Part shown: one piece after another, positions 1 through 64,000 of the stretch
How positions within the stretch are numbered: position 1 is the stretch's first letter
Layout: each line of letters begins with the position of its first letter
From: Isoetes taiwanensis
Lineage: Eukaryota > Streptophyta > Lycopodiopsida > Isoetales > Isoetaceae
Direction: 5' to 3'
Length of the DNA stretch: 64,000 nt
Assembly (NCBI GenBank): GCA_021234155.1
Contig: JAJEKV010000017.1
Coordinates: forward strand, 9,799,525-9,863,524
The notes under the pieces: generated by a model
The model's database searches: none
Told to the model about the DNA's origin: nothing
The model's input: only the letters and a program-made list of their open reading frames with translations
Program-made: the position numbers and the translations under genes

Positions 1-235
1 TCAAATCCGGGCGCACTATGCTGAGTTGGTCAGGCCTGGCCAACCGCTACATGTGATACTCAGTGCGGCTTCAGTTCGGATGGTGGGATTATACCTCCAG
101 GAGGTTGTGAATGGGACCCACACATGTCTTGTCTCATATGTATACTTGCACAGTTTCACAGCATTCTTGCTATGAATTTTTCCTCGAAAACCTTTCGGGG
201 CGGGGTTTTTTTTAACTCGAGCAGTATTAGGTCTA
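1..235 (+). mobile_element. LINE family A, 3'-end fragment
   Basis: This matches the 3' region of the LINE at 61488-63170. Both contain 'gcctggccaaccg', then 'cctccaggaggtt', then the 'cctcgaaaacc' / 'ggggcgggg' hairpin followed by a T-run. The element is cut by the window edge on the left. On the right it loses similarity before the conserved GTGGACG terminus, so its tail is missing. It is non-coding debris. Confidence 0.75.
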
Positions 236-388
236 CTGCCCCTCCAGGTCACCAAAGGAATTTTTTCAGTTTGCTGGGCATTCGATGTGTGTAGAAACGG
301 CAAGTGGGATCTAGTGGCTTTTGGAATCCAACCCCAGATCGGGGGAGCCGATAAAAGCACCCAAAGTTCGTTTACTTCTGGATGTGTT

Positions 389-471
389 GTTATGTAGAAT
401 GGTATGGGGAACCGGATTCTGCAGGTCATGGGGGCAGCAAGAATGGCTGACCCCATGCCATTCCACATAAC
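389..471. repeat. imperfect 21-bp inverted repeat (hairpin)
   Basis: Arms 389-409 and 451-471 are complementary at 19 of 21 positions, with about 41 bases between them. A short direct repeat 'accggattct-cagg' occurs inside it (411) and just after it (485). It could be a small MITE remnant. It lies 180 bp upstream of the DUF1685 start codon. Confidence 0.5.
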
Positions 472-647
472 GTAAGACAAGCACCACCGGATTCTACAGG
501 TTTTGTGCAGCAGTTTGTCATTCTGGATAAGAATGATTCAAGAAACTTGTCGGAATGCAGACCCACTTAGATGTTGACGCTATACCATGCCAATTTAGAA
601 ACAACAGATGATGGGCATAATGAGTTTGCGGCGGCAGGCGGCCAAGC

Positions 648-3600
648 ATGGATGCAGATTGGATCATTGAAAGGTTGGATTCGTGTTGGTTCTGGGACAA
701 CGTCATGTGCGGTTGTCTCTGCCGTTTGCGACATGAAACCGGGGAGATAGTGCCAACTTGTCCAGATGAACCGGAGGAATTACAATCTCAAGGATCTGAG
801 GTTACCGTTGTTTCCTTTCAGGTATTATATTTTGTCAATCAGTAGAAGCAGTTATTTGCGATTCCTTCCGTAGCCTTTTACTCAGTTAAAGTTGTCAATA
901 GAATTCCATCAGCCCTTGAAATTAGTAGTATTTGCACATTCTATAGACACAATTCTTTAGCCGAAAATTTGAACCGATATTACCACTAATTTAGAGTTAT
1001 TAGGTGTATATAGTTTGTGTTGGAAGCAGCAATATTGTTCTTGGGCAGTTGATGACTTCTTTGACGCATCTTGACTCGATTTAGAAAACTAGGCTTTTTT
1101 GATAGACGTGCTCGAGTCTATTGTCTGTGATTTCGGCAAGTTCGAGTGACTTCCATGTTGGGGCATATTCTTCTTGCATGCTGAGATCCTCAATTGGAAA
1201 CAATATTGTAGCCAGAAAGGTCATTAAAAGCTTGCTTGCACTTGCAAGACGATCTTGCTCATTGGAAGATATATAGATACAAAAAGCTATTTTGAATTCA
1301 CTGCAGATGTATCTTTTCTATAGGACTTTGCCACTGAAAGAAGGAACACACTGATGTCACCATCAGCATGTGCAGGCACGCATAATCCACATCCCATTCA
1401 AGAAACATGTTAAGTCTGCAGATACGATAGTTAAGAACCCATCCCATCTCTTCTGAGCAAATCAAATTCAATCTCTCCCTGTCCCCATAACATTCCTCAA
1501 AATTGGCTTTATAAGGATAGACAGCTGTCTGATGATGCTGATATGATCCGCTCGAATAACCATGTGATCAATCGCACCGGAATTTCAGGTACCTCAACAT
1601 TGATAGGATTTGCTCCATGTGCAAAGCTGGAGCATCGCCATAAAATCAGGTGCCAGTACTTCTGAACATAGTGGTATTCTCTGTATTGCTGATAACCTCT
1701 ATATATGGTACAGAGTTGTTGAAATCATATTATGTCCATATGGTCAGCATGATGGTACATGATTGAGGGTCTATCACAACTTCAGCTACTTATTCTATAT
1801 TTGTGTGTCAGCTGTTGCTTCACCAAGTATGTTGATAGAAGAACATGAGGAAGTAGGTCATTGTTCATAGGCATGGCTTCATTATCATGCTGCTGGTCCT
1901 TCAAAGAGTTTCGATTTGTTAGTGCGTCTCAGTTTGGCTACTTTCTAATTGTTTTCTGTTGCAAAGCAGCGGCTTGTCCTGTTATGATTAGGCCATCTAC
2001 ACATTACAATGGATAGTTCATGTGATTTTGAATAAAGGAAGCCTCTCCCCTTTGTCCTGTTTTCGCAAACTCTTTTTCAGGCATACAAACCTTCTTTACC
2101 TGTCTTAAACAGCTTTTCACAAACTCTTGGGAACTGATGATGGACCAGAGTCCTGCTTGCACTATTAATGAGCTGCCCGCCCTGTTTTAAATCTTCAAGA
2201 TTATATTGTGCCTTATTAGATATTCTTGTAAGTACAACGACCGAGCCCTGTCCATCTACATCTGTTATGGTGTACTGGTTGAACGTTTGTGAGCTAAGTG
2301 CTTCTACCACCTGATGCCATGTTTGGGGCTGAAATCATAATGTCGAATATAATATATTCCGAGCGTGGACATGCCAACCTTGCTTGCAACTAATAACAGA
2401 ACTAAAATGTGGCATCACTATCACAAGCTTCAGCTACTTGTATGCCAGCTGTTGCCTCACCAAGTATGTTAAAGGAATTGATGGTTTATCATGCTGCTTC
2501 TCCTTCAAAAAATTCGGTTTGTTTGTGTGTCTCTGTCAAAGAGCCTTTAGTCCATGTACATGGGGTTAGGACATCTGTGGTATTCTGGCAAATCTCTGAT
2601 TTGATCACATCATGCACCATTGTTTGTGTTTATAACCAGGTCAAAGAGTCTGTTATAGCGATTCCTGTCCAATTCTTCTTTCAACAAAGCACTGGGTTGT
2701 CCCTGTTATGATTAGGCCATTTACGCTACACGTCACATAACAACTTCAGATATACAAACCTTTTGACCTGGCTCAAAACTCTTTACAAACTGTTGGGAAC
2801 TGATGGTGACGCACTATTAACCAACCCTGTTCCAAATTTTTGAGATCATATTGTGCCTTATATGGATATTTGATGGGCACAACATCCAAGTCCTTTTTAT
2901 CTTCATCTGCTCCAATGTTCTGATCTAACACGTGTGCAAGCGAAGTGCTAAAATCATAATGCATGGTATAATACATTCCTTCATTCCCAATGACACCCAA
3001 AGCCACGCTTCAGATCCTCATCTGTCCTGCTGTACTTCTTGGGGCAGCCTCCACTGGAACCATGGACGAGCCAACTTTGGGTCCTGGAATTAATAGCAGA
3101 ACTACATGGCAGCAGTGCAGCTGGTTGAGACAAAGTTTTTAAAGCCAACCAAAGTTTTTAAATTTGCTTAGAGTGAAGCAAGATTTGCTACGTTAACACC
3201 ATGTCAAATTTTTTTACTGCTGTCTTGCTACTTCTTTAGGATAGCTTGACAGCCGTTTTGCTATGCTTGCAAGCCGAGCACTCTACCACTGGGCTATGTG
3301 CCCTGTTTGTTGAAGATTAAATGTTCTTCTAATTATATCCATTATCATTTTCTAGCATAGATTTCCTCGTTGTGAATGTCACCATGGATTTGACATTAAG
3401 TTGTTGATTATAGCAGCAAGTGCAAGGATGAATACAATTGCCATACATCACAGCTGCATATACTTCAGGACAATTTATAGAGTTTCCTGGTGACTTTAGT
3501 GTGGTTTATGCTAACTATTCAATTAATATCATAATCCCATAAACTCATCTACATCCTTTGGCTGGGCTTTCCAAAGTGTTATTCTTCTTAAATAGGATAT

Positions 3601-4934
3601 TCTATGCATATCATTTGCCCATTACGGATGTTAGCAGTCGCCCACATGATGTATCTAACTGCAGGCATTCCATTATCTTCTTCAGCAGCATTTAGAAACC
3701 CATCCTCATTATTCCTCATTTATCTTCTAAAAATTGGTGATGAGAAGCAGCCTGCAACTTTGAAGAATTGAGTTGCTCAAGCATTTATATAGGTTGCTTG
3801 TCAAATGGCACAACGGCAATGGACTCTCAAAAGGCAAGCATTTGTCATATAAATCTGCATGTTGAGGTTGTTTTGGTGGACTGAATAACCTTTTATTATA
3901 TTCTGTAAGCTTCAAGCTTCCTGGCATAACCATTGAAATCCATTTGATGGTATGAAGTCTATGAAGCTTCTTCAGGTTTTCTGCAGCAGATGCCAACATC
4001 CAGACACCCTCATTTGATTGCATGAGATTTTGAAGTGTGTTGTATTATTGCTTTAGCCCAAAGGTTTTTAGACAGACCCTTATAGTATTTGATCATATGC
4101 GAAGGTGTAGCTTTTCAGCCCTAAATATGAGAAACAGATGGGAAATCTTTTATTAATCTGTCTTTAATCAAAATGAGAGTACTGATAGTTGAGTGAAACA
4201 CTAGGTTGCGTTAGACATGCTTCAAAGATTTGCTAAAATAATTAATCGAAAGGGGACATCTTAACTTCTATGACAGATATCTGAGTGTGGCATTAAATTG
4301 CCTAGGAAGCAGACACAGATGATGAAATCACAATAGGTAATAACTTGCCTCCTATTAATATATTATAAGCCTATGGCGGACAAGTACTGCATTTCTTCGA
4401 AACAAAACAAAAATGTTCCATGTTCTAGAAGATGCATCTTGTAAATATGTAGATCCCACCTTTTGAGGGGAAAGGGATAACATTGATTTGTTTGTTCGTT
4501 TTTAGGAGACACGGCCTGCAATAAAAGCTGCAAAACTTCAAACGGTAGAATCAGGAAAGCAGCTATTAACATCGTCTCCAAAAGCATTGTTTGATCAATG
4601 TCGCCCAAGAAGAGCAGGGAGGCGCCGTGTGAAAAGCCTAACAGATCTTGAGTTTGATGAAGTAAAAGGTGTCAAGGATCTTGGTTTTCACTTCACCAAG
4701 GATGATCTGACGCCACGCATTGTTAAATTGTTTCCTGCTTTAAGAGATCGTCTATATGATCAGGAAGATGCTTTGAAACGAAAAGATTCTTACTTTCCAT
4801 CTGAGTGGGCGATTGATTCTAGCAATTCATTGCTGGACTGGGGTGTTCTTGATTCTAATCAGGTTGTGGATGTGAAGACATGCTTAAAGGCTTGGGCACA
4901 TACAGTTGCTTCTACTGTGAGACAGGAATGCTAA
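648..4934 (+). CDS. DUF1685 family protein, two exons
   Basis: Exon 1 is 648-821 (58 codons, ATG start, donor CAG|GTATTA). Exon 2 is 4506-4934 (142 codons plus TAA, acceptor TTTTTAG|GAG). Both junctions are phase 0, giving about 200 aa. The N-terminus has LDSCWFW, corresponding to the 'FDS-WF' start typical of plant DUF1685 proteins. Exon 2 has LQTVESGK, then RRRVKSLTDLEFDEVKG-KDLGF, and ends with LKAWAHTVASTVR, the hallmark order of the family. The molecular function of DUF1685 proteins is not established. The 3684-bp intron (822-4505) is large and holds antisense ORF remnants and a tRNA half. A further internal exon cannot be excluded, but the two seen are phase-compatible. Downstream 3'-UTR extent is unknown. 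Family assignment is strong; the joining of the two exons is inferred from family structure and splice phase. Confidence 0.82.
2077..3010 (-). repeat. two diverged copies of an antisense ORF-like segment inside the DUF1685 intron
   Basis: Segments around 1790-2310 and 2405-3010 are diverged direct repeats; shared plus-strand phrases include 'ttcagctactt', 'caccaagtatgtt' and 'gttatgattaggccat'. On the minus strand both keep a related open frame: 2310-2077 has KAQYNLEDLKQG and VHHQFPRVCEK, and 3006-2773 has KAQYDLKNLEQG and RHHQFPTVCKE. I do not recognise the family. The conserved reading frame suggests both descend from a coding exon of another gene or transposon. They are probably pseudogenic. 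Confidence 0.4.
3264..3303 (-). tRNA. tRNA-Ala-like 5' half (fragment)
   Basis: The minus strand reads as the 5' half of a tRNA. It has an acceptor strand, a perfect A-box (TAGCCCAGTGG), and an anticodon arm with loop CTTGCAAG (anticodon TGC, Ala). The 3' half with the B-box/T-arm is absent, so it is a truncated tRNA or SINE head and not a functional gene. Confidence 0.45.
3727..4023 (-). other. unrecognised antisense open frame in intron
   Basis: An uninterrupted minus-strand frame of about 98 codons (e.g. NLKKLHRLHTIKW) lies in the DUF1685 intron. It has no recognisable domain. It may be another exon remnant related to the antisense material at 2.0-3.0 kb, or chance. Confidence 0.15.
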
Positions 4935-5303
4935 TTCACTCATCTTTATCCTTTATCTATGTAGTTATGGTTCTTGGTTGTAACAAGAAATTTACAATCT
5001 TGTTTCATAAATTTAGCTCCCAACACAATGTGGTCAGTGTGGAATATGAACAAGAGTTGCTTGCCGGAGTTGCTTGCGACGAATAGGTCGGAATCGCTTT
5101 TACAGGTCAGATTTGCTTATCCGAGTTATTTTGCCATGAACAAGTCTGATTTGCAGCGAAATTACTAACATGGCAGCGTTTTAGGTGGGCCAAATTAAAC
5201 CAATATTCTTTTATTTGGGATTAGGTCTGTTCCAAAATCATGCCACTGTGGTGTATTTTTAGAGCACAGGTTGCTGTGGTGCTTTTTGTTTGACGTTTTA
5301 CCT
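4935..5303. other. 3' flank of the DUF1685 gene
   Basis: Probably contains the 3' UTR. I see no other gene. The short phrase 'tgccggagttgcttgcgac' is the only notable text. Confidence 0.3.
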
Positions 5304-5423
5304 GCTAGTAAATGTATCATATTACTTTGTTGTCTTAGCTTTATAGAAAATTGATATGAATGTGCTAGTAAATGTATCATAATAGTTTGTTGTTCTTAAC
5401 TTTATTGAAAATTAATATGAAGT
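5304..5423. repeat. 60-bp tandem duplication
   Basis: Two adjacent copies, starting at 5304 and 5364, share 'gctagtaaatgtatcat' and 'tttat-gaaaattgatatgaa'. The copies differ at several positions. Confidence 0.8.
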
Positions 5424-5994
5424 CAGCAGCTTTGATGCACTTAGAAACAAATCTATTGAACAATGAAAATTGCAAATAGTAATGAGAATATGTTAGGTTT
5501 CCTTCATTCAACAATTGGAGATCAAACCCTTTTCTCGTTCATACTTTCTTAAAAATGAATCAATGTACCATGTTCTATCTAATTCTTGATACTCTGGAAC
5601 AATATCAGCCACAATTTTGTGAGCAGCAAGACCTCTCATAATATCTACTAAGCAAACAATCATCACTCTCAAAGTTCTTTGGATGGTATGGCGGAGGATT
5701 CAATGTTTGAGTCTAGTTTAGTGCTCATAAAGTCAAGTTGGTAGTAATGGCAAATAATGAGCCCACAAAGTAATAGGGCCTTTTGTAAAACTGTTTCCAG
5801 GGATAATTAGTTGGTGATAAATTAGTTAATTGATACCAATCTGAAAACACTTGCGAAGCTGCAAAACCATATTATAGAAGGAAGGGCTGACTATTTTTTT
5901 TTAAATATGCTTTTGTTACATCTCATTCAATGTCCAATTTTTTTGCTATATAGAAACATACTGATTTGTTAGAACAAAAGCCTGAAAATCTCAC

Positions 5995-6173
5995 CTGACA
6001 ACCTCCAAGCTGGTGAGCAAAAGCACTGGGGCACAAATCACCGATCTGACGTCTCCGCACTTCTTGCTGACCACATTCATAAAGCTTACAGGGGCTTCTT
6101 GAAAATGTGGCACTGCAATACGCAGTTGGATGAAAGTCATCCATTGTCATTTCACAAAATCGATATAGAAAGT
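5995..6173 (-). CDS. candidate internal exon, unknown protein
   Basis: On the minus strand an open segment of 59 codons is bounded by an acceptor (TTTCCAAG|AC) and a strong donor (TGTCAG|GTGAGA). It encodes FLYRFCEMTMDDFHPTAYC, then SPCKLYECGQQEV, then RRRQIGDLCPSAF, and ends HQLGGCQ. The Cys-rich pattern and clean boundaries look like a real coding exon. I cannot assign the family, and flanking exons were not found with confidence. It could be one exon of a large-intron gene running leftward, or a pseudogene fragment. Confidence 0.4.
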
Positions 6174-7465
6174 CTTGGAAATGGCCAAATCAAATTGATA
6201 TAGTTAGGAACAAGAATCAATCTGACAATGAGGATCCAGTTGAAGCAATATTGGTACGGCTGAAACAAGGAAACGGCAAGGACATGGGCATTGTCAGGTG
6301 CACATAAAATGGCCTAAGAAGGCAACAAAGAGCAAATACACAAGCTTGCTATAGAAAGCAAAGCTTTGCTGTCTATCTATTGGCCTATTTCACTCGTCCC
6401 TGTAATATCTTTCCAAAAATGATTCTCATTTTCACTTCCTACAAATTCAAATGCTTTATTAGTTAGATAGTGATCCTAATACAACTAACCAACCTCCTGA
6501 TAATTTTGCAATGCTTAACCATGGTACCAAATGTCTTATCCATATATTGTCTAGTGGCATAGTCAGTTTAGGGCGAAGAATAATATAAAGCTTGAATGTG
6601 TCAAGTTTGGACAATTCCTTGCTATTGCGGCAATAGCGACATTAGTACACTCTAGAAATAACAGATGACGGCTTGGGGCATCCTTCCTGGTAGTTACAAG
6701 TGCCATCTTTGCAACTACTCTGTGTTTCAATCGATTAGATGGGGACAATAAGTTCCTCCAAATCTTGCTTACTAATCCAACTACTTTCCATCATTTATCT
6801 TCCACATGATCCTGGACCTGGCAAAAACATGAAATACTTACATCAATAATTCGTGACACACTGCCAGAAATAATATTCAGAGGCGATTAAATGGTTGATC
6901 ATCCTTATGAACCCGTTGTTCTGGATCGATATATTGTTGAAGTTAAGAGATGTCAGATGTAAGCAAACTGGATACAACGATGGAATAAAAACAGATGCTA
7001 CAAGCCCAAGCCAGATAAACTTGATAAACCTTTGCAGCTTGCAAGTGTTGTTTGCAATTCTGCAAACTAAGACCATCCGAGCTCACGAGAGTATGAACCC
7101 GTGCCAAGGTCTGCCAGTTGAGGTCTCACCAACAGCCATTGCAATTGCTGCAGACAGACATCTTTGTTTTGCTTAAGGGATGGCCATAAATCCACTCTAG
7201 GATGTGGTTAACCAGGTTAAGCACTGCTGCTTAGTTTCAAGCTCAAAAAACAAGAGTTTCTCCATGTTTTTTCACTGATCTTGCTTGATCAGTGCTCAAA
7301 TCTCTTGCTCTTTTGAATGAATGAGGTTTTAAAGGGTTGGCAAGGCAATTTTAATGGTGTTTGAACCAGATTAAACCATTCAAAAAGTAGAGTACAAGCT
7401 CTATTCCAAGATCAACATGTCAGAACACAATTTTGCGCGCAATTCATTGCGTGGTTATCCCGACC
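6174..7465. other. intergenic, no gene seen
   Basis: AT-rich sequence with short chance open frames on both strands. I see no recognisable coding or repeat structure. Confidence 0.4.
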
Positions 7466-9543
7466 ATTGTGTTCTCTCTTTCTGTTTCTCATGTGTGTTT
7501 GGGTTTAAGGGAAGGTGGAGACCCGAAAGCTTCCTAGAAGTAGAGATGTCTCTAGCTAGAATCCTTAAGACCCAGTAAATGCGGTCTGTGCACAAGAGCC
7601 CACTTGGCTGTGGATGTTATATCGTGATTCAGCGCCAGATAACGGCTACGATGGTGAAATGGAGGTGGGGTCTTGCCTAGCGTGGCTATAGGATTCCTAC
7701 AGTGTGCTAGGCTTATAGTCCGTCCTCGTGTTGAGGCTAGGTATGGGTCCGACACCTCTTGGGTCGCAAGAAACGTGTCTATATGGATGTCCTGGGCTCG
7801 ATGGGTGCGCCGAGGCGGCCCCATGGATTTTGGGGGGTTCAAGTCGGGTACGGATGCGGGGGTCGCTAAGGAGGCACGTATTCTCTAGTACACCTAGGGA
7901 TCCATCGTGATCAGGAAGGGGACGCCTTCCTGACCTGCCTCATCGGACGGGGGAGATGTAACCTGGAGCAGTCTCATAGAGTGACTTCATGAGATTGTGT
8001 TTCCAGAAGGCTACAATCACGTCATAACATGTTTCAGCCTATCTGCAAAGTGTCCACAGGAGGGGCGGATGGAGTGGACTACCCTAGCCATAGTTCTATG
8101 CCAGCCAACGCCATGTTATACCTCTATCTGCTGTTATCTTGAGGCCCTAACCATCAGTCGACCCCATGGAGTCTGAGTCCAGGGTAGAGCCCTTATTTAG
8201 GGTATATTGCTTATGTTATCTTGTACTTGTATTACCATGTAGATGATGATGATGGATGGATCATTGTGGTATATTATTTTGAGCATGATTGTTGTATGAT
8301 AACATGCAGAACCTGAAGCAATATCATAGTTGGGTCACTTTTTCTTCCACTTATTTTGTTGTGCAGTGTTAAAAAATTGCAACGTGTTTTAAGCGGCGAT
8401 GCCAGTAACCATAAAAATTATTTGTTTAAAAAACTCATGAAATATCGAGGAATTTCCACCTACTGGTGGTTTATGCTAGCCAAACTTAACAGATGCTGTT
8501 AAATATGCTTATTTTTCAATCTACGGTTAGTCAAGCTTAACAGACACCATTAGATATGCTTATTTTTCAATCCAAAGCTGGAAATATCTAAAATACTCAA
8601 AATTGCTATCACTTGGCGATCGGTATAGATTTGGTAGAATGGCTTATTTGCATCCGTTTATTAAGGAGATCTCTGTGCATTTAGGTAGATCGAAGGCGCA
8701 CATGCATTTGATAGTTATTTTCACTGATTTAATGAAGTTTTGAAGGTTTTCTAATGATTTCTTATTTTATTTACTAGGGTTTTTCCTTGTGTCGCTCTCT
8801 TATTTCAGCTCTTATCTAGAAAACCATTTCTTGGAATAAGTTTCAAGCTTCAGATTTTTTTACAGAGTTTTGTGGACTTTTATAGCATTCTTACGGCTTT
8901 GCAGAGTTGCGGTACCTGATCAGTAGGAAATCTGGTTTAGGTTTCTTGAAAGCATTCGGTAGGAAATCTAGTTTACATTTCTTGAAAGCATTCTACTTCT
9001 TCTAATTCTATTCCTGACTGGTTTTCCCACATTGCTTAACAAGTGGAAGAGAAACGTAAGGCATTTTCCTTCTCGGCAAGCCAAAAGGGTGAGAAGTCTA
9101 GGACGAAGATGGACACAACAGGACCCTGGAAGTCGCCGGGGAAGAACATTTTTTTGTCGCGCAGTTTAGGACTCCTAACATGATTCAGGGCTTTAGATTG
9201 TAAGGTTATTTTGACCATGAAGCACTCCATGGTTGGAGCATGCAGGTTTGGAGTAGTTTTCTTAATTTCGTCAGAGGGGACGGCAAGAATTAGTACTGAA
9301 AGCCTTCTGCTCTTAAGTTATTGTGGGCTAGTCTGTGCTGAGCAGGAAGATGAATAGCAAGAATCTCAAAAAGGATTGTTGAATCTAGGGTTTCAATGGA
9401 TTCAGATGATGACAAGTATTGCCAGATTAATCCCTTTTTCTTTGCAAAATGTTGTGCATGATTTTGCCTTCTTTCTACTATTACACTCTAGATCTTATTC
9501 CAAAATTATGAATCTAGGTGCAATGTATTCTAAATCGATGATA
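7466..9543. repeat. segmental duplication, copy 1
   Basis: Blocks 7466-7735 and 8756-9543 recur, in the same order and orientation, at 10233-10489 and 10496-11235, with only small differences. The 7736-8755 interval is unique to this copy; it is GC-richer at first and includes a 9-bp perfect hairpin near 7909-7933. The content is not identified; it reads like non-coding repeat. Confidence 0.8.
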
Positions 9544-10232
9544 TCTATACTTGAAAGAATGAGATTGACCAGACAAGCTACTCCATAGTCCCAATCCCCA
9601 GAAAATATTTTGAAAAGAAGTTCAAGCCATGTGTTGTTCATAACAGCTTTGCTTATATTCTATTTTCTGAAGGTGCTTAATATAACCAACTGCAGTGCAG
9701 GTTTTCTATGGCTTCATGCCAAACTTTTAAAATGTTTAAAGAGGATTTCAAGAGTGTGCTTATCTAGTCAAGCATTCCAGCTTCTTCGATATTAGGCAAC
9801 GCAATACAGGAATCAAAGCCATGTCCACGGGGTTGACTCTAGTATCTGCTACATATCTGTTATAGTGCTTACATATTAGCTCCAACGTGTAAAATTACTT
9901 GTGTAATCTCAAAAATTTGCTCAGACTTGGATTATTCATTCTTTTTCTTCCAAGTCGATTGGCCAGGGAGAACTTGCTAAGTATGGAGAGCAAATTGGGG
10001 CCCTACCATCAATCCCTTCCCCAAATCGATTTGGGGAGAGTTGGAGGAAGGAGGAGCTACCAGCTACTGTAACCAGACTTGAAGAATGGAAGCCTTTCGT
10101 GATAATGGCTCTAGCCAAGAGACCGATTAGTCCCTAGATAGTCTGTGCTTTAGCTAACCCTTCTCTGATTAAAAGGAATGGTTAATTTCTCTTTTATGTG
10201 TTACTAAGATGATGATAGATACTTTGATTATG
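9544..10232. other. spacer between the duplicated segments
   Basis: Single-copy within this window. I see no gene. Confidence 0.3.
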
Positions 10233-11235
10233 ATTGTGTTCTCTCTTTCTGTTTCTCATGTGTGTCTGGGTTTAAGGGAAGGTAGAGACCCAAAAGCTTC
10301 CTAGAAGTAGAGATGTCTCTAGCTAGAATCCTTAAGACCCAGTAAATGCGGTCTGTGCACAAGAGCCCACTTGGCTATGGATATGTTATATCGTGATTCA
10401 GCACCAGATAACGGCTACGATGGTGAAACGGGGGTGGGGTCTTGCCTAGGTGCTAGGCTTATAGTCAGTCCTCGTGTTGGGGCCGGATTTCTTATTTTAT
10501 TTACTAGGGTTGTTCCTTGTGTCGCTCTCTTACAGAGTTTTACTGATTTTTTTACAGAGTTTTGTGGACTTTTATAGCATTCTTACGGCTTTGCAGAGTT
10601 GGGGTACCTGATCAGTAGGAAATCTGGTTTAGGTTTCTTGAAAGCATTCGGTAGGAAATCTGGTTTACATTTCTTGAAAGCATTCTACTTCTTCTGCTTC
10701 TATTCCTGACTGGTTTTTCCACATTGCTTAACAAGTGGAAGAGAAACGTAAGGCATTTTCCTTCTCGGCAAGCCAAAAGGGTGAGAAGTCTAGGACGAAG
10801 ATGGACACAAAAGGACCCTGGAAGTCGCCGGGCAAGAACAATTTTTTGTTGCGCAGTTTAGGACTCCTAACATGATTCAGGGCTTTAGATTGTAAGGTTA
10901 TTTTGACCATGAAGCACTCCATGGTTGGAGCATGCAGGTTTGGAGTAGTTTTCTTAATTTCGTCAGAGGGGACGACAAGAATTGGTACTGAAAGCCTTCT
11001 GCTCTTAAGTTGTTGTGGGCAAGTATGTGCTGAGTAGGAAGATGAATAGTAACAATCTCAAAAAGGATTGTTGAATCTAGGGTTTCAATGGATTCAGATG
11101 ATGACAAATATTGCCAGATTAATCCCTTTTTCTTTGCAAAATGTTGTGCATGATTTTGCCTTCTTTCTACTGTTACACTCTAGATCTTATTCCAAAATTA
11201 TGAATCTAGGTGCAATATATTCTAAATCGATGATA
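10233..11235. repeat. segmental duplication, copy 2 (internally deleted)
   Basis: Direct-orientation copy of 7466-9543 lacking about 1 kb from the middle. It also has a short deletion after 'cttgcctag', where a 'ctag' microhomology is visible in copy 1. A 64-codon minus-strand open frame is kept in both copies (9036-9230 and 10728-10922), but resembles nothing I know. Confidence 0.8.
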
Positions 11236-12407
11236 CGAGGAAAATCTGCATCAGCGATAATTGCATGCCTTTTCCAACGCTATCCCGGAGCTCCGATTTG
11301 GGCGATGCGATTTAAGATTTAAGCAGCAAGATTTGAGATTCAAGCAGCGATTTAAGCTCCGATTTAAGGAGCCTTCAAGACTGCAATGCTAGAGCTCCAA
11401 GACCTTCAAGATGGCCGGCTAGAGCTCCAGAGGCCAGAGCTCTGTATTCGCTGAGATGCTTGTTTGGCAAATAATTGATAGCTAAGATGTTTCGCAGACG
11501 GTTTATCAAGATAAACAGGCAAGCAGATAGTGTATCAAGATGGACAGGCCGGATATGAGCTGTTACGGCTAATAACTGATTTCAATCTAACAGCTAAGAT
11601 CTAAAGTAGTCGAGGAACTGCCGGTTAAGTCCATCAAAATTACTATTTTCCATCCCTTTATGGTTTCTACTACATGGATGCTGCTGTTTAACTCCTCCAG
11701 GATTCGTTACGAGTGCCTATAAGCAGCATGGCGTAGAAAGCAGCATGGCACGCTTGGTCCTGACCATGCCTCCATTAGAGACGTTAGGTGTGTGATCTAT
11801 AGCCTTTGTCCAGATGAGGAGCCCATTGATAAGATAGGAAAGAGACGCCATAGATTTTGGGGCAATGCTATAGACTGCAGAGCTTGACGAGTTGGATGCC
11901 ATGCTAGATGAGGATGACGATGGTGCCAATGTAGATGTGCAAGATTATCCTCCATACGAGGAATATATTGACAAATTCCCAGCATTGTGCCTTGACACCA
12001 CCTTTCTTCCCTTCCAAGACTTTGTTCTCTTGCATTTTGCTGATGACTTAGATGAGGAAGATTCTGAATGTTCCATAATCTGGGGGCTACAAATCAATAA
12101 TACAAAGAGTCATGATATTAAATAAAATTTTAATGGCTCCATAGTAAGATGCCTAGCCTATACTCCGTATTCCTGTGCTCGACCCAAACCCCCGATCATG
12201 CTCCCATAGCTTTCGGCCGACTCATACCCAAATCGAAACTCACTAGATGACGAAAGAATTAAAGGAAAAGGGAAAATTGCGAGTTACAGAGGTGGCTTAC
12301 CTGATTCAGGCACAGAACTGAGCAAAATTGGACCGATTTAAGGATAGAGGCTTCAAACTCCGGTGCTTACTGGAGAAGGGCGGTGTACTTGAAAGGACGA
12401 CAAATAG
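11236..12407. other. no recognised gene
   Basis: Includes a run of 'gatttaag'/'agagctcca' short repeats (11300-11450). An acidic plus-strand open frame (11892-12125, e.g. DELDAMLDEDDDG) lies here; I cannot assign it to a family. Confidence 0.3.
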
Positions 12408-12602
12408 GAGCCAGGCAGCATACGTGGCACGACAGCAAGGGGGAAGGGCAAATAGATAAAGCTAATTCTGCTTGCTAGTAATCATATATATAGAAGGAAA
12501 ATAAGAGCCAAGCAGTATACAGTATACGTGGCACGACAGCAAGGGGGAAGGGCAAATAGATAAAGCTAATTCCTCTTGCTAGTAATCATATATATAGAGG
12601 GA
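12408..12602. repeat. tandem duplication, about 100 bp
   Basis: Two near-identical copies begin at 12408 and 12505 and end with 'atcatatatatag'. The second carries a small extra 'tatacag' duplication. Confidence 0.85.
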
Positions 12603-13199
12603 TATAAGCATGAGCAATGGATACTATCTTTTGAATTGAACTAAAGGGCAATATTATCCTCTGTCTTTTTTTGAGCTGAACATCTTCAGTGCTTAAAAAC
12701 CAAATAGATAAGAATAGAGACAATGGTAGGACTTCTTTGTCTTCCTTTTTGGTTGGGATTGTATAATCATATGAGAAACGACGATAATAAGATTTAACAT
12801 AATAAAACTGAGACAAATGCAACTATACTTAGCATCGCATGACATAAAAAGCATGATGGATGGATTTCAAAGCAAATGCCCCGTCCATAATTCCTGCATC
12901 AACCTGGCAATGGCATCTCTTTTAAACGAATTCAAGTAGTAAGTATTGACAAGAAACAAATATATAATCCTGTACGTAGCAAGGATCCATTCGCAACTAA
13001 TGCATTTTACATTTGTCCAGAAAAGCATCTTTCCATTCCACAGTTAATATTTTCTAGAAGAAAAATACTACAGCCTGTGGACAATAGACATCCACATTAG
13101 ATAAAATTCAAACCATCACTAGAAAACAATTGACAACTTCCATGCTTTCACCGTTGCTACGAAAACCAGCCAGATGGTTGCATCCCTTCTAGAAAGCTT

Positions 13200-14474
13200 T
13201 TAGTCAGAGTCTTCATATACACCACCATCATCTGAGAGCTCATCAAACTCCCGCATATCTAACTGGTATCGCAAAATGCCACCAATACCTCCAAATCCTC
13301 TACAAAACTGTGATCCTTCCTGAGATTTATTGGTGACAAACTCCAAGGTGCAACCGAACTTTTTATAGTTCTCAGCAAACCATTCCAACAAGGACTGCTT
13401 GTCCTGAACCTCCAGCTCTGCTTGTGTTTCTGGATCCAAGTGCTTAATCAGAATTTCACCAGTAACACTGTGTTTCAATTCATAACGGTTGACTTCAAGG
13501 TTTTCCCAAACAATCAATGTCTCCACAGCACCCATTTCCAAGGCCTTCAGTGTGTCATCCACTCCAAAAACATACTTTCCAGTGTCCTGACTAATCTCCT
13601 CAAAGTACTTCCCAATAAGCCGCTTTTCCTGAATGAACTTAACATTGGACAAGATTTCTGAAGAGAGTTCTATAGCTTGGTTGAAACCATTTTCCCCACC
13701 ATAAGAGACATCTACAACATTTAAAATTTTGGCTTGAAGTCGTGGATCAAACATATCAGATTGACTTAATTCAGTCTTAAAATCTGCTGATCCAGCCAAT
13801 ATTAAACCAACAACATTAGGCTGGCTGGTAACTGAATTGATGAAAAATTGTGTCGCTAACTCTGCAGTCTTTCTGACATAATTGTGCCTCTTCTCCATTC
13901 GGAGCCTAGCAAAACGGAGAGCAGATTGCCCACCTCTCCCATGCTTTTTAGGAAGGTCTACAGTAAACTTGTGCAGAACTTCACGAGTATTACCACTCAG
14001 TGTCCCAAACAATGTGCCATTACCATCCATCACAATAAATCCAAACTTGTCATCTGATTCCAGCAACTCATTGAGAGCCTCGGTGTGGAATTTATTATCA
14101 CACAAATAGAGGGATGCATTTATAGGCTTAAACGGCTCAAAATCGATTGTTACCTTCTTTTCCTTGCCATCATCAGTAACTATAGTACCAGTATATAGTA
14201 CCAGGCCATTATTAGGAACCTTATTGTAAAGCTTTAGACGCTGCTGTGCGGATGTAATGGCACCAAGTACGGATTGCCTGTTAACTCTATTCTTGATATT
14301 AGATGCAGTACCAAATTCATCCCCAAGCATCTTAGCAACTCGAGAAATCTGATCACGTGGTGGCATTATAAGAGAAATCATACTTGTTCCATTACCACGA
14401 GCAGATTCCAGTGCCTTGATAAGTTTCTTAATTTTCCATATCTGAATATTCTTATCTTCTCCTGTATCTGCCAT
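13200..14474 (-). CDS. eRF1: eukaryotic peptide chain release factor subunit 1 (eRF1)
   Basis: Uninterrupted 424-aa frame. It decodes stop codons in the ribosomal A site and triggers peptidyl-tRNA hydrolysis, acting with eRF3 in the cytosol. The N domain has the GTS loop ([13 protein letters not shown], about 28-39), an altered NIKS motif reading N59-I-K-N62, and YLCDNKF (123-129). The M domain has the catalytic GGQ (181-183, in KKHGRGGQ). The C domain keeps SQEGSQF and [12 protein letters not shown] and the acidic end YEDSD. The Ser-to-Asn change comes from codon AAT at 14289-14291. From memory, plant eRF1 is about 434-436 aa; this one lacks roughly 10 residues in the C-domain minidomain (between IKHLD and LLEWF). 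The intronless CDS is normal for plant eRF1, and the 5'-UTR intron argues against a retrocopy. Otherwise it is intact. Confidence 0.97.
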
Positions 14475-14489
14475 CTTCTCTGTCTGTCA

Positions 14490-14749
14490 CTGCAAAACTC
14501 CACAACTTAGACAACCTTCATTTCACCAGTAACAAATTTTAAGAATTTCGCGTTTTGACGGAAACTCAACCGATAACAGCAGCAACTAAAGATTTATACT
14601 TCTTAGAACTTCTAAAGAAAATAGAAAACTAGACCAGGATCCGTCCTGGGGAACCCTAGACTAGTTCATCTACCCTCTAAAGTTCCCTGACTAAAACCGT
14701 AAGACAATCACAATACTATACACCAAAGATGAGCTAGTTCAGAATTAAC
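14490..14749 (-). other. 5'-UTR intron of eRF1
   Basis: On the minus strand a GC-rich leader exon ends TTCAAG|GTTAAT (donor at 14749). An acceptor GTTTTGCAG ends at 14490, leaving 15 nt of leader before the ATG at 14474. The 260-bp intron is inferred from splice signals and from the common presence of such introns in plant eRF1 genes. Confidence 0.65.
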
Positions 14750-14860
14750 CTTGAAGACGGGCGAGCGTCCCCTGCTTCGCACGCTTGCAGCGCCTAAGTG
14801 CCGCAGCTCGTAGGCAACAATTAGGGCTGCGGAGGGAGGAAAATGAGAGGAGGGTTTTCC
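14750..14860 (-). promoter_or_regulatory. probable eRF1 leader exon and promoter-proximal region
   Basis: GC-rich stretch (around 14755-14850) abruptly different from the AT-rich surroundings, running into the 5'-UTR donor. The exact transcription start cannot be fixed. Confidence 0.45.
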
Positions 14861-14960
14861 TTTAATATTGCGAACTGATAAAAAGCTAAATGGGAAAAAA
14901 TTTGAGCAAAATGTGTGTGCTAGGGAAACTTCCGGTAAAATAAGTTTTCTATTTGAAAAC

Positions 14961-15045
14961 AAACTTTCCGGTCGAGTTTAGGGTGGCTTCCCTTGGGTCA
15001 AAACAAACTTTCCGGTCGAGTTAGGGTGGCTTCCCTTGGGTCAAG
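14961..15045. repeat. 43-bp tandem duplication upstream of eRF1
   Basis: Two adjacent, almost identical copies (14961 and 15004) of a unit containing 'ctttccggtcgagtt' and 'gtggcttcccttgggtc'. They lie in the eRF1 upstream region and may duplicate a promoter element. Confidence 0.85.
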
Positions 15046-15739
15046 CTCTTGTGATTGCTTTGGTTTAAACCGCGCGTACCCTATGATTTCCGCCTTTTTT
15101 CCTGTATTTTTATTCCTGGGTAATTTTTGGTTTCCCTAAGCGGCGCCGCCCAGACCTACTCTAATGGAAGTTTCTTGAAGCATTCCAGCCATGGCTCATT
15201 TTGCCTTCTCCTTTGTCGTCATTATTGTTGCTGCATATGATAAGAAAACTTCTGGCTGCTCATCATGCTCTGGTGGACCGGGTGGCATTCCAGGTTAGAC
15301 ACTATTTCTGGAATGCAGCCTGCCGAAGCATTGAGATTTTTCTGTCCCTGGCTATGGCTATGGCGTTGCCCACCTCCTGTCTGCCGGAATCCTTCTCACG
15401 CAGTTTTCTCAGAAAGCTACTCTGCCAGATGTATCTATGAGCTGTTCTTCGCACCCAGAAGCTTCGAGCATCCAGAAGGACGCGTCGGATCTAGCTAAGA
15501 TCTTCCCCGTAAGAGCTTCAATAGCGAATGACTAAATCTCATATGGGATTAATTGACTATCGAGTTTTCGAAGCAAGGTAATGTTCTTTGAACTTCCGGC
15601 CCGCTAATACAACAAAATATGGCAATACATTTGTTTCTATTTAGCAGTAGCCCCTTGAATATTGCAGATTGTCTTTATGCTTGCTTCATCTAACTATCTA
15701 TTGCGAACCTTATTATTGATGATATATTTTTTGGTTGGT
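15046..15739. other. no recognised gene
   Basis: Contains the palindrome GGTTTAAACC near 15060 and short open frames around 15200-15500 with no identifiable domain. Confidence 0.3.
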
Positions 15740-15931
15740 TCTGAAGCTATAGTCCCATATCAGATTCTTCTGCAAGAGACATATTTTTTTCCTCTTCAGA
15801 GGGTGGCGCTCGACTGCCACATCATCTACCTTCAGAAGGTAGTCAGTATGGGCAATGCTCATCTCCTCAACCTTGCTTATACCGTGGCAATGGGTCCGCA
15901 GCACCTCAAAACTTGTTGGAAGAAAAAATGA
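15740..15931 (+). mobile_element. LINE family A, post-RT fragment
   Basis: The translation includes VPYQILLQET, FPLQRVALDCHI and NLAYTVAMGPQ. It matches the post-RT region of the LINE at 38-43 kb (VPYQILLQET, LPLQRAALDRHI, HLAYAVAMGPQ). It is an isolated fragment of about 190 bp that ends in a stop. Confidence 0.8.
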
Positions 15932-17856
15932 GCCCAGTGGTTTTATTCAATGAATGTGAAAAATATGAAATGCCCCTTTTTGTGAAATGTTATGTTTGTT
16001 ATTGTCTCCCTATCATCGGTTCATGGTGTGTCTACTATCATACCCCGATCAACAATTTAAACTTATAATAAAAAATGGTTAGTTGTTGCAAAATGGAAGA
16101 AAGAGATTAACTCTTTAGACAAAATCCAAGCAAGTGTACCTCTATCATGTCTGAAGATATGCATGATGTCATGGACTGTGTTGATATACTGAAGGCAAAA
16201 AAATACCTCATGCAACAAAGATATTTTTAGTGAGTACTAAGCAAGTTTAAGTGCTCGTGAACTTATAACTAGCTTGGTGCCATATACATCATGTTTACAA
16301 GTTTAACAGGAATGATCAAACATCGGAGTCTCCAAAGACGTAATCATAGCACTAGTTGTGTTCAAAACAACAGATAATTCTGTCTATGTATGAAAATGTT
16401 GAAATAGAAAAAAAAAAAAAAAATCTAACAAATGGTTCCAAGTTATTATATAAAGCAAAGTTTGAGAGATAGATAATTGTGCCCCATCTCTACCACATAT
16501 GTAGACCTTAGGAGACTTTTTCCACGAATACTACCTACTTGCTAATAATTTTCATGCAAAACTTTAGTTAGATGGTGAAAACAGTTTATTGATTCATCAA
16601 TTACAGATCACTTTTAGAACAGTAAGTCTGAAATGTCTCATAGCTCTTTAGTATTTTCGATAGAAAAGTACAAAGAAAGATTATCTAGATTACCACCAAT
16701 TTTGAATGTTCCACTGCCAATAGGCTTAGATCCTAATGTGAGTCTCTGATCACCTAGAAACAATCCAAATGTCAATAAAGGAGATGAAATGTATCTAAGT
16801 ACCAATAAAGGAGATGATTTCAGCAGATTCAGATGTAATGATAGTGTGCGTTCACTTGCAAGTTCCCATGTGACCAAAAACATTTTTTATAGTTGTATCT
16901 CTTATATCTATTTCTAGATGAGAAATTGATGCTATTCAGATGCTTGACTACATGCTAATTCCATGGAATAAAAGCTAACAGGAAGGAGCTATAAGTCATT
17001 GGGAAAACTATACATATATTGTGCTAATTCTTTGATAAGGATCCCGAGAATTGTATAGATTTCAAATAGATATGTTAAAGTAAATTGTCAATTGATGCTA
17101 TTTGTTTCCATAGCTATGAAGGCAAACGTTGGGATGTATGGCGTGAGTTGTACGAGACTGGTTGCATGTTCCAACAGCATACTGCTCATGACAATGCTCA
17201 TGATAATATAAAATAAATGAATTATCTAAATTGCTTCATGTATCTATTGCTCGAAAAGTTCTAACCATATCATATAAATGTGTAGAAGACTTTAACAGTA
17301 CAGTTGTCCACTGGACCATCTGTGGTCCATGGACAAGAATTGATCCATCGTACCTCTGCCACTTAAACCCACATATCTAGAGAGAAACTTTTCCATTTTG
17401 CAATCTACCACCTCCTTTTGAATCTTCACTTTATTCTTTATGATTTATAAGAATTTCATGATCAATAGATTCATCCATATGTTGTGGCGATTATCTAAAT
17501 CTTTAATAGTTTTCCTACTAGTCCAGAACTGCATTCTTCAAGTTTTCTAGCACAAAGGAATCCAAACCTTGTATGGTAAAATATATTGATTTTCATGTTT
17601 CAAATGCCAAATTCTATTTTGCTCAAAAGAGTTGTTTGAGGGTATGAATTATTTCTCTTTTACTATTACAAGTTTTGGCCTAATTCTTATGGTCATAAGT
17701 TATTGACTCTAAAAGCTATAGTTCAATGTTTTTTTGAAGTCTTCATAAGTTATAATGATCTCAATGTCTCTTATATCTATCTTAATAAAACCCATATATC
17801 ATCCTTGCTTTTCATGCTCTATGCTTATACCAACATAAACTATCATGATACCTGGC
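15932..17856. other. AT-rich intergenic DNA
   Basis: No gene recognised. There is a poly(A) run near 16410-16425, and 16638-16883 has a minus-strand open frame without a recognisable domain. Confidence 0.35.
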
Positions 17857-18290
17857 ATGGAAGTTTTTGAGTTTGAAGACCAGGAGGAAGATCTTCTTAT
17901 TCAAGATCGGCGGATGCTTGATTTGCTTGATAATTCCTCTGATCTAGATAATAGGATAGGGGTTTTTTTTATGTGTTGCTGCTAGTGTGAAGCATGAATC
18001 ATCTTGGTGGGTGAAACCAAGAAGTCTTGTTTGGTTTGATTGTTTCTTACTTGAAGTGTATGATGATAACCGATGGAAAGAAGATCTGAGAATGAAAAGA
18101 AGATTATTTCTGAGCATATGTGGAGTACTTGCTCCTTTTATTCAGAAACATGACAACTCATTACAGACTTGCAGTTCCAGTACCATGTCATGTGGCAGCT
18201 GCTTTATACAAGTTATTCAAAGGTTGTGACCATTATGAAGTCTCTGAGAAGTTTGGAATTGGGATAAGTACGTCTTGTTTAGTTTTGAAG

Positions 18291-18967
18291 ATAAGATAAG
18301 ATAAGATGATTTTTTACGTCCACGGGAACCCAACGGGTTATGGGACGACACATGCAAGGGCAACAGCCCATCTAAAACCTGGGGACTAGGCCCCATCACC
18401 AAACACAATAACCAAATATTAAAAGGCTACCAATAATAAGATAAGATATTGCTAATGCTAGTGGTAAATTTATGCTTCTAAAATTATCTAGACATAGCCA
18501 ATCCAAGGATTGGAAGGCCATTGATCTAGAACAATTGCTGCGCCTCCCCTGTACACTGCCCATTTCTTTTGCAGGCGGGCTGCCCTCACCTTGCAGAGCT
18601 CCTCCTTACGGTTACACAATTGAAGAGGGGAGAGGTCCTCCTGTACTGAGAAACTAGTCCCTCTGAGATGGTTTCCATGCTGAAGAACATGTAAACGGCT
18701 AAAAGTGTCTTGAAACCGAACCAAAAAATGGCAAGGACGATCAGGTCTTGCCGCTCCCACTCTAGTAGCGGAGACAACTCCATCAGCCTTCACATGCATG
18801 ACATCAGTGAAAAAATGCAAAGCAGCATCCATATCAGAAAGGGCATCATCTTCTGCCTCTGCAACCCCTATGATACGCAAGTTCAGGCTCCTAGTAACAG
18901 AAGATACTGAGGCAGCCTGTTCCTGTCTGCTAGCTCGGCACTGTGATTCCTGGTCCCCTTGGGATTG
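18291..18967 (-). mobile_element. LINE insertion inside the Harbinger transposase
   Basis: The insertion is flanked by TGAAG on both sides (18286-18290 and 18968-18972), and the transposase reading frame is continuous across the site. On the minus strand it begins with an ORF1-like segment (18966-18488), then jumps to a LINE 3' end with the GTGGACGTAAAAAATC terminus (18310-18325) and an (ATCTT)n tail at 18291-18309. Endonuclease and RT are absent. A second tail-like motif lies at about 18434-18448, so it may be a composite of two insertions. Confidence 0.65.
18488..18966 (-). pseudogene. LINE ORF1-like (L1 ORF1p/Transposase_22-type) fragment
   Basis: Open minus-strand segment with a Gln/Ser-rich start, then LNLRIIGVAEAEDDAL, ATRVGAARPDRP, FLVRFQD, LRGTSFSVQEDLSPLQ and KKWAVYRGGAAIVL. 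The order (RIxGV, RPxxVRF, LRGTxxxxxEDL, W-x-RG) resembles the RNA-binding ORF1 of plant LINEs. This is family resemblance only; no search was done. It is cut at both ends. Confidence 0.5.
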
Positions 18968-20008
18968 TGAAGGAAGTTTGTAATGTTATTAATGGCTGCT
19001 TCAAGAATAAAATCAAATGGCCAGTACTTGGTGATGAGCTGCAAGATATCAAGACTTCTTTCTGACAAGTTAATGGCCTGTCAAACTATTATAGTATCAT
19101 GGATTGCACTCATGTGGATATTAATAAGCCATCTATAGGAGGTGCAGATTATTATGATGGAAAGCAACGCCACTCAGTAATTTTACAAGCAGTATGTGAC
19201 ACTAATAGAAGGTTCAAGGATGTGTCCATTGGTTTATGAGGGTGTAGACACTATGCACGTGTTCTTAGACTTTTAGAATTTGCACATAGAGCCCAATATC
19301 AGCAAATATTATATGACCCGTGCATTCCAATTAATGGGAACTATAGTTTACACCCTTACCTTGTTGGTGACAAAGGGTATTCTCTTACTTCATGGCTCAT
19401 GACTCCGTATATAGGAGATCCATCCAATATTGATGCACTTAAAAATTTCTTCAACATGAAGCACATTTAAGCAAGATTGTTTGTGGACTAAACCTTTGGC
19501 ATTCTGGAGAGGGTTTTTGTATGTTTGCATTCTATTTTGGAAATGGAGGTTTCATGGACGTTGATTTTATATTGCATGTTATATTTTCATGTTGTTTACT
19601 TCACAATCTATTGCTTGAGTCGAGAGATATCGATGTTGAATTTGAGCTTCAACGATTAGCCGAAGAGGAAGAGGAGGATGACGGGGAAGAGGCACAAGAA
19701 GTTAAACAAATGGAGAAGCCATACGATCCAGCTTGGCACAAAATCTAGTCTTTAATACGTGAGGTTAGTTTTGCATTTAAAATGAATAGTTTCTGATGTT
19801 AAATGTTCAACTCTATTATCTCTACTTATTTTATTATATCTCTAATATATAATTGTAATATGGAGAATAAGAGGGCAGCTTGAAAGTACTTAATTTTTTA
19901 TAGAAAGTTTTGTGATAAGAGATGTCCACGTGTAATTCTTAAAATTTCAGGGAGAATGCCACCTTTTAGAACTAGACACGTAGTGTGTGCTAGAAATATC
20001 TTAGTGCT

Positions 20009-20141
20009 TTCTAGAAGATTCGACCATTATGAGAACTTGCTAGAAGCTTCGACATGCAATTTTAGAAACAGGTTGTAAAAACTCCAGCGTGCTCAAGAAG
20101 CTCGTAGTGATTTCTGGAATCTTCTTGCCAGAATATAAAAG
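20009..20141 (+). promoter_or_regulatory. heat-shock-type promoter: HSE cluster plus TATA box
   Basis: Perfect trimeric heat-shock elements TTCnnGAAnnTTC occur at 20009-20021 and 20112-20124. A further GAAnnTTC is at 20043-20050, and TATAAAAG at 20134-20141 sits 9 bp after the second trimer. A G-box-like CCACGTGT lies at about 19925. This spacing is that of plant heat-inducible promoters. I found no heat-shock gene after it; a donor-like CAG|GTATTT occurs near 20298. It may drive an unrecognised transcript or be part of an LTR. Confidence 0.55.
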
Positions 20142-21908
20142 AGGAAGGGCAGGCGACAGGCATTTGGTTATTGTGTTTGCGGCAGAAGGTTTTAAAAGGT
20201 CATGTTTTTCCCCGCTGCTGTGTGAAGGGTCTAGAAAGCCTCCGAAGCTTCCATTTGTAGCCGCTGATTGATAGTAAGGGATTCGATGCTGTTCAGGTAT
20301 TTTGAGTTAGATTTTCCTATTCCTTATATCGCTAACCTTGGTCGTCCCTGTTTTGAACTAGATTATCGAAGATTGTAGGTCCTATGTCCATGTTCAATTG
20401 GACCAAAAAGTGCTTCCTGGCGATAAATCTTTATCTGGACGGTGGTGAAAATTTTCCTTCTGATATTTCTGATACGCCATAGATTTCCTTCCGATACTTC
20501 GGTATTTCAATCCAGCGTTATAGTTGTCATTTCTAAGCTTGAAGTTCAGGGCTTCACTTTTGGTCGGTATGGTCTGTAAACTATGTTTTCCTAAACCTGC
20601 AGTCCCGCAAAGAAATTAATCCTACTTTTTTCCTGAACTTTTTTCTGGCAGCACAATTCCAAGCAGAACATTATTTGCACAGAATCACATCCTCTTTGCA
20701 TCCAACAATCAGAAACAAATTGCAAAGCGATCATCGTTTTTTTTCAACTCATATCGACAAAGGCACGAGAGTCATGTACAGAATCACACCCCCATATATT
20801 ACATTCCATCCAACACCATATCTGAAGGTACAAGATTTGCCAGAACGACCTCCAGAGCGACATTTTTCTTCAAAACGGCACAGCCAGTGCCGCCATATCA
20901 ACCCTTCTCCAACTCGGCAGCACGGCCCATGCTATGATTCTCCTACCCGAAACATGATAGAATGAAGGGATAAAACCCGAGAAAAAAAAAATCAGAGCAA
21001 ACAGGCCTTTATAGAAGCAGAAACGAAGCGCCGGATTGAAAAAATGCCTCGAATCGCCATAGCCAAGGAATCGAAGAGGAAAAGAGAGGCACGGCTCAAC
21101 CGCATGGAAGGTGATTAGTCCCCATCTTAGTGTTCCTGCATGCTTGCTCTCTGAGGCATGCTGTGGCCGCTTTTGTGGGTGAGAACTGGGTCGCTGGTTT
21201 GTGGAATGGGGTATGTGGGGATATGTACAGGCGTTGTTTACCTCAAATTCGATATCCTAGTTTAATCCCGGAAAGAGGAATTTTGGCTATTATTTATCAA
21301 AGTCAAACCATTATTGGTTATTTAGCCTAACATAGGCAGAGAAGGAAAAATAACTTGAAGACAGAGTTTATTGGCAAATATACTTTGGTGCTTGCATTGC
21401 ATGCTGGAAATTGCAACACCCATTTATGTATGCAGGGTAATTATTTCCCTTACCTTTTTATCCAGTTTGTCATGCTGACTGTGTGCCGATTCCCTAATCT
21501 GGGATGGTAAGCATCCATTGTTCTTATCAAATAGCATTGGTTTCTTTAGCAAGAATGAGCATTGGTAATGATGTGTATCATAAATGTAACGATGTGTTGC
21601 AGAAATGTAACGACGTGTTCTCAATCTCTATCACAAATGTCTCCATCTCTGTCACAAATGCCGCTAGGCTGACTTAACATATGTAATATGTCGTGCCAAG
21701 ATCACTTGCTAGTTAATTATTTCAATGTCTCATTTTTAAGTTAAGCTTCCACGACTTCACATATGTGCAATCTGCCAATTGGGATTGCCCTACCAAATAC
21801 TTCGTTTTTGATGTTTGAGAGGTCCCAAACATAGGGACAGCTTTAGAATCTAGTTTTTAGATTGCAAAGATGTCCCAAATAAAGAAATAGCTGGAATCAA
21901 CCTTTGTG
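20142..21908. other. region downstream of the HSE promoter, no recognised gene
   Basis: A plus-strand open frame at 20675-20965 is His/Pro-rich and has no recognisable domain. The rest is AT-rich with short repeats ('aaatgtaacgacgtg' near 21590). Confidence 0.3.
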
Positions 21909-22202
21909 AAACTGACAACGTAGTAATGTTGTGTATTAAAAATGAAATTCATGAAGAAGTTGTATAGGAATAGAAAGTTCATGAGAAAGTTGTCGATTTG
22001 TGTATTGGTAGCTATGTTGAAATAAGAACCAATCTTTCTTAGCTACGGCCTCATGCGTATTTCCTTGGGACACTGTGTGTTTTGGTCAACCTTTGAATAT
22101 TTGACAATGTTGTACTGTGTACTAAAAATGAAATTCATAAAAAAGTTGCATAGCAAAAATTAAAAGTTCATGAGAAAGTTGCGGATTTGAGCACTATTAG
22201 CA
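21909..22202. repeat. direct repeat pair, about 100 bp each
   Basis: About 21909-22012 and 22101-22202 share 'aaaaatgaaattcat', 'aaagttcatgagaaagttg' and 'gatttg'. They are about 192 bp apart and clearly diverged. Confidence 0.7.
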
Positions 22203-23159
22203 TTTGAAGTTGTATGGCAACCACTATGGGCTGCTCGAATATTCCGTCTGCTCATCATGCAAATTGAGCACATGAACAGACAGAGACAAAAGATTGCAGT
22301 TCAAGAAATCAATCCCATTGATTGGTTAACAGAATGCAAGACTTTATTAGACAAAATAGCAAGTTTGAAATCGTGTTAGGTCTTCCATAAACATGTACCC
22401 CATTCCAATTTCCTTTAATACTACAATAATTTTAGAACCAAAATTATTCCACTTGCATTCATTTAAATTTCTTGATTCCTGATATTATCGAACCAAGAAG
22501 TAAACTGTAAACAGGTTTGGTTCTTAACAGTTCATGCAAGTAATACAAAAAACACTAGTAAGCACTATGTAAATATGTAACAGTGATTGGTTCTTTATAC
22601 AATGATTAGATGATGACTTTGTTCCAAGGGCATGTATGCCGCCTTTCTACCGCTCTTTGATTTTGAATCTTATATTTATGGGAAGAAACTGTGTAAAAAC
22701 TGCGAGACTCTTTCATCATCATGGGAAATAATATGCTGATGATGATCAAACCAATGTATCTCAAAATCGTGATGTTAGTAGCGAACTGGCCATATGGCAT
22801 GTTGAACATGTTCATAACACTTCAAAAATAAGGTTCAAGAGCTTTAAGGTTACTGCTAATGAAACTGGAGGATCGATTTGAAATTTTATCGTAGATAGAA
22901 GCTTACATTGAATGTTAATGTGCAACAATGCTTGTGAGAAATGGCCTTGTCATTGGTACTGAAACAACCTATATAGGGAACGGTTTGAAACCATTAGATT
23001 ACCAGGTTTACAGACCTGCGCCCCAAGATCAATAATAATAATGTAACTTAATAATAAGTAATAGCATAATGTTAGTTGTATGAATGCATTGTTAACCAAT
23101 TATATTATGTTAAGAAATAATAATTAATAATGTGTGAATGCTATCTTAATAAATTCCTT
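22203..23159. other. AT-rich, no gene seen
   Basis: No coding or structured feature recognised. Confidence 0.35.
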
Positions 23160-23935
23160 TATGTTAACGAGATAGAGTCAGCCAAAATGTCTCGAACTTT
23201 TTCTGCCAATGTCTTAGCAAAATCTTGTACACAGAGGAAATCAATGTAATAGGTTGCCACTCAGAAATAGTCTTGGGTTCCTTGCTCTTTCGAATGGGGG
23301 AAATGCAACCTGTGTTCAAAATCTTATGAAGGCACCCAAATCTCTGAAACTCACAGAAGGCATCAGATATATCATCCTCCAACCAGCCTGAGCACTTCTG
23401 AAAGAATTCAACAGGAAAGCCATCCAGACCAAGGCATTTGTTCTTTTCTAAGAGAGCTGCAGCTTCTTTTAAAGTCTCCTTCACAATATTGGACTCAAGA
23501 AGCAACCTCTGCTCTTCAGACATACTTTGGTCAACACAACCGATTACGTGTCCTCTTGAAAGGGCAATGGACGTCGTGCAAATAATGAAGAAAAGTGTTG
23601 ATGAAGATACTGCTTAAGATGCACACGATCAGAGATAAGAGAGCCATCCGACAACACCAAAGAATGTATAGAATTGGCAAGCTTTCTTCTTCTTGCAGCG
23701 GCAAAAAAGAACCGGGTATATCTATCTCCATCCTTGAACCATTGCAACCCTGCCTTCACCTTGGCTTCAGTAGCTTTTACAGTTTATATAGCCTTGATCT
23801 GAGATAGTAACTCCTTTTCTCTAACTCCACTAGTAGGGCCACGAGCATGGAGTTATTCTAATTCCTGGTACAATGCAGTCAAGAGTCCTCTAGCTTCAAT
23901 TGCTCTGACTCTCCCTATTCTTTTGCAAATGACTT
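23160..23935 (-). mobile_element. L1-type LINE, inverted 5' part (pre-RT and RT start)
   Basis: On the minus strand, from 23930 leftward: AIEARGLLTALYQELE, a stop, KAGLQWFKDGDRYTRFFF, then NKCLGLDGFPVEFFQKC and ISEWQPITLISSVYKI, ending around VRDILADSIS near 23165. These are the region before and at the start of an L1-clade reverse transcriptase. It stops just where the plus-strand part next to it begins (QSGFLPHRC). It carries frameshifts and stops and is inactive. Confidence 0.85.
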
Positions 23936-26150
23936 CACTGCCGATACAATCTGGCTTTCTCCCTCATCGTTGTATTCTCAATTACGTGGCTACTGCATAC
24001 GAGGGAATATATTGGGCTCGGTTACAGGGTCATAGAGTGGTGTATATTTAAGCTTGATTTTGCTAAAGCTTACGATAGTATTGATTGGGATTTCTTAGAG
24101 AAGTGTCTTCTTGCTCTTGGGTTTGGGGAGCCATTTACAAGAAATGTCATGAAGCTTCATACATCAGCAAGGTCTACTGTACTTTTTCAAGGCGAACCAT
24201 CTAATATTTTTGTAGTGGGTAGAGGAATTCGACAAGGTTGCCCCTTGCTCTTCACAATTGTGGCAGAAGTATTATCCCAGCTTTTTTTTTGTGGCTACCC
24301 AGGATGGCATCATTCAAGGTCTTCCAATGGACGATGGTTCTCAAGAGATATGTAATCAATATGCCGATGGCACTTTTTTGTTCATAATTGTCGAGGCTGA
24401 AAATCTTCATAATGCTAAGCTATTGTTACATACATTCTCCTTAGCATCAGAAGTTTTTGTGGGTTGGCAAATGTGTATTGTTTTGTAGACATTGGATAGT
24501 CCCACCCCTCCCTGTATTCTGGACTATCCATGGAAGATTCTTCTGCATGGCAATACTAGAAGTTGCTTGGCATTCCTGTCAAAATTCACGTCTCTTCTTC
24601 AGATGTTTGGGATGAAATTGTTACAGTATTGCAAAAGCACTTATTTTGGTGGAACACAGCTAAACTATCCATGCCCGAAAGAACCACTGTGGCTAAATGT
24701 GTTCTTAATAATGCTCATGTCTACATGGCATCTGATCTATTAGCTGCTCAGTGTAAGATGGAGGAGATTGTGCGTATTGTTAGGAATTTTATTTGAGGTG
24801 GAAATGAAGTAGGAGCTGTGGTCAAGGTAGCTTGGAAGAAGTGCATTGAACCTAAGGCAGCTGGTGGTCTTGGAATGTTGGATTTTTACCAAAGTAAGGC
24901 GATGAAATCAAAGTTTATTTGGACGATTCTCATTGGTAAGGATGATTCTCCTGGCCTGAGGTTGCTGATGTAGTCGATTCAATATTGTCTTCCATTTCAT
25001 AAGGCTATCATTAAGCTCTCATTCCTTGGGCTTTGCTTTATCATATACATCCGTATCCTAATGCTTCTCCCTTTCTAAAGGGGTTGTTTGCTGCTTAGAA
25101 CACTGTCAGGTTCTTTTTCATTTCAATCCTGAGGCCTGTCTTCAGTGTCTACTCCATGCTGATGGATTCCTTTGCAGGACATGCTTGAGAATGTGATTCT
25201 AAGCATTGTTGTTCATCCAAAGACACAACAACGATGGATAGTAGCTGGTATAAGCACTATTGCAGCTTGGTATGGGCATGGTCATCTCATGTCATGGGAA
25301 GCATTTAGAACAAAATTCTTATTGTATAGATGGGATAGAGTAATTTGAACTCGTATTGCTGCATTATTGCCACAGGATTCTGGCCCACAAATTGAAGTAA
25401 CTGTGTGGGATTGTCATCACGGTATCAAGCCAAGGCGCTTTGTTTCTTCTGTATATAAATTGCTTCTGTATTCTGAAATCTTACCTCCATCTAATAAATG
25501 GCATCTTTAGATCCCTCAATCAAAGTGGAAAAGTGTTTGGACATGGGTATGGGATAAGTTGTTTCATCCCAAAATGGCAGTTTTGTGGTGGCAAGTGATC
25601 CATAGATGTCCCAAAGTCAACAGGCTAGTCCATAAAATTGATAATCAGATTTCAGAGCTCTGCCCTTTATGTAAGCAAAGGGTTGAGAGTATTGAGCATT
25701 GTTTTTTCTTGTGTGAGTGGCTTCGCCAGACATGGTCTTGGTTATTAACCCTGTTTGACACGTCTTGATCTAGCTAGCAAGTTCTGCTCGCTATCTATCC
25801 TGATGCATGGCACAAGTGGCGAAAACGAGCTTTTCATCTTGCGTGGCTAGCTTTTATGGTCGATCTAGAAGAAAAGAAGACTATTTATCTTTAAGGGCAT
25901 GGATACTACAGATAAGATTCTTCTTCAGTGGACAAAGAATAAAATTGTTATGGCTTATAATCGTTCTTCTCTTGATCAAGAGAAGAAAGTACTGATTTGG
26001 CATACTTACCTTCAGATTCATTGTTATGCATAGACGGGTGGTTGTGCTAAGTTAGATCAGTTTGTCCGCTGGGGTTATAATCCTAACTTTGTATTTTATG
26101 TTGTATAATTTTGATTGGTAAATAAAGCTTGTCGTCCTTCAAAAAAAAAA
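23936..26150 (+). mobile_element. L1-type LINE, RT core to poly(A)
   Basis: Continues the RT in the opposite orientation: QSGFLPHRCILN (23950), LDFAKAYDSIDWDFLE, RGIRQGCPLLFT, and YADGTFLF in place of YADD. The zf-RVT segment around 25560-25770 has ELCPLCKQRVESIEHCFFLC. An A-run at about 26141-26150 ends it. Stops and frameshifts interrupt the frame and the catalytic YADD is altered. No endonuclease is present, so the insertion is 5'-truncated as well as inverted. Confidence 0.88.
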
Positions 26151-29100
26151 CCTTAAGTCTTTCTAGAACCTAAAAGGAACCATCAACACTTTTGACCTTA
26201 CCATCTTAATCTGTAGATTGAGGACTTAAAGGTCCAATAAGCAGCCCTAAAGAGAACTGGTACAACTCTCTTTATGCCAAGACTTGGATAACAATTTTCT
26301 ACATAATACCTTGTTAGAATAGAATATCAGACTAGAATATAATTTAACTTTGTATTCAAAATATGTATGTCATATCCTAATAAAAAGATATACAACATCA
26401 TGTAGAATTCATATATTTTGTCAATGTTGACAAGCATGTCTAGATGTTGACTCTGATACATAAAATAAGTAGTTAAAACAGCTAAAATAAGTAGTAATCA
26501 TTCAAACATTACTTTTGAATACTTGTTCTAAGTCAAAGTAGAATATCATGTTGGAAAATTGCTCCGGTAGCATTTAATCCATATCCATAATCAGCATGTA
26601 ATCAACACTTTGCAGCGTTTAATCTTTGTCTTATTAAATGTATAGCCATGAGTGGAGTTGAGAAAATGCTTATCCTGCATTAAGACAGAATATCCAGGTA
26701 TAAAATTTATTCTTGCTCGATCAAGACACATGATATTATTGAATAGAATAGAATAGAATAGAGTTCAGATAACTTATCAGGATTTTGCAAATTGTGATAA
26801 CAACTAAAAGTTGTAACACCATTCTACACGAACAAAAACAAGGAGGTGGAGTCCTGGTTACCTGCAACCAAACAGACATTGGTTAGCCTAAAGAGAGTAA
26901 TAATGAGAGGGCCAACAGGTAAGCAATGAAACACCACAGTTTATCACCCTTCACCATGTTCTGTTCAAAGTGTAATAAGAGCCAAGCTCAATTAAATTGC
27001 TACATCTATGTTTCACATGTCATACTGCATCACAAATATATAGGCCAGAGGTATGACACTATGCATGGCAAATTATAAACAAAAGTAGTAATTGTGCTCC
27101 ATCAATAAATGTGGTATGTTCATATGCTGCAGACAAATTTATGTCAGCCTTGGAAATAGGCAGTAACAGAGCAAAACTAGAGCAAATCAATAGTATATTA
27201 GAGCAAATCAATAGTAAATTAGATTAAGTCAAATATCTCCCAACAAAATGTAAATAAAAAATGGCCACAACAGGCATATGGCAGTATTTTGTTCTAAAAG
27301 AGGCCATGACCATTTCATCCTTTCAAATTAACTTTACTACGAATAGAGCATAGCTTAACTATCATATCTTTGAGATAAAACCTTGTTTCCATAAAGTTTG
27401 TTGCTTCTGAGTCCAATCTATTGAAGAATGGTGTGCCAAGATTAAACTGACCTGCATTGAAGCCTTCGATCCATACAAATCGAGTTGATGTACAGTGATC
27501 CAGATTTGGCATTGAAGTATAATTTCAGAATGAATCTTAGCTTCCTCAAGCACTGTATACATAAGATGACAGTGGCAACATACATCTTTCTGATGGCTCC
27601 ATTGCCGATCTACGAGACTGATACAAAGTTACCCTTTAATCATTCTAGAACACAGAAGGTCTAGCCATGTCGAAACTGATTTTGCTTAACTAGAAGATTT
27701 TGTAGAACAAGCTTTTGATGCATAAAACAAAAATTCCGATGGGATCAAAGGCTAGAAACAGATAAATAGATCGTTGCCAATCTCCTCCTCTTCAAATCGT
27801 AGAATATGGCACTGATTAGGGTTTTCAATGCATACCCTAAAATTAAGAAATATGCCAAAATATGAACGTCCCCTTGTTGAATATATGTGGTAATAAATGT
27901 TGAAGATGCAAGCAATATACAATAGGTAAATAGATTATTGCTTTCCACGGTATAAGCCCGTTGTCGCAAGATGCATGCAACCTAATTTGTTCCAATGACA
28001 TTTGGCACTCATGCACAACAACATTGTATATAATGCATTTTAGCCTTGTCCAATGTAAAGGGAAAGAAAACCCTCAACTACGTGAATATCCAACAACATA
28101 GATTATGTAAAAAGTGGGTCCTATTGAAAGAGACACATATAATTTTTTTTTGTCAATTCCATTATCCAATATTTTCTATAGATAATATACGTCTACCAGC
28201 CATGTCACCATTAAAGGACCAAAGAAAATATGTAAATACCATTGAATAGAATGTCATACCTCATAATTTTTTCATGTAACTTCTGCATATAATGTGAAGT
28301 TTGTTTCTGTATCGTTGATGCTGTTGTGTAAGTGGATAAGGAACGTCCATTATACGTGTCTTTATAGTAGTAGGAGAAAATAGATGTCCTATACATCCAT
28401 TATCACTTGTCTTCATACTAGAATTCCATGTCTTTCTCTCATAGCAAATCCCCTTCCTAAACATCTTCTGTTTCAGTGTTATTGCCAAATCTGTCATTTC
28501 AGTTTGTTTTTTCTTGCATATAAGGATTTCTTGGCACAAATAAGTTTGATCCAGGACCTTTTGCCATGATTAAGTGCAAAGCAAGAACTCCACCTAAAGT
28601 GCAAAAACCATTAGAATGAAATCAATTTGCAAAACACCAGCCACTTACCATTAGCCAAATTCTCTGAAATCTTTACTTGATATTGCTGTTGACGTGGACC
28701 AACAGGCAAAAATTCACGTACAAAAGCTTACATATGTAATACTTATGAATTTTCAACCAAAAGGGCATAAAAAATCACAGTAAATAGGCATAGCATCAGA
28801 AAATTATGAAATCTTAATCAAAGGTGCCATTTATGTAGGGGGCGCCATGATAAAAATTTCAGATAGAAAAGTTGCCTATATGAGCAGAAGATCTCAGGTG
28901 CAAGTTAGACCAAGAAACAATTATGCAAACATATATGAAAAAAAATCAAAGAAAAAAAAGCCAAATAGCTACATATCAATATGGAAAAGAAAACAAAGTG
29001 AAAGACCCATAAACCCTAACTAAACTCTGTTCCCGGCCAAGAACTACCATAATCTAAGCCATAACACAGGTGACCGCATGCATCGACCTCCATAGCTGAG

Positions 29101-29212
29101 CTCGGATAGGGAGCCGGTTAGGCAGTTTCACATCGGCTGCCTACCAACACTGGTGGCCGCCAGTTTACAGGCAACACTAGGTTTGGAGCAGTTCTCGGCA
29201 TATCCTAAGCAT
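26151..29212. other. AT-rich intergenic DNA
   Basis: No gene recognised. Small repeats only: (GAATA)n at 26743-26763, and a 21-bp unit twice at about 27179-27221. Confidence 0.4.
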
Positions 29213-29282
29213 ATTCCAGCATACGCTTAGAATATGCTGGAAACCCACATGAGCGAGGGTTTGCCCCTCTAGGGGCAACCCA
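29213..29282. repeat. two adjacent hairpins
   Basis: The first is TTCCAGCATA / TATGCTGGAA with a 9-nt loop. The second, at 29257-29281, pairs GGGTTTGCCCCT with AGGGGCAACCC (one mismatch). No coding sequence. They could be the end of a small transposon or a LINE 3' hairpin. Confidence 0.55.
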
Positions 29283-29544
29283 AAAATAGGGAGGCAAAAT
29301 CTAATTTGAAACAAAAATTACAGGAAAAAATCTGAACCGTTGAATTAAATATAATGGAAAGACAATTAATGAAGCATGTTCTATATAAGGCTTCTGTTTT
29401 AGCCCGACTCCTAACTCTTGTAGCTCGCAGTGGATGCGTCTAGCCATAGTGAAATTAATGCCATCAAGTTCCTCTTATCGAGACTCTTCCATGAGTAGTC
29501 GTTTAGCATAGCTCTGTTGGGGTGGTACACTACACCATCATGTT

Positions 29545-29690
29545 CAAGGGAATCTTCAAGAATCTTGATGGTAAGGTGAGAGCATCTCATGAAATCTTGA
29601 AGGAATACAAAAATCTCAAGGAACCTTCATGAACTCTTGAGGAAACTCAAGAGATCCTCATGAGACCTTAGAAAATTCCAGAATATGATA
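29545..29690. repeat. degenerate 'AATCTTGAGGAA' minisatellite, left part
   Basis: Repeated imperfect motifs such as 'gaatcttcaagaatcttgatgg', 'atctcaaggaacc' and 'ctcttgagg' fill this stretch. The same pattern resumes at 31630, after the retroelement block. Confidence 0.6.
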
Positions 29691-29699
29691 GAAGAGAAT

Positions 29700-29767
29700 A
29701 GATTTTTTAACGTCCACCGGACCAAACGGCCATGGGCTCCATACAATGGGTAGAACAACCTAAAAAT
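29700..29767 (-). mobile_element. LINE family A, 3'-terminal fragment
   Basis: The minus strand reads GGTCC, then GGTGGACGTTAAAAAATC and a (TTCTA-like) tail at 29690-29702. It is interrupted on its 5' side by the TRIM element. Confidence 0.6.
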
Positions 29768-31598
29768 TTTAATGGACCTATGGGAGACTGCTCGAGTAGA
29801 TCTTGGTGTGGCTTTTCCTGATATCACCATAAGAGGGTGGGATGGATTTCCTGGATGGTTTGGCTAGTTGGATAGGCTGGGGTGGTTAAGGAACGTTACA
29901 AATGGTATCAAAGCAGGGCTCAAGTTCGAGTCTCCATGGGGCTATGTATGACCTGGATGCCATTGGACGGTATGGTCTTGCTTGGTCTTGGACACCATGG
30001 GTTGGTGTGGTTTATGGTCTTTTGATGCTCGAGGACAACTATAGTTCTAGTGGAAGAGATTGTAACGGACCTATGGGAGACCACAGAGTAGATCTTGCTG
30101 TGGCATTTTTGGTACCAGCATAAGGAAGGAAGGAAGGAAGGAAGTATATTTTAACGTCCGCGGAGGCCAAACTTGACCTATGAGACGGTACATGCAGTAC
30201 ACAAAGCAGATAAAACCACACCAAAAAGACAAATGCTACTATACAATGTGTCCCTACTACTGGGATGAAAAAACCCCCACATGGGAGGAAAAACCCTGGT
30301 AGTAGGCTCTCAGATCCCTTGTCCTATAAGGGATTCTCTGACGGTAGAGACTTGCAAAATGTAGGATGCGAGACGTGCAACCATTGGCGATGCCAGCAAT
30401 TGATGCAGCGGTGCCTCAGAGCATCTAAGATCAGCATGTGTTGCTCGGATATGCGTATATGCGGACACTCTTGCGGGCGTGGTGCTCATCCCTCTTGTCG
30501 CATGTGGCAACACCGGCATATTCTCTCATCGGGGGATTCTCTCGCCCTCCATCGTAGTCCAACGACTGTCTCAATTGCGAGATGATGGGACCCGTCCTCC
30601 GCGGAGGCAATAGCTCTCCGTTTCTTCATAGATATATGCGCTTTCAAATCTTGGTGTGGGCCATGTTCGGTGTTGGATTAACTGCGTGTGGTAGTGCTCT
30701 GTTTTAGGCTTTGCACGAAGTGGTCGCATCCCGCAGTGGTGGCAAAGCGCTCATTCGGTGTCGCCCTTTGTCCACGGGCATCGAGGCATAGCCACAATCT
30801 GGCTGGTAGTCTATAGACCCGCGTTGCGAACCACCCACGGCGGTGCTCTGCCATACCCTCCTCGGTCGTTGTGGCTCTTGTGCCAATAACAAAGCCCTGG
30901 GGGAAAGGCGTTGTGTATCCATGCTAGTGACCTTGTGGAAATATGCAAGATGTCTGCGCGCAGAAGAGAATGTTGCGAGGGCGAACCAGTCTCATATAGC
31001 AAAATCGATAAAGGCCGTGTCCTTGATACCTAGGTCGTATGTTAAGAAGGCCTTACGCACCCTCTCTAGCTTATCGGTGTTCTTGCTAATTCTTTGGACC
31101 CCATACCTCTACCCCATACAACAATCTTTGGTTCAACGAGTGCTCACGAGCAGGTGTGCTCGTGCCTTGATCACATAGGTCTAATCAGAGCGGCTATTAC
31201 GCATAGCATACAGGGCTTTCCATCCCGCGCTGACCCGTCTTTCCACACAGTCATCCCAAAACATGTTAGAGCAAAAGTCAATTCCCAGATACTTGAAGGT
31301 CCTTACAACATCCACCTTCTCTCCTCTGTAATAGAGATCTGGGATATCATGCTGCGAGGAGAGGATTGCCAGGAGCTTAATTTTCTGCAAGTTCACCGTC
31401 ATTCCTGTTGTGTCACAGAACCCACTAAGAGCGTCCAAATGCTGCTGCATACTCCTGGCTGTATGGGATAGCAAGTCTACATCGTCTGCATAGAGCAATT
31501 GCTTTATACTGTATGCATAAGAGGACGGGATGGATTTCCCATAAATATCCAGATGTTTTGGCCAGTTGGATAGGTCGGGATGGTTAAGGAATGTTACA
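29768..31598 (+). mobile_element. TRIM (terminal-repeat retrotransposon in miniature), split by a LINE
   Basis: Left LTR is 29768-29900. The right LTR is 30061-30122 plus 31521-31598, split by a LINE. LTR ends are TGTAAC...GTTACA in the right copy; the left copy starts TTTAAT by mutation. Two bases after the left LTR lies TGGTATCAAAGC (29903-29914), an initiator-Met tRNA primer binding site. A purine-rich tract TGGAAGAGA (30051-30059) precedes the right LTR. The target duplication AAAAT (29763-29767 and 31599-31603) is perfect. LTRs of about 133 bp and an internal part of only 160 bp without coding are exactly the TRIM plan, so it must have used proteins of another element. Confidence 0.88.
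30123..31513 (-). mobile_element. LINE family A, 5'-truncated copy inside the TRIM right LTR
   Basis: Target duplication GCATAAG lies on both sides (30116-30122 and 31514-31520). On the minus strand it starts in the RT with QLLYADDVDLL, then VNLQK, TFKYLGIDF and RRVSAGWKALYAMRN; past about 31181 the frame is broken. The 3' end has the GCGGACGTTAAAA terminus and a (TTCC)n tail at 30123-30144. It is inserted within the right TRIM LTR and therefore younger than the TRIM. Confidence 0.88.
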
Positions 31599-31629
31599 AA
31601 AATTACCAATTTAATGAAACTGGTATAAA

Positions 31630-31930
31630 GTTGGTCAGAGAACCTTCACAGTCAAGATAATCTCATAGAATCTTGGGAGAATGTAGTAATCTCAAGGAAT
31701 CTTGGAGAATTTGAGGGGACTTTCATGAAATCTTGAGGAATCTCTAGGATTCTTCATGTTAGCTTATGGAATATTCGCAAAATCTAAGGGAATCTCGAGA
31801 AAATATCACAGAATCTTGAGAAAATCTTGGGCAATCGAGGGAAACGTCACTATAATTATGAAACAAATTTTGAGGCATACCAAAGAGCTTTCATGGAATC
31901 AGGCAATCTCATGAGATTGAATTATGGATA
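31630..31930. repeat. degenerate 'AATCTTGAGGAA' minisatellite, right part
   Basis: Continuation of 29545-29690: 'agaatcttggga', 'ctcaaggaatcttgg', 'gaaatcttgaggaatc' and similar. The array was presumably continuous before the retroelements inserted. Confidence 0.6.
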
Positions 31931-32340
31931 GAGCTAGACACCAGGTCTTTTGCACATTGTTTTGACTTCACCACAATGATCCAGATGATGGCTTATATAA
32001 GTTGGACCCTAAAATATACAATTCTAATAAATCTTATCACGGGAATTAAAATATTCCACCCCTTTGGCTTTTCGAGGAAAAACCCTAGTGATAAGTCCTT
32101 GGCAAAAGGCTTAAACAAATGTAAGGCTGCTTGATCCTCCTATAAAAAAACCACTATGTACCTGTACATCACTAACACTAGAACATAGCATGCAAAAATG
32201 AACCTCCAAAAGTGGAGGGGTTGATCACATGTGCCATACGCCAAAATAGCATCTCCAAATAAAAAGGTTGGTCACGCATGCCACGTGACAATTACATTAA
32301 ATAATAATATAAAAGAAGGGAATCTTTGAGCTTTAATTTA
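31931..32340. other. no gene seen
   Basis: AT-rich sequence without recognisable features. Confidence 0.35.
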
Positions 32341-32568
32341 TGAAAAAGATGTTGATTTGGAGAATGTAAATATTGCTATGAAGTAATGGGCCAACCAATT
32401 TAGTGGACATGAAGTTTAGCAATTTGAGATCATGAAGTGTCTTCATATATTTAATGAAAAAGATGTTGATTTGGAGAATGTAAATATTGCTATGAAGTAA
32501 TGGGCCAACCAATTTAGTGGACATGAAGTTTAGCAATTTGAGATCATGAAGTGTCTTCATGTATTTAA
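32341..32568. repeat. 114-bp tandem duplication
   Basis: Copies 32341-32454 and 32455-32568 differ at one base, so the event is recent. Because 114 is divisible by three, a minus-strand frame stays open across both, which is not evidence of coding. Confidence 0.95.
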
Positions 32569-33036
32569 TGCACAGAACAAGGTGAGGTTCTAACCCATTT
32601 TACACTCCCGTTTGGTTCTCATGTTCTTGTGCTAACTGGAGTACCTGCATGGGAGCAATATTCTTTCAGATCTTGAGATATTGCAATTTTTGTTTAAACA
32701 TAAAACAACGAGTCTTTCAGCATTTTATAGCACTAAAGCAATCTCTGGGTTCTATCTTTAGCATTGATCCTTAAAAATTTAAAGCAGTTCGTTGATCCGA
32801 AAGTTTGACATGCATATTTAAGAATTTGAAAAACTATCCCCAATATTGCAAAAATCTCAAGTTATCCTTCCTCCTCACTTGCTTTGTTCTCCTTCCTCCT
32901 CATTTGCTTTGTAACATTACCATTCTTTTAATATATTGATGACACAGTTCTTAAAAAAAAATCTCAAGTTATCCAATTGTCTCAAAATGTCAATTGAAAT
33001 TCTTAGACCCTTATCTGCACTTTTATGTTGAAGGTT

Positions 33037-33170
33037 AACTTTTTTATTGAAGGACTTGAGTCATTTATTCATCACACACATCTTTAGACTTTTTTATTGA
33101 AGGATTTGAGTCGACTATTCATCACATACATCTCTAGTACAATACATGTATCACAAGAAACCAATCTAAA
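33037..33170 (-). mobile_element. two L1-type LINE 3' ends
   Basis: 'ttttttattgaagga-ttgagtc' occurs twice, followed by 'attcatcacatacat' and 'acaatacatgtatcacaag'. This is the reverse complement of an L1-like 3' UTR that also occurs several times at 37.1-37.4 kb. Both are extreme 5' truncations. Confidence 0.5.
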
Positions 33171-33194
33171 TCTAGGCCGCGATATCTTATGCAA

Positions 33195-33570
33195 GGAGCT
33201 GTTGCAAGTGATTAAGAAGTTATAAATTCAAAATGTTATATTGTGGAACGCATTGATTTCAGGATATGCTGAAAATGGTCACTATCTAGAAGCCTTGGAG
33301 TGTTTGGAACAGATGCAGCCTCATGGAGTGCTCCCAGATGCTATCTCGTTTGTTAGTAGCTTGAAATCTTGTAGCATCGTTGGAGCCATTGACAGTGTCC
33401 GGAGATTCATGCTAGGCTTGCTAACAGGATTTGAAAGAGATGACGTTGTTGGCAACACCTTGATATGGTTCAGTTGATGGGGCACAAGAAGTCTTTGATA
33501 GACTTCTAGTGCGAGATGTCGTGACTTGGACATGAATGATATAAGAGTATGGCACGAATCATGAAATTAA
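33195..33570 (+). pseudogene. pentatricopeptide-repeat (PLS-type PPR) fragment
   Basis: The frame includes LWNALISGYAENG, EALECLEQMQ, GVLPDAISFVSSLKSC, FERDDVVGNTLI, then after a frameshift SVDGAQEVFDRLLVRDVVTWT, followed by stops. This is about two and a half repeats of the P-L-S type found in organelle RNA-editing proteins. It has no start codon, signal or downstream domains. The wording resembles PPR families expanded in ferns and lycophytes. It is a dead gene or retrocopy fragment. Confidence 0.82.
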
Positions 33571-34495
33571 TGTGATCATTTAGTAAGGTGTAGTGGAGTT
33601 TTTCAAAGGTTTTGTTTCTTTGCTTGCATGTGGTAAGCTCGAGATGCTGAATGTTGGTTCTTTTGTGGGAGATATACGGCGAAGCGGAGGCTATAGATGC
33701 AAATGGCGATCATGAGCTTTGGAAAATGAGTGTCCGACTAGGAATGGCAACTCTGATTCACCCAAGTATTTGTTTACTTAGGAAAGAAATAAACAATCTA
33801 ACACGATTAAATGATACTTTAGTGACACCTCGTGCTATCACGTATGATGATTGGAAAGTTGAATCTATTTTGAGTATTCTCTTGTGGGGGTATTGGTAAT
33901 ACGCACATTCCAAATCAACATGTTTCAAAGTGAGCCTTCATTTCGTTATGACATCCCTTTGAGTGGGGGTGTTAGAAATATTTGGTCAGCTGGAGGATGA
34001 TTATGGAGATTCTTCTTGTTAACAAGTTCTTCCTCTTGCTGTAGACGGGTTCTTTTCAGTGTTGGGCAAATTATGGGGAACATTATAAACCAACCGGTTG
34101 GAATTGGAAATTTTTCGGTCAAGTAAGTGTATCACAGGAATTTTTCCGACAAGTTTTCTTGTGGTTTTCTATTAAGACAATAGAAAGTTCCGGCTCTAAA
34201 CACAGGATATATCCGACTGGCCAAAGTAACTGTAGAAAATTTTCCGACGGGACCTAATGATATGTTTGGCTTCTATATTTGGTACATTTTATATTGTAGA
34301 TATGGAGGAGCTCGGTATTTCTAATATAATTAAAAAATTTTACTTTAATATATACTTAGCCCAAATGTGTGTGAACACCTCCTTATTCCTGAAGTCTAAT
34401 AGTAGATTTAGAAGATGCGCTTTGGGGCCCGCGCTCCACTTAGGAGCATCAAGTAGAAAGAAGGATGGCTTTTGGCAATTTGGAGTGCGAAAAAG
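33571..34495. other. no recognised gene
   Basis: An open frame at 33651-33899 has no known domain. The sequence immediately upstream of the extra metacaspase exon shows no clear promoter element. Confidence 0.3.
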
Positions 34496-34790
34496 ATGCT
34501 GGTGAATTGCAGTCGTTGCCGGACTCCTTTGCGGCTGCCGGGAGCTGTGAAGAGCGTGCGTTGTGCACTTTGCAAAGCTGTTACAAAAGTATACCCTCCT
34601 CCTCCCACCCCTACATCCACGCCCAATCCACCATCTCCTCATGGTTCTAAGAAAGCGGTCATCTGTGGAATCACTTACAAGTATTCTCGGAGGCTCCGGC
34701 TCCAGGGTTGCATTAACGATGCCAAATGCATGCGCCACTTTCTTATCACCAAGTATCGCTTTCCTGAAGCTTCTATACTCATGCTTACAG
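34496..34790 (+). pseudogene. type I metacaspase first exon (duplicate, or alternative first exon)
   Basis: Open for 98 codons from ATG 34496 to a donor ACAG|GTAAGA at 34790/34791. It encodes the LSD1-type zinc finger (Cys 5, 8, 23, 26; RTPLRLPGA), a Pro-rich linker, then KKAVICGITYKYS, GCINDAKCMRHFLITKY and SILMLT. This matches exon 1 of the complete metacaspase at 47758, with the same phase-1 donor, but differs at many residues and has a shorter linker. No second to fifth exons follow before 47 kb, so the catalytic His and Cys are missing. Either it is a truncated duplicate kept open by chance, or it serves as an alternative first exon spliced to 49279. Confidence 0.75.
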
Positions 34791-35813
34791 GTAAGATCTC
34801 TTCTTGGATTTTTTCCCACATGGTATAATGCTATTTGTAACTCTTGTTTCCCGTAAGTTCATTAGGATCAAAGCCTGTAATTAGAAATATTAAGTATTAG
34901 CTGTCATAGCCCCTGCTCACACTTTGAATAAGTAAGCCTTGAGTTAGCTGCTCATTTTAATATGTTTGAGAACACCGAAACGTTTTTTACAAGCATTCAA
35001 ACAAGCAATTGCAGCCCTTCGTCAACAAGAACACTCGACCATTACGATGCTAGAGATAATGTGATGGATTGATAAGCTGAATTGAGTGGCTTTTGAAGCA
35101 GACAATCCATGGCAAAAGAGATTCCATACCTAAGTGAAGTCGGGTGTGGTTATTCATGCTTTTTTAAGGTTTACCGTTTCTGGCATGATTCGATTAGAAT
35201 GGAGTTCTCCAAATTCTTGATATTGGTTACCATAAAGGGTGATGACCATCTCAACTGAGTGATTATATCTTAGAAATCAGGCATCTCCTAAATTCTAGCT
35301 CCAAAGTTGTCCATTTTTCATTCATCCATAAAGGAAAAGGAATAATCTAACAATTACATTAACAATAATAATTATCAGAAAGAAATAGGCAAAGAGTTTT
35401 CATCCAAAACATCAATAATCTGGCATCTTAAAATTGTGCTTTGCTAGAGGGAGAATCTTTCCTCAAATATAGTACAATAGCAAGGAGGGTATAGCTTGTC
35501 AGATGCTTTTATTTTACTTTTGAGCATGAGTATTATTCTTCATGTTTTCATCCAATTCCAAGAAGAGGATCAATGTTCTCACCATGTTGTGACGTCTTAT
35601 ATATCTTCCTTGATGCCATAGTTAGGTTGCCCCATCGCCCAGTTCCATATCTCTCTTATGTTTGAGTTCCATATCTCCTTATGTTTGACGCTTGAAGATG
35701 AGCTCCTTAAAAACTTGGCCCTCAAGTTTTATAGCTGGGTGTTGCCCATTGAGGGCCTATAAACACCTAGTTTGTTATCCAAGTGGCCATAAATAAACAC
35801 CTAGCATATTTAT
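34791..35813. other. no further metacaspase exons seen
   Basis: AT-rich sequence searched by eye for the SGHGS and DSCHSG exon on both strands; not found. No other gene recognised. Confidence 0.45.
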
Positions 35814-35858
35814 GCCCTATTATAACAATCTCGGCCTCCACCCTTGTTATAATAGGGC
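35814..35858. repeat. perfect 15-bp inverted repeat
   Basis: GCCCTATTATAACAA (35814-35828) pairs with 35844-35858 across a 15-nt loop. Its right arm coincides with the start of the LTR-like segment that follows. Confidence 0.8.
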
Positions 35859-36271
35859 GTAACAACCTCGTTCCAGGGTGTTATCCCTCTCATATCTCTG
35901 AACTCTAAAGCTGAAATCAGATATTGATATGCTGGACCAAGGCCTTTGGGAACTTCAAAAAAATATTGATATCCAAAGGCCTAGCCTTTGGATATTGATA
36001 TGGACTTACAAGTAGTCTAGTGATACTTACTACAATGCATGTGTATGCATCCCTCCACACCCCTATTTACTTCACATCTCCGCACTATAAATATATGTAC
36101 CCGCTAGATTAGTCCAGAGGCATAGCCTAGAACTAGCATGTGCACATTGTAATCCTAACTTCCGATTTGTGATTCTCAAGCTTCCATTGTTTCTAAATTG
36201 CTGTACTCTTTGCTTGTAGCTTAATAAAGTACCTTCCTTGGTCTTATTTCATCTCCAATCTAGGTATAACA
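35845..36271 (+). mobile_element. LTR-like segment (possible solo or broken LTR)
   Basis: Begins TGTTATA and ends TATAACA, as an LTR would. It has a TATA box (TATAAATATATG, about 36086) and, about 130 bp on, a polyadenylation-type AATAAA (about 36222). No PBS, PPT or target duplication was found, so this is only a suggestion. Confidence 0.35.
35969..35995. repeat. 12-bp perfect palindrome
   Basis: ATATCCAAAGGC and its complement are separated by three bases. It lies within the LTR-like segment. Confidence 0.7.
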
Positions 36272-37099
36272 CCAAAAAATATACTTTAGTATGCCGTAAG
36301 AAAGGAATATAATGCTTTATGAACTACTAGAAAGAAAATGTATTTTAATATGCTATATAAAATTGTTTATGGATATCCACCACCACAACTTGAGAATCAC
36401 TAATTGTTCAATAGTAAAGTATAGACTATGCCATTGCCCCATTCCATGTTAATGCTGACATGCAAGGCTCATACTCCGTCTGCACCAAATAATATCAAAG
36501 CACCATCTCTCCAAGTATTTGTATTCTCCCAACTCTTTGTTAACTCCAGCTTTAATATGATGTTGTGTTACTTCTACCCCCTTCCCCTTCAAAAAAAAAA
36601 AAAAAAAAAAAGGGCTACACGACACCCCATATACAACACTCCTGACCTGCTTCAATACACATATGAGAAAAGCACATTAAGCGCATCACTATGTAAGATT
36701 AAGAAATCCTAACTTCAAAACCCTTGATGCCTATTTTTAGATTTAGAAATATGCACGTAATTTTCAATACTTTGTATCTAATGTGCATGTTGCTGAAGCA
36801 CCTAGTTAATATAAGATGCTAGTGCAATCACCTCATATATCTCCCAAAGTGCATGTGATGGCTGATAAATTTAAATTTAGCTATTATATCTTGCTGTAAA
36901 TGCTGGATAATCTCAATTGGTGGTAATCTTTTAGAGTTGTTATCTACAACACATACACAGATGTTGCATTTCGTGGCACATGATCGCATTTACCTGTAGC
37001 AATTATGAGTTGATAGGCTTCTTGAAATTAGTTTTTTTTTTCTTTTTGCATGGCACATGAGCCCATTTACCTCTCGCAATTTTGAGTTGATAGGCTTCT
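36272..37099. other. AT-rich, includes a 21-nt poly(A)
   Basis: A21 at 36591-36611 preceded by 'ccttc' may be the tail of a short L1-type insertion on the plus strand. No gene. Confidence 0.3.
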
Positions 37100-37440
37100 C
37101 GACGATAGATATTTCTTGTTGGAAAGACATAGAGTCAATTTTGAAGATAGATATTTTTCTTTGGAAAGATTTGAGTCAATTTATTCATCACGCAACATTT
37201 CATAGAATACATGTATTCACAGAAGGCTCTAACATAGCACATCACATTTCATACAATACGTGTATTCACAGGGAGGCAATCTAAAGGGGCATAATGTGAT
37301 GTAAAGATAGATATTTTTTTTCGGAAAGACATGAGACAATCTTGAAGATAGATTTTTTTTTTGGAAAAACTTGATTCACACATTTCATACAATACATGTA
37401 TTCACAAGAAGGCAATCTAGAGCAGCTTAATGTGATGTAA
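37100..37440 (-). mobile_element. cluster of L1-type LINE 3' ends
   Basis: Three to four overlapping copies of a unit 'tttt-ggaaagacttgagtcaa...acatttcatacaatacatgtattcacaagaaggcaatcta'. Read on the minus strand, each is an L1 3' UTR ending in an A-rich tail. It looks like repeated insertion of heavily truncated copies into one another. Confidence 0.5.
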
Positions 37441-37514
37441 TGGTAGTTTACATATGGCCAACTTCGAACTTGTTATTTCAGGGCAATGAATTTTAAAGTC
37501 CCCATTACTAGATT

Positions 37515-37585
37515 GATATTGGTCATACTTGAACCAGTGACCTCGAGTGTGGCGTGTTCAAGGTCTTATCACTGAACCATACCCC
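37515..37585 (-). mobile_element. tRNA-derived SINE head (probable)
   Basis: The minus strand has a GGGGGTATGG start, an A-box (TGGTTCAGTG) and a degenerate B-box (GGTTCAAGTATGACC) about 32 nt later, in the arrangement of Pol III-driven plant SINEs. Tail and target duplication are not clear. Confidence 0.4.
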
Positions 37586-38064
37586 CAAGGAAATTCTCAT
37601 CCTATGTTTGAAAATAGATGCGATTGTCCTATATCTATTGATGGAGAAATATGCTCACATAACTTCTATGACCCAAGGTCAATGTTATTAATGAGTATTC
37701 CACAACTTGTTTATGTAGCATCCTCTAGGAAATCCTCCAAGGGATCCTTGACAAAAATATTAGACAAGGCAATCCTTAACTCAGGGTTTCCTCAAATAAA
37801 CTATATAAGAAAAGGATAAATTGAATGTCAACTCATCAATCAACTAGATATTTGTTTAATTATATAGGAGGTATACTAATTCGTAGACCTACATCTAGAT
37901 GATTGCTAACACTAGACCACCTTGCGGACGATTAACAGGATGCTTCATATTAGTGTATTAGTGCTTTGCCTTTTAGAGCAACAAACTTTAGTCTAATCAA
38001 ACTACCAAAAGCAATAAGGAGTTGTCTTGTCTAATCGATTTAATATGTACAATAAAGCATGCTA

Positions 38065-39680
38065 TAGCCTGGGAAAACCAAGGCGAGGGGCCGCCACGCA
38101 AACGGTCCCGATCAGCCATCATGGACAGGGGAGAGTCATTCTCCATGAAGAAGGAGGCTCGGGCTAAGGCTAAGGCCCCCTCAGCGCGGCCAGCCCGGCC
38201 GGAAGGGATTGATTGCTCGGAGGCGGACCACCACGGGAACTCCGCCTCTAAGCCGAGAAGGGTGGAGCCCGTCAAAGCGGTGGAGGCTAACAAATGCCCG
38301 CGATTGGGGCTAACAATGCCCGCCGGGCGGCATGGCGGTGGAGATGGAGTCCTCGGCACCCCATGTGCTCGAAGGCAACCGGTGGTCGAAGAACCGCATC
38401 ACAGGCACGGAGACCCGCTGACACAAAGACGTAGAAGATGGCCTTGGCACGGCACACTTCGAGCGGCAGCAGGCCGGCAGAGCTTCGGCCGACATGCGGG
38501 CCCGCCCAGACTCGCGGTTCATCACTCGGACACCATGACACGGGAGAGGGAGCCGGCAATGCGAGGCGATGGTCGATGGTCACCGGCCGGATCGGAAGGT
38601 TGAGGAAGCCACCACCATGGCCGCGGGGCGCAAGCCGCTCTTTAGAGATAGCTTGAACACGGCCGGGTTCTTCAGGAGTACAATCGGGCAAAGCTTGGAC
38701 TGACGGGCGCCCGTGTCTTTGGGGGGCTCGAGCACGCCCCCGATACTTCGAGCACGGAGCTCCGGGGGTTGCGCGGCAGACCATCCATAAACGGGGCGGG
38801 GTCTCCCTACAGGAGGTTCATAGTCAGTGCGGCGGTCGCGAGCCGGGAGATAGCAGCGGCCCGAGGCCACGCAGAGCTGTGCTCCCGGAGCTTCCGCAGG
38901 GCGAGGGGCGGCTCGAGCCGCTACCCCGCAACCCCCGGTATGCGGCCACCCCGCGCCCGGCGGCCGGGGACCATGCTTGTTGCCCGCATTCAAGCCACCC
39001 CACGCCATCCCAGCCACCACCACCACCACCACCACCCGGCCGCAGGCCCAGGCCCTCGCCCACCTTTGACCCACGGGCCCTTGAGAACTCCAAGAGCTGG
39101 AGCGGAGAGGCCACAATGTCGGTAGTCCAGGGGAGAGTCTCGCCCACAACATCAAAACACACATTCTCGATCGGATGGCATTCCCGGGCGGTTCACATTT
39201 TCCCGAAGCAGCCCGCCATGGCACTCGGCCGGTCGTAACGCATTGTCATATTAGCGATTCGCGGATGCGCAGTGCGTGATGCCATATTAGCGCCGGGGCA
39301 AGATTGAAGGGGCGTCCTCATGCGTGGGCCAGGGACCTCACACCCGCTAAACGAGGAGGCACGCAGGCGAGGAGCTTGTTAGGGTTAGAGGCATCCGCCA
39401 CCAAGGGGTGCCGCGGGGATTGGTTGAGGCGGGGATGCACATTTTCGCCCGACACGCATCGCTCTGCTGCGACCCCGCAGCCCCAATCGCGCGGTGAATG
39501 TGGCCACGCTTCGCTTCTCCTACCACGGCCCCCTTCTCCTGCTCCTACTCCACGCTCCCTCCCGACCCACGCCCTCCCGGCCACATGCGCCCGGCTCCAT
39601 CTACGCCCGACTTCGGTCTCTGCTTCCCGTCCTCCCCGCTGACTTCCAGTTGCGCGATACCCTTCTTGGCGAGAAATAGG
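38065..39680 (+). other. GC-rich leader / possible ORF1 region of the LINE
   Basis: Open frames run on both strands because of the high GC content, so coding strand and frame cannot be decided. A plus-strand frame at 38022-38603 is basic (PRKRSRSAIMDRG), as a nucleic-acid-binding ORF1 would be. A His-codon run lies near 39018-39035. No known domain was recognised. Confidence 0.35.
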
Positions 39681-39690
39681 AATTGTGCCT

Positions 39691-40510
39691 CGGGTGGTCT
39701 CATGGAATTGTCGAGGCTTCCCTTGGAAGAAGGGGGACAATCTCAACTCCATGGCAGCCGATATGGATCTCATCTTTCTCATGGAGACATGGGAGCATCT
39801 TTGAGCCACAGGCTACGTCTGCCGGGTTACCAACATTTCGGTCTTCAATACATGCGGGGACGGAGGGGTCATGGTGGGGTTGCTTGCTACTACCGGACAA
39901 CCTTGGCACATTCGGTTACCCTCCGAACACGGCGGACACAACCCGGTACTTGTGGGTTCGTGTGCACAATACCGGTGGCAACCCCTTTTTCAAGGTCACT
40001 TTTGTTATTTCCCTCACGCAGAGAGCACCTTCTATCGCAGCCACTCCGATGCGGATAGGATGGACCCTTATGTCGATCTATATGATGACATACAGCAGCA
40101 CAAGCAGTTGGGTAGGGTCGTCCTTCTTGGGGATTTCAATGCATGGACAGGAGTAGAGCAGCCCATGAGACTTGACCCCCTCGCTGACGATGTCCTGCAG
40201 CTACGTCCCGCAGAGGCAACCTGGCCACGAGGATCGGATGACAGCCAGGTCACTCGCTTTGGCAGACAGTTGCTCCTGCTATGTGGTATTTTTGACTTGA
40301 TAATTTGCAATGGCCTGTCACAGTGGCCCGCTTCTCACAAGTGCACCTGCAGACAGGACAATCAGGGGGGAGGGTCTAGTGTGGTGGACTATGTGCTCGT
40401 AGTTGCGCAAGATATGCATCTCATCAGTCGTTTCCGGGTGGGCACCGACAGTCGGGATGAGGAGGTCGACTCAGATCACCTCCCACTTTATTTGGACATG
40501 GTTTGGCAAG
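39691..40510 (+). pseudogene. LINE AP-type endonuclease domain
   Basis: Motifs appear in order across shifting frames: VSWNCRGFPW (39697), LIFLMETWE (39768), HGGVACYYR (39870), GDFNAWTG (40129) and DSDHLPLYLD (40470). These are the metal-binding and catalytic positions of LINE endonucleases (N, E, D-N, S-D-H). The frame changes at least three times and a TGA follows METWEHL, so it is dead. The enzyme nicks target DNA to prime reverse transcription. Confidence 0.88.
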
Positions 40511-41099
40511 CCGCCAGAACCCCCACTATGCCAGCCCCTCGCCATCCTCAGTTGCGACTGGATTATGAGCAGGCAGAGGACTACGTCGAGATGCTCATGG
40601 GACGCCCGGCAATTTCAAGCGGACCCCCACACTAGAGCGTGCAGCACGGACCCGGTTGATCGAAGCTATTACGGGATGCGGCGGGCCGGAGTGCTTTTGG
40701 CAGACCCCTTCCCCCTCCCGTGGCTCGGGGACATCAACATTTTCGTGTAACTGGTGATTTGATGCGGAGTATAAAGAACGCAAGCGCTAGCTTCGGGTCA
40801 CATCTCGGATCCGGTATTCGCTTGCCAGGCCACCACCGCGTGCCGCCCATCCGGAAGGAGACAAAGGCATGGTACCTTGCCGGGCATCGGGGAGATGTTG
40901 ACCTTTGGACACTCATCCTCGAACCTTTTGGCCAGAGTGCTTCAAGGCCAGCCCGACCCTCTGAGGGGGACATCACACCAGGCAATGGGAAATGCTTTGC
41001 GGCAGCTCTATGACCCACGGGGGACGCAGCGTCGCCCATACCCCCATAGGATGGCCCCATTGGTTATCGCGAGGAGGAGGATGTTGTGGAGGGCCCGCA

Positions 41100-42118
41100 A
41101 CGGTGGCTAATGGGAAGGCGGCTGACCTCGATGGTATGCGTGTCGAGTTACTCAAATGGGCGGGGTAGCGGCGGTGCCGATCCTTACTACCCCGTTCAAC
41201 GAGCATTGCGGGAAGGTTTCCCCGACAATGGACCTGGCGGGGTTGTCCCCATTCACAAAGCGGGTGATCCACACCGCCCCGCCACCAATGGACGATCATG
41301 GTCGGGTTTCAAGATATTTGCCAAACTGTTGGCGGGCATTCTCGGCGGCAGATTGACCGGGCCGGGCAGGCGGCAGATGTGCGAGCCCTCACACAAGCAG
41401 GATTTAGACCCCGCCACTCAACGATTGACTATGTCTTTACACTGCGGGCACTGATTGAAGACAACCGAAACCATCGGCAGGACTTGTATTGCTGCTTTGT
41501 GGACTTGGGGAAGGCTTTTTGATACGGTCCCCAGGAAAAGGCGTGGGCTAGGCTGCGTCAAGCTGGGGCTGCCGCTGCTGTCGTGCGAGAATCCCGTGAT
41601 ATCTGGCCGTATGAGAGTTGTTTTGGCAGGATGCAGCCAACGGGCCAAGCATTCACCAGTAGTATCGGGGTCCGGCAGGGCTGCCCCCTCTCACCAACAC
41701 TTTTTGGCCTCTACATTGACCAATTAGAGCCCTGGCTTACTGAGCATGGGGGGGATGGCATACAGCTTTTGCATCACGTCATCCGCCAGCTCATCTGTGC
41801 GGACGATGTTGACCTTCCGCCCATACCCGAAGCTATGCGATCTCATCCGGATGCCCTAGACACATTGCCGCGGGCTCACTGGACATGCACGTGAATCTAG
41901 CCAAGACCGGGGTGGTTCTCATATCCTCTTCACGCCACCCCACGCCTCCTGCACTCACATATCGGGGACAGCCTGTGGAGGTCACGCCCGCCTACAAATA
42001 CCTAGGGGTGGAGTTCCCCTCCTCGCTCTGTTGGGAGGCGTCCATCCGCTTGCGGGTGACATCAGGCTGGAAAGTGCTTTATGCCATGCAGAACAACGAT
42101 CACCGGCGAGCTCTATGA
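41100..42118 (+). pseudogene. LINE reverse transcriptase domain
   Basis: GKAADLDGMRVELLKWA opens the domain (41110). Then come TQAGFRPRHSTIDYVFTLRAL (split here as TQAGFRP and HSTIDYVF), LYCCFVDLGKAF with a frameshift, GVRQGCPLSPTLFGLYIDQL (41669), CADDVD in place of YADDVD (41799), MHVNLAKTGVVL and AYKYLGVEF (41991). Frameshifts occur near 41160, 41520 and 41810. Not functional. Confidence 0.88.
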
Positions 42119-42229
42119 TTCGGGCCATCGGTCACATCTGTTTTGACCTTTGGTCAAGCCTTTGTCCTTCATGCGACGGGTCGAGGTTTGGGTCCGGTCG
42201 TCTCTTTGGCGACTGGAATGACTTGGGCA

Positions 42230-42880
42230 GGTGCGCGAAGGCATTTTTGGCACGGGCACTTGGGGTGAAACCTTCAGTCCCCTATCAGATTCTGCTGCAG
42301 GAAACTGGATTCTTGCCACTTCAGCGGGCAGCCCTTGATAGACACATCGTCTATTTTCAGAAAGTGGTTAATATGGGTGATGCTCGGCTCCCGCACCTGG
42401 CTTACGCTGTGGCAATGGGCCCGCAGCGGCTCAGGGCCTGTTGGAGGGTAAGAGATCGGTGGTTCGCCCGGATGGAGCGTGCGAGAAGCACAGATGCGTC
42501 GCGGTGGACACAGAGGCCGATCGTGACATCTGCGGGAGTATCCGGGCGCTTGCTTCCTTGGCAAGCTCACGGGACCCCGGACGCTCTAGAGCAGGTCAAA
42601 AGTGCCCATTACAAAGGAGCACATCAACCTGCGTTGGCGGGGCCCATTTACGCCTCGAAAAAGCAGACTCATTGCCTCCATTCGCGACAGTGCCCACCAT
42701 CTTCGCGATCGAGATGGGCGGTGGATTGGGGAACCCCCCCGCCAGACAGCTCTGTCAATCTTTGTCAAGCGGGTGCCATTGAGGATGAGTCTCACACTTT
42801 CCGAGTTGCCCAAAGATTCCGGTCGGTCCAGGGCGGATACATTCCCTTTAATGCGGCCGGACTTGCCCCTACATTTCGAT
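42230..42880 (+). pseudogene. LINE post-RT region with Cys/His motif
   Basis: VPYQILLQETGFLPLQRAAL, then HLAYAVAMGPQRL, then after a frameshift IASIRDSAHHLR, GRWIGEPP and a C-x2-C...H-type finger represented by NLCQAGAIEDESHTF. It corresponds to 62220-62820 in the other copy and to the CNLCDTGYVEDEEHVF finger of family B. Confidence 0.75.
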
Positions 42881-43200
42881 GAACACACCCGTCGATGCGT
42901 GCTCGGGTCGCATATTAGGGGAGGTCTTGGATCTGCGAGCCCACCTTTGCCCCCCTTTGGCTGCGGATTGATCGGGCACTACGGTGCTGTACATGAGTCT
43001 ATATATTTGTGTGTTTTGCATTTGGTATATTGGAGCGGTTTGTTAGCGGTGATGATTTCGCTACGGTTTTCCCTCGAAAACCCTTCGTGTGGGTTTTTAA
43101 TCCAGGTAGTAATCCGCTTGCTGCGCTTTTGTATTGGGTCCCATAGACCGATTGGTCTTCGTGGACGATAAAAATACCTTCCTTCCTTCCTTCCTATTAG

Positions 43201-43720
43201 GCTGATTTGACCTTGATAGGCTTATATTCTTCTTCTACATAAACATTTGGCTTGGCTTTCTCCTACGTTCACTAACCAAATCAACTTGGAGACTCCTTTT
43301 ATTATTAGTGTTATTCTCAATATCCTCATAATCTTTCTCCTTCTTCTCCCATTTATCTCTCTTCTTTCTCGTTTTTCTTCTTTGAAACTAGAATTTGATT
43401 GCCATGTATCTGATCTTTTACCTCATCACCAATACATATTTTTTTGTATCATGCAATCTTTATGCAAGGTGACAATTGTCTCAACAAGCAATTAAGAAAT
43501 TTGATGTGGAATCCACATCTCATTGTTTGCCATATTGGACCATGGCTCCAGCATGATTACTAAATCTATAATGTTTTCTCTTACATATACATGCCCCATA
43601 ACCTTGAAGATGTAGAATCTCTTTCATCGTTTTATTCTAATTTCAACTCCATGATCTCTTCATGTAGTGTGAACACTTATATATGTCCATACATAACTAT
43701 AGCATATATTTTCTTTTTTT
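43201..43720. other. AT-rich, no gene seen
   Basis: Pyrimidine-rich stretch around 43310-43390. No coding feature recognised. Confidence 0.35.
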
Positions 43721-43721
43721 T

Positions 43722-43800
43722 TGAGGGATAAAAGAATTTTATTTACTTAGACAGAATGATACAATGCCACATGGCAGGGGTGCACCCATCCACGAAAGTG
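43722..43800 (-). mobile_element. L1-type LINE 3' end
   Basis: The minus strand reads GGGTGCACCCCTGCCATGTG, then an AAATAAAATTC stretch and a terminal A-run. It is the extreme 3' end of a plant L1 insertion. Confidence 0.5.
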
Positions 43801-44175
43801 CAGTATAGCATATTTTTGATGTTGTATAGTTAAGGGAAAATTAACAAAATACTATTGATGTGTTAGCAAATGCTCAAAAAGCCACTGCACTTGAAATCAT
43901 GAAAAAGCGTTGAGTGGTCTATGATGGCTCAAGGTGAAGAAGCTGGACAATCAAAAGTAATACATCTAAACATATGAATAAGCTTGTGGAGTCTAATTTC
44001 TTCATGCTGTAATGAGTGATTAATTGTCTTTACAAATTAACTGTCTTTACAACTCCACACTTATGAAATTCTATCGTCAATTTGGGGCTCCTATAGGAGG
44101 AGCTAAAAACAAAGTATTGGAAAAAAAATTTGCAGCTATTGAAGAACTTTGCCACGCGGTTTTGAAGTTGCAAAT
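43801..44175. other. no gene seen
   Basis: AT-rich sequence between two LINE insertions. Confidence 0.35.
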
Positions 44176-44218
44176 TCCTCTACTGTCCGCAGTGTTGCCA
44201 CATGCGGACAGTAGAGGA
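44176..44218. repeat. perfect 15-bp hairpin at a LINE 5' junction
   Basis: 44176-44190 is the exact reverse complement of 44204-44218, with a 13-nt loop. The right arm is LINE sequence, recognisable in the copy at about 30495-30510. The left arm is not in that copy, so it appears to have been made at insertion. Confidence 0.85.
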
Positions 44219-44585
44219 TGAGCACCATGCTCTGCAAGAGTGTCCGGCATATACGCATATCCGAGCAACACATGCTGATCTTAGATGCTCTGAGGCACCG
44301 CTGCATCAATTGCTAGCATCGCCAATGGTTGCACGTCTCGCATCCTACATTTTGCAAGTCTCTACCGTCAGAGAATCCCTTACAGGACAAGGGATCTGAG
44401 AGCCTACTACCAGGGTTTTTCCTCCCATGTGGGGGTTTTTTCATCCCAGTAGTAGGGACACATTGTATAGTAGCATTTGTCTTTTGGTGTGGTTTTATCT
44501 GCTTTGTGTACTGCATGTACCGTCTCATAGGTCAAGTTTGGCCTCCGCGGACGTTAAAATATACTTCCTTCCTTCCTTCCTTCCT
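44191..44585 (+). mobile_element. LINE family A, short 3' copy
   Basis: The last ~390 bp of the same subfamily as 30123-31513, in the opposite orientation, with only about five differences over roughly 370 bp. It contains the 'gggtttttcc...ggggttttttc' hairpin, the GCGGACGTTAAAA terminus (44547-44559) and a (TTCC)n tail (44564-44585). Confidence 0.9.
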
Positions 44586-44799
44586 TAAAACATGGCAATC
44601 ATCTCTCACGGGTTTTTTGGTAATACAAGTGGCTTTCTGAGAAATTTTGTATATTCATAATTTTCCTTAACTAAATTTGATATCCATGGAAATAAGTAAC
44701 AATTTCCTCTAAATGGTAATTTTTGTATTACATGAACGGCTTTTGTGAGATTTTATACCATGTCAAGCGATGTAAGGCGAGGTGGTGGGGGTGGTCGGC

Positions 44800-46345
44800 T
44801 AGCCACGGAGTGATGCTTCAACTGTCGAGCCTTGTATCTTGCCCATTGCAGAGAGGGGATCAATGGCTGACATGAGGATGATATGAGGACCACCTTTAGT
44901 CTTGGCCAAATTGACGCGCATGTCAATCGTTTGGCAGAATATGTCTAAGGCATCGAGATGGTGCTGCATGTCCACCGGAGTGTAAGCTAGGAGGTCCACA
45001 TCATCAACATATGTTAGCTGCCTAGTGATCTGGTGCACTCCTTCTCCCCCATTGCTAGCAAGCCAACTCTTCAACTGATCAATATAAATCCCAAACAGAG
45101 AGAGGGCATTCCTGACAGACCCCGACATTGCTATGGAATGGTTGGTCTGTCAGTTGCAACTGGCTTGAGCTGAGCAGGGACCCCCAGTTGTCACAATCTT
45201 GCCTATAGCTTTTCTCGAAGCACAGTGTCAAAGGCCTTGGCGAAGTCCATGAAGCAACAATATTGGTCTTGACAACGGTTTTTGATGTCCTCAACCAAAG
45301 TCTGCAGGGTGAAGATGTGATCAATGGTTAAGTGCAGGGGCCTGAATCTCACCTGCATAAGGGCCTTCATTCTTGCTCGCACTGCCCAACTCGTCAACTA
45401 CTGCTCAAGAATCCCAGCCAACAGTTTTGCAAACACTGAACTGACCATGATTGCTCCGTAATTGGCTGGGCATGCGGGTCACCTGCCTCATATATGAGAA
45501 CAACTTTGCGAGTGGGCCATTACAGGGGGAAACCATCCTGTAACGCCATGTTTAACATGGTGGTTAGTATCAGTACTACGGACGACACCCACATGAGCAA
45601 CTCTGCCTGTATAACATCCAGGTCTAGTGCGTTCCCATTGGCAAGACACTATAAGCCCTGGACCACATCTACCTCTGCAATTTCCAGCACCAGGCCTGTG
45701 CACCCTGAGGATCGTAGAATTTGCAAGCACTGCCCCCACTGCTCGGGAGAGATGTTCCCTGGCTATAATGGCTTCTTAAGCACCCTTTGCCAGAAGTTCC
45801 TGGGATGACGATCCAGGATGTAGAACATTTCTCTTTGATGCACCGTGATGTACATGGCTTCCTTAGCCATACGTAAAGCGCAGTACTGTCTGACCGCGTG
45901 TGGACGTGGAGTAGGGTCTGTGACCTGGCATAGCCAGCATTTGTGTTCCTTGCACTCAGCATATCAAACCACTGGTTACGTGGAAAGGTTGTGGTCCCCG
46001 AGGTCCGTCAAGGGTGACTTCTCTCAAAGCACCTTTCTGCAGCAGTCCCGAGCACGTCAATCAGCTGGCCTGTCTGTTGCTCTAGCGTAGGATACTGTAA
46101 AGTTTTTGCCAAGTCATCTGCGAGCATTCAGGTGTAAGCCTCGGCATGCTCATAATCCAATCGCAGCTTAGACATAGCTGCAAGTAAAGTGGTAGGTGTT
46201 CTGAGTCGACCTCCTCATCGCCACTATCTGTTCCCATCGGGAAGTGCTTGACCACATGCATATTCTGCTCAGCCACCAATACATAGTCGACCACACTAGA
46301 TCCGTCCCCTTGATTCTCGTGCCTGCAAGTGCAGGCTAAGTTCAT
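44800..46345 (-). mobile_element. LINE family A, internal fragment (endonuclease end to RT)
   Basis: On the minus strand: SSVVDYVLVAEQN and DSEHLPLYL (endonuclease end, near 46200-46310), then MQVRFRPLHLTIDHIFTLQTL, YCCFMDFAKAFDTV (45220-45360), GVCQECPLS, DLYIDQLKSWL, YVDDVDLLAY in place of YADD (45000), and MRVNLAKTK. Stops and frameshifts throughout. It lacks the 3' third and the tail, so it is a deleted older copy. Confidence 0.85.
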
Positions 46346-46519
46346 AGTAATTGGGGAAAAAATGATTTTTGCATTTAAAGAAACCACACACACACACAAA
46401 ATGGCATAAGCTACAGTAAGAAACGCTAGGGCGAAATTACTGTCAAATTTCGCCTTCTTTATTTCACGCAATATTCTCCGCCGCTTGCGGAGCGGCGCCA
46501 CCTCTTCCCTGTTTGCCCT

Positions 46520-46625
46520 ATTCATTCCGGCCTGTTGCCCCTGTTCTGGAGCCAGCTATTGCGCCATTCCGGCCTGTTGCCCCTATTCTGGAGCCCGCTA
46601 TTGCGCTGTTCCTTCTTGTTGCATG
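46520..46625. repeat. tandem repeat, about 48-bp unit
   Basis: 'cattccggcctgttgcccct' with 'ttctggagcc-gctattgcgc' occurs twice in succession, followed by a decayed third copy ('ccttctggagccaggtat'). Confidence 0.85.
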
Positions 46626-46756
46626 TTCCTTCTGGAGCCAGGTATGGCCCTATGCGAAGCTGAAGCCACCGGGTTAGCCAGCCATAGCTGAAGCAGGTTT
46701 GTTGCTTTTTACTTTGTTCCGGCGAAGAAGAAGATGTCAGGAAGAGGCAACATTTA

Positions 46757-46860
46757 GGCATTACATTTAGCCAAAGATTTTTTCTTGTGAAAAAGCCGAG
46801 GCAGGTTTCTTGATCTTCCAAAGATTTTTTCTTGTGAAAAAGTTGAGGCAGGTTTCTTGA
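46757..46860. repeat. tandem repeat, about 48-bp unit
   Basis: 'ccaaagattttttcttgtg' with 'gaggcaggtttcttgatctt' is present twice, nearly identical. Confidence 0.85.
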
Positions 46861-47259
46861 TCTTTATTTTGTTCTGGCGAAGTAGCAACTGCGAGGTTTT
46901 ATCATCACAATGCGAAGCTTCTTGACCAAGGGACTCGCAAGATTGCTTCTAGATGTTTAGATTACTCTGAATCTGGCTTAGATCAATGTTTTCAGTTGTT
47001 TTATGTCATACCTATGCCGATAACAAGCAAACGTTTTAAGATCTTGCGTTTTTCTTCTGCAGATATGGAATGCGAAATGATTTTATGGTGGTATTTCAAT
47101 GTGATTGTTTTTTTATTTGCATTTCGTTATCTTTAATCATGCATGAATCAAGCTATTCTTCACGGCCAAAAACTGAATAACTACAAAAACTGGCTTTCTA
47201 TGGCCAAAAACTGGATAGCTACGATCTTGTTCGTAATTTCGCCTAGCGTTTATTACGTA

Positions 47260-47402
47260 AGGGAAACTACTTATCTCAAAGATTCCCTCGGGAATATTCC
47301 CTCGGCGACCCACCAGACTCGACGGCGCTGCGGTTTCGCCGCCTGGGCGCCGCTTCGTCTGGCGGGGCCGCCTCGGAAAATTCCACGAACCGTAGTTTCC
47401 CT
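47260..47402. mobile_element. candidate 143-bp MITE, GC-rich
   Basis: Ends AGGGAAACTAC (47260-47270) and GTAGTTTCCCT (47392-47402) are perfect inverted repeats. Inside are the perfect palindrome GGGAATATTCCC (47290-47301) and a longer GC-rich imperfect hairpin (47313-47361). It is strongly GC-rich in an AT-rich setting and sits about 350 bp upstream of the metacaspase start. Confidence 0.45.
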
Positions 47403-47757
47403 AGTACATCATCATAGGAAAAGATAATCTTGTGAAGTTGCTATTTACGACGGCGCCTATTTTTGTAGTACTCTTTTTCCACTAGTGTAACACATTAATA
47501 GGAGGATACTACAAGACATCTTCCATCGAAACACCTGAAATTGGTATTTGAGCGGAACTGTAGTAGAAAGTCTGAGGGAGCCCGTAGGATTTCACGGGCC
47601 CCATGACGCGGTCCTGTTTTTGAAATGCAGTGCGCTCTCGCAGGGGCCTTCTCGTCGTGCTAGGGGTAGGCTCCCGGAATTGGAGCCCTGATGTGGAGTA
47701 TAATCTTTGCAGATCTGGAAATTCCGGCCGTTTGTACTTCGGACAGCAGAAATTATC
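47403..47757 (+). promoter_or_regulatory. metacaspase 5' flank / probable leader
   Basis: The ATG at 47758 is the first that gives the conserved LVDC zinc-finger start. The reading frame is open upstream back to 47707 but without a Met codon. Transcription start and core promoter elements cannot be fixed by eye. Confidence 0.35.
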
Positions 47758-50700
47758 ATGTCTCTGATGCTTGTAGATTGCGCCGGTTGTCGGACTCCCT
47801 TGCAGCTGCCCCCGGGTGCCAAATCCATTCGCTGTGCTATTTGTCAAACAGTAACCCCTGTAGCAGATTCCAGATGGTGCATACCTAACGGTGCTATTCC
47901 TAATGGTGCATACCCTCCTCCTCCTTCTCCACATGCCCCCCCAGCTTTGAATCCATTGCAGTACGCTCCCAGCGCTCCGCCCACACATGGCTCTAAAAAA
48001 GCAGTTATTTGTGGGATCACCTACAGATATTCCAGACATGAGCTCAAAGGCTGCATTAACGACGCTAAGTGCATGCGTCACTTACTTATCACTAAGTACC
48101 ATTTTCCGGAGAGTTCAATACTCATGCTTACTGGTATTTCTTACTTGTCCGTTTGATAAATTGAGTATTGTAATATTATTTCTTAGCTAGAGATGCAAAT
48201 TAACTTGTGGAGTTCTCGTGAGAGTTAGATTAAGTTGCCATTTTCAACCGAAAACGACTTCAATTTGCAACGCTTCCAAGTCGTAGACCAGTTGTTTTCT
48301 TCAAATCATAGACTACTACTACTACTACTGCTACTACTATTATTTTTGCATGAGCTTCCAAATCATAGACCAGTTGTTGTCGTTTTCAAACTTCTCCAAA
48401 AGCTAAAACCAATTGTAGAGCAGTGCCTTTGTTTAAGAAAACCTCTATCTGCACACATTGGAAGAGGTTCTCTGGTAAATATATTATATTTTTTTTGCTC
48501 TTTCTGGAACAAACTCAGGTTAGATGTCTTCAATGTATTATGGACTTTTTTTTGCATCGTTTGATTGGAAGGTTCTTCAGTCAAGTGAACAATGGGATAT
48601 TCACCTAATGTAGTGTTCGATGAAATCTGTCAAGCGCTATTTTGCTCGTAACTCTAAGGAGCAAGCTATTGGACTATTGTTTGATGGCTAAAAGCGTTTT
48701 CATGCTTTTGCCTGGAGCCTGTTCGTGTTCACCCAGTATATTGTCTGGTTTCTTAAATCAGGGTTGGTTTTCAAACCATTCACATCAAACTCAAGACCAT
48801 TCACAGTCCTGCACCTCATGTTCTTCAAAGTACTTGCTCAGCCACATAGGTTTTCCAAATTGTAAGAAGGGCAGGCAAAATACAACCTCGTTTTCAAAGG
48901 AGTAGTGCAATATATTCTTGCAAGAAGCCATAATTGGGCCTCAAATTTTACATATGAAAGAATAGCAGGACCCTTACTCCCTAGATATAAGGAGGCAAAT
49001 TAGATGGGATTGTTAAGCCCTGTTTAGGCAATTGGACGGTAAGGAAAAATATTCCTAGTTGAAGAATGTAGGATGTGCTACTGGCAGCTTTGAGAGATTT
49101 GTTCGGACTGCATACATCATGTACTGCCTACATGGTCTTAAACTTGGAATCTGTTTGTTATATTTTTGGCCATCAGGATGTATGTTATTCAGGTGTAGTT
49201 TATATGCTTTCTTGGTATTGTGAATTTCAGAAATTGAGTACTACCTTGAATGATAAGTTGAACTTTATTGTAATGCAGAGGAAGAAAGAGATCCTTTGAA
49301 AATTCCAACCTTGCGGAATATGAGGATGGCCATGTATTGGCTTGTGCAGGGATGCCAACCTGGGGATTCCTTAGTGTTCCATTATTCTGGCCATGGATCT
49401 CAACAACGCAATCTTACTGGGGAAGAGGTTGATGGTTATGATGAGACATTATGCCCTGTTGACTTTGAGACGCAAGGTATGCTGGTAGATGACGAGATTA
49501 ATGCAACACTTGTGAGGCCACTCCCAACAGGTGTACGACTCCATGCCCTTATTGATTCATGCCACAGTGGTACTGCACTGGATTTGCCCTTCGTTTGCAA
49601 GTTTGACAGGTGATCATATCTGATTTTATTTGATTCGATTGTGACGGACATTTGGTCTTTGTTTAGTACATTATTAAGCATATATATATTGAATTTTGCA
49701 AAAAATAGGTGTAAGCTCTAAAATAAAGCAAGGAGTTGTTTGAAAATGTTGCTTAAATAAGATGATTGTGTTCAACCAGAAAGGTGAAAGGTGATTGTCG
49801 TTGTGAATAAATATTAGATGGTTCATTTTAAATTATTTAGTTGCCATGCTCTAGGCATCTGTAATTTTGATCAAATACCGCATCTGCTAGCATTTTAGAA
49901 AAAGGGAGAGGTTCTATAGTGTTGTCTTCTTATGATCATGATATAAGCTGGAAAGGCAGGGACGTTTTGCCCTTTCTGGAGGTGCTTCTGGATTCCATTG
50001 CCAACTTTTTATTGAATCTGGCCAGAGCTATAGAGCAATTGCGAATTTTTTTATTGAATCTGGCTAGAGCTACAGAGCTATATGCACACATGTGAACATA
50101 TTGAGAGGCCATATTACCATGTCCCGAACTCTGAGATTCTAAATGGCCAAGCCCCAACTGATATCATCCAATGAGGAATCAAGTGGGTTCTGCTTTATGT
50201 CAATTTTTTTATGTTTGGATGTTCTTATGCCTCATGTATTTCTGACTATGGCCCTGAATGGTCAATGGGAAATTGGACTTTGTTTATAGTGCTTTCTGTT
50301 ATGAACCTTCCCTAGCAAAATGTTTCAAATCCCAAGAAATTCCAATCCCCACAAGCAGTACATTGCAGAGCTGTCATACCTGCTATGTTTCTATCGAGAG
50401 AAGCACTTCCCAAGAAATTTCAATCCCGACAAGCAGTACATTACAGAGCTGTCATATGAAGAAATTATTTTCTGAGGGCTATTACAGTGAAACCAAAGTA
50501 GCATTAACAATATGAGGAAGGGGCGTTGCAAGTAGAAATATTTTGCAATGTTAAATATGTTACAAGTTCAACAACAAGTTGAGAATCGTCTGCAATATAG
50601 GGTAGCAGGAACATTTCACCATGTGAGTGTACATTGCTTACAAGTAAATCTGCACACTGGGAGTCTGAGAGGTTTCTAAGTTCTAACAAGGAGACTGCAA

Positions 50701-51520
50701 AGCTTATAATTTAGATATTGTTCTTTGCACCCCTCAACTGGGAAATGAGTGATTCGTTTTTTGACTCAATTGTGATACCTGATATTCTGCTGCTTACTAT
50801 GGCTTCCAGTTATGGCCGATTTGCATGGGAGGACCACCGGCCTCGCACAGGGAGGTGGACAGGGACAAGTGGGGGAATGGCTTTCTCTTTTAGCGGATGT
50901 GATGATGATCAAACCTCTGCAGACACCTCAGTAAGTTTGCTTTTTGCCCTCACCTTCTAGTTTGCTTTTCGCATTCACATTCAAGATGCTTAATATGCCC
51001 AAAGAAATGCAGCATATGGTTATGTATTTTCAGGACTGTCAATAAGACCCAAGAATGAACCTAAAATTTATGTTTTCCTGTGTATTAGCTGGGATGGAAC
51101 ATGTCCCATCAGGTCTATGGTGTCCATAAACATTTTCTTTCAATAAATTAATATTCTTGAATGACATTTGCAGGCTTTGTCAAAAGTTACCTCTACTGGT
51201 GCAATGACTTATTGCTTCATTCAAGCCGTAGAACGAGGAGCAAACACTTACGGAAGCATACTACATGCAATGCGTGCTGCCATTCGAGATGTTTCCAGCT
51301 CATCAGTTGGCTCCGGCCCTGTAACGTCACTCATTCAAATGCTGTTAACTGGTGGTAGTCTTGGTATGGGCTTAACTCAGGTAAAGCTTTTTGTCCAGTT
51401 ACGGAATTTCTCATATTAGTGTCATGCATTAGTTTTTAATCTTATGATTGCAATTGTTTGCAGGAGCCTCAATTATCAGCTTCTTCTGTTTGTGATATTA
51501 ACGTGCCATTTTACCTTTGA
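47758..51520 (+). CDS. type I metacaspase (AtMC1-like), five exons
   Basis: Exons 47758-48133, 49279-49609, 50810-50930, 51174-51380 and 51464-51520, all GT-AG and in phase, give 363 aa, the usual length. Metacaspases are Arg/Lys-specific Ca2+-dependent cysteine proteases; type I members act in hypersensitive cell death and protein-aggregate clearance. The N-terminus has an LSD1-type zinc finger (Cys 8, 11, 26, 29), then a Pro-rich linker (about 45-75). The p20-like part has KKAVICGITYRYS, GCINDAKCMRHLL, FHYSGHGS with catalytic His164, and DSCHSGT with catalytic Cys220. The p10-like part has YGRFAWEDHRPRTG, SGCDDDQTSADTS, TGAMTYCFIQA and MLLTGGS. All key residues are present, so it should be active. 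Introns 1 and 2 are about 1.15-1.2 kb and hold short repeats; introns 3 and 4 are short. A duplicate first exon lies at 34496. Confidence 0.96.
48308..48345. repeat. (ACT)n microsatellite in metacaspase intron 1
   Basis: An imperfect ACT/ATT run, flanked by direct repeats of 'cttccaa-tc-tagaccagttgtt' (about 48270 and 48355). Confidence 0.7.
50330..50460. repeat. direct repeat in metacaspase intron 2
   Basis: 'cccaagaaattccaatcc' plus 'acaagcagtacattgcagag' recurs 78 bp later with few changes. A smaller pair ('tttttattgaatctggc-agagct') lies at about 50008 and 50050. Confidence 0.75.
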
Positions 51521-53020
51521 ACTGGCTGGCGCTGGTACATCTGCAGATTTGCCTTTGCCATATATTGGTCAAATGAATTAACATAGACCCCGATTGTAAG
51601 TTTGTTTCAAGAGCACGTTTCAAGTATATGAAATATTGGTTGTAAATATATCTTCTGTCTGAAAGGAGGGGTTGGAAGGTTGCATGGTAAGTTTCACAAT
51701 AAGCATTTGAGGATGCTTATGGTCTATATACTTCTGACATTTCTTGCTTAGATACTAAAACTGGTTGTTATACACTACGGGGTTAATTATATTATACCTA
51801 TCATTATATTTGGTACCAGCAACATAGGAGGACGATTTATTGACGCACTAACCTTGCAGGATATATCCCATGCTAGACTTGCGATGGCTCAACAGTAAGG
51901 TTAATCATAAGTGTAATGAAGCTGTTAATTATAAGTGTAATGAATTTGTTAGCCTCGCTCCGTTATCCAGATTTGCACCTGAGAGCCTTCTTGATTGACC
52001 ATGGATTCATAGTATTTTTTATTGTAACATGGCTGAAGCATCTTGGAGACCTACTTACGGCAGACACCAGATGCTAGATGCTGCGACCCTTTTAAATGAA
52101 GTCCCAGATGCCCTACATAGTTAATCTCCACTACATCCACAAAAACACTGTGATGTAGCTTAAACATGACAATGGCCCCGTGGTTTAAACATGACCACAT
52201 TTGATATTTAGGGTCTGGTCACATGTAGTGGTCAATAGGGATTCTTCCCTGTCAATCCTTTAAATCTGAAGGATCATATGCAGCAAAATAATAGCAATGG
52301 AGTCCAGTTGGCAGGGATTGCTTCTGTCGGCTCTTGCCCTCGGTTGAATGGATTCCTATTGACAGGAATCTGTCCGATCTCAACACTTGGCTTAGGGTTC
52401 TTCATCGACACCATAAATTTTGAATTCCTCTTGCGAGAAAGGCGAAAGAAGGCCCAAAGCTGTCGACGGCTTCATGTGACTCTTGCACTGAAATCAGGTT
52501 CATGTCAACAGGAAATGCATCCTGTTGACGGCTACATGTGAACGGACCTTTACGATGTTGTGTAGTCGTTACCTTAGAAATGGAAATAGCTTATATTGTC
52601 CAAGCATCTTTGTATATATTCATCATATTCTTCTCGTGGCCCCACCGCCCAAAAAGGGCACATCCCTATTAGGAAAGAGCTAAGTTTTTCTCCCTTTGCC
52701 ATATCAGCAAGTTGGGGGTGCAGAAATGACGCCCATTCCCATTGCAACCCAATTTTCATTCCCATTCCCATCAGAATTTGTCTTCAACCTACCATTTGTC
52801 TTCAACCTACCAGGATTTGTTTTGATGGCAAGAAGACAAAAGCATCATTGCTAGAAGGCAAACTCAGTGGGCAATTCAGAAGTCTCGCTACTTTTCGAAG
52901 AAAGGGAAGCTGCCTTGGACTTGTCAGTCCAACTCCGGTGTGTTGAAGCTAATGGAAATGCTAATTTTTTGGCTGGGTTTGCCATGTGGCAACTAATAGT
53001 ATAATGGGGATGCGGCCTTA
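51521..53020. other. metacaspase 3' flank and intergenic DNA
   Basis: The 3' UTR presumably begins here. Small features only: a repeated 'ataagtgtaatgaa' near 51910-51945, and the hairpin GTCAACAGGA / TCCTGTTGAC at 52504-52529. No gene recognised. Confidence 0.4.
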
Positions 53021-53316
53021 GGGCGAAATCACACTTGCACCCAAGTCCAAACAAATAACGAATTGGAAAGGCATCCATTGGGCACTGTCCAACACAACCC
53101 TATCACACTAGAGCCGTCCAAACCAAAAGAAAAATTGATTTAAATATCCAAGATTTAAATTTAGTCCACGTGGCAAAAGCAAACCAAAAGTTTAAAGAGA
53201 CAATATTGCTCGTCCAAAGCTTTAATGCATGCAAAAAACCACGTCATACTTTAGGCAAGTTATTATTAGCCTACGCCAAAAAATCTTTGGGTTTGGGCAG
53301 AAGTGTGATTTGGGCC
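53021..53316. mobile_element. Tourist-like (PIF/Harbinger) MITE
   Basis: TTA target duplications (53018-53020 and 53317-53319) flank terminal inverted repeats GGGCGAAATCACACTTGC and, on the other strand, GGCCCAAATCACACTTCTGC. The length (296 bp), the TTA site and the G-rich ends are those of Tourist MITEs, which rely on Harbinger transposases. No coding capacity. Confidence 0.75.
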
Positions 53317-53449
53317 TTAGCCGGAGGGGGCGGAGGGGGGAGGAAGAGAGAGATCGTCTTTTTGCGTTGTTCTTGCCGTCTTCTTGCCATTTTTTTGCTC
53401 TTTTTGGTCATTTTTCTATTTTCTGATTACTTTTCAGTGAGGGAAGCCG

Positions 53450-53604
53450 AATAACGAAGATCTCCTTATTATCTCATGCTTTCTTTTCTTTGAAGATATA
53501 TAAATATTTTTGAGGGAACCGAATTGGATAACGAAGATCTCCTTGTTATCTCATGCTTTCTTTTCTTTGAAGATATATAAATATTTTGGAGAGAACCGAA
53601 TTGG
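53450..53604. repeat. 77/78-bp tandem duplication
   Basis: Copies start at 53450 and 53528. The unit has 'ataacgaagatctcctt', 'tcatgctttcttttctttg' and 'aagatatataaatattt'. Confidence 0.9.
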
Positions 53605-53813
53605 AATTCTACACATTGAATACAACAGGCACTCACTAAATGTATTGAGTGCCCTCAAAAATTTCCACATGCTAACTTTCATTATATAGATTACTTTGCA
53701 AAATTGCAAAGGAAAATAACCAAAATGCCCCTTCTTGTTTTTTTTCTAGATGACGAATATGACTTCTAATTAAGGGCATTTTGATAAATAGGATATAGCT
53801 TTATGGCCATCAG

Positions 53814-53883
53814 ATCTAAAAGTTCTCTTCATCTAAATTGAAGTTGAAATCTAAAAGTTCTCTTCATCTAAATTGAAGTTGAA
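53814..53883. repeat. 35-bp tandem duplication
   Basis: Two exact copies of a unit with 'atctaaaagttctcttc'. A reverse-complement relic ('ccaatttagatgag') follows near 53940. Confidence 0.9.
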
Positions 53884-54124
53884 ATTAGCAATTATGAGGA
53901 ACACCTATTTAAAACACTATGGCCTCAAGATTCTACTCCAATTTAGATGAGGTCTTACTCTATGCAGCTTATTAAGGGCGGGAGCAAAGTTCATCTTATT
54001 TTGAGCATTCCTTACAGACCCATTTAGTTGCTTGGTATGCACTGGAAGTCATTCAATACGCACATGGATCAGTTCTTAATGTTAGGCAAAAGATTAAATT
54101 GCTTTTCTTTCCAAAATTCTTGGC

Positions 54125-54163
54125 ACTTCCCGTGGACGATAAAAACAATTCTATTCTATTCTT
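54125..54163 (+). mobile_element. LINE family A, minimal 3' end
   Basis: Only 'cccgtggacgataaaaac' followed by '(ttcta)-like' repeats. This is the conserved LINE terminus with its tail, with no recognisable body upstream. Confidence 0.6.
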
Positions 54164-54335
54164 ATTTGTGTATTTAATAATGTCTTTTACTGGAATAGAT
54201 TGGTAAGAATAGGTCAAGAATTTATAATTTAAAGTCATAGATAGAAATCATTTTGGTTTTCTGGATATGGATTTCTATTCCAATTTGCAACCTTTAGCAC
54301 CAACTAGATGACGTGCAAACATCAAGAATAGCCAA

Positions 54336-54349
54336 CTCTGATACCAATT
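54336..54349 (-). other. tRNA-iMet primer binding site of a minus-strand LTR element
   Basis: The minus strand reads ...TATCA, two bases, then TGGTATCAGAG, the arrangement of an LTR end followed by a PBS. The LTR would lie to the right, from 54349. I could not find its other end, a second LTR or coding sequence, so only a remnant is supported. Confidence 0.45.
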
Positions 54350-56410
54350 GATACGGATCATAGTAATGGTCCAATCCGTTTAAACTTCAAAAGCCATAAT
54401 ACAGGGCTTCTTCAGCTAAACAAGGTTTTGCAATCCTTAGATCATCTATAAAAGCATAGAAGCCACAAGCTAAACTGTGAACAAAAGTATCAAATATGTA
54501 AAAAAAAAAGAGAGAGAAGCAAACAGATACAGATTAAATCAACAATACGATATCTTAACTAGTTCACCAAAATTGGTTTAAGACCATCTGATAGAAGTTA
54601 CACCAATAACTTCTAATAATCAGATTTCAATTCACCAAAACTGGAGAAAGATTCTACTCTTTGGATTAGTATAGGTAGTTCACTGCCCAACCGGGTCTTC
54701 TCAAGCTGGACAAGTGGCAATTTGAGGCAAGACAATCTAGCAATCTTGAACAAGCAATTACACAATTTAATAATCTCTTAGCTTTTTGGTGGATAAGAGA
54801 GAGCTTGTTCTGGCAAAAGGAATTTGCTGTCAATCCCTTCGTTCAGTTGGGCAAGAAGTCGGATCCGGCACACATGTTTTCTCCTATTCATCTCAAAACC
54901 ATCGACCCTTGTCTAAAAATTACTATAGACTCCCAAATCGGTCGTCCCTTCCCTTCAAATAAGCTGGTTGCCCTTTCAAAATCTGGCCCTTTTCATCTTA
55001 TAATGACCCTTTATTTTGAACTTGTCTTTTGATTTAAAAGAGTAACCTAGATATATTTAACCTTAGATGTTAGCAACGGCTTACTATTGCCACTATATTG
55101 CCTTGTCTTGCTAATAAATTGCCATTACTCAGAATCCCATACTAGTCCAAGACTAACATTTAAGACCACACTCCCGAGTTATCATGATCATATCAAGACT
55201 GGGCCTCAAAATACTCTTCACCAAAATCTATTTCCCAACTCTCTTCCTTGCGAAGTTCATGTTCCAAAGCTTCTATCATCATCCATAAATTCTTCATCAA
55301 CCTGATGTCCTTCGGCTGTTGTGGATTCTATAGCCCAATCCCATGCATAGCAAATAGCTCCCCCAAGGGGGTGTTAAATAGATGGGCCATTTTTGGAACA
55401 TGCAAATCTTCAACAGAGGCAAGGAAAGCATTGCATGAGTGCTTTGGCATTATGTTGGATGGATTGTCAAAACTGGAGGGAGAAGCTTCTTCGTCGCGAC
55501 ATATAAGGCCGACGTGAGATAAATTTCGTAGGCTAGGATTTTAGGATTTTGTACCATTGGAATCTTAGGTGATGTGGTTTAGGATAATAAGTAAAGTGAA
55601 ATTAACTTGAAATGACCATAATTTCCTTTTCTAAATGAAATAAACTTGAAATGACTATCATTTTTTTGAATATCGATATTACGAACATGTATCAATATGT
55701 CACGTCATATAAATATCCTAAATTCCATTCTACATGACCTTTTGATTCCATTCATGTTGGCTTGGAACTTGTTGATTTGCTGCTTGCATGTTGATTTAGT
55801 ACTTGTTAATAGAAATTGCTGACCTGCACTTGGCCAAACATGCTATCGACAAGATGTCTTACTGTTCCAATAGGGATTGGCATGTTCATTTGCATGTTAG
55901 GGTAAATTGAAGTTGTAATTAAAAGCCAAAATTGGGTCAATGAAAGTCAAAACCTTACCTAGAGATAGTGTAGATTCTATATTGAGGTGATGTGCCAAGG
56001 GATGTGATGTGGCAAGATTGATGAGGATGTGGCAAGGTTCGAGGTGATGTGGCGAGATGGGACTTATGGCTAAAATTTGTTGTAAAAGTGCATATATTTT
56101 CAGATAATATTTTTTTTAGCCATGTTTGAAAAAGAATTTGTAGGAGAGGAACACGTGATGTATGTGCATGGTATTTTGCCTTGCATGTTGTGCAAGCCAC
56201 AAAATAATTCGCATGCATCATGAGGTCAACACTACACATTCTCTAAGTTCCTATAAGGACTCAAGAGCATTGTTTATGGATGGCTCTCGCTTTTGTGACC
56301 AAAGTTGTGGGATATTTAAGCCCACTCTAACCTAAACATAAAAAATAACTAGCATTTGAGATTTGAGCAGGAATATGTAGCAAAATAGCAGGGGGTTTCA
56401 GGGGGATTTG
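54350..56410. other. no recognised gene
   Basis: May contain the LTR belonging to the PBS above. The open frame at 55248-55517 has no known domain. Confidence 0.3.
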
Positions 56411-56411
56411 A

Positions 56412-56492
<81 letters not shown>

Positions 56493-58190
56493 GTCTAATG
56501 CTCACTTGAGCCTTGAGAGGCTATGGAGCACATGAACAAAACCAGTTACAAGTTTTGTAACAAGGCACGGTGTGAGTCAACCGCCCTTATATACAATCCC
56601 AGTTTTTTTGGTGCTACAGTAAGTAGTGAATAGAAATCCTGTGCACTTATTTCAAATTTGTTCCTGATGTCTTCGTATGCGGGGCATGTTAAGAAAACAT
56701 GTTCCTCATCCTCCACATATCCTGTATCGCAGAGATTGCATTTTCGTTCTTCAATTGGAATCTTGGTCCAACGACCTGTTTCTATTGCCAGCCTATGAGA
56801 CCTGGTTCTATACCTGGCGATCAATCTTCTTTGAGCTGGGGATAGATTTGCTCCCAAGTAAGATTGGCCTGTATAAGTTTCCATGTGGTTAACCTTTGCT
56901 TTGTATATTTGCATCCATTTTCCAGGGACTGCCCATAGCTTTTGCACTGCCAATTTTTCTAAAATATTTCTGAGTTCTCTCTTATCTTTTGGGCAGGTGG
57001 ATATATCGAGCCCCCATCTGTTGGCCCATGCCGCCAGATTCCGTGGCCAATTGGAATTGACCATGGCTTCGTGAGACAGCCGATCAGATCCATGTTCCAT
57101 ACCCTCCACTTCAAGTGGGAACAGCCCAGTTTCCGCGAGCATCAACGCATAGGGAATTTGAGACTTGATCCCAAGTTCGATCTTTAGGAACAGTTTTAGG
57201 ATGCTTTCAACCTGCGCCCACATCCGAGATGAGAGATCCGGGCCCCAAATGGGAACACCATAAAGTACTACGGTTTGGACCAGGGATTTAAACAAAATAC
57301 ACTTCAAATGCCAATCTGTGAGGGAGGCCTTACTGCATTTTGCTAGCATGCTGAACAAGGCCGCTTTCCCACCCAGGACTCTTCTTTGAAGACAGTTCTT
57401 CCAGCTATAATTTGAAACAAGATCGATACCAAGGTATTTGTAAGAGTCTACCATCTCCAAAATCTGTCCTTTGTAGGTGAAATCAGGCCGGTCTCTCGTC
57501 CCAAACACCATGATTTTGGATTTGGCAAGGTTTACAGTCATTTTTTTCTCTTCACAAAAGCTCTCCAGATTGTCTAAATGTTTTTGAAGTGTGGTCTTTC
57601 TACTTGCAAGTAAGACCACATCATCTGCGTAGAGGAGGAGTTGTATGAGGTATGAACCCATTTTTGCCCCTGCTCTCAACCAATCATCAAACTCGTCAAT
57701 GAAAATCCCGAACAAAGTCGGGGATAAAGGACATCCCTGGCGGACACCTATTGTGCTTCTGATCTTGGTGTCCAAATCCCAACAAACTTTGATCAAAACC
57801 TCTTCATATAACTGTGAGATACTGCTGCTCTTAACTCGAGAGGGACTCCAATTTGGACAAGCCTTTCACTGAGTTCTTTTCGTGGGATAGTGTCAAAGGC
57901 CTTCGAGAAGTCTATGAATGCCATGTACAGGGAGGAGTTTGGCGTCTTAGCTTTTCCTATTAGAGTCCGGAGCGTAAGCACGTGATCTAGCGTACTGTGA
58001 TTTACCCTGAAACCAGCTTGATACTGAGACCGAACCTGTGCTAGCTCTGCCCATGTACTGATCTTATTTTCCAGAAGACCTCCCAGAATTTTGGAGAACA
58101 CGCTGCCTATCAAAATAGTTCTGTAATTCCCCATGTCCTTTTTGTCTCCTCCCCATGCCAAACTTATATGGATGTAAAAATAACAAACAA
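56411..58190 (-). mobile_element. LINE family B, 5'-truncated, with (AAT)n tail
   Basis: Minus-strand element covering the RT to the 3' end. Its tail is an (AAT)n run of about 27 units (56411-56492). The preceding 3' UTR is very short and contains the small hairpin AGCCTCTCAAGGCT. The 5' end stops in the RT at about 58190 (near GDKKDMGNYRTI). Confidence 0.85.
56546..58160 (-). pseudogene. LINE family B reverse transcriptase and Cys/His region
   Basis: From 58160 leftward: MGNYRTILIGSVFSKILGGLL, YQAGFRVNHSTLDHVLTLRTL, MAFIDFSKAFDTIPRKEL, then a single frameshift near 57800, then 416 open codons: IGVRQGCPLSPTLFGIFIDEF, LLYADDVVLLA with catalytic Asp-Asp intact, MTVNLAKSKIMVFG, SYKYLGIDLVSN, VLYGVPIWG, and a C-terminal finger CNLCDTGYVEDEEHVFLTC. 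One indel and the missing 5' half are the only visible defects, so the copy is fairly young. Same broad LINE type as family A by motif order. Confidence 0.9.
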
Positions 58191-58284
58191 TTCCTGAAAC
58201 CATAGACCATATATCCCTAAAACAATTGAATGGGTTGTTATAAAAATAAAAAAAACATAGATTCAAGATAAAAAATAATCACAT
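58191..58284. other. left flank of SINE-like element
   Basis: AT-rich; no feature. Confidence 0.3.
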
Positions 58285-58370
58285 TTAGCTCACTGGATAC
58301 ATTGGTTAAAGTAGTCTTATTAGGACATTGAGTTATTTTGGTAGCAGTTCAAGCCCCCGTATTTCATATT
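58285..58370 (+). mobile_element. tRNA-derived SINE-like element
   Basis: A-box TAGCTCACTGG (58289) and B-box-like AGTTCAAGCCCC (about 58345) are spaced about 55 nt apart, as in tRNAs with a long variable arm. No clear tail. It may be a decayed tRNA or a SINE. Confidence 0.4.
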
Positions 58371-58873
58371 CTAAAATCTTAGGCAAAGCTGTATAGAGGT
58401 TCGATATTCCCTCAAAATCTTAGGCGAAATCGTATTTCGTATTTCATATTTCAAAATCATAGGCGCCTCCAATCATAAATGACTATAAGCGAAGCGAGAG
58501 GTGCCCAGAGGCCCCAACAGACAATCTGGATCGTAGGATCGACGAATTCGACGATTGTGGTAGTCCAGGGTGCACCTCGTTTAGAATATGTAGCAAAATA
58601 ACGGGGGTTTCCTTTGTGTTTTTTGTATGCTTTTCAATATGATTTTGGTATGATTTGGTTGATGTATTCGTTTGACTGTGCTAAATAGTATTTCTAGAGT
58701 GCACATTTCCTTGGCTGTTAATTTTCAAAAAAAAAAAAAAAAAAAAAAAAAGATTATATGATTGTATGTGAATATTAGATAAAGGCTAAAAAAATAGAGA
58801 TTGTATGCTTATATATGAATATTAGATAAAGGCTTGGCTGATTTGGTGATGACGCAGCTCACTGGGGCTAGGG
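58371..58873. other. no gene seen; poly(A) tract
   Basis: An A-run of about 22 near 58730 is followed by two copies of 'gaatattagataaaggct' (about 58772 and 58817). Confidence 0.35.
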
Positions 58874-59250
58874 ATTTGGCGCTGCTTCAATCTCAGATAT
58901 CTCTCTCCTCGGATGCCCATTTCGAGTGATTTTTGGTGTGTTGGAAAGCCCTTGCAGTAAGATTTGGAAGGACATATGGCATCAGGTAAATTTCTCTCTA
59001 CTTCAGTCTCGAAATTGAGATCATCTATTTCAGCCTCCATGGTTACCGTCAGTTTTGGCGTTGCTGCAATCTCAGATATCTTCCACCTCAGGTGTCCGTT
59101 TTGAGCGATTTTTGGTGTGTTGTAAAGTCCTTGCAGTAAATTTTCCGATGGTGTATGGCATTAGGTAGTTTTCTTTGTAATTCTATTCTATTCTTTGTAA
59201 TTCAGTCTCGTAATTGGGATCATGCATTTCGGCCTCCATAATTACCACCG
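58874..59250. repeat. diverged tandem duplication, about 180 bp
   Basis: 'ttggcg-tgct-caatctcagatatct', 'gattttTGGTGTGTTG', 'ccttgcagtaa', 'cagtctcg-aatt' and 'cctccat' occur in the same order in both halves (about 58874-59048 and 59052-59250). Confidence 0.75.
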
Positions 59251-59372
59251 TCGACATGTAATCTTGCTCTCAATTTCCTTCTTTTATGGCCTCTTCAGCA
59301 ATGCCTCCTAATTGTCATCACATCTCAGTACTTTGTAGTTTCTAACCAAGAATGAAGGATTATAAAATATAT

Positions 59373-61175
59373 GCAGGTCCACGGCATGATATCTGACACA
59401 ACCTTCAATTCTCACCTCTTTATTATAATCTCTACAGATTCTATAAGTCTATCTAAGATGCTTGTCGCATCCAAATGTCTCAGAATGATCAGATTTGGCA
59501 TGTGTAGTGTTGAAGTGATCAGGTTTGGCATGTGCAGTGCTGAATAAAGCTTGTTTGTTTAAAACTGTTTGTTTGCTTTGTTAAAATTTTAAAAATTTAT
59601 TTGATGGAAATCAATGGCTGGCTTCTGTATGGTACTCTTTCCCATCCTTGTGATTTGCAAGGGCTTGGTATATAAAGGAGATTTTTGCAATGGGAAGTTT
59701 AATTGGTCGATGATGTCTCTTGTATTTGTAGACTATGGTGGTTTGTAATGCCAATAGTTCTCTTAAATGTTATATTTTGATATTGATTTTCAAATGTTAT
59801 TTTTCTGAATTTGGAAACTACGTGTGGACCTATTATGATTTAACCCTTAAATACAGGCCGTATAAAACTTCAATGTCAAACTTGGAAAACTATTTCTTAT
59901 TGCTCGGGATATCTGTCTTATTGTTTCTTTCCTGTATTTCATTGTTTTTTTTATAAGTCATATTGTTTCTTTGCTTACTCTAGTATTTTCATGGCTATTT
60001 TTTTATATCTATATATACCCTTTTTTCTAATTTGTACACCACCTTTTCCTAGGCCCCGAAGCGGCCAAAATTTTGTTTGAATTAATACATCCAACACTTT
60101 AAAATCAAACTCTCATTGAAACCCCCTTTGATTTGGGTGCATATTCACACGGGGGTGACATAGGGCAGCGAGAGCCCCTAAAATCATATAATACGTATAA
60201 ATTCAACACCATTTAGTGCATTGCCTCAAATCTTATATTATTTTGCAAACCTCGTTAAACAGTATCTTAAAATTTGTACAAGAATAACCCACAAACGAGG
60301 ATCGCTATCTACGGTCTAGATCAAGGAATATTGAGTAAATATGCCCATCTGACAGCTCTCGATGCCCAGAGCCACCCCCCGTGTGAATATGCACCCAAAC
60401 CAAAGGCAGTTTCAGGGACAATTTAATTTTAAAGTGTTGGATGTAATGGTTTGTATTAATTTCAAAAAAAAAAAAAAAAAAATTGGCCCCTTCGGGGCCT
60501 AGGAAAAGGGTATATATAGATATACAAAAATAACAATGAAAATACTAGAATAAGCAAACAAACAGTATGACTTATAAAAAAAACAATGAAATACAGAAAA
60601 GAAACAATAAGATAGATATCCCGAGCCATAAGAAATAGTTTTTCCAGTTTGACATTGAAGTTTTACACGGCCCATATTTAAGGGTTAAATCATAATAGGT
60701 CCACACGTGGTTTCCAAATTCAGAAATATAACATTTGAATATCAATATCATCAAACGTGGTTTCCAAAATATAACATTTAAGAGAACTATTGGCATTAAA
60801 AACCACCATAGTTTACAAGCTTCATACAAGAGACATCATTGACCAATTAAGCTTCCCATTGCAAAAATCTCCTTTGTATACCAAGCCCTTGCAAACTACA
60901 AGGATGGGAAAGAGTACCATGCAGAAGCCAGCCATTGATTTCCATCAAATAATTTTTAAAATTTTAACAAAGCAAACAAACAGTTTTAAACCAACAAGCT
61001 TTATTCAGCACTGCACATGCCAAACCTGATCACTTCAGCACTGCACATGCCAAACTTGATCACTTTGAGACATTTGAATGTGACAAGCATCTTAGATAGG
61101 CTTACAGAATCTGTAGAGATTATAATAAAGGGGTGAGAATTGAAGGCTGCTTCAGATATTATGCCGTGGACCTAC
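59373..61175. repeat. 1.8-kb inverted repeat (two ~0.8-kb arms, 179-bp spacer)
   Basis: Left arm 59373-60175 is complementary to right arm 60355-61175 along its whole length. Examples: 'ggtccacggcat-atatctga' at the outer ends, 'gttatattt', 'ctatatataccctttt', and 'ggcccc-tcggggcctagg' toward the centre. The right arm has a longer A/T run (about 60463-60481) and an extra ~20 bp near 60745. Small related open frames occur in both arms (59735-59956 +, 60829-60572 -), but this follows from the repeat and is not evidence for a protein. A transcript through it would fold into a long hairpin. No terminal target duplication was found. Confidence 0.92.
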
Positions 61176-61487
61176 ATCTACCTTCTAGTATGTCTAAAAT
61201 AAATCTCTTTATCTTCTTTAGCCTTCAAAACAATCTGTTTTCTAACTCTGTTGTAATCCATCACAGTCGAGCTCTGTTCTTGAATGTTGATGCACAAAGG
61301 AGCATTTAAATCACAAATTTTAATTGATGCACTTAGTTCTCAAGCATTTTCGAGCAATTTTCTAGCCTACAAAAAAAAAAAAAATAGATTATTGTAAAGT
61401 TCTTTAACTGTTTGTAGTGTTGATAAACACCACATTACAATAACAATAAAAATGAATATAATTAAATTAATAAATATAGAATACAGG
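61176..61487. other. no gene seen
   Basis: AT-rich stretch with an A-run near 61371-61384. Confidence 0.35.
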
Positions 61488-63170
61488 TTATGGGACAGAC
61501 TGCGGCAGCTGGGGACTCCCCTTGACTTGCAGAATGCAGTGTATAGGCTGTACGAGACATGCTGAGGCCGTATCACATCGTCAGGACAGCCGGTAATCAG
61601 TAGTATTGGAGTGCGTCAAGGTTGCCCCCTCTCCCCTACACTCTTTGGCCTGTACATTGACCAGCTGGAAGATTGGTTCCATGAGCATGGAGGTGCGGGC
61701 GCCCATCTCATGCATCACACAATCTGGCAACTCATATATGCTGACGATGTCAACCTCCTGGCCTATACTCCAGAGGACATGCAACGTCACCTGGATGCTC
61801 TCGACACTTTTTGCCGATTCACCGGCATGCGAGTTAACTTGGCCAAAACTAGGGTGCTACTAGTCTCATCATCCCGTCAGCCAAGGCTTCCCTCATTCAC
61901 TTACTAGGGACATGATGTGGAAGTGGCTCCGACCTACAAGTACTTGGGGATCGAGTTCTCTACTATCGCCCATTGGGATCTTTGCCATCGGGTGCTATGG
62001 TCACGCAGCGGGTTGGAAAGCACTCTATGCCATGCGTAACAACGACCACAAAGGCGGAGTTGTATGCGGGGCTACCATCCACACTTATTTCAGGGCATTG
62101 GTCGAGCCGGTCCTTTTATATGGGCGTGGAAGTATGGGGTCGGTGATATCCCTCAACACCGGAATGACCTCGGAAAGCAGGCGAGAAAGCCTTCTTGGCA
62201 CGAGCCCTTGGGGTAAAGTCCACGTTCCATACCAGATCCTACTCCGGGAGGCGGGTTTTTCGCCCCTTCAACGGGCCGCATTGGAATGCCATATCATTTT
62301 CTTCCGAAGGTGGTCGCTATGGGTGATACACGTTTGCCCAACCTTGCTTTGGCCATGGGGATGGGTCCCCAGCGCCAAAGCTTCTTTGGAAGGACAAGCA
62401 AGCTCGATGGTTCTCACTTGGGTGGGTGTGCAAAAAGATGTGTACATGTAAGGACAAAAAAGATCACAAGGCACTTAAGTTGTACCTAGATGCTACTTTC
62501 CTTCGCATAAGCTCGGGATACGATGCTCGGCGCGACGTTAAGGCGGCACACTATCGCCAGCAAGTCAATCCTGTGCTCACGAGAGGCCCACACCAAGCAC
62601 TTATACACCCGGGTTGCCCATGAAGAAGCGCTGCAGACTTATAGCTCCCATTCGCGACGGGTGCACATCGCCTCCGTATTGAGACGGGGCGTTGGGCTCG
62701 GGGAAGCACGAGAGCAAAGGCTTTTGCAGTGTTGCCACCGTGGCGCCATTGAGGATGAATGGCATGCCCTCCGTGTCCGCCGGTGTTTGCCCATATCAGG
62801 GAGCGGTATGATCGATTGCTAGTGCCTGGCCAACCGTTGCATGAGTTGTTGAATACGGCATTAATGGGTTTGTTGGGGTCACACCTCCAGGAGGTTATGG
62901 ATGCACGGACTCAGTTGTGTCTTCTGGGACGGCATTGAACTGTCCTACACAATTGTACAGCATGCCAGCAGACTTATTACTGCTAAGGTTTTTCCCTCGA
63001 AAACCCTTTGGGGCGGGGATTTTTTAATCCTGTCAGTAATACGGTTGCTGCTCTCTTTTTTGTTTGGGTCCCATAGGCCAGTCGGTCTTCGTGGACGCTA
63101 AAAATCTATTCTATTCTATTCTATTCTATTCTATTCTATTCTATTCTATTCTATTCTATTCTATTCTTTC
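61488..63170 (+). mobile_element. LINE family A, 5'-truncated, (TTCTA)n tail
   Basis: Starts inside the RT (LWDRLRQLGTPLDL), then IGVRQGCPLSPTLFGLYIDQL (61605), LIYADDVNLLAY (61731), MRVNLAKTRVLL, a stop, VAPTYKYLGIEFS, and after several shifts the VPYQILLREAGFSPLQRAAL region (62225). The 3' UTR has the 'ccctcgaaaaccctttgggg' hairpin, then GTGGACGCTAAAAATC (63091-63106) and a long (TTCTA)n tail (63107-63166). It is decayed but carries an intact YADD. Confidence 0.88.
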
Positions 63171-63295
63171 CTCGAGTCATTTATGGTGCCCTCTTCTATA
63201 GCATAGTTGGTTAACATAAATTCAAAATTTTTTTGTTTAGTGTGCTAGGGTATGGGCTAGATAATGTCATATACAAAGGCATTATTGGCCCAGAA

Positions 63296-63395
63296 GAAAT
63301 GGACTTGGTGCCCAGGAAATGACGAGGCCGTACGATACGGCCTCGGAAATGGACTTGGTGCCCAGGAAATGACGAGGCCGTACGATACGGCCTCG
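63296..63395. repeat. 50-bp tandem duplication, each unit with a palindrome
   Basis: Two copies (63296 and 63346), each containing a perfect 9-bp stem GAGGCCGTA with loop CGA (63323-63343 and 63373-63393). A further near-palindrome around 'ggccatttcgaa' follows directly. Confidence 0.9.
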
Positions 63396-63426
63396 GCCAT
63401 TTCGAATGGGCCATAACGCCTCTTCA

Positions 63427-63452
63427 TAGAACGTTATTAGCCTTAACGTTCT
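63427..63452. repeat. hairpin
   Basis: AGAACGTTA pairs with TAACGTTCT across a short loop. Confidence 0.6.
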
Positions 63453-63854
63453 GGGCAGAGGCATTTGGGAAGAAAAAAAGTTCCTATTTGCAAATTCCGA
63501 CCATATAGAGCTTTGCACATTTAGATTTTGGCTATGGTAATGGGTCTTCCTGGTATTGCTGTTCTTTCTAATGGTTCTTTGCTGCAAAACTAAGGTAAAT
63601 GGAACATGGGCGATTTTGCAGTGCTGAAAAGCCCACGAAAAGAAAAGGGGAAGAAAGTGCAAACTCTGAGTTTTTTCTGTGCATTTTTTCCTGAATTTTT
63701 GCTTTCGTGAATGCAAAGATTGTCGAGTCTGTAAAACAATCCCAGGACAGAACAAAAAACAGAAGCAACAGAGGAAGGGGCTCAGAATAAGAAAACTCTG
63801 TGGCAAGCTTTACAGGGCCAATAACAAAAGATTTGAGCTATAGGAGTAAGCTTT

Positions 63855-63960
63855 GAGGTCCAAATAAGGCGCGGATCTGTGGCTATGGCGGAGAAGCAAG
63901 GCCAAAGAAGCTTTGGGGTCCAAAAGGCACAGCTCTGTGGCCATGGCAGAGAAGCAGGAG
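63855..63960. repeat. diverged direct repeat
   Basis: 'ggtccaaa-aaggc-c', then 'atctgtggctatggcggaga' or its variant, occurs twice about 56 bp apart. No coding assignment. Confidence 0.6.
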
Positions 63961-64000
63961 CGCGTACACGCGGCAGCATTTAGGCTGTTATGGCTATAAC

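What the first reader, a model, noticed from the sequence alone, without database searches (positions are those of the whole stretch)
14286..14297. eRF1 with an altered NIKS stop-codon recognition motif (NIKN)
Seen directly: residues 59-62 read Asn-Ile-Lys-Asn, the last codon being AAT at 14289-14291. The NIKS tetrad contacts the stop codon and is nearly invariant in organisms with the standard code; its Lys is a hydroxylation target in animals and changes at the Ser reduce activity in human eRF1. Departures at or beside this motif are known mainly from ciliates with reassigned stops. YxCxxxF, GTS and GGQ are all normal here. Either this is a tolerated plant variant, a second eRF1 paralog with changed stop preference or efficiency, or a gene in early decay.
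Basis: partly seen in the sequence, partly recalled or inferred. Interest (0 to 1): 0.75.

Follow-up and report, generated by a model that had tools for sequence, protein, structure and literature searches.

The report
Quillwort release factor with NIKN motif
A plant gene for eRF1, the protein that ends protein synthesis at stop codons, carries one unusual amino acid in a motif that normally reads NIKS, but the copies of the gene found in this genome share the change and all three stop codons are in use, so it looks like a tolerated, long-standing variant and not a broken or recoded factor.

Summary
The window's minus strand (13200-14474) encodes an intact 424-residue eRF1 whose stop-codon motif reads NIKN; the Asn codon AAT is at 14289-14291 (tetrad 14289-14300; the given interval is one codon off). 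It is neither a special second paralog nor a decaying gene. The genome, which fits the published Isoetes taiwanensis assembly, shows two intact eRF1 genes and five damaged copies; the six copies that keep domain 1 all read NIKN with codon AAT, and no NIKS copy was found. The two intact genes are 93% identical in protein but near saturation at synonymous sites (dN 0.05, dS 1.1-2.7), so NIKN probably predates their split and both are under purifying selection. TAA, TAG and TGA all follow conserved protein ends, so this factor presumably reads all three. Best reading: a tolerated, lineage-fixed Ser-to-Asn change in an ordinary omnipotent eRF1. Asn here was noted in 2008 for e/aRF1s in general; searches listed no land-plant case. 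Effects on termination efficiency are untested. The window copy alone also lacks 12 minidomain residues.

The parts
13200..14474 (-). eRF1 coding sequence, 424 aa, single coding exon, TAA stop
   Evidence: ORF, three Pfam eRF1 domains, best solved match eRF1 chain 8ip8
14289..14300 (-). N-I-K-N tetrad (residues 59-62; human 61-64)
14289..14291 (-). AAT codon: Asn in place of Ser64 (human numbering)
   Evidence: same codon in 6 of 6 copies that keep domain 1
14382..14390 (-). GTS motif, intact
14211..14213 (-). residue 88: Asn where 8ip8 and human eRF1 have Pro (VPPNG to VPNNG; paralog VPTNG)
14088..14108 (-). YxCxxxF motif (YLCDNKF), intact
13926..13934 (-). GGQ motif, intact
13434..13439 (-). 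junction of a 12-residue in-frame deletion in the domain 3 minidomain (between L346 and D347); the C1027 and C1064 copies keep these residues
13266..13280 (-). GILRY motif (eRF3 contact), intact
   Evidence: role from PMC2613156 passages
14490..14749 (-). inferred 5'-UTR intron (GT at 14749-14748, AG at 14491-14490)
   Evidence: read by eye; no transcript data

Best explanation
This is one of two apparently working cytosolic eRF1 genes of a quillwort (almost certainly Isoetes taiwanensis). A single-step Ser-to-Asn change at the fourth residue of NIKS became fixed, most likely before the two genes duplicated, and every eRF1 copy found that still has the motif carries it. Lys63 (human numbering), which reads the first uridine, its neighbours Asn61 and Ile62, and the Arg68 that holds the loop are all kept, so the loop should still read U1 and the factor should still accept UAA, UAG and UGA. 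The fourth residue is a position where change is tolerated. Shown here: the sequence, the lack of a NIKS copy among those found, purifying selection, and use of all three stops. Inferred: that the protein is made, that termination is normal, and that one substitution before duplication explains both genes.
For: Six of six copies with domain 1 have NIKN with codon AAT, from a protein search with 16 matches at 7 places (the seventh, C953, lacks domain 1). A domain-1 model search gave 11 matches: these six, three Pelota genes, one Pelota-like fragment and one short unidentified partial match. The two intact genes give dN 0.045 (NG86) or 0.047 (LWL85) and dS 2.70 or 1.12, with synonymous differences right beside the motif, so no recent gene conversion. 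Stops after conserved C-termini: histone H4, 20 places, TAG 13, TAA 7, TGA 0; histone H3, 17 places, TAA 13, TAG 3, TGA 1; DYW-type PPR proteins, 34 places, TGA 24, TAA 9, TAG 0, TGG 1 (tallied). In the 30 archaeal aRF1s read (best-scoring; 58 of 59 genomes searched had a match), the fourth residue is S in 22 and D in 8. [quoted passage not shown] yeast S61P, the same position, was as a single mutant indistinguishable from control in a stop-suppression assay (PMC12440015, preprint, passages).
Against: No expression, protein or termination data. TGA is rare in the histone sample (1 of 37). The same yeast S61P was modestly enriched in a screen for stop suppression. None of the 30 archaeal aRF1s read had N. 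Other lycophytes and other plants could not be examined. Gaps in the assembly could hide another copy.
Confidence: 0.85

Rival explanations
1. NIKN changes termination quantitatively: slower release or higher readthrough at one stop or context, tolerated or even used by the plant, without any change of the genetic code.
For: The motif's Lys63 reads the first stop base (PMC5681627, passages). Residue 88 in the same domain is also changed in both genes (N and T for P) and could be linked. TGA is 1 of 37 in the histone samples. D at this site occurs in Tetrahymena and Paramecium eRF1, which use altered codes (PMC4695839 Table 2). Yeast S61P was modestly enriched in a stop-suppression screen.
Against: TGA is the commonest stop in the DYW sample (24 of 34). 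The histone places include likely recent duplicates (12 distinct strings of 20, 9 of 17). Yeast S61P alone was indistinguishable from control. [quoted passage not shown]
Confidence: 0.15
2. A further eRF1 with NIKS exists but lies in an assembly gap or was missed, so that the NIKN genes are specialised extras.
For: The assembly is not complete (genome BUSCO 94.5%, PMC8566536 Table 1), and the search tool warns that a missing match does not show absence.
Against: A protein search and a family-model search agree. Two open NIKN genes under purifying selection fit the main factors.
Confidence: 0.04
3. Eroding gene or sequencing error.
For: The window copy has a 36-base in-frame deletion in the minidomain that the C1027 and C1064 copies lack; five other copies are broken.
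Against: Open frame, dN/dS about 0.02-0.04, same codon in six copies.
Confidence: 0.02

Closest known systems
Canonical plant eRF1 (PDB 8ip8; wheat, species recalled)
   Same: All three domains, GTS, NIK, YxCxxxF, GGQ, GILRY; 90% identity to the window protein
   Different: Fourth residue of the tetrad N instead of S; residue 88 N instead of P; 12 residues missing from the minidomain in the window copy
Tetrahymena and Paramecium eRF1 (KATNIKD, EAASIKD; SIKN is also reported for eRF1 forms of both)
   Same: The same fourth position departs from S, in SIKN also to N (PMC2613156, passages; PMC4695839 Table 2)
   Different: Those ciliates use altered codes and also change the neighbouring TAS and YxCxxxF residues; here TAS and YxCxxxF are standard and all three stops follow conserved protein ends
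Archaeal aRF1 with NIKD (phylum of Heimdallarchaeum)
   Same: Fourth residue not S in 8 of 30 read
   Different: Archaeal factor; D and not N; about 30% identity
Amoebophrya eRF1 with RIKS
   Same: Changed NIKS motif also in species with a canonical code (PMC12005148, passages)
   Different: First residue of the motif, not the fourth

Membership tests
eRF1 (class-1 release factor) | Domains eRF1_1, eRF1_2, eRF1_3 and best match to eRF1 rather than Pelota | tested here: met
   paralog (the Pfam models alone also hit Pelota)
eRF1 (class-1 release factor) | GGQ, GTS, YxCxxxF, GILRY motifs | tested here: met
eRF1 (class-1 release factor) | NIK of the NIKS tetrad (Lys63 reads U1) | tested here: met
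eRF1 (class-1 release factor) | Ser at the fourth NIKS residue (usual but, per PMC2613156, not universal, so not counted as defining) | tested here: not met
   AAT, Asn
eRF1 (class-1 release factor) | Release of peptide at UAA, UAG and UGA | not testable with these tools
   indirect only: all three stops follow conserved C-termini
Stop-reassigned (ciliate-type) eRF1 | One or more stop codons read as sense in the genome | tested here: not met
   TAA, TAG and TGA each found directly after conserved protein ends; both intact eRF1 genes have open frames. Suppressor tRNAs were not searched for
Divergent second eRF1 paralog beside a canonical one | A NIKS eRF1 elsewhere in the genome | tested here: not met
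   none among the 7 places found; assembly gaps remain possible
Pseudogene | Broken frame or relaxed selection | tested here: not met
   open frame, dN/dS about 0.02-0.04
Pelota/Dom34 | No NIKS or GGQ, best match Pelota | tested here: not met
   window gene matches eRF1 chains first; a Pelota gene elsewhere matches Pelota first

The most novel reading that the evidence does not exclude
The quillwort lineage (perhaps all Isoetes, perhaps other lycophytes) has run for a very long time on a standard-code cytosolic termination system whose only eRF1s carry NIKN, with linked changes (residue 88, and in one copy a shortened minidomain) that shift stop-codon efficiency or programmed readthrough in a measurable way. 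It would be a natural standard-code test of what the fourth NIKS residue does.
Probability: 0.12. Interest if true: 0.55.

Novelty: new variant of a known kind. Interest (0 to 1): 0.3.

Why it matters
Changes at the NIKS motif are readily taken as hints of stop reassignment. Here a land plant that uses all three stops appears to rely on NIKN, which suggests that the fourth residue can change without recoding and warns against using it alone as a marker. It also offers a natural variant for in vitro termination assays.

Tried and rejected
Rejected: sequencing error (same AAT in six copies); second specialised paralog (no NIKS copy found); decay; stop reassignment. Of the extra domain-1 matches, C1029 is Pelota by its PDB matches, C1072 and C1019 are judged Pelota from their very similar ORFs, C971 is a Pelota-like fragment by eye, and C1034 is a short partial match that I could not identify.

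Led nowhere: two scans of viral contigs confirmed no relative. The scan of genome contigs confirmed one archaeal aRF1 out of 49 pattern stretches, which seeded the archaeal sample. AlphaFold on a two-sequence alignment gave mean pLDDT 32 and was discarded. YN00 failed. Paper searches: NIKN with eRF1, 28 papers, 20 listed, none on release factors by title; eRF1, NIKS, plants, Ser64, 27 papers, 20 listed; eRF1 with S64 and NIKS, none; eRF1 with Selaginella, 14 papers, 10 listed; eRF1 with Isoetes, 2 papers, where the 'ERF1' of the I. sinensis paper is an ethylene-signalling gene. No listing pointed to a land-plant NIKN eRF1, but the unlisted papers and all supplementary alignments were not seen. 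Whether other plants have Asn here was not tested; that Arabidopsis eRF1s have NIKS is recalled.

Full report
Observation. The window's minus strand at 13200-14474 encodes an intact 424-residue protein with all three eRF1 domains; its best solved match is eRF1 chain 8ip8, which I recall to be from wheat. The other recognised motifs are normal. The CDS is one exon; a 5'-UTR intron of 260 bases can be read by eye between 14749 and 14490, without transcript proof.

Which organism. The genome holding the window has 1,658,258,908 bases in 1110 contigs. The Isoetes taiwanensis paper gives 1658.30 Mb in 204 scaffolds plus 909 contigs, 1113 in all (PMC8566536, passages). The identification as this quillwort, a lycophyte, rests on that close fit. 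The paper reports one ancient whole-genome duplication with Ks near 1.8, and a nanopore assembly polished with Illumina reads.

The copies found share the change. A protein search gave 16 matches at 7 places. Two are intact genes: the window copy and one on C1027 (438 aa, stop TAA). Five are damaged (C1064, C1053, C1058, C953, C915). Six of the seven keep domain 1, and all six read NIKN with codon AAT; the C953 copy matches only from residue 133 on. A search with the Pfam domain-1 model gave 11 matches: the same six, three Pelota genes, one Pelota-like fragment and one short partial match not identified. I found no NIKS copy, though an assembly gap cannot be excluded.

Age and selection. The two intact genes share 393 of 424 aligned residues. 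dN is 0.045 (NG86) or 0.047 (LWL85); dS is 2.70 or 1.12, near saturation and in the range of the reported duplication. Synonymous differences sit right beside the motif, so recent gene conversion does not explain the shared Asn. One substitution before the duplication is simplest; two parallel changes cannot be ruled out. In domain 1, at sites where 8ip8 and human eRF1 agree, both quillwort proteins differ from them at three positions only: 11, 62 (the tetrad) and 88.

Stop codons. If NIKN had lost one stop, that stop should not end proteins. Directly after conserved C-termini I found: histone H4, 20 places, TAG 13, TAA 7, TGA 0; histone H3, 17 places, TAA 13, TAG 3, TGA 1; DYW-type PPR proteins, 34 places, TGA 24, TAA 9, TAG 0, TGG 1 (tally). 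These are exact pattern matches, not annotated genes, and many may be recent duplicates (12, 9 and 19 distinct strings). All three stops are therefore in use, and the only eRF1s found must read them. The scarcity of TGA in the histone samples speaks against a simple reading; the DYW sample points the other way.

How variable the position is elsewhere. In 30 archaeal aRF1s read (the best-scoring loci from 58 matching genomes of 59 searched in the phylum of Heimdallarchaeum; the seed itself is one), the tetrad was NIKS in 22, NIKD in 7 and MIKD in 1; none had N. Atkinson and colleagues state that the S is 'sometimes present as L, N or D' and list SIKN for ciliate eRF1 forms (PMC2613156, passages). 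A table gives D for Tetrahymena and Paramecium, whose codes are altered (PMC4695839). Simulations assign U1 reading to Lys63, with Asn61 and Arg68 supporting the loop; Ser64 was not found by term search (PMC5681627, passages). Lys63 is hydroxylated in human cells for optimal termination (PMC3991326, passages). In yeast, S61P at this position was modestly enriched in a stop-suppression screen, but as a single mutant it was indistinguishable from control (PMC12440015, preprint, passages). Swart and colleagues see no obvious association between single eRF1 substitutions and genetic codes (PMC4967479, passages). Amoebophrya species, including ones with a canonical code, have RIKS (PMC12005148, passages).

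Verdict. NIKN here is real, shared by every eRF1 copy found that keeps the motif, old and under selection. It is best explained as a tolerated, lineage-fixed variant of an ordinary omnipotent eRF1. What remains open is whether termination efficiency differs, and how widely the variant is spread in lycophytes and other plants.

Noticed in passing
window 13434-13439 (minus strand): The window eRF1 lacks 12 residues of the C-domain minidomain; the C1027 paralog and the C1064 copy keep them, so the loss looks recent and private to this gene.
   Followed up: partly
L003/L007 (C1064), L005/L012 (C1058), L008/L010 (C915); source piece window about 12353-14542: A piece of the window eRF1 gene (part of the inferred 5' intron, CDS, 3' flank) sits inside a dispersed repeat: the three copies share flanks beyond eRF1, and an 881-base flank piece has 13 long matches in the genome, itself included, the others at 88-94% identity. 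This looks like gene capture by a mobile element.
   Followed up: partly
L046 (C1029), L047 (C1072), L048 (C1019), L049 (C971): Three very similar single-ORF Pelota (Dom34) genes of 363 aa and a Pelota-like fragment next to a simple repeat; they look like amplified copies.
   Followed up: partly
L027, L028, L034 (archaeal aRF1 loci): Three of the 30 archaeal aRF1 loci read contain one in-frame TAG within the match, an oddity for a release factor gene; recoding (for example pyrrolysine) or a frame problem.
   Followed up: no
window 56546-58266 and 31181-31609 (minus strand), 39871-40635 (plus strand): Fragments of probable non-LTR retrotransposons with reverse transcriptase matches; the endonuclease match is below its cut-off.
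   Followed up: no
window 34472-34828 and 47707-48156 (plus strand): Two ORFs with an LSD1-type zinc finger, one running into a caspase-domain match: probable metacaspase first exons, two in one window.
   Followed up: no
G000: Stop codon use differs strongly between families: TAG is commonest in the histone H4 sample, TAA in H3, TGA in DYW PPR genes.
   Followed up: no
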